This document shows positions 1-64,000 of a stretch of DNA of 64,000 nucleotides, piece by piece. Made by a program: the position numbers and the translations under genes. The stretch is from Citricoccus sp. K5 (lineage in GTDB: Bacteria; Actinomycetota; Actinomycetes; Actinomycetales; Micrococcaceae): contig NZ_LR732817.1 of the NCBI RefSeq assembly GCF_902506195.1, forward strand, positions 2,240,245-2,304,244. The letters are read 5' to 3'. Every line of letters starts with the position of its first letter. The stretch's first letter is position 1. A model generated the notes under the pieces. It saw only the letters and a program-made list of their open reading frames with translations, had not been told where the DNA came from and made no database searches.

Positions 1-44
1 CCGGCGGAAGGAGCCTAAGCAGGTGGCTCCGAACGACAATAACG

Positions 45-824
45 GTGGCTCCGAAGACAGCAAATGCGTCAACCGGCCACCGGCTCCCAACCCCAATACG
101 AGTGGACCTCAGTACTCCGAATATTCAGGCCGTGGCCCCGGAGGTATTGGCCACCGCCAAGGCCCAGCGGTGGGACCCCACCGAGGTGCTGCGCGTGCTG
201 CTCACCGAAGAGATTCGAGGCCGGGACGAGGCCACCCGGGCCGCTCGTCGCAAAGCCGCCGGGCTACCTGCCGGCAAGACCTTCGACTCCTGGCGCGAGG
301 CCGATTCCTCGATCCCCGCCCCCACCCAGTCCGCCCTGGCCACCCTGGAATGGATCCACCGCGGCGAGAACCTGACCATCACCGGGCCCTCCGGCACCGG
401 CAAGACCCACTTCGTCGAGGCCCTGGCCCACCGGGTCATCGACGCCGGCATGCGCGTCTCCTGGTTCACCCTGGAATCCCTCACCACCGCGATCAACCGG
501 GCCGCCGTCGACGGCTCCACCAGCAAGGTCCTGGCCAGGATCACCCGCGCCGAACTCGTCGTCGTGGATGACATCGGCATGCTGCCTACCGGGCAGGCCG
601 CAGCTGAGGCGTTCTACCGACTCGTGGATGCCACCTACGAACGCCGCAGCCTTGCGGTGACTTCCAATATCCACCCCTCTGGCTTTGACTCCTTCATGCC
701 GACCACCCTGGCCACCGCGGCCGTGGACCGGCTCCTGCACCACGCTCATGTCATCGTCACCGAGGGCGCCTCGCTACGCCACGCCGAGGCCACCACAGGG
801 CGCGGAGTCAAACCCCTGATCTAA
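45..824 (+). CDS. istB: IS21-family helper ATPase IstB
   Basis: IstB-type AAA+ ATPase, 259 aa, which assists the IstA transposase in target selection and strand transfer. Walker A (GPSGTGKT) is at residues 114-121 and Walker B (LVVVDD) at 171-176, both in the usual DnaC-like context. The length matches the family (about 250-260 aa). The GTG at 45 is used because no earlier start is available in frame within the window. The A+G-rich stretch GGAAGGAG at 6-13 is too far away to be its ribosome site, so the true start could be slightly different. The gene is intact and followed directly by the IS terminus. Confidence 0.9.
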   Translation: MAPKTANASTGHRLPTPIRVDLSTPNIQAVAPEVLATAKAQRWDPTEVLRVLLTEEIRGRDEATRAARRKAAGLPAGKTFDSWREADSSIPAPTQSALATLEWIHRGENLTITGPSGTGKTHFVEALAHRVIDAGMRVSWFTLESLTTAINRAAVDGSTSKVLARITRAELVVVDDIGMLPTGQAAAEAFYRLVDATYERRSLAVTSNIHPSGFDSFMPTTLATAAVDRLLHHAHVIVTEGASLRHAEATTGRGVKPLI

Positions 825-827
825 ACC

Positions 828-908
828 GACAGGGAGATCAACTGACCGCAGACAGGGAGATAACGTGTCCGCCGACAGGGAGATCCAATGTCCGCCCACG
901 GGGAGGTC
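828..908 (+). repeat. Four 23-bp-spaced direct repeats in the IS21 right terminus
   Basis: The core GACAGGGAGATC occurs at 828-839 and 874-885. GACAGGGAGAT followed by A is at 851-862, and a diverged copy CACGGGGAGGTC at 897-908. Start-to-start spacing is exactly 23 bp each time. IS21-family ends are known to carry multiple subterminal repeats that bind the transposase. The copies lie immediately after the istB stop codon (822-824). The outermost copy is the most diverged. Confidence 0.85.
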
Positions 909-924
909 CCGGTGTCCCTTGACA

Positions 925-1031
925 GCCATCATCGTGCTACGTCGGCTGCTCAAGAATCATGGACCGGTTCCGGTGGGACGACCGCGCTGCCAAGCAGTAC
1001 CAGTGGCAATGAGCCCCTAACCACGCAATCT
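925..1031. other. Short segment between two insertion sequences, no gene seen
   Basis: About 107 bp separate the inferred end of the IS21-type element from the left repeat of the IS701-like element. I see no open frame with coding character, no RNA gene and no clear promoter. Together with the IS termini on either side it makes up the gene-free stretch 825-1161. It may be remnant host DNA trapped between two insertions. Confidence 0.5.
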
Positions 1032-1034
1032 CTA

Positions 1035-1050
1035 AGCTTGTTGTTTAACC
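1035..1050 (+). repeat. Left terminal inverted repeat of IS701-like element
   Basis: The 16-bp sequence AGCTTGTTGTTTAACC is the exact reverse complement of 2582-2597. It lies 112 bp upstream of the chosen transposase start. Confidence 0.85.
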
Positions 1051-2596
1051 TGTGACTCGCCGGTTGTTGACTTCCTCGGCGTGTCGATGGGCGCAGTGCA
1101 GCCGCCGTCTTTGATGCTTCTGGTTACCAGACCAAGAGGCGATCGAAACGGCGGCTGCGTCATGATTATCGACGACCTGACACTTTCTCCGCTACCCCGG
1201 GACGGGGCGGGGTGTCTGGACCGGTTCCGCACCGGCCTGTACTCGTGCCTGTGCCGTCGAGGGGATGCGCTGTTCGAGCTGACCGACGCGGTGTCGTGCG
1301 CACCGTCGAAGGTCACCGATCTGGCCCGGCTCTCCCTGGAGGCAGAACACCGGCGGGGCCACGGTGCCCTGTATGACGGGCTCAACGCCGGGATGGTCGA
1401 TTCCGGCCGGCTGCGCTCCCTGGTCTGTGCCGGGCCGCTGCCGAAGGTCATCGGCCCCGATGGGCGGGAGCGAATGGTGCTGGCCGTGGACGTGTCGAAC
1501 TGGCTGCGGCCCGATGCGGGCACCAGCCCGGCCCGGTCGTTCTGCCACACCTACGCCCGCGGCCGCGGGCAGGCGCAGATGATCCCGGGCTGGCCCTACT
1601 CCTTCGTCGCCGCCCTCGAAGCCGGAGCCTCGTCCTGGACGGCCGTGCTGGACGCGGCCCGCCTGCATCCCGACGACGACGCGACAGCCGTGACGGCCGC
1701 CCAACTTCGCACCGTCGTCGACGAACTCACGAAGTCCGGGCACTACCGGTTCGGGGACCCGAACATCCTGGTGGTCATGGATGCCGGCTACGACGTGGTC
1801 CGCCTGGCCTTCCTCCTCGGGGACCTGCCGGTCACGCTGGTCGGCAGGCTCCGCTCGGACCGGGTGTTCCACGCCCCGGCCGGGGCACGCCAGGGCCCCA
1901 CGAAGGGCCGGGCGCCCAGGCACGGAGCCAGACTGGTGCTGGCCGATACGGTCACCCACCCCGGTCCCACGGTCGCCACCGACAACAACACTGCCAGGTA
2001 CGGGCGTGCCGAGACGACTGCGTTCGCACGGATGCACCCCAGGCTCGAGTCCCGAGGCGGATGGAAAGACCATGTCGGGCCGCTGCCCATCATCGCCGGC
2101 ACCGTCGTGGGCCTGCGAGTGGAGCGCCTGCCCGGTAATCGTGATCCGAAACCGGTGTGGCTGTGGGTGTCGAAGCCGGTCCCGGACAGCGGTGCCGAAC
2201 TCGATCACTGGTGGTCGATGTTCATCCGCCGATTCGACCTGGAGCACACCTTCCGCTTCCTCAAGCAGTCCCTGGGCTGGGCACGGCCCCATCTCCGTGA
2301 CCCGGAAGCGGCCGACCGGTGGACCTGGCTCATCGTGGCCGCCCACACCCAGCTCAGACTCGCCAGGCCACTGGTCGCCGACCACCGGCTGCCCTGGCAG
2401 AGACCACTGGCCCCGACGCGGCTCACGCCCGCACGGGTGCGGGCAGGCTATCGCCACATCCACCGGACCCTGGCCCGTCCCGCCAGTCCGCCGAAACGCT
2501 CACGCCCCGGCCCGGGACGGCCAAAGGACCGCAGAAACCGCAAGAAAGCACCGATCCAGCCGGTCGGAAAGTCACATTAGGGGTTAAACAACAAGC
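1036..2596 (+). mobile_element. Complete IS701-like (NF041680-type) insertion sequence, about 1.56 kb
   Basis: A single transposase gene is bracketed by inverted repeats: AGCTTGTTGTTTAACC at 1035-1050 and its exact complement at 2582-2597 (16 of 16). Immediately outside, the tetranucleotide CTAA occurs on the left (1032-1035) and again at the right edge (2596-2599). This is consistent with the YTAR-type 4-bp target duplication of IS701-family elements, although a one-base ambiguity in the repeat boundary also allows a 3-bp TAA duplication. Intact gene plus perfect inverted repeats suggest recent insertion and possible activity. Confidence 0.85.
1162..2580 (+). CDS. DDE transposase, IS701-like / NF041680 family
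   Basis: Putative DDE transposase of 472 aa from the chosen ATG. The N-terminal region (fRtGLYSCLcRRgDALFELtDAV, about residues 21-43) is typical of NF041680-type transposases. Candidate acidic residues lie in VLAVDVSNW, LVVMDAGYD and the C-terminal stretch FDLEHTFRFLKQSLGW, which carries the usual glutamate. The frame is open back to a GTG at 1081, but family members begin close to the ATG at 1162, so I prefer that start. The C-terminal tail is rich in Arg, Lys and Pro. The stop TAG at 2578-2580 directly abuts the right inverted repeat. Confidence 0.85.
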   Translation: MIIDDLTLSPLPRDGAGCLDRFRTGLYSCLCRRGDALFELTDAVSCAPSKVTDLARLSLEAEHRRGHGALYDGLNAGMVDSGRLRSLVCAGPLPKVIGPDGRERMVLAVDVSNWLRPDAGTSPARSFCHTYARGRGQAQMIPGWPYSFVAALEAGASSWTAVLDAARLHPDDDATAVTAAQLRTVVDELTKSGHYRFGDPNILVVMDAGYDVVRLAFLLGDLPVTLVGRLRSDRVFHAPAGARQGPTKGRAPRHGARLVLADTVTHPGPTVATDNNTARYGRAETTAFARMHPRLESRGGWKDHVGPLPIIAGTVVGLRVERLPGNRDPKPVWLWVSKPVPDSGAELDHWWSMFIRRFDLEHTFRFLKQSLGWARPHLRDPEAADRWTWLIVAAHTQLRLARPLVADHRLPWQRPLAPTRLTPARVRAGYRHIHRTLARPASPPKRSRPGPGRPKDRRNRKKAPIQPVGKSH

Positions 2597-2597
2597 T
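2582..2597 (-). repeat. Right terminal inverted repeat of IS701-like element
   Basis: Exact reverse complement of the left repeat at 1035-1050. It begins two bases after the transposase stop codon. Confidence 0.85.
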
Positions 2598-2722
2598 AAG
2601 GCCAATCTCCAAGTCGACCGTACCTGTCGCCCTAGCATGTTGGTGGCGGGCCTTCAGCTACGCCACCATGCTCACCATCACCGCCTCATCCACCCGTTAC
2701 GGCCAGAAACATCCAAGACCCT

Positions 2723-3829
2723 TCAACTTGACAACATCAGATCCAGAATAGTGATCGCCTTCTGCTTCCATGTCAGGTCTGCAGGGATCATCATGGGCTC
2801 CCTTGCGATACGGTCGCAATTCTCAGATAGCGACCTAAATGACTCCACCTGGTCCGCCGACGAGATCACACGGACGCCCTTCATAGGGCGTTCAACCGTT
2901 CCAATGATCGGGGTGGTCACCACCGGCAGTCCGCTTGCGCGGTATTCATAGATTTTGATGGCGTCGCCTCCCACTTGGCCATGGTCCACGTCGTGAGGAA
3001 CCCAACCGATGTCGAACGACGTGAGTAGTTGCGGAATGGAGCTATATGGAACGTCACCGAGCAGTTCGACATTGTCTCGAGCTGCTACGCCTTCTATGTA
3101 ACCCTTTTCCAAAACCGGACCAGCGAATACAAACTTCCAATCAGGGAAGGCAGCAACTACGGCTTCGATAAGTTGAGCATCGAGTCGACGGCCCATTTTC
3201 CCAATGTAACCAACGGTGATCGGTCCATTGGCAGTTGACTCTACGGAGAATCTCTCCGGGTCGCAGCCGTTAGGAATAAGTACTGCGTCCGTCCTACCAA
3301 ACCGACGGGCGAGGTCCAACGTACCTTCGGAATTTGCCGACACGCTACTCGCTACTTCGAATAGGCGCCCGTAGGACCTTAAAATTTCTGGTCGAATCGA
3401 CCGAAATGCAGCGTGGACCAACCAGTCGTCCAGCAGGTCGAAGTGCAAATTGGCGTTCATACGATGAATGTCAGACCGAAGCCCAAGCATCGGATTCCAT
3501 ACGACAGTTGGGGTATCTGTCGCCACCGGATCGAAGAGCTTGACTGAGTCAACCCACCACTTCTTCTTGTCACGCATCGGCGGGATTCGCAGCACAGACT
3601 TGGAAACGTCCACAGTGCCAGCCAGCGTGCCCATGCGGCGACTCCGAGATTTTGCCAATGTCAACTCGCGAAGCGGCCATGGGTCCGGACGTGAATAGAC
3701 GTCTATGGTTGTGCTCGGACGCAACTTAGTGAACCACTCCACCAGATGAGCGTCTCTGGTTCGATATCCTTCGGTCAGCCATTTGTGGTATCCATGCATG
3801 GGATAAGCGGCGATTTGGTCTAGGTACAC
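2723..3829 (-). CDS. Glycosyltransferase, GT4-like, surface polysaccharide
   Basis: Predicted cytoplasmic sugar transferase of 368 aa with the C-terminal half of a GT-B fold. It shows the PNGCDPERFS loop near residue 190, then GYIGKMGRR at the start of the donor-binding domain, and GDAIKIYEYRASGLPVV, which fits the acidic E-x7-E-like donor motif of GT4 enzymes. The start is a GTG; an in-frame TAG about 22 nt upstream limits alternatives. Base composition is clearly A+T-richer than the rest of the window. It is transcribed toward the IS element, downstream of a flippase and another glycosyltransferase, so a role in a cell-surface glycan is inferred. The sugar and linkage cannot be told. Confidence 0.75.
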   Translation of the reverse strand: MYLDQIAAYPMHGYHKWLTEGYRTRDAHLVEWFTKLRPSTTIDVYSRPDPWPLRELTLAKSRSRRMGTLAGTVDVSKSVLRIPPMRDKKKWWVDSVKLFDPVATDTPTVVWNPMLGLRSDIHRMNANLHFDLLDDWLVHAAFRSIRPEILRSYGRLFEVASSVSANSEGTLDLARRFGRTDAVLIPNGCDPERFSVESTANGPITVGYIGKMGRRLDAQLIEAVVAAFPDWKFVFAGPVLEKGYIEGVAARDNVELLGDVPYSSIPQLLTSFDIGWVPHDVDHGQVGGDAIKIYEYRASGLPVVTTPIIGTVERPMKGVRVISSADQVESFRSLSENCDRIAREPMMIPADLTWKQKAITILDLMLSS

Positions 3830-4030
3830 GGGGTTGACACCATCTTCATTCTATGAATTCGAGCCAGTTTTTCTTCGAATCAAACTTCATGTCTACATTC
3901 TCGCCCATCACACGCGACGGCAAACAAACCAACCAAGTACCTCAGGATCTCGCTGACCGCCCGTCATATAGGTGCATCTCTCTACGAACGCGGCAGACGA
4001 CTGGGTTTAACGATGAGCCAACTGCGGGAA
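3830..4030. other. A+T-rich intergenic segment in the polysaccharide island, no gene seen
   Basis: About 200 bp separate two leftward genes. The only open frame (about 69 codons, plus strand) has no coding character and no family resemblance that I recognise. The flanking genes share strand and composition, so this could hold an internal promoter or a gene remnant. Confidence 0.4.
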
Positions 4031-5191
4031 TCAACTTCCGTACCCTGCCGCCAGCCTCTTAGTCTCGTAGCGACACCAAAGAAACCAGAGCAAGTAGCAG
4101 AGGGCACTACCAAGTGCACCCGCGAAGTATCCAATCTCAGGAGCTAAGCCCGCAACAAGGACGCCATTGACTGCCGCAATGCTCAACGCGAGTATGGATG
4201 TCAACGTTAGACGGTCCCTGCTCAAAAGTTCTAGATAACTTGGCGTCGCCCAAGTCATGCACATAAGGCCCAGGGCGATCATGCAAATAGCGCCGACATC
4301 TAAAGAGTATCTGCCAGCGGAAATCACATTTGCAAAGAGGAGCGCCAGTGGTACCGAACAAACGGCCATGACAAATGTAGCAACATAGAACTTAAAGCCA
4401 AGTCGAGTCCCCTTACCGCCGAGCGCGTCACCGAGCTTGCCGGTGATAACGATATTGGACAGACTTCTGAAGCCCTTATCGAGCAATCCATATACGAGCG
4501 CATAGCCGGCGGCAGCGACCGGCTCGATAGCCTGCTCGAAAAAGATCTTGTCGAATCCTGCAATAAACCAGAGGCAGAAATTGATTATCCCGACCTGAAC
4601 ACCGTAGGAGGATGAGACCCGACTCCTTACAATCCGCACGTTCCTGACACGCAGAACAAAAACGAAACAGTTTCCAATGAACACAGCAAAAAGAGCGGTC
4701 GTCAAGTCAACGTCCACAGCCATTGATGCAGTCAGTACTAAAGCCACGGGAATACCCAGGCGAACTACGAGGCAGGCGAAGTAGAGCCAGAGTCTTTTCT
4801 GCCCCAGAAGAGCGGATAGCACTACTTCTAAAGCAATAAATCCTACCATATTCAGGCCGCCCAGTATAGAAATAACAATTGGATGTCCAGCTAATATGGA
4901 ATAGAAGCAGACGCCCAGAGAAGCGGTAAATATAGTGATTAGGTCGCTAATCTTTAGCGATATACGATTAGAACCACGAGCCACATCTCGCGCGACACTA
5001 GTGCCGAGCCCCGTCCCGACGATGGCATTCCCGATGGCCCAGACTGCTGCAAATGCAGAGTAGGCCGCATATCCGGAAGCAGGAAGGAGCCTTGTAAGGG
5101 CGGCAATCAGCGCTAACGAAAGCAGCAAGCTCATAGCCTGCGACAAAACAGCCGGATGCAATACCCGCTGGAAGAGGTGAGGAGAAATCAC
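4031..5191 (-). CDS. Wzx-like oligosaccharide flippase
   Basis: Polytopic membrane protein of 386 aa with roughly 10-12 hydrophobic segments spread over its whole length, no soluble domain, and the layout of the polysaccharide-transporter (Wzx/MATE-like) family. Such proteins move lipid-linked oligosaccharide units across the membrane. The GTG start overlaps the stop of the upstream glycosyltransferase (GTGA), so the two are translationally coupled. It is slightly short for the family (usually 400-480 aa). Base composition is low: one 60-base line at 4681 is 48% G+C against 75% for a line at 30421. The substrate is not predictable from sequence alone. Confidence 0.75.
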   Translation of the reverse strand: MISPHLFQRVLHPAVLSQAMSLLLSLALIAALTRLLPASGYAAYSAFAAVWAIGNAIVGTGLGTSVARDVARGSNRISLKISDLITIFTASLGVCFYSILAGHPIVISILGGLNMVGFIALEVVLSALLGQKRLWLYFACLVVRLGIPVALVLTASMAVDVDLTTALFAVFIGNCFVFVLRVRNVRIVRSRVSSSYGVQVGIINFCLWFIAGFDKIFFEQAIEPVAAAGYALVYGLLDKGFRSLSNIVITGKLGDALGGKGTRLGFKFYVATFVMAVCSVPLALLFANVISAGRYSLDVGAICMIALGLMCMTWATPSYLELLSRDRLTLTSILALSIAAVNGVLVAGLAPEIGYFAGALGSALCYLLWFLWCRYETKRLAAGYGS

Positions 5192-6270
5192 GACCCAATG
5201 ACACTTCGTACCAGGGCCGAAAACTTCTCCGCAACACGCGGAGTACTCAGGCTTTGATCGAATAGTTCTAGCGCTCGGGCGTTGACCGATGATTTCCTGG
5301 CCGTTTCCATCGCGTCCACAAGTTCGACGTCGTTCCCCGTTTCCGAAAGGAAGATGACAGCATCCTGACCAATTTCGGATATGGCCGGGGTTGGACTGGC
5401 GAGAATCGGTTTGCCTGCCCTCATAGCGTCAATGAGTTTGGCCGGGAGTTGCACACGGCTTGCGCGGTCGGAAAGGTCCATTGGAAGTAGCGACACTTCA
5501 ACGCATCCATACGCCTCCATCAAAGGAGTATTAGGTGGAATTTCCCTCCAATTACTGTCGGTATCTCTAGGTTGACCCAGGCCGCATCCCTGGAAAGTGA
5601 CCATAGTCCAATTCTTGTTCGCCCTCATGAATGAGAGCAACATATCGCCGCCCTTATGGGGTCGTATTGTCCCAAAAAAGCCAAAGCTTCTTACTATAGG
5701 CTCTTTCTCATCCGAGATCGTCACACGCGGAGGTCGAGCATGTGGGATTACTTTGAACGGACTCAGATGTGGATAGAGTTCGCAACGTAAAGAATTTGTG
5801 GAAAAGGTATATGCGTCGGCAACTTGTGAGATAGAACTTATGCTGCGTTCAATCGACCGGCTACTCCCTCGCCTAAGCGGGTTCAATTTGATTCGATTGA
5901 TTAAGGTCGCGTTCGCGAACGAATGTGCCAGACCGATGTCATCGTCGTCTATATCCAGAATCACGGATACGTGCGGATAGTGCTTTGAGACATAGTGTGC
6001 CACTTCGTCAAGTGGGCGGAGACCCTTGGATATCCAGAGCACAACATGACTATCGTCCAGGGTCTCGCCGATCCATGTGTCTAGCTGAGACCTCCACTCC
6101 GTACTCAGCGGCAGCACCGGATGTTGAAACTGGGCAGCTCCACGCCAGAGTGGCAAGTTGCCAAACGCTCCGACCCGAACTTCACCTACCTGTGCCGCAA
6201 TGTCGGCCATGCAGAGTAGACGTCCAATTGCGTTGCTCTGAAGGTTGTGCCCGATCAGGATAGTGTTCAT
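5188..6270 (-). CDS. Glycosyltransferase, GT4-like
   Basis: Predicted GT-B sugar transferase of 360 aa. The C-terminal donor domain begins near SFGFFGTIRPHKGG and carries VQLPAKLIDAMRAGKPILAS, a typical acceptor of UDP- or GDP-sugars. The N-terminal part has an acidic run (LDIDDDD), also seen in family 4 relatives. The ATG at 6268-6270 is preferred over an upstream in-frame start at 6306 because GGAG lies five bases before it. It overlaps the flippase start by 4 bp and belongs to the same A+T-rich operon. Confidence 0.75.
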   Translation of the reverse strand: MNTILIGHNLQSNAIGRLLCMADIAAQVGEVRVGAFGNLPLWRGAAQFQHPVLPLSTEWRSQLDTWIGETLDDSHVVLWISKGLRPLDEVAHYVSKHYPHVSVILDIDDDDIGLAHSFANATLINRIKLNPLRRGSSRSIERSISSISQVADAYTFSTNSLRCELYPHLSPFKVIPHARPPRVTISDEKEPIVRSFGFFGTIRPHKGGDMLLSFMRANKNWTMVTFQGCGLGQPRDTDSNWREIPPNTPLMEAYGCVEVSLLPMDLSDRASRVQLPAKLIDAMRAGKPILASPTPAISEIGQDAVIFLSETGNDVELVDAMETARKSSVNARALELFDQSLSTPRVAEKFSALVRSVIGS

Positions 6271-6344
6271 TCGCTCCACGGACCGGCCTTCCAGGCTTCG
6301 AAGCAATCTTCGATAGTAAGTTGCATGATGCTCTACAGCTGTTG

Positions 6345-8216
6345 CTACTCGACTGTCACAGACTTAGCCAGGTTACGCGGCTGGTCCACGTCGTAGCCTT
6401 TGGCCGTAGCCAGTTCACAGGCGAAGATCTGTAGTGGGACAGTAGTCAACAGCGGCATGAGCATGGGCTGGGTCTCCGGGACGTAGAAGACTTGCTCCGC
6501 GTAGTCCCTGACAGTCTCATCGCCAGCTTCGGCCACCACGATGGTCTTAGCGCCGCGGGCGCGGACCTCTTGGATGTTGGAGACCACTTTGGCGTGCAGG
6601 GAGTGGCGATCCATCGGCGAGGGCACCACCACGAAGACCGGCTGACCTTCATCGATGAGTGCAATCGGGCCGTGCTTGAGCTCGCCAGCAGCGAAGCCCT
6701 CAGCATGGATGTAGGCCAACTCCTTGAGCTTCAGGGCACCTTCAAGGGCCACCGGGTAACCGACGTTGCGGCCCAGGAACAGCACAGAGGAAGCCTCAGC
6801 CATGGAGCGGGCGAGTTCCTTGATGCTGTCCGCGTTGTTCAGGATCTGCTGGACCTTGGCCGGGATGTCGGCGAGGTCGGACAGGATATCTTTGATCTCT
6901 TCGCGGTAGAGCTTCTTGGTCAACTGGGCCAGGTAAAGGCCCAGCAGGTAAGCAGCCGTGATCTGCGCCAGGAAGGCCTTGGTGGAGGCCACGGCGATCT
7001 CGGGACCGGCGTGGGTGTACAGCACGGCATCGGATTCACGCGGGATCGTGGAGCCGTTGGTGTTACAGATGGATACCGTGCGGGCGCCCTGCTCCTTCGC
7101 ATAGCGCACCGCCATCAGGGTGTCCATGGTCTCGCCGGACTGGGAGATGGAGACGATCAGGGTGTTCGCGTCGATAATCGGGTCGCGGTACCGGAATTCA
7201 TGGGAGAGTTCCACCTCCACGGGGATACGGCACCACCGTTCGATGGCGTACTTGGCGACCATTCCTGCATACGAGGACGTGCCACAGGCCAGGACGATGA
7301 TCTTCCGGATGGACTTGAGTTCGTCCTCGTCGATGCGGAGTTCGTCGAGGATCAGGTTTCCATCAGCGTCGCTGCGGCCCAACAGTGTGTCAGCCACAGC
7401 GGCAGGCTGGTCATGGATCTCCTTCTCCATGAACGAGGCAAAGCCACCCTTCTCGGCAGCCGAGGCATCCCAGTCGACGGTGAATTCTTTGCCTTGGGCC
7501 GAATTGCCCACGAAGTCGGTGATCTCGACGGAGTCGGCGGTGATGGTGACCACTTGATCTTGCTCGAGTTCGACCGCGCGGCGGGTGAAGTCGATGAAGC
7601 CGGAGACGTCTGAACCGAGGAAGTTCTCTCCCTCTCCCAGGCCGACGACCAACGGAGAATTCTTGCGGGAAGCGACCACGCGATCCGGGTGGTCGGCGTG
7701 GATGGCCAGCAGGGTGAAGGCACCCTCGAGGCGCTGGCTGACCAACTGCATGGACTTCGTCAGATCCTGCCCGCCCTCGTGTCGATAAATGTGGCCAAGC
7801 AGAGCTGCGGCCACCTCGGTATCGGTCTCCGAACGGAAGGTGACGCCGTTCGCAAGCAGTTCCTTCTTAAGTTCGGCGAAGTTCTCGATGATGCCGTTGT
7901 GGATGACGGAAAGCCGGTCGTTGTCGGCCAGATGCGGATGGGCGTTGAGGTCCGTGGGACCGCCGTGGGTGGCCCACCGGGTGTGACCGATACCCACCGA
8001 GGCTACTGGCACGGGGCGGGATTCGAGTTCCGACGTGAGGTTGGCCAGCTTCCCGGCCTTCTTGCGGTGCTCCACGGCACCGTCAGTCACGACGGCTATG
8101 CCGGCGGAATCATATCCGCGATATTCGAGGCGCTTGAGGCCTTCCATGAGCACGTCCAGGGACGAATGCTGTTCCAACAAAGAGGGCTGGCCAATGTAGC
8201 CGACGATTCCGCACAT
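6345..8216 (-). CDS. glmS: Glutamine-fructose-6-phosphate aminotransferase GlmS
   Basis: Makes glucosamine-6-phosphate from fructose-6-phosphate and glutamine, the first committed step of UDP-GlcNAc and peptidoglycan synthesis. It has 623 aa. The N-terminal class II glutaminase domain starts with MCGIVGY, whose Cys2 becomes the catalytic N-terminal nucleophile, so the ATG at 8214-8216 must be the start even though the frame is open further upstream. Two SIS isomerase domains follow (CGTSSYAG and SQSGETMDT motifs), and the protein ends in the usual AKSVTVE tail. No glmS ribozyme-like leader is evident. It lies beside glycosyltransferase genes and about 27 kb from glmM. Confidence 0.97.
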   Translation of the reverse strand: MCGIVGYIGQPSLLEQHSSLDVLMEGLKRLEYRGYDSAGIAVVTDGAVEHRKKAGKLANLTSELESRPVPVASVGIGHTRWATHGGPTDLNAHPHLADNDRLSVIHNGIIENFAELKKELLANGVTFRSETDTEVAAALLGHIYRHEGGQDLTKSMQLVSQRLEGAFTLLAIHADHPDRVVASRKNSPLVVGLGEGENFLGSDVSGFIDFTRRAVELEQDQVVTITADSVEITDFVGNSAQGKEFTVDWDASAAEKGGFASFMEKEIHDQPAAVADTLLGRSDADGNLILDELRIDEDELKSIRKIIVLACGTSSYAGMVAKYAIERWCRIPVEVELSHEFRYRDPIIDANTLIVSISQSGETMDTLMAVRYAKEQGARTVSICNTNGSTIPRESDAVLYTHAGPEIAVASTKAFLAQITAAYLLGLYLAQLTKKLYREEIKDILSDLADIPAKVQQILNNADSIKELARSMAEASSVLFLGRNVGYPVALEGALKLKELAYIHAEGFAAGELKHGPIALIDEGQPVFVVVPSPMDRHSLHAKVVSNIQEVRARGAKTIVVAEAGDETVRDYAEQVFYVPETQPMLMPLLTTVPLQIFACELATAKGYDVDQPRNLAKSVTVE

Positions 8217-8328
8217 GGGCACTAGGTTATCGCGAAATGGTGACTGCCAATCCGTAGCGATACGTAGCCGTGTTGCTCGGTCCTCGAAACGATCAGCCCG
8301 GAAGATCAGCATAGGAGCAACCATTGCC

Positions 8329-8354
8329 GTCCCCGACATGATCGTGTCAGGGAC
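8329..8354. promoter_or_regulatory. 26-bp inverted repeat in the glmS / glycosyltransferase divergent promoter region
   Basis: GTCCCCGACA (8329-8338) and TGTCAGGGAC (8345-8354) pair with one mismatch across a 6-base centre. The repeat sits between the divergent glmS (start 8216) and glycosyltransferase (start 8454) genes. A shorter dyad, CTTGG...CCAAG, lies at 8371-8388. It could be a regulator-binding site or an RNA hairpin; there is no T-tract to suggest a terminator. Confidence 0.45.
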
Positions 8355-8453
8355 ATTGATAGACACGCCGCTTGGTAATCTTGCCAAGTCTTCAATGCAT
8401 TTTTCAGTGGCCGCCGCTGAAGGCGAGGCCACACGCTCTCAAAGGATCTTCAC

Positions 8454-9575
8454 TTGAGCAAATCAGTGGCCATCATCGGGACCCGGGGATACCCCAGCTA
8501 CTACGGCGGTTTCGAAACTGCCGTCCGGAAGCTGGCTCCTTACCTTGCCGAGAATGGCTGGGACGTCACCGTCTACAGTCGTCCTGACGGCGTGAAGCAC
8601 GACGACCCACAGGTGGACTCGCGAGTGAAGTCTGTCCTAACAAGAGGCATCGAGACCAAACAGTTGAGCACACTTAGCTACGGGCTCACATCAACCTTCC
8701 ATGCAGCTCTTAAGAAGCCTGATGTTGCACTCATCATGAATGTAGCGAACGGCTATTTTCTTCCACTACTCAAAGCCCGCGGCGTGCCCACGATTCTGAA
8801 TGTTGATGGCATCGAGTGGGAGAGAGCCAAATGGGGCGAAACCGCCCGCAAATTGTTCCGACAGGGAGCGCGCGCTTCGGCGATCACCGCCAACTACCTC
8901 ATTGCGGACTCCAAGGAAATCAAAAGGCGCTGGGAGAACAAGACCCATCGAAAGCTGGAGTTCATTCCCTACGGAGGCGATGAGCCGGGAGACCTCCCTA
9001 TTCCCGCTGAAGGCCAGCCAGGGAAATACGCTCTCCTTGTTGCACGGTTCGTTCCGGAGAACACCATAGGTCCATTCCTCGACGCCGCACGGGCTATTGC
9101 CAAAACTCACGATGTGATCCTCGTGGGGTCGGCTGGTTACAGCGACCCAATTGAGGACAAAATTCGACAGCTGGTGGACGATTCACCGCGGGTGACTTGG
9201 CTAGGTCACATCAGCAATGATGAACACCTGCACGGGTTGTGGCAGAACGCCGGCGTGTATTTCCACGGTCACAGCGTCGGAGGTACCAATCCCGCCCTGG
9301 TCCAAGCAATGGCTTGCTCCACGCCCACGGTTGCTCGCGACACGGTCTACAACCGAGAAGTGTTGAAAGATGCCGCGTTATTCGTATGGCCCAAAGGAAG
9401 CGACATCGCCGAGGCCTGTCTCAGAGTGCTCAACGATCCGGAGCTCCGCGAGAAGTTAGGAGCTAAGGCATTCGCCCGGTCCCGGTCTCATTACAGCTGG
9501 GAGCAGGTGTGCGCAGACTACGAGGCTCTGCTAGAACATGCCATTGAGTCAGGAAGTAGACACATTACCTTCTAA
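8454..9575 (+). CDS. DUF1972-type glycosyltransferase (WbnK/rhamnosyltransferase-like)
   Basis: Predicted GT4-superfamily transferase of 373 aa beginning with the DUF1972 hallmark VAIIGTRGYPSYYGGFET near residues 5-22. The donor-binding half shows LLVARFVPENTI, GHSVGGTNPALVQAMA and a conserved glycine-rich loop. Family members transfer hexoses or rhamnose to O-antigen or exopolysaccharide intermediates. The start is an unusual TTG at 8454 with AAAGGATC five bases upstream. Composition is intermediate, poorer in G+C than the downstream genes. It is divergent from glmS and probably belongs functionally with the glycosyltransferase/flippase set to the left. Confidence 0.85.
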   Translation: MSKSVAIIGTRGYPSYYGGFETAVRKLAPYLAENGWDVTVYSRPDGVKHDDPQVDSRVKSVLTRGIETKQLSTLSYGLTSTFHAALKKPDVALIMNVANGYFLPLLKARGVPTILNVDGIEWERAKWGETARKLFRQGARASAITANYLIADSKEIKRRWENKTHRKLEFIPYGGDEPGDLPIPAEGQPGKYALLVARFVPENTIGPFLDAARAIAKTHDVILVGSAGYSDPIEDKIRQLVDDSPRVTWLGHISNDEHLHGLWQNAGVYFHGHSVGGTNPALVQAMACSTPTVARDTVYNREVLKDAALFVWPKGSDIAEACLRVLNDPELREKLGAKAFARSRSHYSWEQVCADYEALLEHAIESGSRHITF

Positions 9576-9659
9576 CTCTCGCGAGCTAAACCGGTATTTT
9601 CGTCAGTTCGCCGTTCGTCACCGGCCGCCCCTTCACATGCCCCTTGCCTGGCCCATAGC

Positions 9660-10934
9660 GTGACGACCATGAAGGCACTCACTTGGCAAGGCAAGCGCAA
9701 CGTCAGCATCGAAAACGTCCCGGACCCAGTGATCCAGGCGCCCACGGACGCGATCATCCGCATCACGTCCTCGGCCATCTGCGGCTCCGACCTGCACCTC
9801 TACGAGGTCCTCGGCCCGTTCATGGACAAGAACGACGTCCTCGGCCACGAGCCCATGGGCATCGTCGAGGAGGTCGGCTCGGGGGTGACCAACCTCTCCC
9901 CCGGAGACCGCGTGGTCATCCCCTTCAACATCTCCTGCGGGCACTGCTGGATGTGCCAGCGCGGACTGCAGTCCCAGTGCGAGACCAACCAGGTCCGCGA
10001 GCAGGACTCGGGCACCACACTCTTCGGTTTCTCGCGACTCTACGGCTCCATCCCCGGTGGCCAGGCCGAGTACCTGCGGGTCCCCAACGCGGACTACGGG
10101 CCCATCAAGGTTCCCCACACCGGCCAGGACGAGCAGTGGCTCTACCTCTCCGACATCCTGCCTACCGCCTGGCAGGGCGTGCAGTACGCACAGGTTCCCG
10201 AGGGCGGCTCCCTCGCCGTCCTGGGGCTGGGCCCGGTCGGCCAGTTCGCGGCCCGAATCGGCAAGCACCTGGGCTACCGGGTGATCGGCGTGGACCCAGT
10301 GGCCGAGCGCCGGGGCATGGCCGAACGTCATGGCATCGAGACCGCGGACCAGGACGAGCACCTGGTCGAGCGCCTGCGCCTGGCCACGGACGGGCGCGGC
10401 CCGGACGCGGTGCTGGACGCCGTGGGGATGGAAGCGCACGGATCGCCGATCGCGGGAGTGGCCCATGCCGCCGTCGGGCTTCTACCGGACGCCATCGGCC
10501 GGCTGGCCATGAAGACCGCCGGGGCGGACCGGCTCAACGCCCTGCAGACCGCCATCGAGGCCGTACGGCGCGGCGGGACCATCTCCCTGTCCGGCGTCTA
10601 CGGCGGCATGGCGGACCCGATGCCGATGCTCACGCTCTTCGACAAGCAGATCGCCCTGCACATGGGCCAGTGCAACGTGAAGCACTGGATCGACGACCTC
10701 ATGCCCCTGGTGGACGACCCCTCCGACCCGCTCGGCACCCTCGACCTGGCCACCCATCAGGTGCCACTGGACCGCGCCCCGGAGATGTACGAGACGTTCC
10801 AGAAGAAGGAGGACGGCTGCATCAAGGTGGTCCTCAAGCCCGAGCTCAGCACCAACGCAACAGGTGGCACGGAGGGAACGACCACTAGGTTCCCGGCGGA
10901 CGCCGGATCCCATGAAGTGGACGGTGAGCGCTGA
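9660..10934 (+). CDS. Zinc-dependent alcohol dehydrogenase (MDR family, formaldehyde-dehydrogenase-like)
   Basis: Medium-chain dehydrogenase of 424 aa. Catalytic zinc ligands are seen in AICGSDLH and in GHEPMG. A structural zinc lobe is formed by the cysteines in CGHCWMCQRGLQSQC. The NAD-binding fold carries VLGLGPVGQFAAR. It resembles the glutathione-independent formaldehyde dehydrogenase-like class widespread in actinobacteria; the real substrate is unknown. The GTG at 9660 and an in-frame ATG at 9669 are both possible, and no strong ribosome site decides between them. Its TGA overlaps the next gene's ATG (TGATG), so the two are translationally coupled. Confidence 0.85.
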   Translation: MTTMKALTWQGKRNVSIENVPDPVIQAPTDAIIRITSSAICGSDLHLYEVLGPFMDKNDVLGHEPMGIVEEVGSGVTNLSPGDRVVIPFNISCGHCWMCQRGLQSQCETNQVREQDSGTTLFGFSRLYGSIPGGQAEYLRVPNADYGPIKVPHTGQDEQWLYLSDILPTAWQGVQYAQVPEGGSLAVLGLGPVGQFAARIGKHLGYRVIGVDPVAERRGMAERHGIETADQDEHLVERLRLATDGRGPDAVLDAVGMEAHGSPIAGVAHAAVGLLPDAIGRLAMKTAGADRLNALQTAIEAVRRGGTISLSGVYGGMADPMPMLTLFDKQIALHMGQCNVKHWIDDLMPLVDDPSDPLGTLDLATHQVPLDRAPEMYETFQKKEDGCIKVVLKPELSTNATGGTEGTTTRFPADAGSHEVDGER

Positions 10935-11986
10935 TGCGCGTCGTGGTCCTCGGCGCCACCGGCAACGTGGGCACCGCCCTGCTGCACCGACTCCAGGCCG
11001 CGAAGGCTGCCGGTGAGGTGGACTCCATCGTCGGCGTCTCCCGGCGCGGCCCGGACCGTGCCGGCCCACCCTTCGAGGGCGTGGAGTGGCTGAAGATCGA
11101 CGTCACGGATCCCGACGCCGGCCCGAGGCTGGAGACGGCCATGCGCGGCGCAGACGCGGTGGTCGACCTGGTGTGGGTCATTCGCCCCAACCGGGACCGG
11201 AACTTCCTGCGGGCGGTCAATGTGGAGGGCAATCGGACGGTGTTCCAGGCGGTGGCTCATGCCGGCGTGCCGCACCTGGTCTACGCCTCCTCGATCGGCG
11301 CCTACGGTAGGGGCTCCAAGACCGTTCCCGTAGACGAGTCCCATCCCACCACCGGCACTCCGACGTCCCACTACGGCGCTCAGAAGGCCGAGGTGGAGTC
11401 CCTGCTCGACGTGTTTGAGGCGGAGAACCCTGGCGTGCTGGTCACTCGGCTGCGGCCGGGGCTGATCTTCGGGGCGGTGCCGGCACCGGAGATCAAGGAC
11501 TACTTCATCGGGGATCTGGTCCCGGCGCGGCTCCTGACGTGGCTGCTGGCTGTGGGTCGGTTGCCGGTGCTGCCGTTCCCGGCTGGCATCCGGTTCCAGG
11601 CCGTCGCGGCGGCGGACATGGCGGAGGCCTACTGGCAGGTGGTCCGGCAACGGGCCGGCGGCGCCTTCAACGTGGCCGCCGAGCCCGTGCTGGATGCCCA
11701 GACCATGGGCCAGTTGCTCGGCTCACGCCGGTACCTGGAGTTGCCGGTGGGCGTGTTCAAGGCCTTGGCCGCTCTGACGTACGCGGCGCGGCTACAGCCA
11801 ACGGACCCGGGCTGGGTGGACATGGCCGAGACCGTGCCGATCATGGACACCACCAAACTGCGCGAGGCTACCGGCTGGCGAGAGACGATCAGCTCTCAGC
11901 AAGCCCTCCGAGCGCTGCTGGACGGCTTCGACGGTGCCGAGGGTCTCGGCAACGCGGGGCACCGCTCCCACTCGCCGCTGGAGTAA
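10934..11986 (+). CDS. NAD-dependent epimerase/dehydratase (extended SDR)
   Basis: Extended short-chain dehydrogenase-like protein of 350 aa. It starts with the dinucleotide-binding motif VVLGATGNVGTALL and has an active-site region YASSIGAYGRG followed by HYGAQKAEVE, where the Tyr and Lys fit the YxxxK pattern. The remaining C-terminal part is substrate-binding and not diagnostic. The gene is coupled to the upstream alcohol dehydrogenase by a 1-base overlap, suggesting a two-gene operon acting on related carbonyl or alcohol substrates. A role in sugar-nucleotide metabolism is possible given the neighbours but not shown. Confidence 0.8.
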   Translation: MRVVVLGATGNVGTALLHRLQAAKAAGEVDSIVGVSRRGPDRAGPPFEGVEWLKIDVTDPDAGPRLETAMRGADAVVDLVWVIRPNRDRNFLRAVNVEGNRTVFQAVAHAGVPHLVYASSIGAYGRGSKTVPVDESHPTTGTPTSHYGAQKAEVESLLDVFEAENPGVLVTRLRPGLIFGAVPAPEIKDYFIGDLVPARLLTWLLAVGRLPVLPFPAGIRFQAVAAADMAEAYWQVVRQRAGGAFNVAAEPVLDAQTMGQLLGSRRYLELPVGVFKALAALTYAARLQPTDPGWVDMAETVPIMDTTKLREATGWRETISSQQALRALLDGFDGAEGLGNAGHRSHSPLE

Positions 11987-12006
11987 GCCGTCCCGAACAC
12001 AACGGT

Positions 12007-13257
12007 TTAGAGCTTGATGCCCTCGCTCTTGCCACGGGTGTCGAAAAAGACCTTGGCGCGGGAATGGATACCCTGGAGATCGTAGGACCGATGAGCTTGG
12101 AGCAACACGACCACGTCGGCTTCGTCAAGCGCTACACCTAGATCCGGAACGACAGTGAGGTCCTGGTTCTCCAGCCGCCACGTCGTCACGTGCGGGTCAT
12201 GGAAACTGACTCGGGCGCCGCGGCCCAATAGGAGTTCCGCCACCGGCACCGCCGGAGATTCGCGCTGGTCGGCAATGTCCGGCTTGTACGTGACGCCGAG
12301 CAACAGGATCTTGGATCCCTTGACCGAGCGCTCTTGATCGTTCAGCAAGCGAGCCACGCGATCGACGACGTATTCGGGCATGGAGTTGTTGATTTCCTGC
12401 GCGAGTTCGACGAATCGGAATGGGTACCCAAGTTCGCTCTTGACTTGGTACGCCAGGTAGTTCGGATCGATCGGGATGCAGTGTCCGCCCACGCCCGGGC
12501 CCGGGGTAAACGGCATGAATCCGAAGGGCTTCGTGCCCGCACCTCGGATAACCTCCCAGATATCAATCCCCATCTCGTGGCAGAACTTCGCCATCTCATT
12601 GACGAGAGCAATGTTCACATGCCGGAAAGTGTTCTCGAGGAGCTTGGCCGTCTCAGCTTCCTTGGGTCCAGAAAGCGGCACCACTTCGTCGACGAAGCTG
12701 GAGTAGAAACGGACGGCCGACTGGGTGCAGTGATCGGTGAGACCACCGACCAGTTTGGGCGTGTTCTTGATCCCATAATTCTGGTCGCCTGGGTTGATCC
12801 GTTCCGGAGAGAAGGCCATGGCGAAGTCGCTGCCGGCTTTAAGGTCATTCTGAGACTCGACCAATGGGACGACGACGTCTTCAGTGGTTCCCGGATAGGT
12901 GGTCGACTCCAGGATGACAGTGGACCCACTCTTCAGGTTCGCGCTGATCGTGGATGATGCCTGTCGTACGGCCGTGAGGTCGGGCCCACCGCTCTCGGCC
13001 AGCGGCGTCGGCACGCAGACAACCACGACGTCAGACTCGCTGATGGCTGCCGGATCCGTGGTTGCGCGGTAGCCCTTGTCCAGCATCGAGCGGATATCTT
13101 CATCGGAGAGATCATCGACATGCGACGTCCCTGAATTCAGAGCGTCGACCAGCGTCTGAGTCACGTCCAGTCCGTAGACCTGCCACCCGGCGTGTACAGC
13201 AGCCTGCGCGAGGGGCAGTCCGACATACCCTTGACCAATAATCGTGACAGTTGACAT
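12007..13257 (-). CDS. UDP-sugar (UDP-Glc/UDP-ManNAc-type) 6-dehydrogenase
   Basis: Nucleotide-sugar dehydrogenase of 416 aa oxidising C6 of a UDP-hexose to a uronic acid. The Rossmann motif GQGYVG is at residues 8-13. The catalytic cysteine is in GPGVGGHCIPIDPNY near residue 260. The C-terminal NAD(P)/substrate domain carries LLGVTYKPDIADQRESP. The sequence is closer to the WecC/WbpA (HexNAc) type than to UDP-glucose dehydrogenase, but this cannot be settled by eye. The product would be an acidic sugar precursor for the polysaccharide genes at 2.7-9.6 kb. It is convergent with the epimerase, leaving only 20 bp between stops. Confidence 0.9.
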   Translation of the reverse strand: MSTVTIIGQGYVGLPLAQAAVHAGWQVYGLDVTQTLVDALNSGTSHVDDLSDEDIRSMLDKGYRATTDPAAISESDVVVVCVPTPLAESGGPDLTAVRQASSTISANLKSGSTVILESTTYPGTTEDVVVPLVESQNDLKAGSDFAMAFSPERINPGDQNYGIKNTPKLVGGLTDHCTQSAVRFYSSFVDEVVPLSGPKEAETAKLLENTFRHVNIALVNEMAKFCHEMGIDIWEVIRGAGTKPFGFMPFTPGPGVGGHCIPIDPNYLAYQVKSELGYPFRFVELAQEINNSMPEYVVDRVARLLNDQERSVKGSKILLLGVTYKPDIADQRESPAVPVAELLLGRGARVSFHDPHVTTWRLENQDLTVVPDLGVALDEADVVVLLQAHRSYDLQGIHSRAKVFFDTRGKSEGIKL

Positions 13258-13389
13258 TGTCTATCCGTTTCTACGTCGCGCGGCACTATGAGACCGACCC
13301 ACTTGCTCCGCAAACATTACCCGCATTGACCAACTGCAAATTAACCCATTCCCTACGTTTCGCCGGGATGGCGGGATGGGTGGGGCCAT

Positions 13390-13830
13390 TCAACTGACGA
13401 GAATCTGCGTCGAGTTCTCCTTGATGGCCGCGTTGGCCCACTTCATTTGCCGCAGCGTGTCTGGGTGGCAGCGTTGAACCACGGCCAACAGGTCCAGGTG
13501 CTGGATGCCCTGGGCCGCATGCGCCAGCATCTCCCAGTCAGCGGAGACGCCGCAGGCCTTGGTGTAGATCTCCCGCAGGTCGTGTAGCAGTGCTAGTTCC
13601 GGGAAGCCCTTGCGGCCCAGTAGTTCGCTGCCACGCTCCCGCAGGCGCCGGGCAGTCGCCAGCTCGGACTTCGGCTCAGGGTCCAGCTTCTCGCCATAGT
13701 CGCAGGCGATCTCGACGATCTTCCGGACGTGCTGCCGGGACGATTCGGCCAGGTTCTGGACCAGGTGGTAGATCGAGTGGTCGGCGAGGGCGGTGTGGTC
13801 CTCCGCCGTGCGGAAGCCGACGTCGCCCAC
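13390..13830 (-). CDS. Hypothetical protein, possibly 5'-truncated or frameshifted
   Basis: 146-aa soluble protein I do not recognise. It is mostly helical by eye, with a charged stretch (about residues 55-70) and cysteines at scattered positions; no catalytic motif is visible. The start is a GTG at 13828-13830 without a clear ribosome site. Upstream, another frame (about 14006 to 13880) has protein-like composition and high G/C at third positions and could be the real N-terminus joined by a frameshift. Alternatively the upstream DNA is regulatory, since an exact dyad lies at 13872-13892. Convergent and divergent neighbours give no functional hint. Confidence 0.55.
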   Translation of the reverse strand: MGDVGFRTAEDHTALADHSIYHLVQNLAESSRQHVRKIVEIACDYGEKLDPEPKSELATARRLRERGSELLGRKGFPELALLHDLREIYTKACGVSADWEMLAHAAQGIQHLDLLAVVQRCHPDTLRQMKWANAAIKENSTQILVS

Positions 13831-13871
13831 CGGGGCGGAGGCCGTCGTCGTGGGTGCGAGCGCCGGGCCGT

Positions 13872-13892
13872 GGTGACCTCGGTGAGGTCACC
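13872..13892. promoter_or_regulatory. Perfect 8-bp inverted repeat upstream of hypothetical gene
   Basis: GGTGACCT (13872-13879) and AGGTCACC (13885-13892) are exact complements separated by five bases. The dyad lies between the divergent genes at 13390-13830 and 14030-14323, 42 bp before the GTG of the former, where a repressor operator could sit. Confidence 0.4.
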
Positions 13893-14029
13893 CTCGCCGT
13901 TCCCCCACGCGGCGTCCCGCGCGCAGAGTTCCACCCAGGCTTCCGGGGCTGCCCGCTGCGGAGTCATTGCCTGCACCTGGTGCCGGGCGTACGGTTCTGC
14001 CACCACGTCAGAACCCCACGGGGAGAGCC

Positions 14030-14323
14030 ATGAGCCAGAATCCCACCGAGACCGACGGTGACCTCTACGCCATCATCTTCGAGAACGAGAGAGTGCGGGT
14101 TCTCGAGTACCGAGACACCCCGGGAACTCGGACCCACGAACACCACCACGGGGACAGCCTGATGGTCACGCTGAGCGACTTCCGGCGGGAGATCACCGTG
14201 GCCGGAACCATTCGTCCCGTGGAGCTCGCGGCGCACCAGTTGCAGTGGCTGCCGGCCCAGAACCACGTGGGCCACAATGTGGGGACCACGGACACGCACG
14301 TGCTCTTCGTCGAGCTGAAGTAG
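14030..14323 (+). CDS. Small cupin-like protein
   Basis: 97-aa protein with the pattern of a minimal single-domain cupin. A His-rich stretch (THEHHHGDSLMVTL, about residues 34-47) fits the first metal-binding motif, and LPAQNHVGHNVGTTDTHVLFVELK fits the second. Such proteins bind metal or small ligands; no specific reaction can be assigned. The ATG at 14030 is chosen over an upstream start because GGGAGAG at 14021-14027 precedes it. It stands alone, divergent from the hypothetical gene on its left and convergent with the LysR gene on its right. Confidence 0.7.
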   Translation: MSQNPTETDGDLYAIIFENERVRVLEYRDTPGTRTHEHHHGDSLMVTLSDFRREITVAGTIRPVELAAHQLQWLPAQNHVGHNVGTTDTHVLFVELK

Positions 14324-14383
14324 CCGCTCCCCGCGCGGTACCTGGCGTCACGCACCAGGGCCGATGCCGCCGTCGTGCACTAG

Positions 14384-15319
14384 TCACTCCACCCACTCCA
14401 CACCCTGCGGCAGAGGCAGGTCGCCGGAGGGCGCCTCATCGAGCATGGCCCGGAAGGCCCGCAGCGCGGACGAGACCGGCCGCTCGCGGTGCGCCAGGAT
14501 GCCGAGGGTCCGCTTGACCGCCGGGGAGGTCACCGCCACGTCCACGATCCCTGCGAAGCCCACCAGCGGGACCACCAGGGACGGCACCACGCTGATGCCC
14601 AGGCCGGCGGCGATCATGCCGCCCACGGCCGCCACGTTCCGGGCGTCCACCACCACGTGGGGCACCTCGCCGAAGGCCGCGTCCAGGTGGGCGCGGATGC
14701 TGCTGGACGTGTCGAACCGGATGAACGGCTCCTCCCTCAGCTCCTCCCACTCCAGTGACTCCCGGTCCGCGAACGGATGCCCGGGCGGGCACAGGCACCG
14801 GAAGGCGTCCCGGACCAACGGCGTGAAGGTCAGCGGATGGCATGCCTCGCGTTCCGTGCCCTCCGGCCCGGCGGCCGTGAGTCCCAGGTCCACCTCCCCC
14901 TTCAGGACCATCTCCTCCACCTGGGCATGCAGACCGTCGTGCACGGTCACCTCGCAGTCCGGATGGGCCTGCCGGAAGGCGGCGACCACCGGCGGCAGCA
15001 GGGTGGCGGCGGCTGTGGGCAGGGCGCCGATCCGGACGGTTCCCCGGCTGCCGCTCTGGTACCCCTCGATGTGGCGCATGCCGGTCTCGTAGGCCTCCAC
15101 CAGGGACTCCGCGATCCGCACGACCTCCGTACCCAACGGGGTGAGGGCCACGTGGCGAGTGCTGCGGTCGAACAGCTGTCCGCGGACGCGCGCCTCCACC
15201 TCCGCCACGGTGCGGCTGAGGGCGGATTGGGACAGGTGCAGCACCCGGCCGGCCTGGGAGAAGGACCGCTCCCGGGCCACCACGACCACGGCGCGCAATT
15301 GCTGGACGGTGAGGTTCAC
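14384..15319 (-). CDS. LysR-family transcriptional regulator
   Basis: 311-aa LysR-type regulator. The winged helix-turn-helix covers about residues 1-60 (LRAVVVVARERSFSQAGRVLHLSQSALSRTVAEVE region) and is followed by a two-lobed ligand-binding domain. The start is taken as the GTG at 15317-15319, just before NLTVQQLRAVV, matching the usual LysR N-terminus; the frame is open further upstream but adds untypical residues. It is divergent from the CitMHS transporter gene with a 118-bp shared promoter region, so it most likely controls that cluster in response to the transported acid. Confidence 0.88.
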   Translation of the reverse strand: MNLTVQQLRAVVVVARERSFSQAGRVLHLSQSALSRTVAEVEARVRGQLFDRSTRHVALTPLGTEVVRIAESLVEAYETGMRHIEGYQSGSRGTVRIGALPTAAATLLPPVVAAFRQAHPDCEVTVHDGLHAQVEEMVLKGEVDLGLTAAGPEGTEREACHPLTFTPLVRDAFRCLCPPGHPFADRESLEWEELREEPFIRFDTSSSIRAHLDAAFGEVPHVVVDARNVAAVGGMIAAGLGISVVPSLVVPLVGFAGIVDVAVTSPAVKRTLGILAHRERPVSSALRAFRAMLDEAPSGDLPLPQGVEWVE

Positions 15320-15437
15320 GCCTTCACTCTCCCCGCGTGCAGTGATGAGCGCAACGCATGAGTTGATGCTCTTTTGATGTTTGTGCTGCACATGTGTGCG
15401 GCATCACACTCGAAGGCATGACCTCAAGGAGATCCCC
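15320..15437. promoter_or_regulatory. Divergent promoter region of LysR and CitMHS genes
   Basis: The 118-bp intergenic DNA holds dyads expected of LysR targets: GCAT-N6-ATGC near 15357-15370 and an exact CACATGTG palindrome within GCACATGTGTGC near 15390. A good Shine-Dalgarno sequence (AAGGAG, 15426-15431) precedes the transporter ATG at 15438. Which dyad is the regulator site is not determined. Confidence 0.4.
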
Positions 15438-16820
15438 ATGCTGACGATTCTGGGCTTCGCCACCATCGTGGTGTTCCTCGTGCTGACCATGACCAACCGC
15501 GTCTCGGTCCTCATCGGGCTGATCGCCGTGCCCGTGGTGGCGGCCCTGATCGGCGGCTTCGGCCCCCAGCTCGGGGAACTCTCCACCGAAGGCATCCTCC
15601 AGGTGACCCCCGTGGCGGTCATGATCACCTTCGCCATCCTGTACTTCAGCCTGATGATGGACGAGGGGCTCTTCGACCCGGCCATCCGCAGGATCCTGCG
15701 CTGGGTGAAGGGCGACCCGGCCCGCATCACCGTCGGCACCGCCGTCCTCACCATGCTGGTGGCCCTCGACGGCGACGGCGCCACCACCTTCCTCATCACC
15801 GTCTCCGCCATGCTGCCGCTCTACCAGCGCCTCGGCATGCGGCCACTGGTACTGGCCGGGGTGGTGGGCCTGTCCGCCGGCGTCATGAACATCCTGCCGT
15901 GGGGCGGCCCCACCGCCCGCGCCATGGCCGTGCTCGACGTCGGCATCGACGAGATCTTCATCCCGGTGATCCCCTCCCTGATCGCCGGCATCATCTGGAT
16001 CCTCGCCGTGGCCTGGTACCTGGGCCTGCGCGAGCGCCGCCGCATCGGGGTGGCCAGCCTGAGCGCCGAGGAGCTGGAGCTCGTGGTCGCCGGGGTGCGC
16101 GGCACCGGCGGAGGAGGTGCCGGGACCGGTTCCGGCGGCGGCTCGGCTGCCGCTGCTGATCTGGGGCACGACGGCGGCCCGGCCACCCGCCGCGCGACGC
16201 CCCGCTGGCGGATGGTCGCCAACCTCGTCCTGACCGTCGCCCTGCTCGCCGCACTGGTGGCCCACGTCCTGCCCCTGCACGTGCTGTTCATCCTCGGATT
16301 CGTCATCGCGCTGACCTACAACCGGCCGCGGTGGGCGGACCAGCAGCGTCTGCTGGAGGACCACGGCAAGGCCGTGCTGCTGGTGATCTCCATGATCTTC
16401 GCCGCGGGCATCTTCACCGGCGTGCTGGGCGGGACCGGGATGATCACGGCCATGGCCGACTCGCTGGTGGGCGTAATCCCCACCGGACTGGCCAACCTGC
16501 TGCCGTTGCTGACCGCGCTGACCAGCATGCCGATGTCCCTGATGTTCACCCCGGATGCCTACTACTTCGGCGTCCTGCCGGTGCTGGCTGAGACCTACGC
16601 GGCTTCCGGCGGGGATCCGTCCGCGATCGGCCGCGCCGCCATCATGGGGCAGATGACCACCGGCTTCCCGCTGAGCCCGCTGACCGCGGCCACCTTCATC
16701 CTGATCGGCCTGACCTCGGTCCAATTGGGTGAGCACCAGAAGTTCCTGTTCGGCTGGGCCTTCGGCACCACCCTCGTCATGACGGCCGTGGCGATCCTGA
16801 CGGGGGCGATCCCGCTGTGA
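15438..16820 (+). CDS. CitMHS-family metal-citrate/dicarboxylate:H+ symporter
   Basis: 460-aa polytopic membrane transporter of the CitMHS family, which imports citrate (or a similar carboxylate) complexed with Mg2+ or Ca2+. Conserved stretches include MISFAILYF-like VMITFAILYFSLMMDEGLFDP region, DGDGATTFLITVSAMLPLY and NILPWGGPTARA. A long cytoplasmic loop between the halves (about residues 210-255) carries an unusual Gly/Ala-rich low-complexity insert. The ATG at 15438 has AAGGAG seven bases upstream. It is divergent from a LysR regulator and followed by two AtuA-type genes, so the three probably form one operon. Confidence 0.88.
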   Translation: MLTILGFATIVVFLVLTMTNRVSVLIGLIAVPVVAALIGGFGPQLGELSTEGILQVTPVAVMITFAILYFSLMMDEGLFDPAIRRILRWVKGDPARITVGTAVLTMLVALDGDGATTFLITVSAMLPLYQRLGMRPLVLAGVVGLSAGVMNILPWGGPTARAMAVLDVGIDEIFIPVIPSLIAGIIWILAVAWYLGLRERRRIGVASLSAEELELVVAGVRGTGGGGAGTGSGGGSAAAADLGHDGGPATRRATPRWRMVANLVLTVALLAALVAHVLPLHVLFILGFVIALTYNRPRWADQQRLLEDHGKAVLLVISMIFAAGIFTGVLGGTGMITAMADSLVGVIPTGLANLLPLLTALTSMPMSLMFTPDAYYFGVLPVLAETYAASGGDPSAIGRAAIMGQMTTGFPLSPLTAATFILIGLTSVQLGEHQKFLFGWAFGTTLVMTAVAILTGAIPL

Positions 16821-16879
16821 ACAGCCCAGAATCCCCGAACCCCCCGAACGCCAAAGCATCGCTCGAGAAGGACCCCACC

Positions 16880-18241
16880 ATGACTCTGGACCGCTCCCCC
16901 ACCGTCCGGCTCGGAGCGGGCGCGGGCTTCGCCGGGGACCGGATCGATCCGGCCCTGGACCTCGCCGAACGGGGCGGGCTGGACTACCTCGTCTTCGAGT
17001 GCCTCGGCGAACGGACCATCGCCGCCGCCCACGCCCGGCGGCTCAGCAGTCCCGGCAGCGGCTACGACCCGCGGCTGCTGGCGCGGATGCGCGCCGTGCT
17101 GCCCGCCTGCCGCACCGCCGGGACCCGCATCATCACCAACAGCGGCGCCGCCGAACCCCTCGCGGCCGGCCGGGCCGTCGTCGAGCTCGCCCGGGACCTG
17201 GGCCTGACCGGGCTGAGGGTGGCCGTGCTGACCGGTGACGACGTCCTGGAGGCCGTGCGTAGCACCCGCCCCGTGGACGCCGAGACCGGCGAGCCCCTGG
17301 ACCTGGACGCCGCCGTCTCCGCCAACGCCTATCTGGGCGCTGAGGGGATCGCGGACGCCCTGGGTGAGGGCGCCGACGTCGTGATCACCGGCCGCGTCTC
17401 CGACCCGGCCCTGTACCTCGGTCCGCTGATGCACGAGCACGGCTGGTCTCCCGAGGACGTGGAATTGCTGGGACGCGGCACGTTGGTGGGGCACCTGCTC
17501 GAGTGCGCCGGGCAGTTGACCGGCGGGTACTTCGCCGATCCGGACACCAAGCCGGTCCCTGGCCTGGACCGGCTCGGCTTCCCCTTCGCCGATGTGGATG
17601 CCCAGGGCGAGGCGCTGTTCCAGAAGCTGCCCGGCACCGGTGGCCTGCTCACCCCGCAGACCTGCGCGGAGCAACTGCTGTACGAGGTGGACGATCCGGG
17701 CGCGTACCTGACGCCGGATGTGGTGGCGGACTTCTCCCGGGTCGCCTTCACCACGGCCGGGCCGGATGCGGTGCGCGCCACCGGGGCCACGGGGCGTACC
17801 CGGCCCTCACAGCTGAAGGTGACCCTCGGCTACCGGGGCGGATGGCTGGGCGAGGGGCAGATCTCCTACGCCGGCCCGCGCGCGCTGGAACGGGCACGGC
17901 TGGCCGGCGAGGTCGCCCGGGCACGACTGCACCGGGTCCATGGGCTGCCCGAGGAAGCGGTGGAGCTCGAATACATCGGGACCGGTGCGGCGTTCCGCGG
18001 CCTGGCCGCTGTTCCCGAGGCCCTGTCCAAGGCCCTGCCCGAGGTGCGGCTGCGGGTCAGCGCCCGCGTGGACGAGGAGCAGCAGGCCGCGGCGGTGCCG
18101 TGGGAGGTCGAGAGCCTGTACACGAACGGGCCGGCCGGCGGTGGCGGCGCCCGTGGATCCGTCACCGAGCAGGTCAGCGTGCGGTCCTGCCTGTTGGACC
18201 GCGACCTGGCCCCCTACACCACCACGATGCTGGAGGCATGA
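16880..18241 (+). CDS. AtuA-family (DUF1446) protein, acyclic terpene utilisation type
   Basis: 453-aa protein of the AtuA N-terminal (DUF1446) family. Typical stretches are LGAGAGFAGDRIDPA, DYLVFECLGERT, NAYLGAEGIADAL and ADVVITGRVSDPALYLGPL. AtuA is required for citronellol/geraniol breakdown in Pseudomonas, but its biochemical role is unresolved and family members occur in other acid-catabolic settings. The ATG at 16880 with GAAGGA seven bases upstream is preferred over a GTG at 16817 that overlaps the transporter stop. No other Atu or Liu enzymes are nearby, so terpene use should not be assumed. Confidence 0.85.
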   Translation: MTLDRSPTVRLGAGAGFAGDRIDPALDLAERGGLDYLVFECLGERTIAAAHARRLSSPGSGYDPRLLARMRAVLPACRTAGTRIITNSGAAEPLAAGRAVVELARDLGLTGLRVAVLTGDDVLEAVRSTRPVDAETGEPLDLDAAVSANAYLGAEGIADALGEGADVVITGRVSDPALYLGPLMHEHGWSPEDVELLGRGTLVGHLLECAGQLTGGYFADPDTKPVPGLDRLGFPFADVDAQGEALFQKLPGTGGLLTPQTCAEQLLYEVDDPGAYLTPDVVADFSRVAFTTAGPDAVRATGATGRTRPSQLKVTLGYRGGWLGEGQISYAGPRALERARLAGEVARARLHRVHGLPEEAVELEYIGTGAAFRGLAAVPEALSKALPEVRLRVSARVDEEQQAAAVPWEVESLYTNGPAGGGGARGSVTEQVSVRSCLLDRDLAPYTTTMLEA

Positions 18242-18555
18242 TGATCCTCGACGACCTGGCCACCGTCCGCGCCGGCGACAAGGGCGACGCCCTGATCCTG
18301 GCGGTCTTCCCCCGGGACGAGGAGGCATACGCGGTGCTGCGGGAGGAGGCGACCGAGGAACGGGTGGCCGCCCACTTCCAATGCAGTCCGGGGCAGGTGC
18401 GGCGCCTGGAGCAGACAGTTCTCCGGGCCTTCGTGTTCCGGCTCGCCGGCGTGCTGGGCGGCGGCGTCACCGGCAGCGCCACCCTGGACGGGCACGGCAA
18501 GACCCTGAGCTACCACCTGGCCACCCTCCCCCTCCCCCCATCACGGCCGCGATAA
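18241..18555 (+). CDS. AtuA-like C-terminal-domain protein, stand-alone
   Basis: 104-aa protein matching the small ferredoxin-fold domain that is fused to the C-terminus of many AtuA proteins (starts ILDDLATVRAGDKGDALILAVFP). Here it is a separate gene whose ATGATG start overlaps the stop of the preceding AtuA-type gene. GGAGG at 18232-18236 fits the second ATG (18241) better than the first (18238). The two products very likely form one complex. The tail ends in a Pro/Arg-rich stretch. Confidence 0.8.
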   Translation: MILDDLATVRAGDKGDALILAVFPRDEEAYAVLREEATEERVAAHFQCSPGQVRRLEQTVLRAFVFRLAGVLGGGVTGSATLDGHGKTLSYHLATLPLPPSRPR

Positions 18556-18605
18556 CTGTTGATCCGCGCGGCGTGTCTCGACGTCGACTGGTGCCTTGAT
18601 TCCCG

Positions 18606-18620
18606 GGTCGGTCGGCGACC
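18606..18620. terminator. Possible hairpin between convergent genes
   Basis: GGTCG (18606-18610) and CGACC (18616-18620) can pair across a five-base loop, in the 71-bp gap between the convergent AtuA-like gene and the hypothetical gene at 18627. The stem is short and has no T-tract, so this is only a weak candidate. Confidence 0.25.
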
Positions 18621-18626
18621 GCTCGC

Positions 18627-19157
18627 TCAGTGGGCGACGAAGCGGGTATCCATCGTGGCGTCGCTGATGCGTCGGACCCTGGCCTGCTGGTCCTGTGCCT
18701 GCTGGTAGAGGTCCTTCATCCGCTGTCCGTCCAGGCCGGCGTCCGGAAAGCGCTCCGCCAGCTTGGCCAGCACGGCATACATGCCGGCCTTGCCCTGCAA
18801 GGCGCTCTGCAGGATGTCCATCTCGACCTGCGTCATGCCCTCGGACTTCGACCGGGTGATGTTCACGGGATTCAGCCGGCCGGCCACTCCAGCGGCCAGG
18901 CCCAGGGCGTTCTCCACGATCGACTGCCGCAGTCCGAGCCGATCGATCAGCTGCTCGAGTTCTTCCTTCTCCTCAGTGACCTCCCCAGACAGATCGCGGA
19001 ATTCCTGCTCATACTCGGTGCCATCCCATGTGTCCGCGGCGGCCTGGAACAGGCGGATGCCGCTCTTAGCACCCAGCAGGTGGTGATTGAGGTAGTCCTG
19101 CAACTCGTGCTGATTGATCTGGTTGAGCTGATTCGAGTCATTGCGGGGAGTGTCCAT
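18627..19157 (-). CDS. Hypothetical helical protein
   Basis: 176-aa soluble protein I cannot assign. It is almost entirely predicted helix, with long acidic/basic amphipathic stretches and no signal peptide or membrane segment. The pattern of ELQDYLNHHLLGAKSGIRLF followed by E-rich helices recalls ferritin-like four-helix bundles (DUF892-like stress proteins), but no metal-binding set is certain. The ATG start at 19155-19157 leads into an Asn/Gln-rich head. It is a monocistronic leftward gene, separated by 56 bp from the SGNH hydrolase gene that shares its strand. Confidence 0.6.
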   Translation of the reverse strand: MDTPRNDSNQLNQINQHELQDYLNHHLLGAKSGIRLFQAAADTWDGTEYEQEFRDLSGEVTEEKEELEQLIDRLGLRQSIVENALGLAAGVAGRLNPVNITRSKSEGMTQVEMDILQSALQGKAGMYAVLAKLAERFPDAGLDGQRMKDLYQQAQDQQARVRRISDATMDTRFVAH

Positions 19158-19213
19158 GGTCCCTGCCTACGCGTCCGAAGGCCGCCCTGCAAGGGATGAC
19201 CAGCCCCCATGGG

Positions 19214-20125
19214 TTAGTCGGCGAAGAAGGTCCTGACTGCATCAGCCCACACTTGGTGGCCGTCCTCGTTCGGGTTGACCTCGTCCGCCAGCAGGGATTC
19301 CCAGTCGCCGGCCTCTTCGAAGGCGGCGAACACGTCGATCACCGGCAGCCCGCGCTCCTCGGCCGCGGCACGCATGGCGTCCCGGTTGGTATCGGCGTAG
19401 CCGATCCAGGTGGCCAATGCCGGGTTCTGTGCGGTCAGCACCACGGGGGCGGCGTCCTCGCCCCCGGCGTCCAGGGTCCCGAGCAGCTCGTTCAGGGCGG
19501 AGTCCACGAAGTCGGGCTCGCCGAAGTGCCCGTAGTTGAGGATCGTCAGGTCCGCCTCGGGCTCGATCATGCCGTCCAACTCCAGCGGGAAGCCGGGGTT
19601 GCCCTCGGTGGCGGAGCCGTTCCAGATGGTGATGGCCCGATCGCCCCCGCCGAAGGTGCGCGGCTCCACGTACCAGGTTCCCGTCTCGGGGTTCCAGGTA
19701 TGGACCGCCACGGAGGCCTCGGCGCCGAGCTCCTCGGCCCAGCGGTACACCCATTCGTTGCTGGTGTTGGACGTGGAGTCCCCGAGCACGTTGATGACGG
19801 AGTCATCACCCCGGTTGACCACGGCCTGGGCGGCTGCGGTGACGGCGTCTACCGGATCCTCAGGGGCCTCCTCGGACGCCGTGGGGCTGGCAGAGGGGCT
19901 TGCCGAGGGCTCGACGGTCTCCGCCGGGGTCTCCTGAGCGGGGGCGGAGACATTGCTCTCGAGCGCAGCCTCAGCGTCGGTGCGGTAGTCCTTCTGCTGG
20001 GTGAACAAGACCACCAGCAAAGCCACAATGGCCATCACCAGGAGCACCAGTGCCGCCCATTGAAGCTTCGACGTTCCGACCAATTTTTCTCTCACAAGGG
20101 CCGATCCTACCGGCAGGGAAGGCAC
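19214..20125 (-). CDS. Membrane-anchored SGNH/GDSL-type hydrolase
   Basis: 303-aa protein with one N-terminal transmembrane segment (about residues 22-42), a Thr/Pro/Ser/Glu-rich extracytoplasmic linker and an SGNH-hydrolase domain. The nucleophile block is INVLGDSTS, an Asn/Gly block lies in LNYGHFGEPD, and the terminal catalytic Asp-x-x-His pair fits NPNEDGHQVW. Such enzymes remove acetyl or acyl groups from cell-surface sugars or lipids. The start could be the GTG at 20125 or another GTG at 20095; neither has a convincing ribosome site. It is not clearly co-transcribed with its neighbours. Confidence 0.75.
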   Translation of the reverse strand: MPSLPVGSALVREKLVGTSKLQWAALVLLVMAIVALLVVLFTQQKDYRTDAEAALESNVSAPAQETPAETVEPSASPSASPTASEEAPEDPVDAVTAAAQAVVNRGDDSVINVLGDSTSNTSNEWVYRWAEELGAEASVAVHTWNPETGTWYVEPRTFGGGDRAITIWNGSATEGNPGFPLELDGMIEPEADLTILNYGHFGEPDFVDSALNELLGTLDAGGEDAAPVVLTAQNPALATWIGYADTNRDAMRAAAEERGLPVIDVFAAFEEAGDWESLLADEVNPNEDGHQVWADAVRTFFAD

Positions 20126-20175
20126 TGAGCGCGATCTTCGAGGGCGACAGAGGACATGGCAGCTCGGAGCCTTGG

Positions 20176-21111
20176 CTACCGTTCGCCCGCAGGGTAGTAC
20201 CTCGGGCTGGTGGACAGGACTTCTGCGGCCTGGCGCAGGAAAAGCTGGACCCGTTGGCTATGATTCCGATGTCCCGGCGTGACCGCCACGATGTCCAGTG
20301 CCTCGGGGTGGCCATCCAGTTCCACGGCGGCATAATCGAGTCCTTCCAGGCTGGCCATGTGCCTGGCCCTCTGGCTGAGCAACGAGCACCCCAGCCCCTG
20401 AGCGACCAGCCCCCGCAACACCTCGAAGCTGGCGGTGCGGAACCGGACTGTGGGGGTCAGTCCAGCGGCCGAGAACAGGGACAGGAAATACTCACCGGCG
20501 GGTTCGAGATCGAAAAGAATGAATGGTTCCTGAGCCAGATCCGCCAAGGAGACCTCCCCCGCCGTGGCCCGGTGGTGTTCTGCAGGAAGCAGTGCATAGG
20601 GCCGAACGGATCCCAAAGGCACCACGTTGCCCACCTCCGTCAGCTGGTCACCGAACCGGTAGTCATACATCACCGCCACGTCACATTCGCCCTTCATCAG
20701 CTGACGTAGCAGGTCGCTGCGGGATCCCTCGGAGAACCGAATGTCGATGGCCGGGTGGGATTCCGCGAACTCGGCCACGAGGCGAGGCATAAGGACCGGG
20801 GCGATGGTGGCATAGCAGCCGATGTGCAAGGTCCCTGTGAGTTCCTGACCCAGCCGCCCGGCATTGCGTTCAAGGTTGTCCACATCCCTCAACAGCTGCC
20901 GGGCATGCGCCAGGAGCGACTGGCCGTCCCGGGTCAGCACCAGTCCCCGCGCCTGCCGGATGAACAGTTGGACTTTCAGCGCCTTCTCCAGATCGGAGAC
21001 GGCCGTGGACACCGCGGACTGAGAGAGATGGAGTTGCTGGGCAGCGGCCGTGACCGTGCCGAGTTCAGCGACCGCCGCAAAGTGCTCCAGTTGCCTGAAG
21101 GTGATGGTCAT
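20176..21111 (-). CDS. LysR-family transcriptional regulator (paralogue of 22718-23632)
   Basis: 311-aa LysR regulator with the N-terminal helix-turn-helix (LEHFAAVAELGTVTAAAQQLHLSQSAVSTAVSDLE region) and an effector domain. It is clearly related to the LysR protein at 22718-23632: both share the FILF/LILL-x-YFLSxF-x-A-x-L-x-P block and FEV(L/V)R-x-(L/M)VA-x-G-x-G. It lies just downstream of the MHS transporter on the same strand (106-bp gap). The pair probably regulates the transporter and the oxygenase-aspartase operon. Confidence 0.88.
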   Translation of the reverse strand: MTITFRQLEHFAAVAELGTVTAAAQQLHLSQSAVSTAVSDLEKALKVQLFIRQARGLVLTRDGQSLLAHARQLLRDVDNLERNAGRLGQELTGTLHIGCYATIAPVLMPRLVAEFAESHPAIDIRFSEGSRSDLLRQLMKGECDVAVMYDYRFGDQLTEVGNVVPLGSVRPYALLPAEHHRATAGEVSLADLAQEPFILFDLEPAGEYFLSLFSAAGLTPTVRFRTASFEVLRGLVAQGLGCSLLSQRARHMASLEGLDYAAVELDGHPEALDIVAVTPGHRNHSQRVQLFLRQAAEVLSTSPRYYPAGER

Positions 21112-21217
21112 TCCCGGCTCCTCGGTCAGGAGGTGGACGTCTGGACATGGACCGACCCGGCCGTCGACGAGGCGTCAACAGCCGGGTTCAGGGGCCCGTA
21201 TCCAGCGTAGGGGCAGG

Positions 21218-22591
21218 CTAGGCCCGGGCGGTGTCCGGCTTCGCCTCCTCCGAGTCCTTCGAGGAAACTCCCGCCGGAGCTCGGTCAGAATCATGCAGCA
21301 GGTCCACCCCGCGGGTCTCGGGCATGGTGTACAGGGTCACTAGGCCGATCAATCCGACGACCATCAGGGTGAAGGCCGGCACCATGTTGTTCCCCGTGAG
21401 ATCGATCAGCCAGGTGTTGATGTAGGGCAGCGTGCCGGCGAAGAACGCCCCGGCGATGCTGTACGCCATAGAGAGACCGCTCTGACGCGTGCGCGTGGGG
21501 AAGAGCTCGGCGACCGTCACAGCATGGGTGCCCAGAATGAGAGCCAGGATGGCGGCCAGCCCGAAGGTGGAGAAGAAGCCGGCCAGCACCGAACCCTGGT
21601 TCATCAGCATGAAGAGCGGGTAGGAACCCAGGATTAGCAGGATGCCGGCGGCCACGAGGACGGGCTTCCGGCCGACTCGGTCGGAGACGATGCCGGACAG
21701 CGGGATGATCGCGATGGCCGTCAACGAGGCGACGGCGGACAAGACGGCTGCCTGGTCGTTGGGCATCCCGACCAATTGTTCCTGGTAGGTGATCAGGTAG
21801 ACCAGCACCACGTAGAACGTGCAGTTCATGAAGATCTCGATGCCAATGGTCTGGAAGAACTGCTTGCTGTTGTGGCTGAAGACCTCCCGGATGGGAGCGG
21901 ATGACACGGTATCCAGCTCCTGCAAGGCCTGATATTCCGGGGTGTCCTCGATCTTGAGGCGAATGTAGAGGCCCACCAGGGCGAGCGGCACCGTCAGCAG
22001 GAAAGGAATGCGCCAGCCCCAGGCGAGGACCTCCGCCGGGTCCAGCCAGAAATGGAGGCCCGCGACCACCAGGGATGCCAGCAGGAATCCGAGGACGGAG
22101 CCGAACTCCAGCCACGAGACGCCCAGACCGCGCCGTTTGGTGGGTGCGTACTCGGCCAGGAAGGCTGCAGCCGAGCCGAACTCGCCGCCGGCCGCGATCC
22201 CCTGGATGACGCGGGCCACCACCAGCAGAATCGGGGCGAGAATGCCGATTGAGTCATAGGAGGGGATCAGACCTAGCAGGAGAGTGCCGGCGGCCATGGT
22301 GACGATCACGATCGACAGGGTCTTCTTGCGCCCGTACCGGTCCCCGAGGTGGCCGAAGATGAGGGACCCGATGGGTCTCACGAAGAAGGCGACGGCGAAG
22401 ACCGCGAAGACCGACAGCAGACCCGCTGCCCCGTCCTGAGAGGGGAAGAAGATGACCGCGATCGTGGTCGCCAGATAGGCGTAGATCGCCCAGTCGAACC
22501 AGTGGACCAGGACGCCGATGGCCCCGGCGACGACGTTGCGTTTGAGTCCTGTCTTGGCGACCTGGCGGTCGGCTTCGGAAGTGCGGGACAT
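21218..22591 (-). CDS. MHS-type MFS transporter (metabolite:H+ symporter)
   Basis: 457-aa 12-segment transporter of the major facilitator superfamily, metabolite:H+ symporter group (ShiA/KgtP/ProP-like). The loop 2-3 signature is GHLGDRYGRKKTL, and the MHS-typical RVIQGIAAGGEFGSAAAFLAEYAP follows. Substrates of the group are organic acids, betaines and aromatic acids. The ATG at 22589-22591 is chosen because GGGAG precedes it; an earlier in-frame ATG at 22636 adds an untypical head. It is divergent from a LysR gene and next to a catabolic operon, so it probably imports that operon's substrate. Confidence 0.88.
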   Translation of the reverse strand: MSRTSEADRQVAKTGLKRNVVAGAIGVLVHWFDWAIYAYLATTIAVIFFPSQDGAAGLLSVFAVFAVAFFVRPIGSLIFGHLGDRYGRKKTLSIVIVTMAAGTLLLGLIPSYDSIGILAPILLVVARVIQGIAAGGEFGSAAAFLAEYAPTKRRGLGVSWLEFGSVLGFLLASLVVAGLHFWLDPAEVLAWGWRIPFLLTVPLALVGLYIRLKIEDTPEYQALQELDTVSSAPIREVFSHNSKQFFQTIGIEIFMNCTFYVVLVYLITYQEQLVGMPNDQAAVLSAVASLTAIAIIPLSGIVSDRVGRKPVLVAAGILLILGSYPLFMLMNQGSVLAGFFSTFGLAAILALILGTHAVTVAELFPTRTRQSGLSMAYSIAGAFFAGTLPYINTWLIDLTGNNMVPAFTLMVVGLIGLVTLYTMPETRGVDLLHDSDRAPAGVSSKDSEEAKPDTARA

Positions 22592-22650
22592 GGTGTTCTC
22601 CCTTGATCGGGTGGGTAGTGCCCAGAAGCTTGGCAATCAGGCTAAGTCTG

Positions 22651-22663
22651 TGAGTGGTGTCAC
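22651..22663. promoter_or_regulatory. Possible LysR half-site in MHS transporter promoter
   Basis: TGAGTGGT at 22651-22658 is identical to the complement of ACCACTCA at 23751-23758 in the oxygenase-operon promoter. It lies in a GTGA-N6-TCAC dyad (22650-22663), about 60 bp upstream of the transporter start. An eight-base match can occur by chance, so this is a lead only. Confidence 0.3.
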
Positions 22664-22717
22664 TACCATCGATATCTTTCGAGAGGCACCTCACTAAAAC
22701 CGAAACCTCGGGTAGCT

Positions 22718-23632
22718 ATGCTCGTGGCCATGGCGAATGCTCCGTCCGACCTCACACTCAACCAAGTGAGGTACTTCGTGCGCGTTGCGGAGCTCGGCTC
22801 CATGACGGAAACCGCCGCCGAGATGTTCGTCGCGCAGTCGGCGATCTCCACGGCCATCGCGCACCTGGAGACCACCCTCGGCCACAAGCTGTTCGTCCGC
22901 CAACGCTCGCGCGGAGTGGTCCTGACCGAGCAGGGCACCACGTTCTATGCGGCCGCACAGACCATCCTCCGATCCGTTGACGATGCGGTCCATTCCCTCA
23001 GTCCCGAGCGACTCACGGGGCAGCTGGCAGCCGGATGCTTCACCACCCTGGCCCCCTTCTGGCTGCCCACGGTCTACGAGGGCCTGACCTCGGCCCACCC
23101 GGCACTCGACGTCCGGCTCCGTGAAGTCACCGGCGACCAGGTGGAGCAGCTCCTCCTCCGCCGGGAACTGGAAGTGGCACTGACCTACAGCTTCGACTAC
23201 GGCCGCAGCATCGACTTCGAACGGCTCAGCGAAGCGCCGGTATATGCGGCCGTGGGGGAAGGCAGCCATCTGGCCGGCCGCTCCACGGTGTCGCTCGAAG
23301 AGCTCGCTGACGAACCACTCATCCTGCTGAACATGGGCAAAAGCGCCAACTACTTCCTGTCGATCTTCCAGGACGCACACCTGCAGCCCCGGGTCCACGA
23401 GAGGTTCGAGAGCTTCGAGGTGGTGCGCTCCATGGTGGCTCGCGGCCACGGATACACCATCCTGAACCAGCGCCCCGCTCATGACCTCACCAACGACGGC
23501 GGCCGCATCGTGCGGCTGCCCATCGATGGCGTGCGCTCGTACTTGCAGATCGGTGTGGCACATCGCGCCGACGAGACGCTGTCCCGTAAGGGTCAGGTCT
23601 TCATCGAGGCATGCCGCTCGATCCTCGGCTGA
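22718..23632 (+). CDS. LysR-family transcriptional regulator
   Basis: 304-aa LysR regulator with helix-turn-helix near residues 13-70 (VRYFVRVAELGSMTETAAEMFVAQSAISTA region) and a two-lobed effector-binding domain. It is divergent from the MHS transporter and 181 bp upstream of the FAD monooxygenase gene, so it is well placed to control both. The start is ambiguous between ATG 22718 and ATG 22730 in the same frame. Its effector domain resembles that of the LysR protein at 20176-21111. Confidence 0.88.
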   Translation: MLVAMANAPSDLTLNQVRYFVRVAELGSMTETAAEMFVAQSAISTAIAHLETTLGHKLFVRQRSRGVVLTEQGTTFYAAAQTILRSVDDAVHSLSPERLTGQLAAGCFTTLAPFWLPTVYEGLTSAHPALDVRLREVTGDQVEQLLLRRELEVALTYSFDYGRSIDFERLSEAPVYAAVGEGSHLAGRSTVSLEELADEPLILLNMGKSANYFLSIFQDAHLQPRVHERFESFEVVRSMVARGHGYTILNQRPAHDLTNDGGRIVRLPIDGVRSYLQIGVAHRADETLSRKGQVFIEACRSILG

Positions 23633-23678
23633 TCGGTCATGGCAGCGGATCCCCGTGAACGATGCAGTGCGCGTCATT

Positions 23679-23703
23679 GGATCTGATTTTCCGATGCAGA
23701 TCC
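23679..23703. terminator. Inverted repeat downstream of LysR gene
   Basis: GGATCTG (23679-23685) and CAGATCC (23697-23703) are exact complements across an 11-base loop, 47 bp after the LysR stop. It may be a weak terminator that insulates the regulator from the following operon, or a second binding site. No T-tract follows. Confidence 0.35.
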
Positions 23704-23744
23704 TCACTTACGAGTATTTGATATCGACCTGAGCCCTCCGGAGA

Positions 23745-23759
23745 CTGAGTACCACTCAG
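23745..23759. promoter_or_regulatory. Candidate LysR box (T-N11-A dyad) before the oxygenase operon
   Basis: CTGAGT-ACC-ACTCAG is a perfect 15-bp dyad and contains the T-N11-A pattern expected of LysR-type binding sites. It lies 55 bp upstream of the FAD monooxygenase ATG at 23814 and just after the LysR gene, a good position for control by either LysR protein of this cluster. Confidence 0.5.
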
Positions 23760-23813
23760 CAGCGAAAACCGTGGTCCTCATCACTCGGTGGGGTCAGTCA
23801 ACCGGAGGTATGC

Positions 23814-25121
23814 ATGTCGACCCAAGACACCGAGGTACTCATCGTGGGGGCCGGCCAGGCCGGCGTGGCCATGAGCGAACATCTGACCGGCCGGGGTGTC
23901 CCCCACCTCGTCCTGGAACGCCACCGCATCGCCGAACGGTGGCGGACGGAGCGGTGGGACTCCCTGGTCGCCAATGGTCCGGCCTGGCACGATCGCTTCC
24001 CGGGCATGGAGTTCGCGGACGTCGGACCGGACGGTTTCGCCACCAAGGAGCAGGTGGCCGACTACTTGGCCGCCTATGCGGAGCGCTTCGACGCACCGAT
24101 CCGCACCGGCGTGGAAGTCACGGCAGTCCGCAAGAACGAGGGCCGGCCGGGGTTCACAGCAGAGACGTCCATCGGCACCATGCAGGCCCGCTACGTGGTG
24201 GCAGCCACCGGTCCCTTCCAGAAACCCGTCATCCCCGCCGTGGTCCCGGAGGGTTCCGGCCTCACACAGATGCATTCGAGTTCCTACCGCAACCCCGGGC
24301 AGCTGTCCGAGGGCGGTGTGCTGGTGGTCGGCGCCGGTTCCTCCGGCGTGCAGATCGCGGCCGAACTCCAGGACGCCGGACGGCAGACCTACCTGGCCGT
24401 GGGGCCCCATGACCGGCCCCCGCGTAGCTACCGCGGCCGCGACTTCGTGTGGTGGCTGGGCGTGCTGAACAAGTGGGAGGCCTCCGCGCCGCCGCAGGGC
24501 GCCGAGCACGTCACGATCGCCGTCAGTGGCGCCCGCGGCGGGCACACGGTGGACTTCCGCGACCTGGCCCACAGTGGCATCACCCTCGTGGGCCGGGCCA
24601 ACTCGTTCCAGGACGGCGTCATGCACTTCGGTGCAGACCTCGTGGAGAACATCGCCCGTGGCGACGCGAACTACCTGGCCCTGCTCGACGAGGCCGACGA
24701 GTACATCGCACGCAACGGCCTGGACATGCCCGAGGAGCCGGAGGCCCGCCACCTCGGGGCCAGCCCTGACTGCGTTGAGCATCCTCTGCGAGAACTCGAC
24801 CTGGCGGCCGCTGGCGTCAACTCGATCGTCTGGGCCACCGGGTTCTCCGTGGACTACGGCTGGTTGCACGCGGATGCCTTCGATGAGAACGGCAAGCCAG
24901 TGCATCAGCGCGGCGTCTCGGCAGAGCCCGGGGTGTACTTCCTGGGGCTGCCCTGGCAGTCCCGCCGCGGCTCCAGCTTCATCTGGGGCGTCTGGCATGA
25001 CGCCAAGTACCTCGCCGACCACATCGCCATCCAGCGTGACTACAGCGCCTACCGCCCCTCTGTACCACCCACCGCGGGGGATGCTGCCGCGCGGCCGGTC
25101 TCGGCCAGCGTCGGCGCCTGA
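23814..25121 (+). CDS. Flavin-containing monooxygenase-like NAD(P)/FAD oxidoreductase
   Basis: 435-aa class B flavoprotein monooxygenase-like enzyme. The FAD-binding GAGQAG motif is at residues 12-17. A second Rossmann motif for NADPH (VVGAGSSGVQIA) lies near residue 170, and ATG motifs (VVAATGPF and VWATGFSVDYGWL) link the domains. Such enzymes oxygenate nitrogen, sulfur or carbonyl carbon atoms of small molecules, or act as YUCCA-like decarboxylases. The ATG at 23814 has GGAGG six bases upstream. It is the first gene of a run leading to RidA, DUF1028, M20 hydrolase and aspartase, which suggests it carries out the first oxidative step of a nitrogen-compound pathway (inference). Confidence 0.85.
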   Translation: MSTQDTEVLIVGAGQAGVAMSEHLTGRGVPHLVLERHRIAERWRTERWDSLVANGPAWHDRFPGMEFADVGPDGFATKEQVADYLAAYAERFDAPIRTGVEVTAVRKNEGRPGFTAETSIGTMQARYVVAATGPFQKPVIPAVVPEGSGLTQMHSSSYRNPGQLSEGGVLVVGAGSSGVQIAAELQDAGRQTYLAVGPHDRPPRSYRGRDFVWWLGVLNKWEASAPPQGAEHVTIAVSGARGGHTVDFRDLAHSGITLVGRANSFQDGVMHFGADLVENIARGDANYLALLDEADEYIARNGLDMPEEPEARHLGASPDCVEHPLRELDLAAAGVNSIVWATGFSVDYGWLHADAFDENGKPVHQRGVSAEPGVYFLGLPWQSRRGSSFIWGVWHDAKYLADHIAIQRDYSAYRPSVPPTAGDAAARPVSASVGA

Positions 25122-25172
25122 CCACACTGTCCGCACCCCATCACCGCTTGAGTCCACCAGGAGAGCACACCC

Positions 25173-25595
25173 ATGAAGTACACGCGCATCCGTCCGTTCA
25201 ACACCAAGGACACCTACCCGGAACAGAACCTCGACAACGACCTCTGCCAGGCGGTGGTGGCCGGAGGTGTGGTCTATCTGCGGGGCCAGATCGGGCAGGA
25301 CCTGGACACCCGCGAGTCCGTGGGCGTCGGGGACGTCGAGGCCCAGACGGTCAAGGCCATGGACAACATCAAGATGCTTCTGGAGGAGGCCGGCGGCGAG
25401 ATGGAGGACATCGTCAAAGTGACCGTGTACCTCACGGATGTCCGCTACCGCGAGACCGTCTACCGGACCATGGGCACCTACCTCAAGGGGGTCTTCCCCG
25501 TCTCCACCGGGATCGTGGTCCAAGCGCTGGCCCGCCCGGAGTGGCTCGTGGAGATCGACGCCACCGCCGTACTGTCCGAGGAGGGCTCCAAGTGA
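25173..25595 (+). CDS. RidA-family protein (enamine/imine deaminase-like)
   Basis: 140-aa YjgF/YER057c/UK114 family protein. RidA enzymes speed hydrolysis of reactive enamine/imine intermediates to ketone and ammonia. The C-terminal ALARPEWLVEIDATAV stretch contains the arginine expected at the catalytic Arg105 position of canonical RidA, and VTVYLTDVRYRETVY is also characteristic. The N-terminus departs from the consensus, as in pathway-specific members. It follows the monooxygenase by 51 bp and its TGA overlaps the GTG of the next gene (GTGA), so it acts within this operon. Confidence 0.88.
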   Translation: MKYTRIRPFNTKDTYPEQNLDNDLCQAVVAGGVVYLRGQIGQDLDTRESVGVGDVEAQTVKAMDNIKMLLEEAGGEMEDIVKVTVYLTDVRYRETVYRTMGTYLKGVFPVSTGIVVQALARPEWLVEIDATAVLSEEGSK

Positions 25596-26263
25596 CCTTC
25601 TCCATCGCCGGCACCGATGGGTCCGGCCGGTTTGGTATGGCCGTCTCCTCCTCCTCCCCCGCCGTGGCAGCGCGGTGCATCCACCTGCGCGACGGGGTGG
25701 GGGCCGTGAGCTCGCAGAACATCACCGATCCCCGGCTCGGCGACGCCCTGCTCACCCTGCTCGAGGAGGGCCATCCGGCCAGCGAGGCGATGGAATCCCT
25801 GGTGACCGGAGAATCTACCCGGGAGTACCGCCAGCTCGTGGTCCTGGATGCCGCCGGCCGCGCCGCCGTGCACAGCGGCACCCACACTTTGGGCACCCAT
25901 GCCGCAGCTTCCGGGGCCGGCTGCGTCAGCGCCGGCAACATGCTGGCGAACGAGGACATCCCGCAGGCCGCCTGCGAGGCGTTCGCCCGCACCAGCGGGG
26001 AGCTGGAGACCCGGTTGCTGGCCGGGCTCGTGGCCGGAGTGGACGCCGGCGGCGAAGAGGGACCCGTCCGCTCGGCCGGCCTCTCCGTGGTTTCTGGCCA
26101 CGGTTGGCGGGACACCGACCTGCGCGTGGACTGGCACGAGGACCCGGTCGGCGAACTCGGCCGACTGCTCGAGGTCTGGTTGCCGCAACGGGAGGACTAT
26201 GTGGTCCGCGGCCTGGACCCGGCAGCCTCCATCGGATACGGGGTGCCCGGTGACGACCGCTGA
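25592..26263 (+). CDS. DUF1028 family protein (Ntn-hydrolase-like)
   Basis: 223-aa member of DUF1028. Typical stretches are TFSIAGTD near the N-terminus, GRFGMAVSSSSPAVAARC, GAVSSQNITDPRLG and GAGCVSAGNMLAN. The family resembles Ntn-hydrolases in fold and has no settled reaction; members often sit next to RidA and M20 peptidase genes. The start is GTG at 25592, overlapping the RidA stop; the frame is open farther upstream, but only the overlapping GTG gives the normal family N-terminus. Its own stop lies inside the first codons of the M20 gene (14-bp overlap). Confidence 0.85.
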   Translation: MTFSIAGTDGSGRFGMAVSSSSPAVAARCIHLRDGVGAVSSQNITDPRLGDALLTLLEEGHPASEAMESLVTGESTREYRQLVVLDAAGRAAVHSGTHTLGTHAAASGAGCVSAGNMLANEDIPQAACEAFARTSGELETRLLAGLVAGVDAGGEEGPVRSAGLSVVSGHGWRDTDLRVDWHEDPVGELGRLLEVWLPQREDYVVRGLDPAASIGYGVPGDDR

Positions 26264-27416
26264 CACCGCCGAGTCCCGCGATTCTGCGGAGTCCCGCGTC
26301 CGTGCCCGGGTCCGCGATGAGGCGCCGCAGCTAATCGCCCTGTCCGAACGGCTGCACGCCAACCCTGAGCTCGGGTGGCAGGAACATCAGGCGGCCGCGT
26401 GGACAGCGACCGCCCTGGCCGCGTCCGGCTTCGAGGTCACCCGGAACTACCTCGACTTCCCGACGGCGATCCGCGCCGTGGCAGGGAACGGCCGCCATCG
26501 CATCGGCCTGATGGCCGAATACGACGCGTTACCCGGCCTGGGGCATGCCTGCGGACACAACATCATCACCGCGACCTCGGTCGGCGCGGCCATCGCGCTG
26601 GCCGAGGTGGCCGAGGAACGCGACCTGACCGTCGAGGTCTATGGCACACCGGCCGAAGAGGGCGGCGGCGGCAAGATCGAGCTGCTCAAGAAGGGAGCCT
26701 TCGCCGGCCTGGCCCTGGCCATGATGGCCCATCCCAGCCCCGTGGACTCCGCAGAGGCCCGGCCTTACGCGGTCTCGCATTCCCACATCAGCTATCGCGG
26801 GAAGTCGGCCCATGCTGCGGCTTACCCGCACCGGGGCATCAACGCCAACGACGCCTTCATCATCGCGCAGGTCTCGCTCGGTCTGCTGCGGCAGCAATTG
26901 CCGACCGGAACCCGGGTGCACGGGCTGCAGACGCGCGGTGGCGAGGCCCCCAACGCGATCCCCGAGACCACCGAGGGCCGCTGGTATGTCCGCGCAGAGA
27001 CCCTGGACGACCTGCAGGAGCTGCAGGAGCGGGTGGAGCGCTGCTTCGAGGCAGGCGCCCTGGCCACGGGCGCCGAGCTGAGCATCTCGCCCGAGTCCGA
27101 ACCCTATTCGGAGTTTCGCACAGACGAGCGCGCGCTCGAACTATACGTGAAGCACGCCCGCGCTCTCGGCAGGACCTTCGACGCCCCGCCGGAGCAGGCG
27201 ACCATGAACCGCGCCTCCACGGACATGGGCAACGTGTCCCAGGTGGTGCCGGCCATCCACCCCTACATCGGCCTGGGATGCTTCCCGGCCTCGAACCACC
27301 AGCCGGAGTTCGCGGCCCACTGCGTGGGCGAGGCCGCCAACCGGGCCATCACGGACGGTGCCACCGCCTTGGCCCTCACTGCGATCGACTACATCGCTGA
27401 ATCAGGACGGTCATGA
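26250..27416 (+). CDS. M20-family amidohydrolase (AbgB/IAA-conjugate hydrolase-like)
   Basis: 388-aa zinc aminoacylase/carboxypeptidase of the M20D type. Metal-binding motifs are seen in LGHACGHNI and YGTPAEEGGGGK, and the dimerisation domain lies in the middle. Relatives split amides of amino acids, such as p-aminobenzoyl-glutamate (AbgB) or indoleacetyl-amino acids (ILR1-like). A GTG at 26250 is the start, inside the end of the DUF1028 gene. Its TGA overlaps the aspartase ATG (ATGA). Release of aspartate or a related amino acid for the next enzyme is a reasonable but unproven inference. Confidence 0.88.
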   Translation: MTTADTAESRDSAESRVRARVRDEAPQLIALSERLHANPELGWQEHQAAAWTATALAASGFEVTRNYLDFPTAIRAVAGNGRHRIGLMAEYDALPGLGHACGHNIITATSVGAAIALAEVAEERDLTVEVYGTPAEEGGGGKIELLKKGAFAGLALAMMAHPSPVDSAEARPYAVSHSHISYRGKSAHAAAYPHRGINANDAFIIAQVSLGLLRQQLPTGTRVHGLQTRGGEAPNAIPETTEGRWYVRAETLDDLQELQERVERCFEAGALATGAELSISPESEPYSEFRTDERALELYVKHARALGRTFDAPPEQATMNRASTDMGNVSQVVPAIHPYIGLGCFPASNHQPEFAAHCVGEAANRAITDGATALALTAIDYIAESGRS

Positions 27417-28840
27417 GCATGGAGCACCAGATGCCGGACGACTCCGGGCAGACCACCCGAACCGAACGCGACAGCCTGGGCGTCCGGGAGGTGCCCCGGG
27501 ACGCCTACTGGGGAATCTCCACGCTGCGGGCGGTGGAGAACTTCCCCATGACTGGGCGAGGCGTCGGCACGCTGCGCTCGATGGTCTGGGCCCTGGGAGC
27601 TGTCAAGCACGCCGCAGCCACCGCGAACGAGGAGCTGGACCTGCTTCCCGCCACGGTGGCACAGGCGATCCGTGCGGCCGCCGGGGAGGTGATGGACGGC
27701 CTGCACGACGACCAGTTTATCGTCGACCTCATCCAGGGCGGTGCCGGAACCAGCACGAACATGAACGCGAACGAGGTCATCGCCAACAGGGCATTGGAGA
27801 TCCTCGGCCGCACCAAGGGCGACTACGCGGTGCTCCATCCAATCGACCACGTCAACCGCAGCCAGTCCACCAACGACGTGTATCCGACGGCGGCGAAGAT
27901 GGCGTTGGCGGTAGAGATCCAGAGTCTCCTGGCCGAGCACCGGCTCCTCAGTGAGGCCTTCGACCGCCGGGCCGATGAGTTCAAGGGGATCTACAAGGTC
28001 GGACGTACCCAGCTGCAGGATGCTGTGCCGATGACTCTCGGCCAGGAGTTCCGGGCCTTTGCGGCCACCTTGCGGGAAGACCACGCCCGGCTCGGAGAGT
28101 TCCGGGAGTACCTGCTCGAGACCAACCTCGGGGCGACCGCCATCGGCACCGGCATTACCGCCTCCCCGGACTACCGCCAGCTGGTGGTCAGTGAGCTGCG
28201 ACAGATCAGTGGACTTCCTTTGGTCTCCGCTGAGAATCTAATGGAAGCCACGTCCGACGCCGGCGTCTTCATCCTGATCTCCGGCATGCTCAAGCGTGCG
28301 GCGGTCAAACTCTCTAAGATCTGCAACGATCTTCGGCTACTGTCCTCCGGACCCCAGGGCGGCTTCGGTGAGATCACCCTGCCAGCCGTGCAGGCCGGTT
28401 CCTCGATCATGCCCGGCAAAGTCAATCCGGTGATTCCCGAGGTGGTCAACCAGGTCGCCTTCCGCGTGGTCGGCGCCGACGCTGCCGTGACGATGGCCGT
28501 GGAAGCGGGGCAACTGCAGCTCAACGCCTTCGAGCCGATCATGGTCCACGAGTTGTTCGAATCTGTTGCGCTCCTGACCAGCGCCTGCCGCCAACTGCGG
28601 ATTCGGTGCGTCGAGGGCATTGAACCGAACAGGCCCGCCTTGGCCGCACGCATGCACGAGTCGGTCAGCATGGTGACCGGCCTGGCGCCTCATCTGGGGT
28701 ATGGGAAAGCGGCCGAACTGGCCAAGGCCGCCCTGCTGGAGCATCGGAGCATCCTCGACGTCGCCCAGGAGAGCGGCCTACTTAGCCGTGAGGAATTGGA
28801 CCGTGCCTTCGACTTGGCACTGTTGGCCAATGACCGGTAG
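27413..28840 (+). CDS. aspA: Aspartate ammonia-lyase-like enzyme (aspartase/fumarase family)
   Basis: 475-aa aspartase/fumarase-superfamily lyase. The signature GSSIMPGKVNP is near residue 323, and GGAGTSTNMNANEVIANRAL and HPIDHVNRSQSTNDVYPTA match aspartate ammonia-lyase more than fumarase. The reaction expected is L-aspartate to fumarate plus ammonia. An unusual substrate (N-substituted aspartate) is possible, because aspartase relatives such as EDDS lyase do this. The gene is last in the operon, overlaps the M20 gene by 4 bp and is followed by a strong hairpin. Confidence 0.88.
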   Translation: MSMEHQMPDDSGQTTRTERDSLGVREVPRDAYWGISTLRAVENFPMTGRGVGTLRSMVWALGAVKHAAATANEELDLLPATVAQAIRAAAGEVMDGLHDDQFIVDLIQGGAGTSTNMNANEVIANRALEILGRTKGDYAVLHPIDHVNRSQSTNDVYPTAAKMALAVEIQSLLAEHRLLSEAFDRRADEFKGIYKVGRTQLQDAVPMTLGQEFRAFAATLREDHARLGEFREYLLETNLGATAIGTGITASPDYRQLVVSELRQISGLPLVSAENLMEATSDAGVFILISGMLKRAAVKLSKICNDLRLLSSGPQGGFGEITLPAVQAGSSIMPGKVNPVIPEVVNQVAFRVVGADAAVTMAVEAGQLQLNAFEPIMVHELFESVALLTSACRQLRIRCVEGIEPNRPALAARMHESVSMVTGLAPHLGYGKAAELAKAALLEHRSILDVAQESGLLSREELDRAFDLALLANDR

Positions 28841-28857
28841 GGCTCCTGCTCGGCCCT

Positions 28858-28885
28858 GGCCGGCTCTCTCAAGGGAGCATCGGCC
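28858..28885 (+). terminator. Intrinsic-type terminator after aspA
   Basis: An 11-bp stem with a two-base bulge (GGCCGGCTCTC, loop TCAA, then GGGAGC and CGGCC) spans 28858-28885, just 17 bp after the aspartase stop. There is no T-tract, which is common in high-G+C actinobacteria. It separates the catabolic operon from coaA. Confidence 0.6.
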
Positions 28886-28926
28886 GGGGCGCGCCATGAC
28901 CCAGGACACGGTTCGCCCCGCTCAGG

Positions 28927-29985
28927 ATGGATAATGGGTGGGTGAATCCACCCGACGCCGCTGGCTCCGGACTCCCGCAGGCCACGCCTGTGACCCCGAC
29001 CGGCCCCGCCAGTTGGGCAGGCTCCCCACCGGAGCCCGCCGACTCCGAGAACCACTACTCCCCCTTCATCGAGCTGGAGCGGGACACCTGGGCTCGGCTG
29101 GCCAATGAGATGGAACAGCCCTTCGACCAGTCGGACATCGACCGGCTGCGGGGCATCGGCGAGCACCTCTCCCTGCGTGAGGTCGCCGAGGTCTACCTGC
29201 CGCTCTCCCGGCTGCTGAGCATCCAGGTGGATGCGGCCGCCCATCTGCGGCGGGCGTCCAACGAGTTCCTGGGTGAATCCACCCGGCGCACACCCTTCGT
29301 GATCGGCGTGGCCGGTTCCGTCGCCGTCGGGAAATCCACCACGGCCCGCGTGCTCCAGGAGATGCTGCGCCGCTGGCCCAATACCCCCCGCGTGGAGCTG
29401 CTCACCACGGACGGCTTCCTCTACCCCAACGCCGAGCTGGAACGCCGCGGCCTCATGCAGCGCAAGGGATTCCCGGAGTCCTACGACCGACGCCGGCTCA
29501 TGCGCTTCGTGGCGGACATCAAGTCGGGTGCCCCGGAGGTCCGGGCCCCCATGTACTCCCACCTCACCTATGACATCCTTCCGCACGAGGAAGTGGTGGT
29601 GCACCGTCCGGACGTGCTCATCATCGAGGGACTCAACGTGCTCGCCCCGCCCCGCGTGCGATCCGACGGCACCGCGGGCCTGAGCGTCTCCGACTTCTTC
29701 GACTACTCCATCTACGTGGACGCCAAGACCCCCGCCATCCGGCAGTGGTACACCGAACGGTTCATGCGCCTGCGCTCCGGGGCGTTCGCGGACCCCAAGA
29801 GTTACTTCCACCGCTACGCCACCCTGTCCGACGCCGAGGCGATCGCCACCTCCTCGGACATCTGGGACCGTATCAACGGGCCCAACCTCACCCAGAACGT
29901 GCTGCCCACCCGCGGCCGTGCCAAGCTCGTGATGACGAAGGACGTGGGCCACGCCGTCACCCGCGTGCTCCTCCGGAAGGTCTGA
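28927..29985 (+). CDS. coaA: Type I pantothenate kinase CoaA
   Basis: Phosphorylates pantothenate, the first step of coenzyme A synthesis. 352 aa with the P-loop GVAGSVAVGKST at residues 127-138, followed by VELLTTDGFLYPN, RKGFPESYD and LIIEGLNVL, all diagnostic of the prokaryotic type I enzyme. The N-terminal head, rich in Pro, is about 35 residues longer than Escherichia coli CoaA (316 aa); starts other than ATG 28927 are possible. It is followed after two bases by a VanY-like gene, so the two are probably co-transcribed. In Micrococcaceae coaA often lies near glmM and glmS, both present elsewhere in this window. Confidence 0.95.
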   Translation: MDNGWVNPPDAAGSGLPQATPVTPTGPASWAGSPPEPADSENHYSPFIELERDTWARLANEMEQPFDQSDIDRLRGIGEHLSLREVAEVYLPLSRLLSIQVDAAAHLRRASNEFLGESTRRTPFVIGVAGSVAVGKSTTARVLQEMLRRWPNTPRVELLTTDGFLYPNAELERRGLMQRKGFPESYDRRRLMRFVADIKSGAPEVRAPMYSHLTYDILPHEEVVVHRPDVLIIEGLNVLAPPRVRSDGTAGLSVSDFFDYSIYVDAKTPAIRQWYTERFMRLRSGAFADPKSYFHRYATLSDAEAIATSSDIWDRINGPNLTQNVLPTRGRAKLVMTKDVGHAVTRVLLRKV

Positions 29986-29987
29986 AC

Positions 29988-30866
29988 GTGCGCGGCGCCC
30001 GCCCTCTCCTCACTCTCGGTGTCCTGGCTCTGCTGCTGACCGGTTGTTCAACAACGGACGAGCCGCCGATCGGATCCGCTACGGACAGCTTCCCGAGCCG
30101 TGCCACGGAGAGCGCGACGGCTTCCCCGTCGGTGTCCGCGTCGCCGCCCATCATGTCCAGCCCTGTCACACCGTCCTCACCGCCGGCCACCCCGACGCCC
30201 GTCACGCCGTCCACCTCACCGAAGGAATCCACGGCCAGCGCGGTGCCCGGCGAGTCAACGCTGGACCATGTCTCCCCCGCCTCCATCCAGGTGATGGTCA
30301 ACAAGCGCAACCCCCTGGACCCGGCCGACTACGCTCCGGAGGATCTGCGCATTCCGGAAGTGCCGGCGTCGAAGGCTTCGATGGAACTCCGGGACGAGGC
30401 GGCCAGCGCGGCCGAGGACCTGTTCGCCGCGGCCGCCGCGGAGGGCGTGGACCTGACCCTGGTCAGCGCCTACCGCTCCTACGGCTACCAGCAGGGCACC
30501 TACGGCGGCTGGGTGGAGCGGTACGGGCAGGCCGAGGCGGACCGGATCTCCGCGCGCCCCGGCTTCTCGGAACACCAGACCGGCCTGGCGATGGACGTCG
30601 GTGCCGTGGACGGTGCCTGCACGCTCGAGCAGTGCTTCGGGGACACCCCGGAAGGCGCGTGGGTATCCGAGCACGCCGCCGAACACGGGTGGATCATCCG
30701 CTACCCGGACGGCGCCGAGGACGTGACCGGGTACTCCCCCGAGCCGTGGCACCTGCGGTACGTGGGCGCCGAGTCCGCGGCCGGCGTCGTGCGTTCTGGT
30801 GGGGTGCTGGAGACAGCCTGGGGCTTCGATCCGGCCCCGGACTACGGACCCGATTCCGCCCCTTGA
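29988..30866 (+). CDS. VanY/DacB-like D-Ala-D-Ala carboxypeptidase lipoprotein (M15)
   Basis: 292-aa lipoprotein that trims peptidoglycan stem peptides outside the cell. The lipobox LLTGC places the acylated cysteine at residue 20. A long Ser/Pro/Thr-rich linker follows, then the M15B zinc domain with SAYRSYGYQ, SEHQTGLAMDVG (His and Asp zinc ligands) and EPWHLRYVG (third His). A GTG at 29988, two bases after the coaA stop, is preceded by CGGAAGG. The enzyme's role is inferred from its family; the linker probably spans the cell wall. Confidence 0.88.
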   Translation: MRGARPLLTLGVLALLLTGCSTTDEPPIGSATDSFPSRATESATASPSVSASPPIMSSPVTPSSPPATPTPVTPSTSPKESTASAVPGESTLDHVSPASIQVMVNKRNPLDPADYAPEDLRIPEVPASKASMELRDEAASAAEDLFAAAAAEGVDLTLVSAYRSYGYQQGTYGGWVERYGQAEADRISARPGFSEHQTGLAMDVGAVDGACTLEQCFGDTPEGAWVSEHAAEHGWIIRYPDGAEDVTGYSPEPWHLRYVGAESAAGVVRSGGVLETAWGFDPAPDYGPDSAP

Positions 30867-31019
30867 CCGAACCGTAGCCAACGGCCGGCCGGCCGGTGGA
30901 TTTGGGCGCCGAATCGCAATGCATTGGGAGCCTGGCCGGGCTGTCCCTCCACCGCCAGCCGGCGCACAATTCTTCCACTTGGCGCCGCAGCTGCGGTGCC
31001 CCGGGAAGAAGGCACGGCC

Positions 31020-31574
31020 ATGAAGAAACCACTTGCAACCCTCGGGACCTTCGTCCTCGCCGTGGGACTCGCCACGGGCATGAGTGCGGCCGCCCCACCC
31101 CCTGCGGCCGCAGCCCCGTACTGCGGCATCACGTGGGGTTCCACCACCGATGCCGCCGGGACGCATAGTGGTGCGCAGATCACGGCTGTGCGCACCGGCA
31201 GGCACACCTGCTACGACCGGATGGTGATTGACCTCAGGTATAAGGTCAAGGGCTATGACGTCCGCTACGCCTCTGTCCACCGGGAGGGCTCGGGCCAGTA
31301 TGTCCCACTCGCCGGCGCCGCGGACCTGAGGATCATCGTCAAATCCCCCGCCTACAACACCTCGGGCCAGCCCACCTACGCTCCTGCCAGTTGGACAAAC
31401 GCGAAGAACGTCAGCGGGTACAGCACCTTCCGCCAGGTGGCCTATGCCGGCAGCTTCGAGGGCCAGACCACCTTCGGGCTGGGCGTCCGGGCACGGTTGC
31501 CCTTCCGAGCCTTCATCCTCGACGGTCCGGGCACCGGATCACGCCTCATCGTGGACGTGGCGCACCGGTGGTGA
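31020..31574 (+). CDS. Secreted AMIN-like domain protein
   Basis: 184-aa exported protein with a signal peptide (MKKPLATLGTFVLAVGLATG followed by an Ala/Pro-rich cleavage region) and a single beta-rich domain of the AMIN-like type found in actinobacterial envelope proteins. It contains two cysteines (CGITWG and TCYDRM) that could pair outside the cell. No catalytic motif is seen; AMIN domains are thought to bind cell-wall polymers. The start ATG at 31020 follows GGGAAGAAGG. It lies between the carboxypeptidase and mscL, consistent with an envelope cluster. Confidence 0.75.
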   Translation: MKKPLATLGTFVLAVGLATGMSAAAPPPAAAAPYCGITWGSTTDAAGTHSGAQITAVRTGRHTCYDRMVIDLRYKVKGYDVRYASVHREGSGQYVPLAGAADLRIIVKSPAYNTSGQPTYAPASWTNAKNVSGYSTFRQVAYAGSFEGQTTFGLGVRARLPFRAFILDGPGTGSRLIVDVAHRW

Positions 31575-31675
31575 TGGCCCTGACCAGCACGTCTCTGCCG
31601 TAGGAAGACCGATGTCCCCGGCGTGTCACCCCCAACCTGGCGACCGCCGGGGCCCGGTCGGATTACGTTGAGGCC

Positions 31676-32101
31676 ATGCTCCAGGGATTCAAAGACTTCA
31701 TCATGAAGGGCAACGTCATCGATTTGGCCGTTGCCGTCGTCATCGGTTCCGCCTTCGGCGCTGTCATCACCGCATTGGTTGATTCGGTGCTGATGCCGTT
31801 CATCTCCGGCCTGGTCAAGTCGCCGAACTTCGACTCATTCGCCGTGGTCACCCTCAACGGCAACGACATCCGGTTCGGGGTGCTGCTGACCGCCCTCGTC
31901 AACTTCCTGCTCATCGCCGCCGCCGTCTACTTCGTCATCGTGATGCCCATGAACAAGATGATCGAGATGCGCAACCGCAAGCTCGGCATCGACCCGGACG
32001 CCGTGGAGATCTCCGACGACGTCGTCCTCCTCACCGAGATCCGCGACCTGCTGGCCGCGAACCGCAGCGGTGGCGCCGTGCCGCCGCGGACGGAGAACTG
32101 A
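31676..32101 (+). CDS. mscL: Large-conductance mechanosensitive channel MscL
   Basis: 141-aa pentameric channel that opens on membrane stretch to release solutes during osmotic downshock. The N-terminal amphipathic helix FKDFIMKGNVIDLAVAVVIG and gating glycines of TM1, then TM2 (LLTALVNFLLIAAAVYFVIV) and a charged C-terminal helix, are all present. The length is normal for the family. The ATG at 31676 opens a monocistronic gene, convergent with the MerR-type gene 48 bp downstream. Confidence 0.96.
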   Translation: MLQGFKDFIMKGNVIDLAVAVVIGSAFGAVITALVDSVLMPFISGLVKSPNFDSFAVVTLNGNDIRFGVLLTALVNFLLIAAAVYFVIVMPMNKMIEMRNRKLGIDPDAVEISDDVVLLTEIRDLLAANRSGGAVPPRTEN

Positions 32102-32149
32102 CCCACCGCCTGACTCCCCGCTCACCCCGCGCCCGACCCGCCGCCGGTC

Positions 32150-32932
32150 TCACTGACCAGGCTGCGGGTCGGCGTCGTTCTGGGCGTGGTGGGCGCGAAC
32201 GGTGAGCAGGACGCGGCGGAGCACATCCCGCTGCGCCGGGGTGTAGAGCTCGGCCATGGCCTCGGTGATGGTGCGATCCGTGACCGACTGCCCCCGGGAC
32301 AGATGGGGCCGGGGGTCGGTCAGCCACGGATAGTCGGTCAGGTGCGTGGCCAGCGCCGGGGCCAGACGTTCGGCCAGCCCCTGCCGGCAGGCCTCGTCGG
32401 CGTCCTCCGGCAGGTCGGCGAACTCCTGATCCATGGCACGGGATTCCCCGTCCGTGTCCCGGGCGATCATGCGCTGCACGTCCGCCATGGCCTGCTCGTC
32501 ATACAGCTGCCCGTAGATCGACACGATGGACCTGTCTGCCTCGGACATCAGGGGCGCCACCGTCTCAAAGCCTGCCGGGACGCCGGCCGGAGCGCGATGC
32601 TCGAGGATCGCGGCCACCTCCGCCCGGGCTCTTTGCAGCCTCTGGATGGTCTCCTGCAGCTCGGCGTCCAGCACCTGCAGCGCCTCCAGCGCCTCGTCAC
32701 CCTCCGCATCGACGGCCCCGATCCGGGACAGGGGCACCCCCAGGTCCCGCAGGCGGCGGATCCGCAGCAACCGCACCAGGTGGCGAACCCGGTACTGCTT
32801 GTAGCCGTTGGACCTGCGCTCGGGTTCCTCCAGCAGGCCGGACCGGTGGTAGAAGCGCACGGCGTTGACCGTGGTCCCGGCCAGCTCTGCCACTTCCCGC
32901 GTGCTCCACACACCGCTCACCCCCGAGATCAC
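32150..32932 (-). CDS. MerR-family transcriptional regulator
   Basis: 260-aa regulator. The N-terminal MerR winged helix-turn-helix (STREVAELAGTTVNAVRFYHRSGLL) is at about residues 10-34, followed by a coiled coil and a C-terminal helical domain of about 140 residues that may bind a ligand, as in TipA-like proteins. No metal-binding cysteines are seen. Its GTG start overlaps the stop of the upstream secreted hydrolase (GTGA), so both are made from one transcript; the regulator may control that operon, but its ligand is unknown. Confidence 0.85.
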   Translation of the reverse strand: MISGVSGVWSTREVAELAGTTVNAVRFYHRSGLLEEPERRSNGYKQYRVRHLVRLLRIRRLRDLGVPLSRIGAVDAEGDEALEALQVLDAELQETIQRLQRARAEVAAILEHRAPAGVPAGFETVAPLMSEADRSIVSIYGQLYDEQAMADVQRMIARDTDGESRAMDQEFADLPEDADEACRQGLAERLAPALATHLTDYPWLTDPRPHLSRGQSVTDRTITEAMAELYTPAQRDVLRRVLLTVRAHHAQNDADPQPGQ

Positions 32933-34557
32933 AGGGTACAGCTCGCCCCCTCCTCGGGAGTCTTCAGGTCGATCAGGTAGTCCGCCGCGACCTGGTTCAC
33001 GCAGTCGTTGAGGCCCGTGGCCACAATCGTGTGCCCCTGCCCCTCCACCGTCAGCAGGGAACTGCCGAGCGAGGCGGCCATGGCCTCCGAACCCGCATAC
33101 GGGGTGGTCGGATCCTGCGTGAGGGCCACCACCAGGGTCTCCGGCAGGCCCTCGATGTCCTGGGCATGGGGGAAGCCGAGGGTCGGCTCAGCCGGCCAGT
33201 GCTCGCAGCCCTCGCGGGCGCCGTCGCTGACGTCCACTCCCGGATCCATGAACGGGGCCTGCTCATAGGTCTGCTGCCGCAGCTGAGCCCCTTCCTCCGT
33301 GCTCAGGCGCTCCTCGTCCATGCAGTTGATGGCGTGGTTCGCCTCATTCTGGTTGGTCCAGCCGCCCTCCGGATCACGCAGGCTGAACGCGTAGCCCAGC
33401 TGCAACAGGGTGTCCCCGCGGCCCTGCTCGACCTCCCGGATCCCGGTGATGATGTCCTCCCAGTTCTGTGGCGAGTACAGGCCAGCGATCATCCCACCGA
33501 CCGCAGCGTCAAAGGTCAGCTCGACGTCCTGTGCGGGTACCGGGTTCTCCCGCAGCGGTTGCATGATCTCCTGGAACCTCTCCGTTGCCTGGGCCGGATC
33601 GTCACCCAGCGGGCAATCGGGCTCCGCTGCGCAAGCCTCCGCCAGACTGTCGAAGGCCTCCTGGAAGCCGGCATAGGCATTGGTCCGCCGCTCGAGGGTG
33701 CCCTCCGTGGGATCCCCGGCACTGTCCAGGATCATGGCCCGGACCCGCTCGGGGAACTGCTCGGCATAGACGGCCCCGAGGCGGGTGCCGTAGCTCTGCC
33801 CGAGGTAGGTGAGCTTCTCCTGGCCCAGGACCTCTCGCAGCACGTCCATGTCCCGAGCGGTGTCCCGGGTACCCACATGCGTGAGGGCTTCCATGCCCCC
33901 GGAGCCCTCGGCGCACCGCTCCATCAGCGCTCGGGTGTCCTCCTCCGTGAACTGCACCGTGGTGCCTTGGGAACCCAGCGCCACCGCCCCCGTGTCCGCC
34001 TCGGCATCCGAATAGCAGTCGATCGTCGGAGTGGTGGCGCCGACGCCGCGGGGATCGAAGCCGACCATGTCAAACTTCTCCGTGACGGGACTCTCCGCCA
34101 TGCCTGCCGCAGCGCTCACCGCACCCATCAACCCGGACCCGCCTGGGCCACCCGGGTTGATGACCAGCGGCCCCTGGGACTCGCCCCGTGCAGGGACCCT
34201 CAGCACGGCCACGGAGGCTTCCTCGCCCTCCGGGTTCTCATAGTCCAGCGGGACCGCCATCCGCGCGCACTCGGAGCCCTCCACCACCTCGTAGACCTCC
34301 TGCTCGATGGTGGTGGTCGCATAGTCGTCACACGCCTCCCACGCCAGTTCCTGGCCGTAGAACTCCTCGAGTCCGGCCGTCGAGGAATCCGTGGGCGACG
34401 GCTCCCCCGGGGGCTGCGGTTCACCTCCCGGGGCGCAGGCCGCCAACGTGCCGGCGAGGGCCAGGACCGCGAGCATCGCGCCGGCGGCGCGCGGCCGCCG
34501 TCGTGATGATGGCCGGGATGAAGATTGACGTGACGGTGGAGGCATCTGGCTGCGCAT
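32929..34557 (-). CDS. Secreted alpha/beta hydrolase, TAP/SlpD-like tripeptidyl aminopeptidase lipoprotein
   Basis: 542-aa exported serine hydrolase. A basic N-terminus and hydrophobic segment end in the lipobox LAAC with Cys41. The catalytic serine lies in GQSYGTRLG; the oxyanion region is NPGGPGGSG, and the C-terminal TAP-like domain carries the histidine near GQGHT. Relatives are Streptomyces SlpD/SlpE and tripeptidyl aminopeptidases. The start could also be the ATG at 34545. It is 4-bp coupled to the MerR gene downstream. Confidence 0.88.
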   Translation of the reverse strand: MRSQMPPPSRQSSSRPSSRRRPRAAGAMLAVLALAGTLAACAPGGEPQPPGEPSPTDSSTAGLEEFYGQELAWEACDDYATTTIEQEVYEVVEGSECARMAVPLDYENPEGEEASVAVLRVPARGESQGPLVINPGGPGGSGLMGAVSAAAGMAESPVTEKFDMVGFDPRGVGATTPTIDCYSDAEADTGAVALGSQGTTVQFTEEDTRALMERCAEGSGGMEALTHVGTRDTARDMDVLREVLGQEKLTYLGQSYGTRLGAVYAEQFPERVRAMILDSAGDPTEGTLERRTNAYAGFQEAFDSLAEACAAEPDCPLGDDPAQATERFQEIMQPLRENPVPAQDVELTFDAAVGGMIAGLYSPQNWEDIITGIREVEQGRGDTLLQLGYAFSLRDPEGGWTNQNEANHAINCMDEERLSTEEGAQLRQQTYEQAPFMDPGVDVSDGAREGCEHWPAEPTLGFPHAQDIEGLPETLVVALTQDPTTPYAGSEAMAASLGSSLLTVEGQGHTIVATGLNDCVNQVAADYLIDLKTPEEGASCTL

Positions 34558-34620
34558 GGGGCTGTTCCTCAGTGTTGACGATGGGCTATACCGTCAGGTC
34601 ACACTGTGTTCTGGGAACAG

Positions 34621-34646
34621 GGTCAAGGCTTCACTGGTGCTTGACC
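34621..34646 (-). terminator. Possible terminator after glmM/small membrane gene
   Basis: GGTCAAG (34621-34627) and CTTGACC (34640-34646) pair exactly over a 12-base loop. The repeat lies 20 bp beyond the small membrane gene in its direction of transcription, so it could end the glmM transcript. Confidence 0.4.
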
Positions 34647-34665
34647 TGGAGACACCGGAGCGATG

Positions 34666-34863
34666 TCACGGTCCGATGCACGGGGCCCAGGAGTTCGGCG
34701 GATGCTCACAGGTCGGCAGGCTGATGGCGAAACAGACCAGTGCCACCAACACCACGGTGGCCGCCGCGCACAGGAGGAAGACCATCCACTTGCCGATCGG
34801 GGACACTTCTCCGGCGGGGTCCGGCCCAGCCGGATCCTCCTCAGCCGGGCGTTCCTGGCTCAC
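34666..34863 (-). CDS. Small single-pass membrane protein downstream of glmM
   Basis: 65-aa hypothetical protein with an acidic Pro/Glu head, one strong transmembrane segment (about residues 28-50, WMVFLLCAAATVVLVALVCF) and a short tail with two cysteines. The start is a GTG at 34861-34863, two bases after the glmM stop codon, so translation is probably coupled. The frame is open further upstream through glmM, but that part is only its shadow. Function unknown; its position suggests a cell-envelope role. Confidence 0.6.
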   Translation of the reverse strand: MSQERPAEEDPAGPDPAGEVSPIGKWMVFLLCAAATVVLVALVCFAISLPTCEHPPNSWAPCIGP

Positions 34864-34865
34864 GC

Positions 34866-36224
34866 TCAGACCGGGTCGGCGGAGAGCGCGAGTTCGCGCT
34901 CGACCACCGTGGCCAAGTCCTCGGCCTCGCGGCGGGCCTGCTCCTCGTCGGAGGCCTCCACCATCACGCGGACCACGGGCTCGGTCCCGGACGGACGCAG
35001 CAGCACCCGGCCGGTCTCGCCCAGGCGGGCCTCGGCGTCGGCCACCGCGGCCTGCACCTCGGCGTCCTCGGCCGCACGGTCCCGGTCCACGTCCTTGACG
35101 TTGATGAGCACCTGCGGGAGGCGTTCCATCACGCCGGCCAGCTCGGCCAGGGTCTGGCCACTCTCGGCCATGCGGGCGCCCAGCTGCAGGCCGGTCAGCA
35201 CACCGTCGCCGGTGGTGGCGTAGTCGGAGAAGATCACGTGGCCGGACTGCTCGCCACCCAGGGAGTAGCTGCCGTGCTTCATGCCGGCCAGCACGTACCG
35301 GTCCCCGACCTTGGTCTCCACCAGGCGGACGCCCTCGCGTTGCATGGCCAGCTTCAGGCCGAGGTTGCTCATCACGGTCACCACGAGGGTGTCCTCCTTG
35401 AGGCGGCCGCCGTCCTTGAGGGCCACCGCGAGGATCCCCATGATCTGGTCCCCGTCCACCACCGTGCCGGTGGCGTCCACGGCCAGGCACCGGTCGGCGT
35501 CGCCGTCATGGGCGATGCCGAAGTCCGCACCGGTCTCCACCACCTTGGCCTGGAGTTTCTCCAGGTGGGTGGAGCCGTAGCCGTCATTGATATTGATGCC
35601 GTCCGGGTCCGCCCCGATCACCACGACGTCGGCGCCGGCGGCCTTGAAGACCTCCGGCGAGCACCCGGCGGCGGCACCGTGGGCGCAGTCGAGCACGACC
35701 TTCAGTCCGTCGAGGCGGTGCGGCAGGGTCTTGAGCAAGTGCAGGATGTAGCGGTCCTCGGCGTCCGCGAAGCGCTGGATGCGCCCGACGTCGGCGCCGG
35801 TCGGCCGGTGCGGCTCCTCCTCCATCTGACGCTGGATGGCGTCCTCCTGATCGTCGGTGAGCTTCTCGCCACCGCGCGCCAGGAACTTGATGCCGTTGTC
35901 CGGGGCCGGGTTGTGGGAGGCGGAGATCATCACGCCGAAGTCCGCCTCCAGGTCGTCCACCAGGAAGGCGGCGGCCGGGGTGGGGAGCACGCCGGCGTCG
36001 TAGACGTCCACGCCCGCACTGGCCAGACCGGCCGAGACCGCAGAGATGATGAACTCGCCACTGATGCGGGGGTCACGGGCCACCACGGCGACCGGGCGGC
36101 GCCCGTGGGTCTCCTGGTGCCCCAGCACCATGGCGGCGGACTGGGCCAGCTGGATCGACAATTCGACGGTCAGGATGCCGTTGGCCAGGCCACGGACGCC
36201 GTCGGTTCCGAATAATCTGCTCAT
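34866..36224 (-). CDS. glmM: Phosphoglucosamine mutase GlmM
   Basis: Converts glucosamine-6-phosphate to glucosamine-1-phosphate, the step after GlmS on the way to UDP-GlcNAc. 452 aa. The start is [12 protein letters not shown], with ATG at 36222-36224; the frame is open further upstream but has no family similarity. The phosphoserine loop is MISASHNP (Ser near residue 102), the metal loop DGDADR, and the phosphate-binding [14 protein letters not shown] is near the C-terminus. It is followed by a small membrane gene and preceded, on the same strand, by the polyketide operon. Confidence 0.97.
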
Positions 36225-36283
36225 CACCGTGGATTCTATGCCCCCTGACTCCATAATCCTCGCCACGGCGTGGCTCGCTTCCG

Positions 36284-37033
36284 TCAGGCCAGCATCAGCA
36301 CCCCGCGGACCACAGCCACGGCCCCGCCCAATCCGGCCAGGGTGATGGCCACCGTCCGCGCGGTTCGCAGCGAGACCTTCCCGGCCAGCCAGGCGCCCAG
36401 CCGGATGCCGACCACCACGGTGACCACGATGATCGGGAACAGCCACCACGGCGGGAGCTGGTCGAACGTCGTGGCGCCCACCGCCAGCTTCGTCCCGACG
36501 GAGAAGATCCCCATGGTCATGAACGTCGGCTGCATGGTGGCGGCGAAGGACCGCTGGTCCCAGCGGGCGAACCTCGAGTACATCACCATGGCCGGTGCTG
36601 CCACCCCGGCACTCGTGTTGAGGAACCCTCCGACCGCTCCGGCGGCGGCCGTCAGGAACGGAGAGCGGATCCGGGGCACAGACGGCGTCCCGAAGGTCAG
36701 GGCCAGGGCCACCAGCACCACCGCACCGATGACGATGTTCAACCACGCCGCATCGAGTTCCCGCACCATGAAGGCCGCCGGGACCGCACCCAGCAGGGCC
36801 ATGGGCAGGAAGAGCAGGTAGCGTTTCCAGTCCACGTCCCTGATCACGGCCAGCATGATGAGGAAGCCGGAGACCACCGTGGTCGAGTTCGTCACGAAGA
36901 CCCCGAGCGCCGGCCCCATCAGCAGGGCCAGCACGGGGGCCACCACCAGCCCCACCCCGGTACCGGAGAGCCGCTGCAGCGTCGAGCCGACCAGGATGGC
37001 GGCCACTGCGGCGAGCACGAGCCCCAGGGTCAC
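36284..37033 (-). CDS. TauE/SafE-family (sulfite/organosulfonate exporter-like) membrane protein
   Basis: 249-aa polytopic protein with about seven or eight hydrophobic segments and the TauE/SafE duplicated layout ([16 protein letters not shown] in the first half; [19 protein letters not shown] in the second). Family members move sulfite, sulfonates or organic acids; substrate unknown. The GTG start overlaps the stop of the FAD hydroxylase (GTGA), so it is part of the polyketide operon and might export a product or precursor. It ends 59 bp before glmM. Confidence 0.8.
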
Positions 37034-38220
37034 CGTTGGATCACCCCTCCCATCGAATAGAGCCGCGCCAGGCGGTGCTTGGCCGGTGTGGACAGGGCCG
37101 CGCGGGCCAGGGCGTCACGTCCACAGCGGGCCACGGCCCACAGCGGGCGCCCCAGGACCATGTTCACCTCCGCCATCCGGGCGGCCCGACGCGCGGCGCG
37201 GAGCCGGTCCCGCTCGAAGGCGCCGAGGTCCGGGGGCCCCTGGAACAACCCGGTCAGCAACGGCGCGAGGGCGAGTGCGTCCAACCAGCCCACGGTCATG
37301 CCCTGGCCGCCGATCGGGCTGATTGCATGCGCCGCATCACCGATGACCACTGTCCGGCCCGCCACCATCCGGCGGGCCAGTTGCCGGTACACCGTGAAGG
37401 CGCTGACCATGGTGGCCGTCGCGGGATGGGGTAGTTCCAGTAGTTCCGACGTGTTCTCACCCGGGCGCTCACCCCAGCGTTCGCGGACCAACGCCACCAG
37501 GTCCCCAGCACTTTCCAGCCGCTGCTGCCGGCCGGTGTGCACCACCCAGCGGCGTTGACCGCCGGGCAGCGGGAAGGACTCGACCACGCCGTCCCGGTGC
37601 AATTGGATGACGGCGGTCGGTTCGGCGCCAGGACCCGAGCCACTTTCCGCGAAGTCCCCCATGAGGTAGCTGTCTCCCCAGTCCCGCCGGTCAACGCCGA
37701 CGCCGGCCAGGCGCCGCACCGTGCTGTGGGCGCCGTCGGCGCCCACCACCATCTGGGCCGACCACCGGCGGGTCTCCCCCGCCACCGTCCGCGCGGTCAC
37801 GAGAACCGGCGCGCCGGCGTCGTGATCCTCGACCGCCACAACCTCGACGCCGCGATGAACGGCACCGGGGGCGAGCCGCTCGAGGTGGCCAGCCAGCAGC
37901 TGCTCGGTCCGTGACTGCGGCAGGGTCAGGACGAACGGGTACCGCGGATGGGCTTGATCGAAGGTGATCTCGCCCAGCAACCGGCCGTCCCCGTAGCCGA
38001 CCCCGCGGCGCACCGTGACGCCCTCGGCCACGGCGGCCCGGTCCAGGCCCAGGACCGCGAGCGCGTCCAGAGCCGGCGGGTGCAGGCCGATGGCCCTCGA
38101 GTGCTCGGGAGGGTGCTCTCGGCGCTCCAGCACGGTCACGTCCACGCCCCGGGCCGCGAGGAGTCCGGCGAGGAACAGGCCGACGGGGCCGGCCCCGACG
38201 ATGAGGACGTCAGCGTGCAT
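37030..38220 (-). CDS. FAD-dependent aromatic hydroxylase (PHBH/UbiH-like)
   Basis: 396-aa class A flavoprotein monooxygenase. FAD-binding motif [18 protein letters not shown] is near the N-terminus, the DG motif is [17 protein letters not shown], and the GD motif is [21 protein letters not shown]. Such enzymes hydroxylate phenolic rings at the expense of NAD(P)H and O2. The ATG at 38218-38220 is chosen as the [12 protein letters not shown] start. It follows the methyltransferase gene with an 11-base overlap. Together with the type III polyketide synthase it matches the set that turns alkylresorcinols into alkylquinones. Confidence 0.88.
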
Positions 38221-38869
38221 CCCACACCGCGAGGTTCCGCCAGGGCAGCTGCGTATGCACCCGCCAGCCGGGGCGCAGCACGGCGGTGAGTTCATCCGGG
38301 GTGTAGCTGCGGCGGATCGAGGCGAGCCCGTCGGAGCGGATAAACGAGCCGGGGAACAGCGGACTCGCCAGGCCCGCCCCCGCCGAGAAGAGGGCGTAGG
38401 CGGCGGGGCTGCGGCGGATATCCGAGTGGATGGCCCGGTGCACGGCCAGCCGCTCCGAGTCGGCCAACAGGCCTTCGAGCGCCTCCGGGTCCAGGTGATG
38501 CAGCAGGTGGTTGGACACCACCACGTCATACCGCTCCCCGGCGGCCACCAGGTCCCCGCTGGTGGCCCGGCTGAAGGCCAGCCCCGGCGCAGGGGGGCGC
38601 GCGGTCGCCCAGGCGTGGGCCCGCGCGTCGGGGTCAATGGCCGTGATGTTCACGCGGAAGCCGTCCCGCCGGGCCTGACGTGCCAAGGCGCGGGGCCGGT
38701 CTCCGCCGCCGGAGCCGATGTCCAGGACCGTGACGGTGCGGGCCGGGTCCAGCAGCGGGCGGATCCAGCGCCGGTAGGTCAGCTGCCAGCCGGCGACCAC
38801 CGGGTTGACCACGCCGAAGCCACGGTAGGTGCGGTGCAGCGCCGCCAGGTCACAGTCGGGGTAGTCCAT
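38210..38869 (-). CDS. SAM-dependent methyltransferase (class I)
   Basis: 219-aa methyltransferase with the class I motif VLDIGSGGGDRP (about residues 48-60), AIDPD after the second strand and DVVVSNHLLHHLD as motif post I. The ATG at 38867-38869 is the likely start; the frame remains open into the polyketide synthase, but no upstream start has a good ribosome site. It is placed between the polyketide synthase and the FAD hydroxylase and is expected to O- or C-methylate their phenolic product. Confidence 0.82.
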   Translation of the reverse strand: MDYPDCDLAALHRTYRGFGVVNPVVAGWQLTYRRWIRPLLDPARTVTVLDIGSGGGDRPRALARQARRDGFRVNITAIDPDARAHAWATARPPAPGLAFSRATSGDLVAAGERYDVVVSNHLLHHLDPEALEGLLADSERLAVHRAIHSDIRRSPAAYALFSAGAGLASPLFPGSFIRSDGLASIRRSYTPDELTAVLRPGWRVHTQLPWRNLAVWDAR

Positions 38870-38955
38870 CTGCTCGACGGTCTCCGGCCGGCGGGAGCGC
38901 AAGTCCGGGACAAGCCCGCTCCCCCGGATCCGAGAGCCTGGCCGTACCGGCCTCC

Positions 38956-40140
38956 TCAACCGGCCCCACCGACGCGCGTCATCAGGGCCGACTCCACGGT
39001 CAACCCGGGCCCGAAGGCCATGGCGCAGACCCGCTCCCCCTCCGCGGCGGGGGCGGTGCCGTCGGTGCCGTACAGCAGGTACTTCAGCACGAACAGGACG
39101 GTGGCACTGGACATGTTGCCGTAGTCCCGCAGGGTGTCCCGGGCGGGTGCGAGCTGGGCGTCGGTCAGCTCCAGCCGGGCCTGCACCTTGTCCAGGATGC
39201 TGCGCCCGCCGGGGTGGATGGCCCAGTGCTCCAGCTCCGCGTAGGGGCGGGCGGCCAGCTCGGGTTCGGCGGCCAGCAGTGGTTCGAGGGCGCCGGTGAT
39301 GTGCTCGTCGATGATGTGCGGGACATAGGTGCCCAGGATCATCTCGAAACCGTGATCGCCGATGTTCCACGCCATGGCCTCCTCCCCCACCGGCGTCAGC
39401 ACCGTGGCGAAACCGTCCAGCCGCAGGGCCGGCGTCCGGTTCGTGCCGGCGGCCGCTCCCTCTTTGTCCTCGGCCGTCTCCCCCGTCACGATCGCGGCGC
39501 CCGCACCATCCGAGAACAGCGAGGCCCCCACGATGGTGTCCTGGTCATTGGCCACGCGCACGTGCACGGTGCACAGCTCGGCACTGACCACCAGCACGAC
39601 GGCGGCCGGGTCCGCCTCGCACAGCGCCGCGGCCTCGCGCAGGGCCGGGATGGCGGCATAGCAGCCCATGAACCCCAGGTGGATGCGCTTGGTGGTGGCG
39701 GCCAGGCCGAGGCGGCGGACCAGCTGGTAGTCGGGGCCCGGGGAGAAGAAGCCCGTGCAGGAGACGGTGATGACGTGGGTGACGTCCTCAGGGCGGAGGT
39801 CGGGGCAGGCCTCGAGCGCACCCCGGGCGGCCCGCTCGTAGAGGTCGTTGGCGTGGTCGGTGAAGACCGTGTTGCGGACCCCGGTGCTGGGGTTGAGGAT
39901 GTGGCCGGTCTCGGGGTCGAAGAAGGTGCCGGTACCGCTGCCGGTGCCGCGGCCGCCGTCCTGCCATTCCTCCACGACCGTGTGCCTACGCTCGATGCCC
40001 GAGGCGTTGAACGCCGCGGTGACCAACCGGGTGCCCAGCCGGCTCAATCCGGGTTGCGCGGCCAGCACGTCACGCACCTCCTCCTGATGCAGCACGGTGG
40101 GTGGAACGGCGGTGTGCAGCGATCTGAGCAGAGCGGTCAT
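38956..40140 (-). CDS. Type III polyketide synthase (chalcone/stilbene synthase family)
   Basis: 394-aa homodimeric ketosynthase that condenses malonyl-CoA units onto an acyl-CoA starter and cyclises the chain. The full catalytic triad is visible: Cys160 (LGFMGCYAAIPA), His309 (HWAIHPGG) and Asn342 (YGNMSSAT). Residues 61-90 form a longer Gly-rich loop. Sequence and neighbours suit an alkylresorcinol/alkylpyrone synthase (SrsA-like) more than an RppA-type tetrahydroxynaphthalene synthase, but starter and product cannot be read from sequence. It follows the LuxR-type regulator by 38 bp. Confidence 0.9.
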   Translation of the reverse strand: MTALLRSLHTAVPPTVLHQEEVRDVLAAQPGLSRLGTRLVTAAFNASGIERRHTVVEEWQDGGRGTGSGTGTFFDPETGHILNPSTGVRNTVFTDHANDLYERAARGALEACPDLRPEDVTHVITVSCTGFFSPGPDYQLVRRLGLAATTKRIHLGFMGCYAAIPALREAAALCEADPAAVVLVVSAELCTVHVRVANDQDTIVGASLFSDGAGAAIVTGETAEDKEGAAAGTNRTPALRLDGFATVLTPVGEEAMAWNIGDHGFEMILGTYVPHIIDEHITGALEPLLAAEPELAARPYAELEHWAIHPGGRSILDKVQARLELTDAQLAPARDTLRDYGNMSSATVLFVLKYLLYGTDGTAPAAEGERVCAMAFGPGLTVESALMTRVGGAG

Positions 40141-40178
40141 GCCTCATTGTGTGGGGACGGGCCCGGTGGGGACAACCG

Positions 40179-42584
40179 TCAGAGACCGAAGTGGCGCGCC
40201 CGTTCCACGGCCTCCGCCGCACTGGAGGCGCCGAGCTTGGCGTACAGGCTGCGGATCTGGCCCTTGATGGTGTTCTCGGAGCGGTAGGTTCTCCTGGCCA
40301 TCTCCCGCCGGGACATGCCCGCCCGCAGGGACTGGAGCACCTCGCGTTCCCGCGGCGTCAGCACCGGCGCGGAGGGGACGGCGAGGGTGGGCGAGGGCAG
40401 CCGGGCCAGCCGGGCCGCCTCGTCCTCGTCGAGCATCCCCGCCGCCCGGAAGACCGGGGTCCACCCGAGCAGGTGAAAGGCCGCAAGGTCCTCAAGCTCG
40501 CCGCCGTGGCGATGGATCGTGGCGAGGCGTTGCACCACGAAGTCGTCCGCAGTCTCCGGTGTGGCGCCGCTGAGGGTCAGCACGCCGATGATCGCGGCCT
40601 TGTTCCGGTGGCGCTGGCCGGTCCGCACCGGCAGGCGCAGGGCCCGTAATGCGCCGTCAGGATTGTCGGCCAGCAGGCACCGCAAGGCCTCCAGGTTCGC
40701 CAGTGACTGGTGCTGATCCCACCCGGGCATCTCGCTGCGGTCCCCCATGCCCATCCGGGCGGCGAGGAAGGCCTCCGCAAAGAGCCGGGCCGCCAGCGGC
40801 GACTGCGCCGCGGACGGCCGTTCGCGGCGCCATTCGGCCACCCGCCGGGCCGCCTCGTCGCTGCGGCCGGCGTGGTTGGCCACCCGGGCCAGCAATGCGG
40901 CGTGGCTGGCCCAGAACTCGTCCGTGTCCGGCTCGGCGGGCAGCCGGTCCAGGACGGCCCGCGCGGCGGGCAGGTTTACCTCGGTCAGCGCGATGTGGAC
41001 GCGGGCGAGCTCGGCCGCGAAGCCGACCATGGACCGGCCCCACTTCAGCCGGGCGAAGGGTTTGTCCACCTTCACCAGCCACTGCCGTGCGGGGGCTGTG
41101 TTCCCCCGCTGAGCGCACAGCAGGGCCAGCTTGCCGGCCGCGTCCGCCAGCACGAAGTCCACGCCGCCGTGCTCGGCCCTGCGGTAGGCCGCCTCATAGG
41201 CGGTTTCGGCCTCTGCGAGCCGGTCGGCCAGGTGCAGGGAGATGCCGGTCTGCAGCTCCACCACCGCGGCCATCACGGGCCGGACCCGGCGGAAGCCCAG
41301 CGCCACGCCCAAGGCCTCCTGGAGCCGGAGGACGGCATCGGCGGACTCGGCGAAGAGCCCGGACTGGCGCAGGTGACTCGCCTCGATCATGCCCAGGGTC
41401 AAGGCCTGCTGATCCGGTCTGAGGTACAGCTTGGCCGTGGTGGTACGGAGCTGATGGGCCACCGCATCCCCGGCGTGGTCCGGCGGGGCGGCGGACGGGG
41501 AGAACCGGATGGTGTCGGCAGTGGTGGCGGACAGCAGGCGGGAAAGCATTCCGGTGGCGTCCATCCCGCCCAGGTCCACCCGGGGAACGTACTTGACCGC
41601 CGCCGCCAGGGCGGGCGCATTCTGCACATAGAGGTCCGGCCAGTACTCCAGCAACAGGTCCCACAGCCGCCTCCAGGCCCGGCCCCGGACCGCCAGCCCG
41701 ACGGCGGCCTCGACCTCGCCGGCCGCGGACAACGCCTCCTCAGCCGCCCGGTGCAGCTCCGGAACCAGGCGCGGGTGATCCTCCTGCATGGAATCACGCA
41801 GGCAGGTGCGGACCAGCGGGGGCATGAACCATCCGCTGGTGGCGTCCCGGACGATCAGTCCCAGGGCCTCGAGCTCTCCCATGCTGGGCAGCGGTCCCAG
41901 CCCGCGGGGGCTGAAGCGGTCGATGACCTGTTCTGTCAACGCCGGCAGGTATGCGACCTGGCCGAAGCTGCCCTCCGCGTTCCGCGCGTACAGCCATTGC
42001 CGGAGGCCGGAGTACAGGGACCGTTCGGCCGCCTGGAACCCGCGCGGATCGGTCAAGAGGATGGTGGCCGGGACGAGCCAGCCTCCCGTGAGCCGGTGGA
42101 TCCGCTGCGGCGTCAGTGGCAGCGGCGGTGGTGGCAGATCCTGCCGGTCACCACCGGTGCCCGTGCTGGCCCTCGCCTGTGTCATCAGCTGTGAGGCCAG
42201 GGCACGGATCTCGGCCTCCGTCAGGAGCATGTCCCGGACGTTGACGGTCCGCGCCGGGAAGGCGGCGGCCAGGTGACCCACCGGGGCCCGCGGGCCGGCG
42301 ACGACGGCGACGCGGCCGGCGTCGTCCTCCTCCAGGAGCGCTCCCACCCGGCTGATGATCTCGTGACCGTTCGTCCAGCGAGCCTGCTGCGGCTCCCAGC
42401 GGAGCACCCGGTCCGGACGCCCCGCCCAGCCGTGGGCGAACTGTTGCGCCCCCGTACACGGGGGCGCGTCGACCACGAGGAGCCGCTCGCCGGAATGGGG
42501 CAAGGCCAGGAAACGGTCAAGGGCCGGGTGGGTCTGCGACGCGGAGTCGCGCAGGGACGGGGCCGTCGAAGAGGGATCTGGCAT
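40179..42584 (-). CDS. Large LuxR-family regulator (LAL/MalT-like), degenerate P-loop
   Basis: 801-aa regulator with a C-terminal LuxR helix-turn-helix (LTPREREVLQSLRAGMSRREMARR and ENTIKGQIRSLYAKL) in its last 65 residues. A large helical-repeat middle section resembles MalT/LAL proteins. The N-terminal position where Walker A is expected reads LLVVDAPPCTGAQQF and lacks the GK(S/T), so ATP binding is doubtful. The start could be ATG 42584 or ATG 42638; neither has a clear ribosome site. It is immediately upstream of the type III polyketide synthase on the same strand and probably activates that operon. Confidence 0.82.
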   Translation of the reverse strand: MPDPSSTAPSLRDSASQTHPALDRFLALPHSGERLLVVDAPPCTGAQQFAHGWAGRPDRVLRWEPQQARWTNGHEIISRVGALLEEDDAGRVAVVAGPRAPVGHLAAAFPARTVNVRDMLLTEAEIRALASQLMTQARASTGTGGDRQDLPPPPLPLTPQRIHRLTGGWLVPATILLTDPRGFQAAERSLYSGLRQWLYARNAEGSFGQVAYLPALTEQVIDRFSPRGLGPLPSMGELEALGLIVRDATSGWFMPPLVRTCLRDSMQEDHPRLVPELHRAAEEALSAAGEVEAAVGLAVRGRAWRRLWDLLLEYWPDLYVQNAPALAAAVKYVPRVDLGGMDATGMLSRLLSATTADTIRFSPSAAPPDHAGDAVAHQLRTTTAKLYLRPDQQALTLGMIEASHLRQSGLFAESADAVLRLQEALGVALGFRRVRPVMAAVVELQTGISLHLADRLAEAETAYEAAYRRAEHGGVDFVLADAAGKLALLCAQRGNTAPARQWLVKVDKPFARLKWGRSMVGFAAELARVHIALTEVNLPAARAVLDRLPAEPDTDEFWASHAALLARVANHAGRSDEAARRVAEWRRERPSAAQSPLAARLFAEAFLAARMGMGDRSEMPGWDQHQSLANLEALRCLLADNPDGALRALRLPVRTGQRHRNKAAIIGVLTLSGATPETADDFVVQRLATIHRHGGELEDLAAFHLLGWTPVFRAAGMLDEDEAARLARLPSPTLAVPSAPVLTPREREVLQSLRAGMSRREMARRTYRSENTIKGQIRSLYAKLGASSAAEAVERARHFGL

Positions 42585-42917
42585 GCAGGATTCTCGAGTG
42601 CTCGAAGGTGCGGTGCGAACGAAATCCAAGAGTCGCATATTCGAAAGGAATTGTCCCCTATTGACCGGCTTTCATATGCGCATAACGGTGATTTATATTC
42701 CGATCAGATACTGTTCTGCCGTCAGTTTCCGCGCACCCGGATGTCGTGATGCGTGCCCTGAGGCGGCGGTGTTCCTCCCCAGGGCACAAGTTACGGAAGG
42801 GTAAGCTACCGACCAGACCGTGGCCGGGGTCACCGCGCCCAGCGCCCGCGATGCAGCGCTGCCCCGTGGCACCACACGTCATCACTCCGCCACTCCATCA
42901 GTCGAAGGGACATCCTC
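42585..42917. promoter_or_regulatory. 333-bp divergent regulatory region between LuxR regulator and amino-acid ABC operon
   Basis: Apart from the optional 18-codon extension of the LuxR gene (to 42638), no gene is seen. The left half (about 42600-42720) is A+T-rich, as expected of promoters. The right half carries a stable hairpin (42753-42787) and G+C-rich leader sequence before the GTG at 42918, which has GAAGGGA about eight bases upstream. I could not fix a convincing -35/-10 pair. Confidence 0.4.
42753..42787 (+). ncRNA. Hairpin in the leader of the amino-acid ABC transporter operon
   Basis: GTGCCCTG (42753-42760) and CAGGGCAC (42780-42787) are exact complements; inside them AGG and CCT can pair further. 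The structure lies 131 bp before the transporter start in the transcribed direction and could be a leader or attenuator element, or a terminator for an unseen short transcript. It matches no RNA family that I can recognise. Confidence 0.35.
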
Positions 42918-44390
42918 GTGAGAGAGACCCGCTTGAGAACCGCCGTGAGGACCCTCCTCGCGGCGTTCGCCACGTTGGGGGTGCTGCTGCTCGGCCTCGC
43001 CCCCGCAGCCACCGCATCAGCCACCGCGTCCGGGACGGACGGGACCGGCGAGACGTACGTCATCGGCACGGACACCACCTTCGCACCGTTCGAGTTCCGG
43101 GACGGCGGCGAGCTCGTCGGCATCGACATCGACCTGGTCGAGGCCATCGCCGAGGACCAGGGCTTCGAGGTGGAGTTCCGCTCCCTCGGCTTCAACGCCG
43201 CCCTGCAGGCCCTCTCCTCCGACCAGGTGGACGGCGTGATCGCCGGCATGGGCATCACGGAGGAACGTCAGGAGATCTACGACTTCTCGGACCCCTACTT
43301 CACCGCCGAACTCCAGCTGGCCGTCAACGGCACCAACGAGGAGGTGCAGGGCTGGGAGGACCTCGAGGGCGAGACCGTGGCCGTGAAGACCGGCTCCCAG
43401 TCTGAGGAGTACGCCAAGTCCGTCCAGGACGAGTACGGCTTCGAGATCACCGCCCTGGACCAGACCACCACCATGGTCGAGTCGGTCAAGGCCGGCTCCG
43501 CCACCGCCCTGATGGACGACTACCCCGTGCTGGCCTACGGCATCACGCAGGGCTCCGGGCTGAAGACCGTCACCGATCCGGTGCCGGTGGGCGACTACGG
43601 CTTCGCCGTGAACAAGGACCAGAACGCCGAACTGCTGGAGATGTTCAACACCGGCCTGGCCGAGCTGAAGGAGAGCGGCGAGTACCAGGAGATCCTGGAC
43701 ACCTACCTGGCCGAGGACGCGCAGTCCGGCCCGGACGCCTCCTCCTTCTGGGGCCTGATCACCACCACGCTCCCCGCCCTTATGGTCGGCCTCGGCAATA
43801 CCCTGCTGGTCACCGGCATCTCCTTTGCCCTGGCCATGGCCCTGGGCCTGATGTTCGGCTTCCTCAAGGTCTCTACCAACCCCGTGCTGCGCGGGATCGC
43901 GACCGTGTTCGTCAGCGTCTTCCGCGGCACCCCGATCCTCGTCTGGGCCTTCTTCTTCTACTTCGGCCTGCCGCAGCTGATCGGCACCGAGGTGGACATC
44001 TGGGTGGCCGGCGTGCTGACCCTGACCCTGAACGGCGCGGCCTACATCGCGGAGATCGTCCGCGGCGCCGTGCAGTCCGTGGACCCCGGGCAGATGGAGG
44101 CCTCCCGCTCCCTGGGCCTGGGCTACGGCAAGTCCATGCAGCGCGTGGTGCTGCCGCAGGCCTTCAAGATCATGACGCCCTCGCTGATCAACCAGCTGGT
44201 CATCATGCTCAAGGACTCCTCCCTGCTGCTGGCCATCGGCTTCGGCGAGCTGCTGTACCAGGCGCAGCAGATCTACGCGGCGAACTTCCGCGTCACCGAG
44301 GTGTTGCTGATCGTCGGCATCATCTACTTCGTGGCCATCACCCTGCTGACCCAGCTGGCCAACTTCGTGGATAGGAAGGTCAACAAATGA
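42918..44390 (+). CDS. Amino-acid ABC transporter, substrate-binding/permease fusion (GlnH-GlnP type)
   Basis: 490-aa fusion. Residues 1-35 form a signal peptide, 45-270 a PAAT-family periplasmic-type binding domain ([39 protein letters not shown]) and 275-490 a five-helix permease domain with the EAA loop ([28 protein letters not shown]). Fusing the receptor to the channel tethers it to the membrane, as known for some Gram-positive glutamine importers. The specificity is probably glutamine, glutamate or another polar amino acid. The following ATPase gene overlaps by 4 bp. Confidence 0.92.
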
Positions 44391-45172
44391 GCACCCCGGC
44401 ACCCGAGACACCGGCAACGAACGGCGGCCGCACCATCGGCGAGCGCGTCATGGTGGATGTGAGGGACCTGCACAAGTCCTTCGGGGACAACCACGTCCTC
44501 ACCGGCATCACCGGCCAGATCCGCGAGCGCCAGGTGGTGTGCGTGATCGGACCCTCCGGCTCCGGCAAGTCCACCTTCCTGCGCTGCCTGAACCGGCTCG
44601 AGGAGGCCACCAGCGGCACCGTGCAGGTCGGCGACTACGACCTCACGGACCCCAAGGTGGACATCAACCAGGTCCGCCGGCACATCGGCATGGTCTTCCA
44701 GCAGTTCAACCTGTTCCCGCACATGACCGTGGCGGAGAACATCATGCTGGCCCCCGTCGAGCTCGGGAACCTGTCCAAGGCCGCCGCGCGTCAGCGCGCC
44801 GAGGAACTGTTGAACCGCGTGGGCCTGGCGGACAAGGCCGAGGCCCGGCCGGCGTCGTTGTCCGGTGGCCAGAAGCAGCGCGTGGCGATTGCCCGGGCGC
44901 TGGCGATGAGCCCGAAGATCATGCTCTTCGACGAGGCCACCTCCGCCCTGGACCCCGAGATGGTGGGCGAGGTGCTGCAGGTCATCCGCGACCTGGCCGA
45001 CGAGGGCATGACCATGGTGCTCGTGACGCACGAGATGGGCTTCGCCCGCGAGGTCGCCGACCGGGTGCTGTTCATGGACGGTGGGACGATCGTGGAGGCC
45101 GGCACCCCGTCCGAGATCTTCGATCACCCCCAGCAGCCGCGACTGCAGGAGTTCCTCTCCAAGGTCCTCTGA
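44387..45172 (+). CDS. Amino-acid ABC transporter ATP-binding protein (GlnQ type)
   Basis: 261-aa ATPase powering the fused receptor-permease encoded just upstream. Walker [11 protein letters not shown]-loop [10 protein letters not shown], signature [15 protein letters not shown], Walker [15 protein letters not shown] and the H-loop histidine ([14 protein letters not shown]) are all intact and typical of polar-amino-acid importers. ATG overlaps the permease stop (ATGA). It ends the two-gene operon. Confidence 0.94.
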
Positions 45173-45187
45173 CGGCTCGGCCAGCGG

Positions 45188-46021
45188 GTGGCCCGGCGTA
45201 GGCTCATCGACGTGTCCAGCACCCAGGCATCCAGCGCGCCCACCGGCCCCTACCGGCGGATGCCGTTGCAGCCGGCCGGTTCCGTGCCGGTGGACTTCAC
45301 CAGCGTGGGCATCGCCGAGGCCCTGGACACCGCCACTCGCTGGCCGGACCACTCGCACCCGGTGCATGAACTGCTCTGGAACGACGCCGGCCCGTCCACC
45401 CTGCGCGCCGGCCCACGGACCTGGACGGTCACCCCGACGATCGGGCTCTGGCTGCCGGCCGGGACCGTGCACTCGGCCCAGGCCCCAGCGGGCACCGTGT
45501 ACCGGGCCACCTACTTCTCTCTCGCGATGGCCGGAGAGGCGGCCCGGCCCCTGCCCACCGAACCGGTCTCCCTGCGCGTCACCGGGCTGCTGCGGGAACT
45601 GCTGCTGCGGCTCGGCGAGGAGAGCCTGAACGAGCACTCACGCCGGCTGACCGAGACCATGGTGCTGGACGTCCTGGCCCCGGCCCCGCACCAGTTCCTC
45701 GTCCACGAACCCACCGCCGGTCTCCTGCAGCCGATCGTGGCGGCAGTACTGTCCGACCCTTCCGACGCCCGGACCCTCGGTGACTGGTCGCGGCAGCTCA
45801 GGGTCAGCGAGCGCACCATCACGCGGGCATTCCGGTCGGAGACCGGCCTGGGCTTCGCCCGCTGGGTCGGCTCGGTACGGGTCCAGCGGGCCACCACCCT
45901 GCTGGCGGACGGAGAGCCGCTCGAGGACATCGCCGAGGCCATGGGTTACCGCAGCCCCAGTGCCTTCGGCGCGGCGTTCCGCAAGCTGACGGGCACCACC
46001 CCGAGCTCCCTCCGGGGCTGA
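45188..46021 (+). CDS. AraC-family transcriptional regulator
   Basis: 277-aa regulator with an N-terminal cupin-like sensor part (TRWPDHSHPVHELLWNDAG, LWLPAGTVHSA) and a C-terminal pair of helix-turn-helix motifs (TLGDWSRQLRVSERTITRAFRSETG and LEDIAEAMGYRSPSAFGAAFRKLTG). The start may be GTG 45188 or GTG 45212. It stands between the amino-acid transporter and the iron-uptake operon and could serve either; adjacency to the siderophore operon recalls AraC-type siderophore sensors, but this is inference. Confidence 0.85.
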   Translation: MARRRLIDVSSTQASSAPTGPYRRMPLQPAGSVPVDFTSVGIAEALDTATRWPDHSHPVHELLWNDAGPSTLRAGPRTWTVTPTIGLWLPAGTVHSAQAPAGTVYRATYFSLAMAGEAARPLPTEPVSLRVTGLLRELLLRLGEESLNEHSRRLTETMVLDVLAPAPHQFLVHEPTAGLLQPIVAAVLSDPSDARTLGDWSRQLRVSERTITRAFRSETGLGFARWVGSVRVQRATTLLADGEPLEDIAEAMGYRSPSAFGAAFRKLTGTTPSSLRG

Positions 46022-46095
46022 CCCCGGCAGGCGACTCGTCCTGCTCGTGCTGCCGCTCTGTCCGAAATGCGACAGAACCCTGCAGTTCGTCGCGA

Positions 46096-46124
46096 TTGCT
46101 CATTAGCGCACGCCTGTCTACATT
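46096..46124 (+). promoter_or_regulatory. Promoter of ferric-siderophore uptake operon
   Basis: TTGCTC (46096-46101) and TACATT (46119-46124) are separated by exactly 17 bp, fitting a vegetative sigma-70-type promoter. It ends two bases before the iron box at 46127, so the expected transcription start falls inside that box. The arrangement is repeated almost exactly at 54477-54526. Confidence 0.65.
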
Positions 46125-46126
46125 AT

Positions 46127-46145
46127 TTAGGCAAGCCTTACCTGA
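46127..46145. promoter_or_regulatory. DtxR/IdeR/DmdR-type iron box
   Basis: TTAGGCAAGCCTTACCTGA matches 14 of 19 positions of the usual actinobacterial iron box TTAGGTTAGGCTAACCTAA and is the dyad bound by the Fe2+-loaded repressor. It overlaps the predicted start of transcription of the operon at 46221, so expression should be iron-repressed. Confidence 0.75.
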
Positions 46146-46220
46146 TCGTGGCCCGTCTCCGGCGCCACCGTCTCGGCTTCAGCCAGCCTCAGCCCGTTTC
46201 ATCAGAGTGGAGTCATCATC

Positions 46221-47306
46221 GTGCGCACCTCCCGTCCTGTCGCAGCCCGCCCCTTCGCCGTCTCGGTCGCGGCCGTCGGCCTCGTCCTCGCCCTGTCCGC
46301 CTGCGGATCCGGGACGGCAGATCCCGCTGCGGACTCCTCGGCCGGCTCCTCCGGTTCTTCCGGTGCTTCTGAGGCCGCTGACTCCGGCCAGCAGTTCCCG
46401 ATCGAGGTGGAGCACGCCTTCGGCACCACCACCATCGAGGCCAAGCCCGAGCGGGTGGCCACCGTGAACTGGGCCAACCACGAGGTGCCGCTGGCCCTCG
46501 GCGTCGTCCCGGTCGGCATGGCCGCCGCCAACTTCGGTGACGATGACGGCAACGGCGTGCTGCCCTGGGTCGAGGACGAGCTCGCCGAGCTCGGCGCGGA
46601 GACCCCCGTCCTGTTCGACGAGACGGACAGCATCGACTTCGAGGCCGTCGCGGACACCGACCCGGACGTCATCCTGGCCGCCTACTCGGGCCTGACCCAG
46701 CAGGACTATGACACCCTGTCCGAGATCGCCCCCGTGATCGCCTTCCCGGAGACCGCCTGGGGCACCGACTGGCGGGACATGATCCGCCTGAACTCGCAGG
46801 GCATGGGCATGGAGGCCGAGGGTGACGCGCTGATCGAGGACCTCGAGGGCCAGATCGCCGAGACCGTCGCCGAACACCCCCAGCTCGAGGGCACCTCCGC
46901 CATGTTCCTCACCCACGTGGACACCGCCGACCTGTCCACGGTGAACTTCTACACCGGCCATGACACGCGGACCATGTTCTTCGAGGACCTCGGCATGACC
47001 GTGGCCAAGTCCGTCCAGCAGGTCACCGACGAGACCGACCAATTCTCCGGCACCGTCTCCGCGGAGCAGGTGGACCAGTTCGACGACGTCGAGGTGATCG
47101 TGACCTACGGCGACCAGTCCCTGGTGGACACCCTTGAGGCGGATCCGCTGCTGTCCCAGATGCCGGCCGTCGAGAACGGGGCCATCGTGGCCATGGACGG
47201 CACCGGCCCGCTCGGCACCGCTGCCAACCCGACGCCGCTCGCCCTGCCCTACGTCCTCGAGGACTACGCGGACCTGCTGGCCGAGGCCGCAGCCGCGTCC
47301 GAGTGA
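46221..47306 (+). CDS. Ferric-siderophore ABC transporter substrate-binding lipoprotein
   Basis: 361-aa class III (FepB/FhuD-like) binding protein that captures an iron-siderophore complex outside the cell. The signal sequence ends in the lipobox LSAC (Cys28), followed by a Ser/Gly/Ala linker. The domain shows ERVATVNWANHEVPLALGVVPVG and PDVILAAYSGLTQQDYDTLSEIAPVIAF. The GTG at 46221 starts the protein. It is the first gene of a four-gene importer operon under an iron box. Ligand identity is not predictable. Confidence 0.9.
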   Translation: MRTSRPVAARPFAVSVAAVGLVLALSACGSGTADPAADSSAGSSGSSGASEAADSGQQFPIEVEHAFGTTTIEAKPERVATVNWANHEVPLALGVVPVGMAAANFGDDDGNGVLPWVEDELAELGAETPVLFDETDSIDFEAVADTDPDVILAAYSGLTQQDYDTLSEIAPVIAFPETAWGTDWRDMIRLNSQGMGMEAEGDALIEDLEGQIAETVAEHPQLEGTSAMFLTHVDTADLSTVNFYTGHDTRTMFFEDLGMTVAKSVQQVTDETDQFSGTVSAEQVDQFDDVEVIVTYGDQSLVDTLEADPLLSQMPAVENGAIVAMDGTGPLGTAANPTPLALPYVLEDYADLLAEAAAASE

Positions 47307-47324
47307 CCCTGTCCGAGTGACCCT
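47297..47324 (+). repeat. 14-bp tandem duplication at the stop/start junction
   Basis: GTCCGAGTGACCCT occurs twice in direct tandem (47297-47310 and 47311-47324). The first copy holds the TGA of the binding-protein gene and the second the GTG start of the permease gene. Both copies are identical. Confidence 0.85.
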
Positions 47325-48372
47325 CACCGCCACCTCCGCACCCACCGCGCCGCCCCCTGCCCTGCGCAGGGGGCGGCGGCACCGCCTGGCCTGGCTCGGG
47401 GCCGGGCTCGTGGTGCTGGTCCTGCTCTGCGCGGCCTCCGTCGCCATCGGCTCCCGCACTGTGGGCCTGCCCGCGATCGTCGAGGCGCTGGGCTCGCTCG
47501 GCGAGCCGGTCCAGGGACTGGACCAGGCCGCCGTCGTGAAGCGCATCCCGCGCACCGTGCTGGCCCTGGCCGTGGGCGCCGCGCTGGGCGTGGCCGGCGC
47601 CGTGATGCAGGGCGTGACCCGCAATCCGCTGGCCGATCCGGGCATCCTCGGCATCAACATGGGCGCCTCGCTGGCCGTGGTGGTCGGCATGGCGTGGTTC
47701 GGGATGTTCGCCGCGCACCAGATGATCTGGATGGCAATCCTCGGTGCCGCGGTGACCGCCGTGCTGGTCTACGCGATCGCCTCCGCGGGCCGCAGCGGGG
47801 CGTCCCCGCTCAAGCTGGCCCTCGCGGGGGCGGCCCTGACCGCGGTGGCCACCTCCTTCATCACCGCCGTGGCCCTGCCCCGCGGGGACATCTCCGCGAA
47901 CATCCGGTCCTGGCAGATCGGCGGGGTCGGCGGCGCGGCCTGGGATGCCATCACCCTCGTGGCCCCGTTCCTGGGGGCCGGGCTGCTGCTGGCCCTGGTG
48001 AGCGCCCGCAGCCTGAACTCCCTGGCCCTCGGCGACGACCTCGCCGCCGGCCTGGGCGAACGCGTCATGCTCGCCCGCGGGCTGGCCGCCCTGTCCTCCG
48101 TGCTGCTGGCCGGTGCCGCCACCGCCGTGGCCGGACCCATCGGCTTCGTCGGCCTCGTGGTCCCGCACGCCTGCCGCCTGCTCGCCGGGCCGGACCACCG
48201 CTGGCTCCTGCCCTACTCCGCCGTCGCCGGCGCGGGCCTGCTGCTCGCCTCGGACGTGCTCGGCCGCATCATCGCCCGCCCGTCCGAGATCGACGTCGGC
48301 ATCCTCACCGCCCTGATCGGCGCCCCGTTCTTCATCCACATCGTCCGCCAGCGGAAGGTCCGCGAACTGTGA
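47317..48372 (+). CDS. Iron-siderophore ABC transporter permease (FecCD family)
   Basis: 351-aa permease with about ten transmembrane helices. FecCD motifs include RIPRTVLALAVGAALGVAGAVMQGVTRNPLADPGILGINMGA and AGPIGFVGLVVPHACRLLAGPDHR. The GTG at 47317 is taken as the start because the earlier GTG at 47303 runs into a stop after five codons. Its stop overlaps the next gene's GTG (GTGA). It forms a heterodimeric channel with the product of 48369-49451. Confidence 0.93.
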   Translation: MTLTATSAPTAPPPALRRGRRHRLAWLGAGLVVLVLLCAASVAIGSRTVGLPAIVEALGSLGEPVQGLDQAAVVKRIPRTVLALAVGAALGVAGAVMQGVTRNPLADPGILGINMGASLAVVVGMAWFGMFAAHQMIWMAILGAAVTAVLVYAIASAGRSGASPLKLALAGAALTAVATSFITAVALPRGDISANIRSWQIGGVGGAAWDAITLVAPFLGAGLLLALVSARSLNSLALGDDLAAGLGERVMLARGLAALSSVLLAGAATAVAGPIGFVGLVVPHACRLLAGPDHRWLLPYSAVAGAGLLLASDVLGRIIARPSEIDVGILTALIGAPFFIHIVRQRKVREL

Positions 48373-49451
48373 CCGCGACCCTCACCCACACCGAATCCAC
48401 CGGCTCACCCGCGGGCTCCCCCTCCGGCACCCACGCGAAGGTGACGGGCGCGCGGCAGGGGCGGCGCCGGCGTCGTGCGCTGGTGATCGGCATCCTGGCC
48501 GTGCTCGTGGTGGCGGTCTTCGCCGCGTCCCTGATGGTCGGGCGCACCTTCTACGGGCCCGCCGAGGTGCTCGGCGTGGTGTTCGGGCAGGACGTGGACG
48601 GCGCCACCTTCACCGTGGGCACGCTGCGGCTGCCCCGCGCGGTGCTCGCCGTGGTGGCCGGCGCCTGCTTCGGGCTGGGCGGCGTGACGTTCCAGACCAT
48701 GCTGCGCAACCCGCTGGCCAGCCCGGACATCATCGGCATCTCCTCGGGCGCCTCGGCTGCGGCGGCGTTCGCGATCATCGTGCTCGGCATCGACGGACCC
48801 GCCCGCTCCGCGTTCGCCATCGTCGCCGGCCTGGGCGTGGCCCTGCTGATCTACCTGCTCTCCTCGAAGGGCGGGGTGGCCGGCACCCGGCTGATCCTGG
48901 TGGGCATCGGGATCTCGGCGATCCTCACCTCCATCACCAACTACCTGCTCTCGCGCGCCGGATCCTGGGACCTGCAGGAGGCGCTGCGGTGGCTGACGGG
49001 CTCGCTCAACGGGGTGGGCTGGGAGCAGGTGGTGCCCACGGTCGTGGCCCTGCTCGTGCTCGCCCCCGTGCTGCTCGGCCAGTCCGCGAACCTGGAGTCC
49101 CTCACCCTGGGCGATGACACCGCGGCCGGTCTCGGCGTCCGGGTCAACCGCACCCGGCTGGTGGCGGTGATCGCCGCCGTGGGCCTCGTGGCGTTCGCGA
49201 CGGCGGCCTGCGGACCGATCGCGTTCGTCGCCTTCCTGTCCGGTCCCATCGCGGCCCGGCTGCTCGGCCCGAACGGCTCCCTGCTGGTGCCCTCCGCCCT
49301 GGTGGGGACGCTGCTGGTGCTCGTGGCGGACCTGGTGGGCCAGTTCGCCATCGGCACGCGCTACCCCGTGGGCGTGGTGACCGGCGTGCTCGGGGCACCC
49401 TTCCTGCTGTACCTGATCGTCCGCCAACACCGCACCGGAGCCACCTCATGA
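48369..49451 (+). CDS. Iron-siderophore ABC transporter permease (FecCD family), second subunit
   Basis: 360-aa FecCD permease, partner of the preceding one. Key stretches are RLPRAVLAVVAGACFGLGGVTFQTMLRNPLASPDIIGISSGASA and CGPIAFVAFLSGPIAARLLGPNG. A basic run (about residues 30-36) precedes the first helix. The GTG start overlaps the upstream stop and the gene overlaps the ATPase gene by 4 bp, giving a translationally coupled array. Confidence 0.93.
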   Translation: MTATLTHTESTGSPAGSPSGTHAKVTGARQGRRRRRALVIGILAVLVVAVFAASLMVGRTFYGPAEVLGVVFGQDVDGATFTVGTLRLPRAVLAVVAGACFGLGGVTFQTMLRNPLASPDIIGISSGASAAAAFAIIVLGIDGPARSAFAIVAGLGVALLIYLLSSKGGVAGTRLILVGIGISAILTSITNYLLSRAGSWDLQEALRWLTGSLNGVGWEQVVPTVVALLVLAPVLLGQSANLESLTLGDDTAAGLGVRVNRTRLVAVIAAVGLVAFATAACGPIAFVAFLSGPIAARLLGPNGSLLVPSALVGTLLVLVADLVGQFAIGTRYPVGVVTGVLGAPFLLYLIVRQHRTGATS

Positions 49452-50275
49452 CCACTCACCTGAACCTCACGGCCAGCCGGCACGAGCTGCGGGCGGAGGG
49501 ATTGGCCGTCGGCTACGGCGAGCGGCACGTGCTCTCCGGCCTCGACCTGGAGATCGAGCCGGGCACCGTAACCTCGATCGTGGGGGCCAACGCCTCCGGC
49601 AAGTCCACCCTACTACGGACCCTGTCCCGGCTGCTCTCCCCCGGCGGGGGCCAGGTGCTGCTGGACGGCCGCTCGGTCCACTCGATGCCCTCGAAGGAAC
49701 TCGCCCGGGTGCTCGGCCTGCTGCCCCAGTCCCCGGTCTCCCCGGACGGGATCACCGTGGCGGACCTGGTGGGCCGCGGCCGGCACCCGCACCAGCGGAT
49801 GTTCCGCGCCTGGAGTGCCGCTGACGACGCCGCCGTGGCCCACGCCCTCGACGCCACCGCCACCGCGGACCTGGCCGACCGCCCCGTGGACGAGCTCTCC
49901 GGCGGCCAGCGCCAGCGGGTATGGATCGCGATGGTGCTGGCGCAGCAGACGGACCTGCTGCTGCTCGACGAACCCACCACCTTCCTCGACGTCAGCCACC
50001 AGATCGAGGTGCTGGACCTGCTCGCTGACCTCAACCGGGACCGCGGCACCACCATCGTCATGGTGCTGCACGACCTCAACCTCGCCGCCCGCTACTCAGA
50101 CCGACTCGTGGCGTTGGAAGGCGGCAGGGTCTACGCGGCCGGGCCGGCCTCCGCGGTCCTCACGGAGCAGTGCGTGCAGGACGTGTTCGGGCTGCGCAGC
50201 CGGATCATCGAGGACCCGGTGTCCGGCGATCCCCTGGTGGTCCCCGTGGGGCGGCACCACATTGCTGCCGGCTGA
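49448..50275 (+). CDS. Iron-siderophore ABC transporter ATP-binding protein (FepC type)
   Basis: 275-aa ATPase of the siderophore importer. Walker A is GANASGKST, the Q-loop LGLLPQSPVSPDGITV, the signature LSGGQRQRVWIAMVLAQ and Walker B LLLLDEPTTFLD, with the H-loop in MVLHDLNLAARYSDR: all characteristic of FepC/FhuC. It ends the operon and is followed by a possible hairpin. Confidence 0.94.
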   Translation: MTTHLNLTASRHELRAEGLAVGYGERHVLSGLDLEIEPGTVTSIVGANASGKSTLLRTLSRLLSPGGGQVLLDGRSVHSMPSKELARVLGLLPQSPVSPDGITVADLVGRGRHPHQRMFRAWSAADDAAVAHALDATATADLADRPVDELSGGQRQRVWIAMVLAQQTDLLLLDEPTTFLDVSHQIEVLDLLADLNRDRGTTIVMVLHDLNLAARYSDRLVALEGGRVYAAGPASAVLTEQCVQDVFGLRSRIIEDPVSGDPLVVPVGRHHIAAG

Positions 50276-50284
50276 CAGGTCCTG

Positions 50285-50305
50285 GTCAGGCTAAAGGGAC
50301 CTGAC
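50285..50305 (+). terminator. Possible terminator of the siderophore importer operon
   Basis: GTCAGG (50285-50290) and CCTGAC (50300-50305) form a 6-bp stem with a nine-base loop, ten bases after the ATPase stop. It competes with a second pairing, AGGTCC (50277-50282) with GGACCT (50297-50302). The stem is short, so confidence is modest. Confidence 0.4.
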
Positions 50306-50381
50306 ACGGGGTACCGTGGACTGTTGCCCTTGCGGCAGCTGTTGCTATGCCCAGTTTGCTATCCCCAGCCGAAAAGTCCTC

Positions 50382-51632
50382 ATGTCCCTGTCCAGGCCTC
50401 ACGCGCACCCCGGTGCCCGTCCGACCTCCCGCCCCCGCGCCCCGTGGGTGGACACCGCCAAGGGGATCTCGATCCTGCTGGTGGTCCTGCTGCACACCAG
50501 CCTCTGGCTGCGCCAGGCGGACATGGACCGGATCCCCGCCTTCAGCGCCCTGAACACCGCGTTCGAGGACCTGCGCATGCCGCTCTTCTTCGCCATGTCC
50601 GGGTTGTTCGCCGCGAAGTGGCTGACGGCGGGCTGGGGCGATTTCCTCCGCACCAAGGCCTCGCTGCTGGTCTGGGTGTTCCTGCTGTGGCAGATCCCCG
50701 TGATCGCCTACCGGATCATCGGCGGGCACCTGCTGCCGGGCATGGTGCACACGGACCTGGGGACGCAGCTGGAGACCTGGGCGTGGTCACCGCTGCGGGC
50801 CAACGCCGAACTGTGGTTCCTGTGGGCCCTGGTGCTGTTCCTCCTCGCCGGTCGTCTGTTGCAGAAGGTCCCCACCGGGTGGGTGGTCGGCTCGGCCGCG
50901 GCGCTGTCCGTGGTGTGGTCCGGGCTGGTCTGGCCGGGTGCCACCGGGCTGGAGGGCGGCGAACTGCGGCACTTGGTGGGCACCGGACTCTATGAGGCCC
51001 CGGCCTATTTCCTCTTCTTCATCGCCGCCGCGCGCGGCAGCTCCTGGATGCGCGACGGCGTCGCCCGGGTCCCCCAGACCGTGTGGGCCGCCGTCGCGGT
51101 CGGCTGGCTCGTGGCCTTCGCCTGGTTCGGGGCCTTCGAGGACCAGCGGGACCAGCCGGGCGTCGTGTTCCTGTGCCAGGTCTGCGGGGAGATCGGCGGG
51201 ATCGCCCTCGCGGTGTCCCTGCAGCGGATTCGCCCGGCGGCCCGCGCGCTGGCATTCCTGGGCCGGCACACGCTGGAGGTGTACCTCTCCCACACCACGA
51301 TCGTGGTGGCCCTGGCCTCCGTGCTGTATCTGACCGGTTCACCCCTGCTCGCGGCCCCCTGGGCGGCGTGGACGGTGGTGGCCGTGGCCCTCGCCGCGAT
51401 CGCCCTGGGGCTGCTGCTGGGCCGCGCGGCCCGGGGCACCTGGCTGCTGGAGCCGCCGGCGGTCCTGCGGCGATGGCCGGGATCGCTGCGCCAAGCCTTT
51501 GAATCCCCGGCCTCCCCGGCCACATCAGCATCGTCGCATTCCCCGGCCACATCGGCGGCCTCCCCACACTCCCCCGTCTCGCCAGTCGATACCGGTTCTC
51601 CCTCGCCTCGGACCACCACAGCTCGGCGTTGA
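50382..51632 (+). CDS. Acyltransferase-3 family membrane protein
   Basis: 416-aa integral membrane O-acyltransferase-like protein with about ten hydrophobic segments. The N-terminal block (WVDTAKGISILLVVLLHTSL) carries the conserved His of the family, followed by RMPLFFAMSGLFAAKWL. Members acylate surface polysaccharides, peptidoglycan or lipids. The C-terminal 45 residues are a Ser/Pro-rich low-complexity cytoplasmic or exposed tail. ATG 50382 is used because it gives the usual N-terminus; its ribosome site is weak. It may be independent of the iron operon. Confidence 0.82.
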   Translation: MSLSRPHAHPGARPTSRPRAPWVDTAKGISILLVVLLHTSLWLRQADMDRIPAFSALNTAFEDLRMPLFFAMSGLFAAKWLTAGWGDFLRTKASLLVWVFLLWQIPVIAYRIIGGHLLPGMVHTDLGTQLETWAWSPLRANAELWFLWALVLFLLAGRLLQKVPTGWVVGSAAALSVVWSGLVWPGATGLEGGELRHLVGTGLYEAPAYFLFFIAAARGSSWMRDGVARVPQTVWAAVAVGWLVAFAWFGAFEDQRDQPGVVFLCQVCGEIGGIALAVSLQRIRPAARALAFLGRHTLEVYLSHTTIVVALASVLYLTGSPLLAAPWAAWTVVAVALAAIALGLLLGRAARGTWLLEPPAVLRRWPGSLRQAFESPASPATSASSHSPATSAASPHSPVSPVDTGSPSPRTTTARR

Positions 51633-51735
51633 CCACAGCACGTCGGTAGTACGGCAGTGACCGCCACCCACCGGTGGTTCACGTCCGGAGTGCTCGCTAC
51701 AGTGGGCGGCACGTGATCGACGACAGGAGACGAGC

Positions 51736-52614
51736 ATGACTCCAGCACCCGAGACGAACACCGACGGCTTCCCGGAGCACATCCCCGCGCAGCAACAGCA
51801 GCCGCCGGGCGTGCAGTCGCAGATGACTCCGCTGCCGGACTGCGGCGAGACCAGCTACCGGGGTTCCGGCAAGCTGGAGGGCCGGGCTGCCATCATCACC
51901 GGCGGGGACAGCGGAATCGGCCGCGCCGTGGCCATCGCCTTCGCCCGCGAGGGTGCGGACGTGTTGATCGCCTACCTGAATGAGGACGAGGACGCGCAGG
52001 ACACCGCGCGGTACGTCGAGGAGGCCGGACGCCGCGCCGTGCTGGTCCCCGGCGACCTCTCGGATCCAGCCCACTGCCGCAGCGTGGTGCAGAGGGCCGT
52101 CGACGAGTTCGGCCGGCTGGACGTGCTGGTGGCCAACGCCGCGTTCCAGATGAGCCACGAGAACCTCGAGGACATCTCGGACGAGGAGTTCGACCACACG
52201 TTCCGGCTCAACGTGGGCCACTACTTCTACCTGGCCAAGGCAGCGCTGCCACACCTGAAGCCCGGGGCCTCCATCATCGGCACCTCCTCGGTGAATGCGG
52301 ACTCCCCCAGCCCGACCCTCGCTCCCTATGCGGCGACCAAGTCGGCCATCGCCAACTTCTCCGCGTCTCTGGCGCAGCTGCTCGGCCCGAAGGGCATCCG
52401 GGTGAACTCGGTGGCGCCTGGCCCGATCTGGACTCCGCTGATCCCGTCCACCCTGCCGGAGGACCAGGTCAAGGACTTCGGCCAGCAGGTGCCGCTCGGC
52501 CGCACGGGCCAGCCCGCCGAACTCGCCCCGGTCTACGTGATGCTGGCCAGCGACGACGGCAGCTACGTCTCCGGGGCGCGGGTGGCCGTCACGGGCGGCT
52601 CGCCGATGCTGTGA
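51736..52614 (+). CDS. Short-chain dehydrogenase/reductase (YghA-like)
   Basis: 292-aa classical SDR with a 50-residue N-terminal extension, as in YghA/general stress protein 39-like oxidoreductases. The cofactor motif is ITGGDSGIGRAVA, the NAG-like motif VANAAFQ, and the catalytic residues are Ser in GTSSVNA and Tyr-x3-Lys in YAATKSA. The substrate is unknown; relatives respond to stress. ATG 51736 is preceded by ACAGGAGACGAG. Its stop overlaps the GTG of the glycoside hydrolase gene (GTGA). Confidence 0.85.
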   Translation: MTPAPETNTDGFPEHIPAQQQQPPGVQSQMTPLPDCGETSYRGSGKLEGRAAIITGGDSGIGRAVAIAFAREGADVLIAYLNEDEDAQDTARYVEEAGRRAVLVPGDLSDPAHCRSVVQRAVDEFGRLDVLVANAAFQMSHENLEDISDEEFDHTFRLNVGHYFYLAKAALPHLKPGASIIGTSSVNADSPSPTLAPYAATKSAIANFSASLAQLLGPKGIRVNSVAPGPIWTPLIPSTLPEDQVKDFGQQVPLGRTGQPAELAPVYVMLASDDGSYVSGARVAVTGGSPML

Positions 52615-54449
52615 GTGGGGAGGCTGTGAGCGGACGCATGACACTGGATGAACGCCGCGACGGCTATGTGGACCTGCGCTCCTATGCCGCGATCGGTAAC
52701 GGCAGGACCGTGGCCCTGGTGGCGCATGACGGCTCCGTGGACTGGTTCCCCGTGCCGGACCTGGACTCCGCCCCGGTCTTCGCCCGGCTGCTGGATGCGG
52801 ACCACGGCGGCTGCATAGAGCTGGGTCCGGACGAGGAGGCCCTGAGCGCCGCGGGCGTGGAGGTGGCTGCCGATCTCGGGGTCCACCGCGAGTACATCCC
52901 CGGGACGAACGTGCTGCGCACCACGTACAGCACCCCGGTGGGCACCGTGCGGGTCACCGATTCCGTGAACATGGGCTCCACCGGCGCCCTGCCCTGGACG
53001 GAGCTCGCACGCTGCGTGGAGGGCCTCGACGGCCAGGTGCCGATGCGGTGGCGCGTGGTCCCGGGGACCATGCTGAACACCGCCTCCCCGTGGGTGCAGC
53101 AGACGGACCAGGGCCCGGTCATCCGCGTCGGCGAGGTCTCCCTCGCCGTGCGCGGCGAGGACATCGGAGCGCACGACGCCGGCCCCCAGACCATCTCCGG
53201 CCGGTTCACCTCCGGCGAGGGCACTGAACACCTGCTGGCCGTCGTCGGGACCGCGGCGGAGCCGCTGCGCCTGCCCGAGCCGCACGCGATCCGGCGCAAC
53301 GTGGACCTGAGCGTGGACCTGTGGCGGCGCTGGACCGACCTGCTGGAGTACGACGGTCCCTACGAGGACGAGGTGCGCCGCAGCGCTCTGGTGCTGAAGC
53401 TGCTCGGCCACAGCCCGTCAGGATCGATCGCGGCGGCGGCCACCACCTCCCTGCCGGAGAACCGGGAGGGCACCAAGAACTATGACTACCGCTTCGCCTG
53501 GATCCGTGACGCCACCTACTCACTGCACGCGCTGTTGCGGCTGGACGAGCAGGAGGACGTGCATGCCGCCGTGTCCTGGCTGCTGCGGCTGGCGCGGGAG
53601 CAGCAGCCCCGGCTGCACGTGCTGAACCGGCTCAACGGGCACGTGCCGGAGGCCGGCACCACGGAACTGGAAGTACCTGGTTGGCGCGGCATCGGCCCCG
53701 TGGTGTCCGGCAACGACGCCGCTGACCAGTTGCAGCTTGGCGTCTACGGGGACATCTTCGACATGGCGACCCTGTATGTGGGCGGCGGCAACGTGCTGGA
53801 CGCCGAGACGGCCCGGATGCTGTCAGGACTGGCGGACGCCGTGTGCGACCTTTGGATCCGGCCCGATGCCGGCATGTGGGAACTGCCCGAGCACCGGCAC
53901 TACACCAGCTCGAAGATGGGCTGCTGGGTGGCGCTGGACCGGGCCATCGCCCTGGCCGACGGTGGGCACCTGCCGGGAACGGATGACAGGTGGCGGGATG
54001 AGCGGGACCGGATCCGGGCGTGGATCGACGAGCACGGCTGGTCCGAGCAGCGCGGTGCCTACGTCATGTACCGCGGGAGCGAGGAACTGGACGTCTCCGT
54101 GCTGCTGCACACGATCAGCGGGTTCGACACCGGTCCGCGGATGTCCTCAACCATCGATGCCCTGCGCGAGGAACTGGGCCGCGGGCCGCTGCTGTTCCGG
54201 TACAGCGGGATGGACGCGGAGGAGGGGACCTTCACGGCGTGCGGCTTCTGGTGCGCCGCGGCCCTCGCCCTGGTCGGCCGGCGTGCCGAGGCCCGGGAGC
54301 AGATGGACGCGATGCTGGCCCTGGCCAACGACGTCGGCCTGTACACCGAGATGATCGACCCGGCGGACGATTCGTTCCTGGGCAACATGCCGCAGGCCTT
54401 GAGCCATCTGGCCCTGCTGGTGGCCGCCCTGACCCTGAACGGGCAGTGA
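52611..54449 (+). CDS. Glycoside hydrolase family 15 protein (glucoamylase/trehalase-like)
   Basis: 612-aa GH15-type protein. An N-terminal beta-sandwich domain (IGNGRTVALVAHDGSVDWFPVPDLDSAPVF) is followed by the (alpha/alpha)6 catalytic barrel with NYDYRFAWIRDATYSLHALLRLDEQED and GNDAADQLQLGVYGDIFD. Actinobacterial relatives act on trehalose or alpha-glucans; the catalytic glutamates were not pinned down here. The start may be the GTG at 52611 (coupled to the SDR stop), the GTG at 52626 that follows GGGGAGG, or ATG 52638. No signal peptide, so it is cytoplasmic. Confidence 0.85.
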   Translation: MSGEAVSGRMTLDERRDGYVDLRSYAAIGNGRTVALVAHDGSVDWFPVPDLDSAPVFARLLDADHGGCIELGPDEEALSAAGVEVAADLGVHREYIPGTNVLRTTYSTPVGTVRVTDSVNMGSTGALPWTELARCVEGLDGQVPMRWRVVPGTMLNTASPWVQQTDQGPVIRVGEVSLAVRGEDIGAHDAGPQTISGRFTSGEGTEHLLAVVGTAAEPLRLPEPHAIRRNVDLSVDLWRRWTDLLEYDGPYEDEVRRSALVLKLLGHSPSGSIAAAATTSLPENREGTKNYDYRFAWIRDATYSLHALLRLDEQEDVHAAVSWLLRLAREQQPRLHVLNRLNGHVPEAGTTELEVPGWRGIGPVVSGNDAADQLQLGVYGDIFDMATLYVGGGNVLDAETARMLSGLADAVCDLWIRPDAGMWELPEHRHYTSSKMGCWVALDRAIALADGGHLPGTDDRWRDERDRIRAWIDEHGWSEQRGAYVMYRGSEELDVSVLLHTISGFDTGPRMSSTIDALREELGRGPLLFRYSGMDAEEGTFTACGFWCAAALALVGRRAEAREQMDAMLALANDVGLYTEMIDPADDSFLGNMPQALSHLALLVAALTLNGQ

Positions 54450-54476
54450 AGGAACGGGCGGCAGCCCTGGCGCTCA

Positions 54477-54505
54477 TTGCACAATACGGCATGATTCCGT
54501 AGATT
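54477..54505 (+). promoter_or_regulatory. Promoter of siderophore-interacting protein gene
   Basis: TTGCAC (54477-54482) and TAGATT (54500-54505) are separated by exactly 17 bp and end two bases before the iron box at 54508. The same layout is seen at 46096-46145. Confidence 0.65.
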
Positions 54506-54507
54506 AA

Positions 54508-54526
54508 TTAGGTGTGCCTTACCTAT
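54508..54526. promoter_or_regulatory. DtxR/IdeR/DmdR-type iron box
   Basis: TTAGGTGTGCCTTACCTAT matches 14 of 19 positions of the actinobacterial iron-box consensus. It overlaps the predicted transcription start of the siderophore-interacting protein gene (ATG 54578). Confidence 0.75.
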
Positions 54527-54577
54527 TGTCGTCAGGCACGCGGAGGCACCCGCCTCGATCCCTACGGAAAGCAGACC

Positions 54578-55570
54578 ATGACCGCGACCGCGACGCAGAC
54601 GTACCCCTCGACCCGCGCCTACCAGACCCGGGTGGCGCGGATCAGCCGGCTCGGCGAGCACTTCGTCCGGTTCACCTTCGCCGACGACGACCTGCAGTAC
54701 TTCGGCACCGGCGGCCTCGATCAGCGCATCAAGCTCATGCTGCCCCGCGCGGACGGCACGCTGCCGGACGTGGGACTGTTCGCCGACCCCGCCCCCGCGA
54801 TGATGGAGTGGTACACCCGCTGGCGTGAGCTGCCGGAGGCCGAACGCAACGCGATGCGCACCTACACCGTGCGCGCGGTCCGCCCGGAGGTCCGCGAGAT
54901 CGACGTGGACTTCGTGCTGCACGGCACCGCGGGGCCAGCGTCCGCATGGGCGCTGGGGGCCGCCGTCGGGGACGAGATGGTGATCCTCGGACCGGACGAG
55001 CGCTCCGAGACGCGCGGCCGTGGCCGCAGCGGGGGCATCGAGTGGGAGCCGGGCTCGGCCCGCACGGTGCTGTTGGTGGGCGACGAAACCGCCGCCCCCG
55101 CGATCTGCGCCATCCTGGAAACCCTCGATGAGAGCTTCGGCGGGCACGTGTTCATCGAGGTGCCGGACGCCGGGGACATCCTGCCCGTCGCCACACCCCC
55201 GGGGGTGCAATTGAACTGGCTGGCCCGTGGTGATCGTCCGCACGGCGAGGCCCTGACCGAGGCCGTGCAGGCCTGGGGCCGCGAGTTCGGCGCGGAGGTG
55301 GCCGGTGCTGGTGCCGCTGGGACCGGAACTGACAGTGCTACTGGCGCAGCCGGCGTCGTGGGCGAGACTGATGCAGAGGCAGCCGATGCGGAGGCGACCC
55401 TGTGGGAGGTTCCCCCGGAGACCCCGCATGGCCATTGGTACGCCTGGCTGGCGGGCGAGGCCGGCACCATCACCGGGCTGCGCCGCCACCTGGTCAAGGG
55501 CCTGGGCATCGACCGGAAGTGCGTCTCCTTCATGGGGTACTGGAAGATCGGCCGCGCCGAGGGCTCCTGA
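54578..55570 (+). CDS. Siderophore-interacting protein (SIP/ViuB-like ferric-siderophore reductase)
   Basis: 330-aa cytosolic flavoprotein that reduces Fe3+-siderophore to release iron. The FAD-binding motif RTYTVR is at residues 94-99. The NAD(P)H domain contains LLVGDETAAPAICAIL, and the C-terminal FMGYWKIG motif is typical. An Ala/Gly/Asp-rich insert of about 35 residues (about 245-280) interrupts the C-terminal domain. The ATG follows GGAAAG by about five bases. An iron box lies 52 bp upstream. It works with the importer at 46.2-50.3 kb although four kilobases of other genes separate them. Confidence 0.92.
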   Translation: MTATATQTYPSTRAYQTRVARISRLGEHFVRFTFADDDLQYFGTGGLDQRIKLMLPRADGTLPDVGLFADPAPAMMEWYTRWRELPEAERNAMRTYTVRAVRPEVREIDVDFVLHGTAGPASAWALGAAVGDEMVILGPDERSETRGRGRSGGIEWEPGSARTVLLVGDETAAPAICAILETLDESFGGHVFIEVPDAGDILPVATPPGVQLNWLARGDRPHGEALTEAVQAWGREFGAEVAGAGAAGTGTDSATGAAGVVGETDAEAADAEATLWEVPPETPHGHWYAWLAGEAGTITGLRRHLVKGLGIDRKCVSFMGYWKIGRAEGS

Positions 55571-55596
55571 TCCTGACTCACCTGACGAGAACAACC

Positions 55597-55633
55597 GTGC
55601 GGGCAGAACGGACTGCTCCCGTTCTGCCCGCAC
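55597..55633. terminator. Strong bidirectional terminator between convergent genes
   Basis: A perfect 15-bp stem, left arm 55597-55611 (starts GTGCGGGC) and right arm 55619-55633 (ends GCCCGCAC), with a seven-base loop, sits between the convergent SIP and GcvT-family genes. A short A/T run (AATT) follows. It is the clearest terminator in the window. Confidence 0.85.
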
Positions 55634-55650
55634 AATTCGGTGGCAAAGGA

Positions 55651-56940
55651 TCAGGAGGCGGCCCGCAGCTCGCCTCGTGATCGATCCTCCTTGTAAGGGG
55701 CAGGCCGCACCACGGCGCGGATCGACTTCTGCGGACGACCGGGGGCGCCCCAGATCACGCTGACGCGCGTCCCGGTCTCCGCATGCTCCACGTCCACGGT
55801 CGCCAGGGAGAGCATCTTGCGGAAGAAGTAGCTGTAGCCGCGGGAGGTCGCGGTCCCCACGAGAGCCCCGTCCACCTCGATCCGGTCACACCACATGTAT
55901 CCGCGCTGATCACGGGGCATTTCCATGAAGTCATAGTGTTCGCCCTCCCCGAGCAGGGAATTCTGCACCGCAGCAACGTCCTCGGCGTTCCATTCCAGGG
56001 TTCGCAGCACGTGGCGTGGATTCGCCTTCTCCGCGGCGAGGGCCTCTGCGCCGAGGTAGTCCGCACGCCGGGTGGTGACCACCTTGGCCCACCCGAGTTC
56101 GACAGGGCTGCGGTAGTACTCCGCGGGGTCATGGCCGTCGAAACTGCCGGCGATGTAGGCCGGCTGGGCAAAGGAGGGCATAGAGGCCAGGAAGTACTCC
56201 ATATACTCAGTCATGTCCTCGTCGAAGATGGCCGGAATGTAGTCGCTGGCAATGGTCGGGTAGGAAGCCTCGAGGTGATTGATCATCGCGATGCGCCCAC
56301 CCATCTTGCGGATGTGGTGCTCCTGCCCGGCCTCCAAGACGGCTTGATAGACGTCTTCGCCGTACTCCTTCGGCCCTTGCAGCTCGAATCCAAGCTCACC
56401 GGCCATTCCCTGGCGGAGGGCGAAGATGTCATGACCGGCAATCCGCACTGGCACGGCGTGCATGAACTTCGCACTCAGCAGCACCTCGGCATCGGTGAGT
56501 GACTCCAGTACCTTGAGTGCCTTGGGCCCAGAGACCTGGTACATGAACCAGTCGTCGCGGGTGACCTGGGCGTCATAGCCACCGCGTTCCAGGTTGAAGG
56601 ACAACCAGTAGCCGCCGCGGCCATGGACCATGAAGTCGTCTTCGCCGAACTTGGTCAGCACGCCCTCGTGGATGACCTTGCCGTCTTTGTTCGTGTGAAT
56701 GGCGTGCTTGGACTGGCCGACCTCGAAGGTCTCGAAGCTGTTGACGGTGAAGTCCGCGATCAGCTTCAGGGCGTCCGGACCGGTGAAGCGGTGCTGCCAG
56801 AGGAAGGACCAGTCGCCGATGTAGCAGGATTCCTTCCAGGACAGGCTCTCGTCCATCCAATCGGTGTACTCGGGTAATCCGAAGCGGCTCCAGGCGTAGC
56901 CCTCGGGCCCTTTGCGCATGTCCTGAACGGTATAGGCCAT
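55651..56940 (-). CDS. GcvT-family aminomethyltransferase-like protein (LigM/DesA/DmdA-like)
   Basis: 429-aa protein of the glycine-cleavage T-protein superfamily. Typical parts are LWQHRFTGPDALKLIADFTVN, GVLTKFGEDDFMVHGRGGYW and YQVSGPKALKVLESL, with the C-terminal barrel ending KSIRAVVRPAPY. Such enzymes move a methyl or one-carbon group to tetrahydrofolate; LigM and DesA demethylate aromatic O-methyl ethers and DmdA demethylates DMSP. It is not GcvT itself, since GcvH and GcvP are missing. It lies next to an orphan binding protein and a LysR regulator, hinting at uptake and demethylation of a specific compound. Confidence 0.75.
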   Translation of the reverse strand: MAYTVQDMRKGPEGYAWSRFGLPEYTDWMDESLSWKESCYIGDWSFLWQHRFTGPDALKLIADFTVNSFETFEVGQSKHAIHTNKDGKVIHEGVLTKFGEDDFMVHGRGGYWLSFNLERGGYDAQVTRDDWFMYQVSGPKALKVLESLTDAEVLLSAKFMHAVPVRIAGHDIFALRQGMAGELGFELQGPKEYGEDVYQAVLEAGQEHHIRKMGGRIAMINHLEASYPTIASDYIPAIFDEDMTEYMEYFLASMPSFAQPAYIAGSFDGHDPAEYYRSPVELGWAKVVTTRRADYLGAEALAAEKANPRHVLRTLEWNAEDVAAVQNSLLGEGEHYDFMEMPRDQRGYMWCDRIEVDGALVGTATSRGYSYFFRKMLSLATVDVEHAETGTRVSVIWGAPGRPQKSIRAVVRPAPYKEDRSRGELRAAS

Positions 56941-57041
56941 CTGGTTCTCTCCTCGGTTTGTGGTGGTGCTCTGCGGTGTTGGGCTCGAGGTGTTCCGACG
57001 CCGGCCGGGACCTCGGCTGCCTCCGGCCGGCGGGCGGAAGG

Positions 57042-58073
57042 TCAGGGGGCGTCCGACAGGACGACGTCCTCGACGGAGAGCTCCCCGTCCAGCAGTCCGT
57101 CTTCGGTGCTGATCTCGATCAGCCGTTCGAGCGAGTCGGCGTTGATTTCGTCGACCCAGCGCGGCAACCGAAGCTCCGCCGCGGTCTCCGGAGGAATCGA
57201 GGTATAGGTGTCGAGGATGGAGCGCGTCTCCTCCGGGTGGGACTCGGCGTAGTCCGCGGACTCGGCCATCGCGGCCTGGAACGCGGCGACCAGCTCCGGG
57301 TCTTCCTCGGCCAGGGCCCCGGTGGTGAAGTAGGCGGAAGCCATCAGGTCCGGGGATACCTCCATCCAGTTCCAGAAGACCGGTTTCATCGCTTCCGCCA
57401 GACCCATGGTCAGGAAAGGCTCTACGAGGAAGGCCGCGTCAACGGTCCCCTGCTCCACGGCCGCGACCATGTTCGGGAAGGGCATCTCCACGAATTCGAC
57501 CGCAGAGGGGTCTCCGCCGGACTGGCGCACGGCTTCCTTCACGGTGGAGTCGGAGATGTTGTTCAGAGTGTTCACCGCCACGGTGTGGCCTTCGAGGTCA
57601 GCGGCGGACTCGAAGTCCGAGTCCGGCAGGACCACAGTGGCGCCGTAGTCCGTCGCTTCGTCCCCGGTGCTGGAGCCGCCAGGGGCGATCACCTTGATGT
57701 CCAGCCCCTTGGAGGCTGCGATCAGCAGGCTGGTGGGATTGCTGAAGCCGAAATCAGCCTGGCCGCTCGTGACGGCGGGAATGATGGCTGCGCCGCCCTG
57801 GGCGGTCTGGAGCTCCAGCTCCAGACCGTGCTTCTCGAAGATGCCCTGGTCGACACCCAGATGAAGCGGCGCCAGGTCCACCAGGGGCATGACGCCCACG
57901 GTGACCTTCTGCACCTCACCCGAGGCGTCGGCGTCGTCCGCCGTCCCGGTCGCCGTAGCGTCGCCGGAGGGGGAACCACCGCCGCAGGCGGTCAAGGACA
58001 GGGCGAGGACGGCGGCGGCCGCACTAGTCCACAGGACGGTGGAACGGCGCTCAGAACGAAGGGGAAGACCCAT
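57042..58073 (-). CDS. ABC transporter substrate-binding lipoprotein, SsuA/NrtA/THI5-like
   Basis: 343-aa binding lipoprotein. The lipobox LTAC gives Cys30, and the binding domain (VGVMPLVDLAPLHLGVDQGIFEKHGLELEL) is typical of receptors for sulfonates, taurine, nitrate or pyrimidine precursors. The ATG at 58071-58073 has GAGGTGA six bases upstream; the frame is open to 58226 but only the later start gives a normal signal peptide. No permease or ATPase gene follows, so it must use a transporter elsewhere. It is 101 bp upstream of the GcvT-like gene on the same strand. Confidence 0.85.
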   Translation of the reverse strand: MGLPLRSERRSTVLWTSAAAAVLALSLTACGGGSPSGDATATGTADDADASGEVQKVTVGVMPLVDLAPLHLGVDQGIFEKHGLELELQTAQGGAAIIPAVTSGQADFGFSNPTSLLIAASKGLDIKVIAPGGSSTGDEATDYGATVVLPDSDFESAADLEGHTVAVNTLNNISDSTVKEAVRQSGGDPSAVEFVEMPFPNMVAAVEQGTVDAAFLVEPFLTMGLAEAMKPVFWNWMEVSPDLMASAYFTTGALAEEDPELVAAFQAAMAESADYAESHPEETRSILDTYTSIPPETAAELRLPRWVDEINADSLERLIEISTEDGLLDGELSVEDVVLSDAP

Positions 58074-58234
58074 GATGTCACCTCGGAGAACAGGGCTCCG
58101 TGGGGGTTGGAGCCGGTTTGGTGTGATGAAGAGCACTCTGGGAACAACGGTAGGATCGGAAGGGCTATCAAGCCAATCAAAAGAGCCAAACTTAACATCG
58201 GATTCATCTATACAGAGGCTTGACATGGAGGATC

Positions 58235-59188
58235 ATGGACACGACTGATTCATACGACATGAACCTGTTGCGGACCTTCGTAGTCGTCTACGAGACCCGC
58301 AGCGTCACCCAAGCCGCGCACGTGCTGTACCTCAGCCAGCCCTCCGTCAGTTATGCCCTGGGCAAGCTGCGGAAACTCTTTGCAGATCCCTTGTTCCTGC
58401 GCAGCCGAGCAGGTTTGGAACCGACTCCCGTGGCGGAATCGCTGTACCCACGAATGATCCAGGCCATCCAGTTGATGGACTCGGTGGTACAGAGCGCCAC
58501 CGAATTCCGGGCCGCTGAGACCACCCGCACGTTCCGCCTGATGATGACCGATCTGGCCCTGATGGCCCTCTTCTCATTCGTGGTCAAGGCCATCCAGGAA
58601 CAGGCACCACTAGCCAAGATCGAGGTGACGCTGTTGGACGTCGCCCAGCTAGAGGACCAGCTGCGCCGCAACGAGATCGACGGGGCTATCGCCGTGCCGT
58701 CATTCTCGCCGGACGTCGTGGTCCGCGACCATCTGATGGATATGCCCTACGTAGGGGTCTGCGCCGCCTCCCACCCCCGCCTCTCGGCGGCACCGACGGT
58801 GCCGGAACTGGCGGTGGAACAACGAGTCGTGGTGTCCGGGGCTCTAGGTCATCAGCATGTGGAGCAGACGCTCGGCCGGCTACCGGGCGACCACGAATCC
58901 TCCATCGCCCTCCCGAACTACTCGGTAGTGGATGAGACCATCGCGGCCACCGAGTCGTACTGCGTGGTGCCGCTGTTCCTCGGGGACATGTTCGTCAAGC
59001 GCAGCCCGGTGCGGAAGTTCATCCTCCCCTTCACTCTGGAGCCCGGACACGTCGGCCTGCACACGCTCCGACGGGTCGCGCCGTCACCTTCGGTAGAATG
59101 GCTCCGCGAGATCATCACCGAGGCTCTGACCGCCTATCCCTATCCGCAGCACATCGAGGACTACGACAACAGCTGGTTCACGTCCTAG
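58235..59188 (+). CDS. LysR-family transcriptional regulator
   Basis: 317-aa LysR regulator whose N-terminus (MNLLRTFVVVYETRSVTQAAHVLYLSQPSVSYALGKLR region) belongs to the NodD/LinR-like type, and whose C-terminus has an effector domain. ATG 58235 is chosen because GGAGG is just upstream; an earlier in-frame start at 58220 exists. It diverges from the binding-protein gene with 161 bp between starts, so it probably controls the binding-protein/GcvT-like pair. Confidence 0.88.
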   Translation: MDTTDSYDMNLLRTFVVVYETRSVTQAAHVLYLSQPSVSYALGKLRKLFADPLFLRSRAGLEPTPVAESLYPRMIQAIQLMDSVVQSATEFRAAETTRTFRLMMTDLALMALFSFVVKAIQEQAPLAKIEVTLLDVAQLEDQLRRNEIDGAIAVPSFSPDVVVRDHLMDMPYVGVCAASHPRLSAAPTVPELAVEQRVVVSGALGHQHVEQTLGRLPGDHESSIALPNYSVVDETIAATESYCVVPLFLGDMFVKRSPVRKFILPFTLEPGHVGLHTLRRVAPSPSVEWLREIITEALTAYPYPQHIEDYDNSWFTS

Positions 59189-59218
59189 CCGCGACTGGTG
59201 GCACCGCCGGACGAAACC

Positions 59219-61057
59219 TCAGTCGCCGAACCAGGCGCGGGAGAGTTCGGCGTAGTGCCCGCCGGCCGCCCGCAACTCCTCGTGGGTCCCGGATTCTACG
59301 ATCCGCCCGGCTGACATCACCAGTATCCGGTCCGCGGCCACGGCCTGACTGAGCCGATGCGCCACCACCAGCCCGCTGCGGCCGCGCAGCACCCGGGCCG
59401 CCGCGACGTCCAACCGGCGGGCTCCGGCCGAGCTCGCCTCCGCCGTGGCCTCGTCCAGCACCACCAGCTGCGGGTCCGCGAGCGCCACCCGGGCCAGGGC
59501 GAGCATCTGCAACTGCATGGGATCCAGCCGGTAGCCGCCCTCCCCGACGTCGGTGTCCAGGCCCTGCGGCAGGTGCGCCACCCAGCCGGCCCCCACGGAC
59601 TCCAATGCCGCTTCCAGGGCCGCGCGGTCGGCCTCCGGCCGGGCCACCCGCAGGTTCTCGGCCACCGTGGTGGCGAAGCCGTGCACCTCCTGGGAGACCA
59701 TGGTGATGTGCTCGCGCAGGCTGCCCGGGTTGGCCTCGACCAGCTCGACCCCACCCAGTCGAGCCGTCCCGGACGTCGGTGCCGCCAGCCCCGCCGCGAT
59801 CTGCGCCAGCGTGGACTTGCCCGCCCCGGTGGTCCCGACGACGGCCACCACCTCCCCCGGCCCGATCCTCAGGTGGACGTCGTGCAGGGCAGGGGTGCCG
59901 TCGTCGTAGGTGTGGGAGACGCCGGCCAGTTCCAGCGTGCCGCCGTGCAGCCGCGCGGTGCGCTCGGGCACCGGCAGGGAGACGACGCCGGCCATCCGGG
60001 CCAGCGAGGCGCCGGCAGACTGAACCTGGTCGAACATGCCGACGAGCGCCCCGATCGGATTGAACAGCCGGTGGAACAGCAGGGCCGCCGTGGTCACGGC
60101 CCCGGCGGTGATGTATCCGGCGGACACGAGCAGGAACCCGGCACCCAGGATGGCCCCGAGCACCACGGCCTCGGCCCGGTTGTTCCGGCTGAACGCCCGG
60201 GTGAGAAAGCCGAACACCCCGATGGAGAGATCGCGCGCCTGGGCGGAGGCGGCGTGGATGCGCTCGAGTTCCGGACCCTGGGCGTCATAGGCGCGCAGGG
60301 TCCGGGCACCGGTGATCCCACCGAGCAACCGGGTGGCGCGGGTGCCGAACGCGGCCCGCTCCTCACGGTAGATCGGCCCGGAGCGGGGCAGGTACCAGCG
60401 CAGGGTGGTCCAGTACATCGGGATGGCCAGCAGTCCCACGAGCCCCAGCCGCCAGTCGACGGCGGCCAGGCCCGCGGCCGAGACCACCACTGTGAACAGC
60501 GACTGCACCACCAGTGGCACCACCGTGGTGGCAGCCTGGCTGACCTCGCGGGCATCCTCGGCCACCCGGGACACCAGATCGCCCGTCTCGGTGCCGTCCA
60601 GCCGCGCCGAGCCGATCCGGAGGGCCCGGTCCATCACGGCCTCGCGCAACCCCGCCACCGTGGGCTCGCCGGCCCTGGCCAGCCAGGCCTGGCCGGCCCA
60701 GGCGCAGGCGGCAGCGATGAGGCCCGCTCCAGCCACAGCGGCCGCGGCCCACCACACGGCAGCGGCTGGGGCGTCTGCACCGGGGCCACCGGCAGTACCT
60801 GAGGCCGCGGCGGCGTCAGCAGCATCCGGGGCTGGGTCGACGCCGCCGACTCCGGCGGCCAGCAGGACGTCCACGAGCCAGCCGATCATCCACGGCGCCA
60901 CCAGGCCGGCGACGGCGGCCAGCAGACCCGCGATTCCCACCAGCCACACGAACGCGCGTTGGCCGCGGGTGTGCCGCCAGAGCAGGCGGAAGGATTCTGC
61001 CGGCCGGGCCAACGGAAGGGCCAGCGGCAGGACGGTGTCCACACCCTGAACAGTCAT
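59219..61057 (-). CDS. ABC exporter half-transporter, functional Walker A, degenerate signature
   Basis: 612-aa half-transporter: six-helix membrane domain (about residues 1-350) then NBD. Walker A GTTGAGKST is at 408-416, Walker B LVVLDE at 531-536 and the H-loop His567 are intact. The signature motif is LDPMQ (511-515) instead of LSGGQ. It overlaps the partner gene by 4 bp (ATGA). Heterodimeric ABC exporters of this kind move drugs, peptides or siderophores. A Gly/Ala/Asp-rich insert at about residues 70-100 lies in an extracellular loop. Confidence 0.88.
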   Translation of the reverse strand: MTVQGVDTVLPLALPLARPAESFRLLWRHTRGQRAFVWLVGIAGLLAAVAGLVAPWMIGWLVDVLLAAGVGGVDPAPDAADAAAASGTAGGPGADAPAAAVWWAAAAVAGAGLIAAACAWAGQAWLARAGEPTVAGLREAVMDRALRIGSARLDGTETGDLVSRVAEDAREVSQAATTVVPLVVQSLFTVVVSAAGLAAVDWRLGLVGLLAIPMYWTTLRWYLPRSGPIYREERAAFGTRATRLLGGITGARTLRAYDAQGPELERIHAASAQARDLSIGVFGFLTRAFSRNNRAEAVVLGAILGAGFLLVSAGYITAGAVTTAALLFHRLFNPIGALVGMFDQVQSAGASLARMAGVVSLPVPERTARLHGGTLELAGVSHTYDDGTPALHDVHLRIGPGEVVAVVGTTGAGKSTLAQIAAGLAAPTSGTARLGGVELVEANPGSLREHITMVSQEVHGFATTVAENLRVARPEADRAALEAALESVGAGWVAHLPQGLDTDVGEGGYRLDPMQLQMLALARVALADPQLVVLDEATAEASSAGARRLDVAAARVLRGRSGLVVAHRLSQAVAADRILVMSAGRIVESGTHEELRAAGGHYAELSRAWFGD

Positions 61058-63027
61058 CGGGCCACCGCCATCCGGTAGTCGTCCGAGGCCTCCAGCAGGG
61101 AGTGGTGCGTTCCGGTGGAGGTGGTGCCGTCCCGGTGCACCTGCACCACGGTGTCAGCGACGGCCAGGAAGGCTGGCGAGGAGGTCACCACCACGGTGGT
61201 GCGCGGGCCGGTGCGTGTGGCGGCGAACTTCGAGCCGCTCTCGGCTCGGTGCCGGGTGGCGGCCTCGGAGCGCAGCGACTTCACGTCCTGGGCGATCTGG
61301 AACTCGGTGACGGCATCCACCGCGCTGGTCGGCTCGTGCAGGACGAGCACCTCCGGGTCGGCGTGCAGGGCGCGGGCGAGGGCCAGGCGCTGACGCTGGC
61401 CGCCGGAGAGGTTGCGGCCGCCCTCGTCCACCCGGTGCTCCAGCCCATCCGCGAAATGGCCGATGATCTCGGTGACGCCCGCCGCCGCCAGCACCGCCGG
61501 ATCGATCTCGAGGACTCTGCGGTACGCGGCCTCGCTGGTGTCCTGGGCACGGTGCGTGGCCGGGTGTGAGCGACCCGGACCCTCGTGGTGCAGGGTGATG
61601 TTCGAACGCACGGTGCCGGCGAACAGGTCCACCCGGTGCGGCGCCACCACCAGGTGGTCGGCCAGCCGTGACACCAGGCGGCTGCGCGGATGCCCGCCGA
61701 TCAACACTGTTCCGGCTTGATCTCCCAGGCCGTCCACGGCTTGGAGGATGGTCTCGGCCTGGGTTGGGTCGTCCACCACCAGACCGAGGAACCGGCCCGG
61801 CGGCACCTGCAGATTGAGCCGGATCATCGGAACCTGACCGTCGCGCTCGGCCGAGGCGCCGGCGTCGTGCCCGGGAGACGTGACCAGCGCCAGACCGGTG
61901 ATGCGCAGTCCAGCCGTTTCCGGGACCTCGTCACCGGTGTCCTCGGCCGGGACCGCGGCGAGGAAGTCAGCGATCCGTCGGGCCGCGCCGTGCGAGCGGG
62001 CGAACGCGCCGATCATGTCCGTGATGGTGCGCACCGGCTCCTGGAAGAACACCGCGACCCCGACCACGGAGACCAGGGTGCCGATCGCCAGCTCCCCGGA
62101 CAGCACCCGCTGGCCGGCCACCACCAGGACCAGCGCCAGCACCAGGGCGGTACCGAGGGCACCGATCGCCTCCAACCGCCCGCTGCGCTCGGCCGTCACG
62201 ACGCCGGCCCGCCCGGCCCGCTGCGACGCCTCCCGGTAGTGCGTGCTCGCCCAGCGTTCACCGCCTCCGGCGCTGAGGACCCGCAGGCCGGCCAGGATGT
62301 CGCCGGCCCGGCGGCTGGCCAGGCCGATCGCCTCCTGCTGCGCGGTGGAGTGCCGTGAGATGGAGCGGGAGGCCAGAGCCACCAGGAACAAGCTGAGCGG
62401 CACGCCCACCAGCACCACGAAGCCCACCATCACGTCCGTGGCCAGCAGGTACACCGAGACCGCCACGAGGCCGATGATCGCGGAGCCGCCACCGGCGATC
62501 TGCCGGAACACCTGGGCGGTGACGTCCGCGTCCGCCGAGGACAGGGAGAGGATCTCGCCGGCGTTGGACCGGGCTGCCACGGCCCCGGAGGCGAGCGGCA
62601 CCTCGGCGACCTCCACCCGCAGCGCGTGGGCCTCCTGGTGCAGCGCGGTGTTGGCGAGCCGGGCGCCGAAGCGGTAGCCCAGGGAGAGCACGGTGAACAG
62701 CGCCGCGATCCCGAGCAGGGAGAGGAGCATCGCCCGTCCATCCAGGGGGACGATCGCCACGTCCACGATGATCCCGATGGCGATCGGTACGAAGGCCTCG
62801 CACACCTGCCACAGCGTCATCAGCGTCAGGCTCCCCGCCACGCGGCCCCGGCGACGGCGGATCGCGCGCCACAGCAGCCGGCCGGCGGTGGTGGGGGCCT
62901 GAACGGAGGTTCGCTGCGCGGTGGCCGTGAGCCGGGCGGCGGCCGACGGCTGTGTTGCCCGAGGCGACACAGGGTTCGGCCGAGGCAGGGCCGTCTGCGG
63001 GGCCTGCGACTCAGGCGATGTCGGCAT
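61054..63027 (-). CDS. ABC exporter half-transporter, dead Walker A, intact signature
   Basis: 657-aa half-transporter, partner of 59219-61057. The membrane domain is at about residues 50-350, the NBD from about 375. Where Walker A is expected the sequence reads GLVVDDPTQAET (415-426), with no GK(S/T). Walker B is LVLHE (561-565, His for Asp). The switch histidine is replaced (TSSPAF). LSGGQ at 540-544 is intact. So it supplies only the signature for the partner's ATP site. ATG at 63025-63027 follows GGAG; an upstream start to 63093 is less likely. The N-terminal 50 residues are Pro/Thr-rich. Confidence 0.85.
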   Translation of the reverse strand: MPTSPESQAPQTALPRPNPVSPRATQPSAAARLTATAQRTSVQAPTTAGRLLWRAIRRRRGRVAGSLTLMTLWQVCEAFVPIAIGIIVDVAIVPLDGRAMLLSLLGIAALFTVLSLGYRFGARLANTALHQEAHALRVEVAEVPLASGAVAARSNAGEILSLSSADADVTAQVFRQIAGGGSAIIGLVAVSVYLLATDVMVGFVVLVGVPLSLFLVALASRSISRHSTAQQEAIGLASRRAGDILAGLRVLSAGGGERWASTHYREASQRAGRAGVVTAERSGRLEAIGALGTALVLALVLVVAGQRVLSGELAIGTLVSVVGVAVFFQEPVRTITDMIGAFARSHGAARRIADFLAAVPAEDTGDEVPETAGLRITGLALVTSPGHDAGASAERDGQVPMIRLNLQVPPGRFLGLVVDDPTQAETILQAVDGLGDQAGTVLIGGHPRSRLVSRLADHLVVAPHRVDLFAGTVRSNITLHHEGPGRSHPATHRAQDTSEAAYRRVLEIDPAVLAAAGVTEIIGHFADGLEHRVDEGGRNLSGGQRQRLALARALHADPEVLVLHEPTSAVDAVTEFQIAQDVKSLRSEAATRHRAESGSKFAATRTGPRTTVVVTSSPAFLAVADTVVQVHRDGTTSTGTHHSLLEASDDYRMAVAR

Positions 63028-63153
63028 GCTCGGACTCCTCGCAGTGGTGGCCAATCTGTCCATTGTCATACGAAGTTGGACGGGTAGCGGCATCGGCGGT
63101 CTCTGCCGAGCGCAGACCTGAACCCGCTCCGAGGGCAGCGCCGCTCCTGCTGC

Positions 63154-63735
63154 TCACAGGGAACGTCGCAAACCTTCTTTGGCCGCGTAGAAGGACACCT
63201 TCGCGATCATGACCAGGACACCCAGTCCAAGGAGCACCTGAACCGTCACGATCAGCCGTGCCAGACGGGTCAACGGAACGACGTCCCCGAAGCCGACCGT
63301 GGCGAAGGTGCTGACGGTGAAGTACAGGGCGTCCATCCGATCCAACGGCTCGCTGAACGACGCGGGATCCGTGGTCGACATCGACAGGTGCAGCAAGGCG
63401 AAGAGGCAGAGGAACGACATGAGGCTTTCCACGACGGCTTCAGCGGCCCGGATCATCGGCAAGCCGGCAGCAAACACCAGGCGGACCTGCAGGCCGAGGA
63501 AGCACAGGAACACCAGGACCACAGCCGCCAACCTGATCCAGGCCCCGGCCGAGTTGGCGGCGTTGAACCCGTCAACGGGCACGATGAAGTAGACGAGGAA
63601 GACCACCGTCAGAATCGTGGTGACACGGAGGGCGGCGCTGCCCCCGGCACGCCACTGCCCCGGCCGGTCGAGGTCACGGAACCGGCGCTGGCCCTTTCCT
63701 GGATGCATGGTTCGGCGAAACCTCCGACTCGTCAC
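63154..63735 (-). CDS. Potassium channel family protein
   Basis: 193-aa membrane protein with a basic N-terminus, about four hydrophobic segments and one pore loop carrying the selectivity filter TVGFGD at residues 146-151, followed by the last helix. It fits a bacterial two-helix K+ channel (KcsA/Kch-like) with extra N-terminal segments and lacks a regulatory RCK domain. The GTG at 63733-63735 has GGAGG about ten bases upstream. It is 12 bp from the next, truncated, leftward gene and is probably in the same transcript. Confidence 0.85.
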   Translation of the reverse strand: MTSRRFRRTMHPGKGQRRFRDLDRPGQWRAGGSAALRVTTILTVVFLVYFIVPVDGFNAANSAGAWIRLAAVVLVFLCFLGLQVRLVFAAGLPMIRAAEAVVESLMSFLCLFALLHLSMSTTDPASFSEPLDRMDALYFTVSTFATVGFGDVVPLTRLARLIVTVQVLLGLGVLVMIAKVSFYAAKEGLRRSL

Positions 63736-63747
63736 GCGGAGAACCTC

Positions 63748-64000
63748 CTAGTCACCCAGCGCGCGCGCCTTGATGAGTTCGTATTCCTGCGAGGTGATGC
63801 TCCCGGCATCGAGAAGCGTCCGGGCCGTGGCGATCTCGTCGCTGATGCTCGTCCTGGCCAGGGACCGGACATACGCGGCCTGGGCATCCTGGCGGATCTC
63901 GGCCTGCTTCTGGTTCCGGGCTGCCATTCCACTGCCCCGCACGATCAGGTACACCAGGACGGAAATGATGGGGAAGAACACCAGGAAGACGACCCAGAGG
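63748..64000 (-). CDS. PLDc N-terminal-domain/SHOCT protein, 5'-truncated by window end
   Basis: Partial gene: at least 83 codons, with the 5' end beyond 64000. The visible part starts inside a hydrophobic segment (WVVFLVFFPIISVLVYLIVRG) typical of the phospholipase-D-nuclease N-terminal domain. A Gln/Ala/Arg-rich charged region and a C-terminal SHOCT motif follow (ISDEIATARTLLDAGSITSQEYELIKAR). It is a small membrane protein with no known activity, upstream of the potassium-channel gene. Confidence 0.65.
   Translation of the reverse strand, partial: LWVVFLVFFPIISVLVYLIVRGSGMAARNQKQAEIRQDAQAAYVRSLARTSISDEIATARTLLDAGSITSQEYELIKARALGD

Follow-up and report, generated by a model that had tools for sequence, protein, structure and literature searches.

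The genes at positions 20176-28840 of the window (the 64,000-nucleotide stretch of Citricoccus sp. K5 DNA analysed here) very probably encode the lower histamine pathway in an actinobacterial form (hinF-L-H-G plus hinI), which would convert imidazole-4-acetate, a product of histamine, to fumarate, ammonia, and formate. We put the probability of this reading, which is based on gene content, gene order, homology, a predicted fold, and conserved residues, at about 0.86. Its core consists of five genes on the plus strand (23814-28840). They encode a FAD monooxygenase homologous to HinF and predicted to be an imidazoleacetate 4-monooxygenase (EC 1.14.13.5; 23814-25121); a RidA-family imine/enamine hydrolase homologous to HinL (PF01042; 25173-25595); a DUF1028 protein homologous to HinH (PF06267, 203.6 bits; 25592-26263, GTG start); an M20 amidohydrolase in the hinG slot, the predicted N-formylaspartate deformylase (26250-27416, GTG start); and an aspartate ammonia-lyase of the aspartase type homologous to HinI (27413-28840). 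A gap of 51 bp separates the first two genes, and the open reading frames bear out the overlaps of 4-14 bp described in the original prediction among the last four (4, 14, and 4 bp). Also as predicted, the five genes are adjoined by an MHS-family transporter gene (21218-22636, minus strand) and two LysR genes, one on the minus strand (20176-21111) and one on the plus strand, divergent from the transporter gene (22718-23632). The two LysR proteins share 34.6% identity across 298 amino acids, which indicates that they are paralogous. The hairpin behind the aspartase gene had been called strong. A stem is indeed present at 28858-28885 (plus strand), but its strength was overstated: the 89-nt stretch that contains it had a folding z score of -1.47, 13 of 200 shuffles folded equally well, and a terminator scan gave no pattern match at this position. 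It may be an unremarkable terminator.

The locus had been presented as an undescribed-looking pathway. Judged by homology, it is not undescribed, as it matches the second half of histamine catabolism as already published, from imidazole-4-acetate through aspartate to fumarate. In Pseudomonas, HinFLHG are reported to convert imidazoleacetate to aspartate; the oxidation of imidazoleacetate to imidazolone acetate by HinF has been published, HinL is described as an enamine deaminase, HinH and HinG as amidases, HinI as an aspartase, and HinK as a LysR protein responsive to imidazoleacetate. The window shares with the hinFLHG and hinI genes of P. putida U and P. aeruginosa the enzyme classes, the F-L-H-G order, a HinK-like LysR protein, and the aspartase as last enzyme; it differs in that the aspartase gene is joined to the operon and in having an MHS transporter, two LysR genes, and no adjoining hinABCD-type genes. 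According to a review, hin genes were once called absent from Gram-positive bacteria, and Brevibacterium has been reported since (Anast 2019). The latter paper describes a putative histamine catabolism cluster in strains for which histamine suffices as the only carbon source; it lists for L261 the locus tags 10895 (HinI), 10890 (HinF), 10880 (HinL), 10875 (HinH), and 10860 (HinD), and assigns HinG to a gene elsewhere. In the Brevibacterium loci L155 and L159, we found the order AspA, FAD monooxygenase, LysR, RidA, DUF1028, M20, MHS, aldehyde dehydrogenase. If tags step by five, this order fits how the tags of the five Hin proteins listed above are spaced in each of the three strains of that paper. 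The Brevibacterium cluster comprises the same families as the window, including the MHS transporter and a clustered M20 gene, with 53-84% identity for the enzymes and transporter and 36-41% for LysR, but it has an aldehyde dehydrogenase gene inside and another arrangement, whereas two LysR genes lie in the window, where the aspartase gene directly follows the M20 gene. Our assignment of the window genes to the hin genes of P. putida and P. aeruginosa runs through L155 and L159 and printed identities.

The proposed pathway would start with the import of imidazoleacetate by the MHS transporter and its oxidation to imidazolone acetate by the monooxygenase, as homology to HinF suggests. The nearest NCBIfam family of this enzyme was TIGR04046 (MSMEG_0569 flavin oxidoreductase; 359 bits, below the cut-off of 498.35), and it was 68% identical to the Brevibacterium copies and 71-72% identical to those of Acetobacter and Ideonella. 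RidA (80-84% identical to the Brevibacterium cluster RidA) and the DUF1028 protein, corresponding to HinL and HinH, would then bring about ring opening and loss of the imine nitrogen, yielding N-formylaspartate, in a division of labour that we infer. The formyl group would be removed by the M20 enzyme or by the DUF1028 protein itself, and the aspartase would convert aspartate to fumarate. This last enzyme scored 681.6 bits with NF008909 (cut-off 510) and 616.6 with the TIGR00839 equivalog (below its cut-off of 681.2). Its best named solved relatives were aspartases, ranked behind two unnamed fumarate-lyase entries, and in view of the family scores and alignment we rejected a fumarase. The M20 enzyme matched TIGR01891 above cut-off (188.5 bits). 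It was unlike the ArgE-type protein found in three proteobacterial plasmid clusters (these clusters, not Pseudomonas HinG, being the object of comparison): BLAST against four ArgE-type proteins of proteobacterial clusters gave no clear match, the best E value being 0.002 over 47 residues. This suggests that an M20 protein of non-ArgE type occupies the deformylase slot in actinobacteria. Much of the catabolic logic originally proposed, that of an operon equipped with a transporter and LysR genes of its own, in which oxidation comes first, an imine is removed, an N-substituted aspartate is cleaved, and aspartate feeds the TCA cycle as fumarate, is thus retained by homology; the N-substituted aspartate would be N-formylaspartate from opening of the imidazole ring, not an imported conjugate.

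It had been suggested to look for the gene order in other genomes, with its absence elsewhere as counter-evidence. We surveyed 103 non-duplicate related loci, chosen by DUF1028, and counted neighbours within 10 kb; the order recurs widely. RidA was present in 102/103 loci and M20 in 91/103, and in 90 loci both partners lay on the strand of DUF1028; the three genes RidA-DUF1028-M20 were contiguous in 89 of these. With 1.5-kb flanks, 31/31 Hin-type loci contained RidA and M20 matches, while none of the ten other window proteins tried had a match in the same flanks of 12 more distant DUF1028 paralogues. The gene set goes beyond chance. The aspartase was near DUF1028 in only 43/103 loci. Upstream histamine-type genes beside the set in these loci included aldehyde dehydrogenase (59 of 103), copper amine oxidase (22), class III aminotransferase (18), and TMADH/OYE-like genes (14), families that are common and whose counts are given without a background rate. 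Among the 22 amine-oxidase loci, 21 contained the FAD monooxygenase, 65-78% identical to that of the window. A plasmid of Arthrobacter sp. ERGS1:01 carries annotated genes for an aldehyde dehydrogenase, a primary-amine oxidase, TetR, LysR, the FAD monooxygenase, RidA, DUF1028, M20, and aspartase. The F-L-H-G order of the window was found in this plasmid and in Ideonella (with argE).

Further evidence came from the regulators. LysR 1 (20176-21111; Pfam HTH_1 and LysR_substrate) had as best solved relatives 3fzv (E 2.0e-55) and 6m5f (E 2.4e-55), the next one being at 8.4e-31; for LysR 2 (22718-23632), these were 6m5f (5.3e-52) and 3fzv (6.2e-52), followed by 1.4e-25. The title of 6m5f is HinK of Pseudomonas aeruginosa, and 3fzv is an equally scoring entry of the same species. 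The AlphaFold model of LysR 2 (pLDDT 90.5) also had HinK as top Foldseek match (33% identity). Judged by homology, one or both of these HinK-like proteins probably sense imidazoleacetate; the kinship to HinK amounts to only about 33% identity, with few solved LysR structures to compare against. The transporter scored 399.4 bits with TIGR00883 (metabolite/H+ symporter), below the cut-off of 443.45, and is perhaps the importer of imidazoleacetate. The expected co-occurrence with the MHS gene was seen in part: a homologue (at least 40% identity, within 10 kb) was present in 40/103 related loci and not in the other 63. Upstream histamine-type genes were missing from 22 of the 40 MHS loci vs 16 of the 63 others (Fisher p 0.003), and copper amine oxidase was absent from 8/11 MHS-bearing genomes vs 3/20 others (MHS status checked; G502 left out). 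We nevertheless rejected the idea that MHS stands in for the histamine-oxidising genes: the association is a raw one, several MHS genomes come from one group, and tree-aware pairs gave no support for a link.

In the genome that contains the window, a search with PF01179 found no copper amine oxidase, which makes imidazoleacetate itself the likely substrate. Degradation of histamine in full, the first two steps being catalysed by unlinked genes, is compatible with the imidazoleacetate reading, and the odds of the two overlap; we regard it as possible, if on the unlikely side. The genome does hold 19 aldehyde-dehydrogenase-like matches, but the best is 40% identical to the cluster type and the transporter of the cluster belongs to a carboxylate-type family. 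With no copper amine oxidase and no closer dehydrogenase, growth on histamine itself is doubtful.

The same chemistry might act on another imidazole or N-heterocyclic acid. RidA-DUF1028 occurs with HpaB-type monooxygenases in 7/103 loci; among 40 alphaproteobacterial loci, HpaB matched in 16 and the FAD monooxygenase in 3, and a RidA-DUF1028 pair on a Klebsiella plasmid had no monooxygenase gene within 8 kb. The pair is therefore not tied to one substrate. For the window, however, the close identity of its monooxygenase to the copies in the 21 copper amine oxidase loci, the HinK-like regulators, and the aspartase as final enzyme make another substrate improbable. Less probable still is that the cell takes up an aspartate conjugate and cleaves it, indoleacetyl-aspartate being the example originally put forward. 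An M20 enzyme and an aspartase would suit an N-acyl-aspartate, and plant IAA-amino-acid hydrolase is a distant relative of the M20 protein (E 3e-9), but the latter is far nearer to Xaa-Arg dipeptidase (its best solved relative, E 1.5e-64) and HmrA (E 1.7e-55). A conjugate would also leave no clear role for the monooxygenase and RidA, and the published homologues serve histamine catabolism. M20 kinship and gene context led us to discard this and other conjugates.

The role of DUF1028 had been called unknown. The published work already gives it a place in the pathway, as HinH under the label 'amidase'; a search for the name DUF1028 found no paper among open-licence PubMed Central papers. The model of the window protein (pLDDT 93.1) had 2imh, itself a DUF1028 structure, as first Foldseek match; after it, the significant matches listed were proteasome and Anbu subunits, which are remote (E 1e-4 to 1e-3, TM 0.35-0.45). 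The protein thus resembles an Ntn hydrolase in its predicted fold, and Thr2, after removal of the initiator Met, would be the nucleophile. Across four sequence sets, Thr occupied position 2 in 103/103 Hin-type loci and in 28/28, 12/12, and 42/43 sequences. A sister branch of DUF1028 lies directly behind hutU in histidine operons of the alphaproteobacterial order of G798, whose own hut locus had no RidA, M20, or monooxygenase match. This branch has Thr2, Arg28, and Glu155 in common with the Hin branch, but position 43 is His in 28/28 sequences, as opposed to Asn in 103/103 Hin-type loci. A rule by which Asn43 would denote histamine and His43 histidine was not clean: 43 further loci had Asn (34), His (8), or Ala (1), 7 of the 8 with His43 had no hut gene among the queries tried, and L106 and L114 had Asn43 although hut genes adjoin. 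In these two loci (Rhodospirillales/proteobacterial MAGs), DUF1028 and RidA stand beside hut genes. The idea drawn from them that this pair replaces hutI and hutF was weakened by G508, which has full-score HutI and HutF on one contig; G509 had neither at full score, in a genome of only 2.4 Mb.

A tentative proposal, which we consider rather unlikely as a whole, is that in both the Hin and the hut branch DUF1028 acts as an Ntn deformylase with Thr2 as nucleophile, its substrate being N-formyl-aspartate in the former and N-formyl-glutamate in the latter. Arg28 would hold the carboxylate of the substrate and position 43 would tune the branch; the protein would replace HutG where hutI and hutF occur with no curated-level hutG, and ring opening would be left to RidA, M20, or spontaneous hydrolysis. 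The seven His43 loci in which no hut gene was found lower its odds. Replacement of hutG in the order of G798 is only modestly supported, since HutG reached the curated cut-off in 1/76 genomes regardless of whether a hut-type DUF1028 was present (a weaker match occurred in 76/76). If the deformylase reading is true, the published division of labour between HinH and HinG needs revision. The window differs from the known hin set in the M20 protein of non-ArgE type in the hinG slot and the predicted entry through a carboxylate-type transporter. RidA and DUF1028 form a widespread module, and for actinobacteria this reading gives it a named chemical setting.

The original prediction had described five enzyme genes and three neighboring genes between 20176 and 28840 of the window (2,240,245-2,304,244 on a 3.74 Mb contig, in a genome of 3.88 Mb), and all eight were confirmed. 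Pfam and NCBIfam assigned two LysR regulators (LysR1 and LysR2), an MHS-type symporter divergent from LysR2, a RidA-family protein and an aspartase-type lyase. The FAD monooxygenase (FMO) was kin of TIGR04046, with a score under its cut-off, while the DUF1028 protein scored 203.6 bits and the M20 amidohydrolase was above the cut-off of TIGR01891. An AtuA-family protein (PF07287, 473 bits), encoded upstream at 16817-18241, was taken as a non-member.

Using the window DUF1028 protein as a query, we found matches in 15 of the family's 120 genomes; 11 of these (own genome counted) were full-length or nearly so, with at least 57% identity. None was found with this query in the six other congeners listed. 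At the class level, 103 of 394 genomes had a match, which was nearly full-length with at least 48% identity in 22 of them (own genome counted); at most seven candidates per genome were scored in this search, and partial matches, such as that of genome G241, were uncounted. The weaker class-level matches were taken as probable paralogues. Neighborhoods no longer than 20 kb were retrieved for two batches of the matching genomes, of 10 and 20 (G502 omitted), and for four paralogues; to these we added 80 named loci, the top-ranked of at least 589, among which the nearest relatives were from Micrococcaceae. The pool of 110 loci was reduced to 103 by removing seven duplicates. Within 10 kb of DUF1028, these loci contained RidA (102), M20 (91), FMO (88), LysR (85), aldehyde dehydrogenase (59), aspartase (43), MHS (40), an NCS1 permease (31), copper amine oxidase (22), class III aminotransferase (18), a TMADH/OYE-like protein (14) and an HpaB-type monooxygenase (7); because the loci were chosen via DUF1028, these counts describe its companions rather than the frequency of the set, and those for common families, aldehyde dehydrogenase and LysR among them, come without a background rate. 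As a control, we inspected 12 paralogous DUF1028 loci, none of which had any of the other tried window genes within 1.5 kb, while the same test on 31 loci of the window type (Hin-type) found RidA and M20 in all 31, FMO in 21 and aspartase in 16.

The presence of amine oxidase, aldehyde dehydrogenase, and amine and nucleobase-type permeases among the neighbors suggested histamine, and the published hin pathway is a direct literature match to the cluster. A route from histamine through imidazoleacetate to N-formyl-aspartate was proposed in 2008 (PMC2542419). According to PMC8231116, P. putida U requires hinABCD, hinFLHG, hinIJ and hinK, HinFLHG converts imidazole-4-acetate to aspartate, hinF-L-H-G correspond to PA5393-PA5390 in P. 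aeruginosa, and imidazoleacetate elicits the HinK response. PMC6467879 describes HinF as an FAD monooxygenase (EC 1.14.13.5), HinL as an enamine deaminase, HinH as an amidase, HinG as an amidase (EC 3.5.1.8) and HinI as aspartate ammonia-lyase, and reports that three Brevibacterium strains can grow on histamine; transcripts of the hin-type genes of Brevibacterium were detected at a low level in cheese (PMC8921697). The pathway is ordinary and the composition of the cluster is a variant of it. The wide spread of the full set among actinobacteria, including an M20 and an MHS gene of its own, was unreported in the open-licence papers searched.

In B. permense (L155) and B. antiquum (L159), the gene order is AspA, FMO, LysR, RidA, DUF1028, M20, MHS, aldehyde dehydrogenase. 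Identity to their counterparts there is 53-84% for the window's enzymes and MHS protein and 36-41% for its LysR proteins. This order fits the locus-tag spacing given for HinI, HinF, HinL, HinH and HinD in all three published strains if the tag step is five; tag 10870 of strain L261 would then be the clustered M20, and it is absent from Table 3 of PMC6467879, which assigns HinG elsewhere, to EB834_09805. The M20 inside the cluster, at the HinG position, goes unmentioned in the available text of that paper.

Both window LysR proteins had 6m5f and 3fzv as best solved relatives. The two score almost alike, with E values from 6e-52 to 2e-55 against 1.4e-25 and 8.4e-31 for the next best, and 3fzv ranks first for LysR1 by a tiny margin. 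Foldseek with the LysR2 AlphaFold model (pLDDT 90.5) retrieved 6m5f, which is HinK of P. aeruginosa, and 3fzv, a putative LysR regulator of P. aeruginosa, both at about 33% identity. Both proteins were far under all curated NCBIfam LysR models.

A search of the own genome found no copper amine oxidase and no aldehyde dehydrogenase more than 40% identical to the clustered type. From this and the divergent position of MHS and LysR2, we infer that imidazoleacetate itself is the imported substrate. Upstream genes were missing within 10 kb in 22 of 40 loci with an MHS homologue (at least 50% identity) compared with 16 of the 63 loci that have none (Fisher p 0.003); tree-aware pairs lent no support to this association, which is therefore only a lead.

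The AlphaFold model of DUF1028, made from 31 sequences (pLDDT 93.1), matched the DUF1028 structure 2imh (TM 0.81), followed, at E 1e-4 to 1e-3 and TM 0.35-0.45, by subunits of the proteasome and of Anbu, so the model points to a remote relation to the Ntn-hydrolase fold. Thr2, which would be the N-terminal residue once Met is removed, is present in 103/103 Hin-type sequences, 28/28 of a sister branch found behind hutU (hut-type), 12/12 paralogues and 42/43 further, mostly alphaproteobacterial, sequences. Arg28 (103/103, 28/28 and 43/43) occurs in 0/12 paralogues, and Glu155 (103/103, 28/28 and 42/43) is Asp in 12/12. Position 43 is Asn in all 103 Hin-type, His in all 28 hut-type and Ser or Ala in all 12 paralogous sequences; among the further 43 it is Asn (34), His (8) or Ala (1), and seven of these eight His43 loci had no hut gene match among the queries used. 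In a quick tree of 168 rows, the paralogues split off with an SH-aLRT support of 90, while sequences labelled Hin and hut clustered strongly, yet not as single clades. The Ntn/Thr2 reading of HinH was unreported in the open-licence papers searched.

We surveyed 30 close relatives of the DUF1028 protein of genome G798 (L267-L296, from the order of that genome) with 1.5-kb flanks. In 22 of them, all among the 28 at no less than 78% identity, hutU lies on the same strand, at most about 200 bp upstream; the G798 locus itself reads hutI-hutH-hutU-DUF1028, with hutC and hutF beside. HutG reached its curated score in only 1 of 76 genomes of this order, leaving deformylation as the only step without a clear enzyme. 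As genomes without hut-type DUF1028 also lacked a curated-score HutG, and a weaker match occurred in 76/76, a deformylase role for hut-type DUF1028 is hypothetical. L106 and L114 have a different hut neighborhood, with both RidA and DUF1028, and hutG is present. The hutU-DUF1028 link was unreported in the open-licence papers searched.

Outside the Hin-type set, RidA is not a universal partner of DUF1028: it matched in 25 of 40 alphaproteobacterial loci, lower-identity loci included. An HpaB-type monooxygenase, with no FMO seen, was near RidA-DUF1028 in 15 of the 40 (L214, L215, L219, L221, L223, L225-L227, L229-L232, L235, L236, L239), and the HpaB-RidA pair was present twice in L232, L236 and L239. 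On the Klebsiella pneumoniae IncF plasmid pKP2_3 (L300, 7562-9848), a RidA-DUF1028-argE module with no annotated FMO adjoins ABC-transporter, quinone-oxidoreductase and GST genes (one record). Of 230 plasmid records that matched DUF1028 at E 1e-30, 104 were from Klebsiella, as were 476 of the 722 that matched the window FMO at E 1e-60; the best FMO match was under 60% identity in 615 of the 722.

Plasmid records from three proteobacteria, Ideonella, Acetobacter and Klebsiella, carry an ArgE-annotated protein in the set. The two scanned, from Ideonella and Klebsiella, scored above the threshold of TIGR01892; the M20 of Arthrobacter matched TIGR01891 only. The window M20 had no clear BLAST match with four ArgE-type proteins (best E 0.002, 47 residues), and its best solved relatives were Xaa-Arg dipeptidase and HmrA. 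Judging from these sequence comparisons, the actinobacterial deformylase role, if it is this gene's, would fall to an M20 branch other than ArgE. L154 (a SAR11 single-cell genome) and L158 (an uncultured alphaproteobacterium) have FMO, RidA, DUF1028, aldehyde dehydrogenase and OYE-like genes, and no M20 was found within the stretches covered. This minimal FMO-RidA-DUF1028-ALDH-OYE/TMADH-like set (L154, 1-5870; L158, 8346-14266) hints at an oceanic use of histamine or imidazoleacetate.
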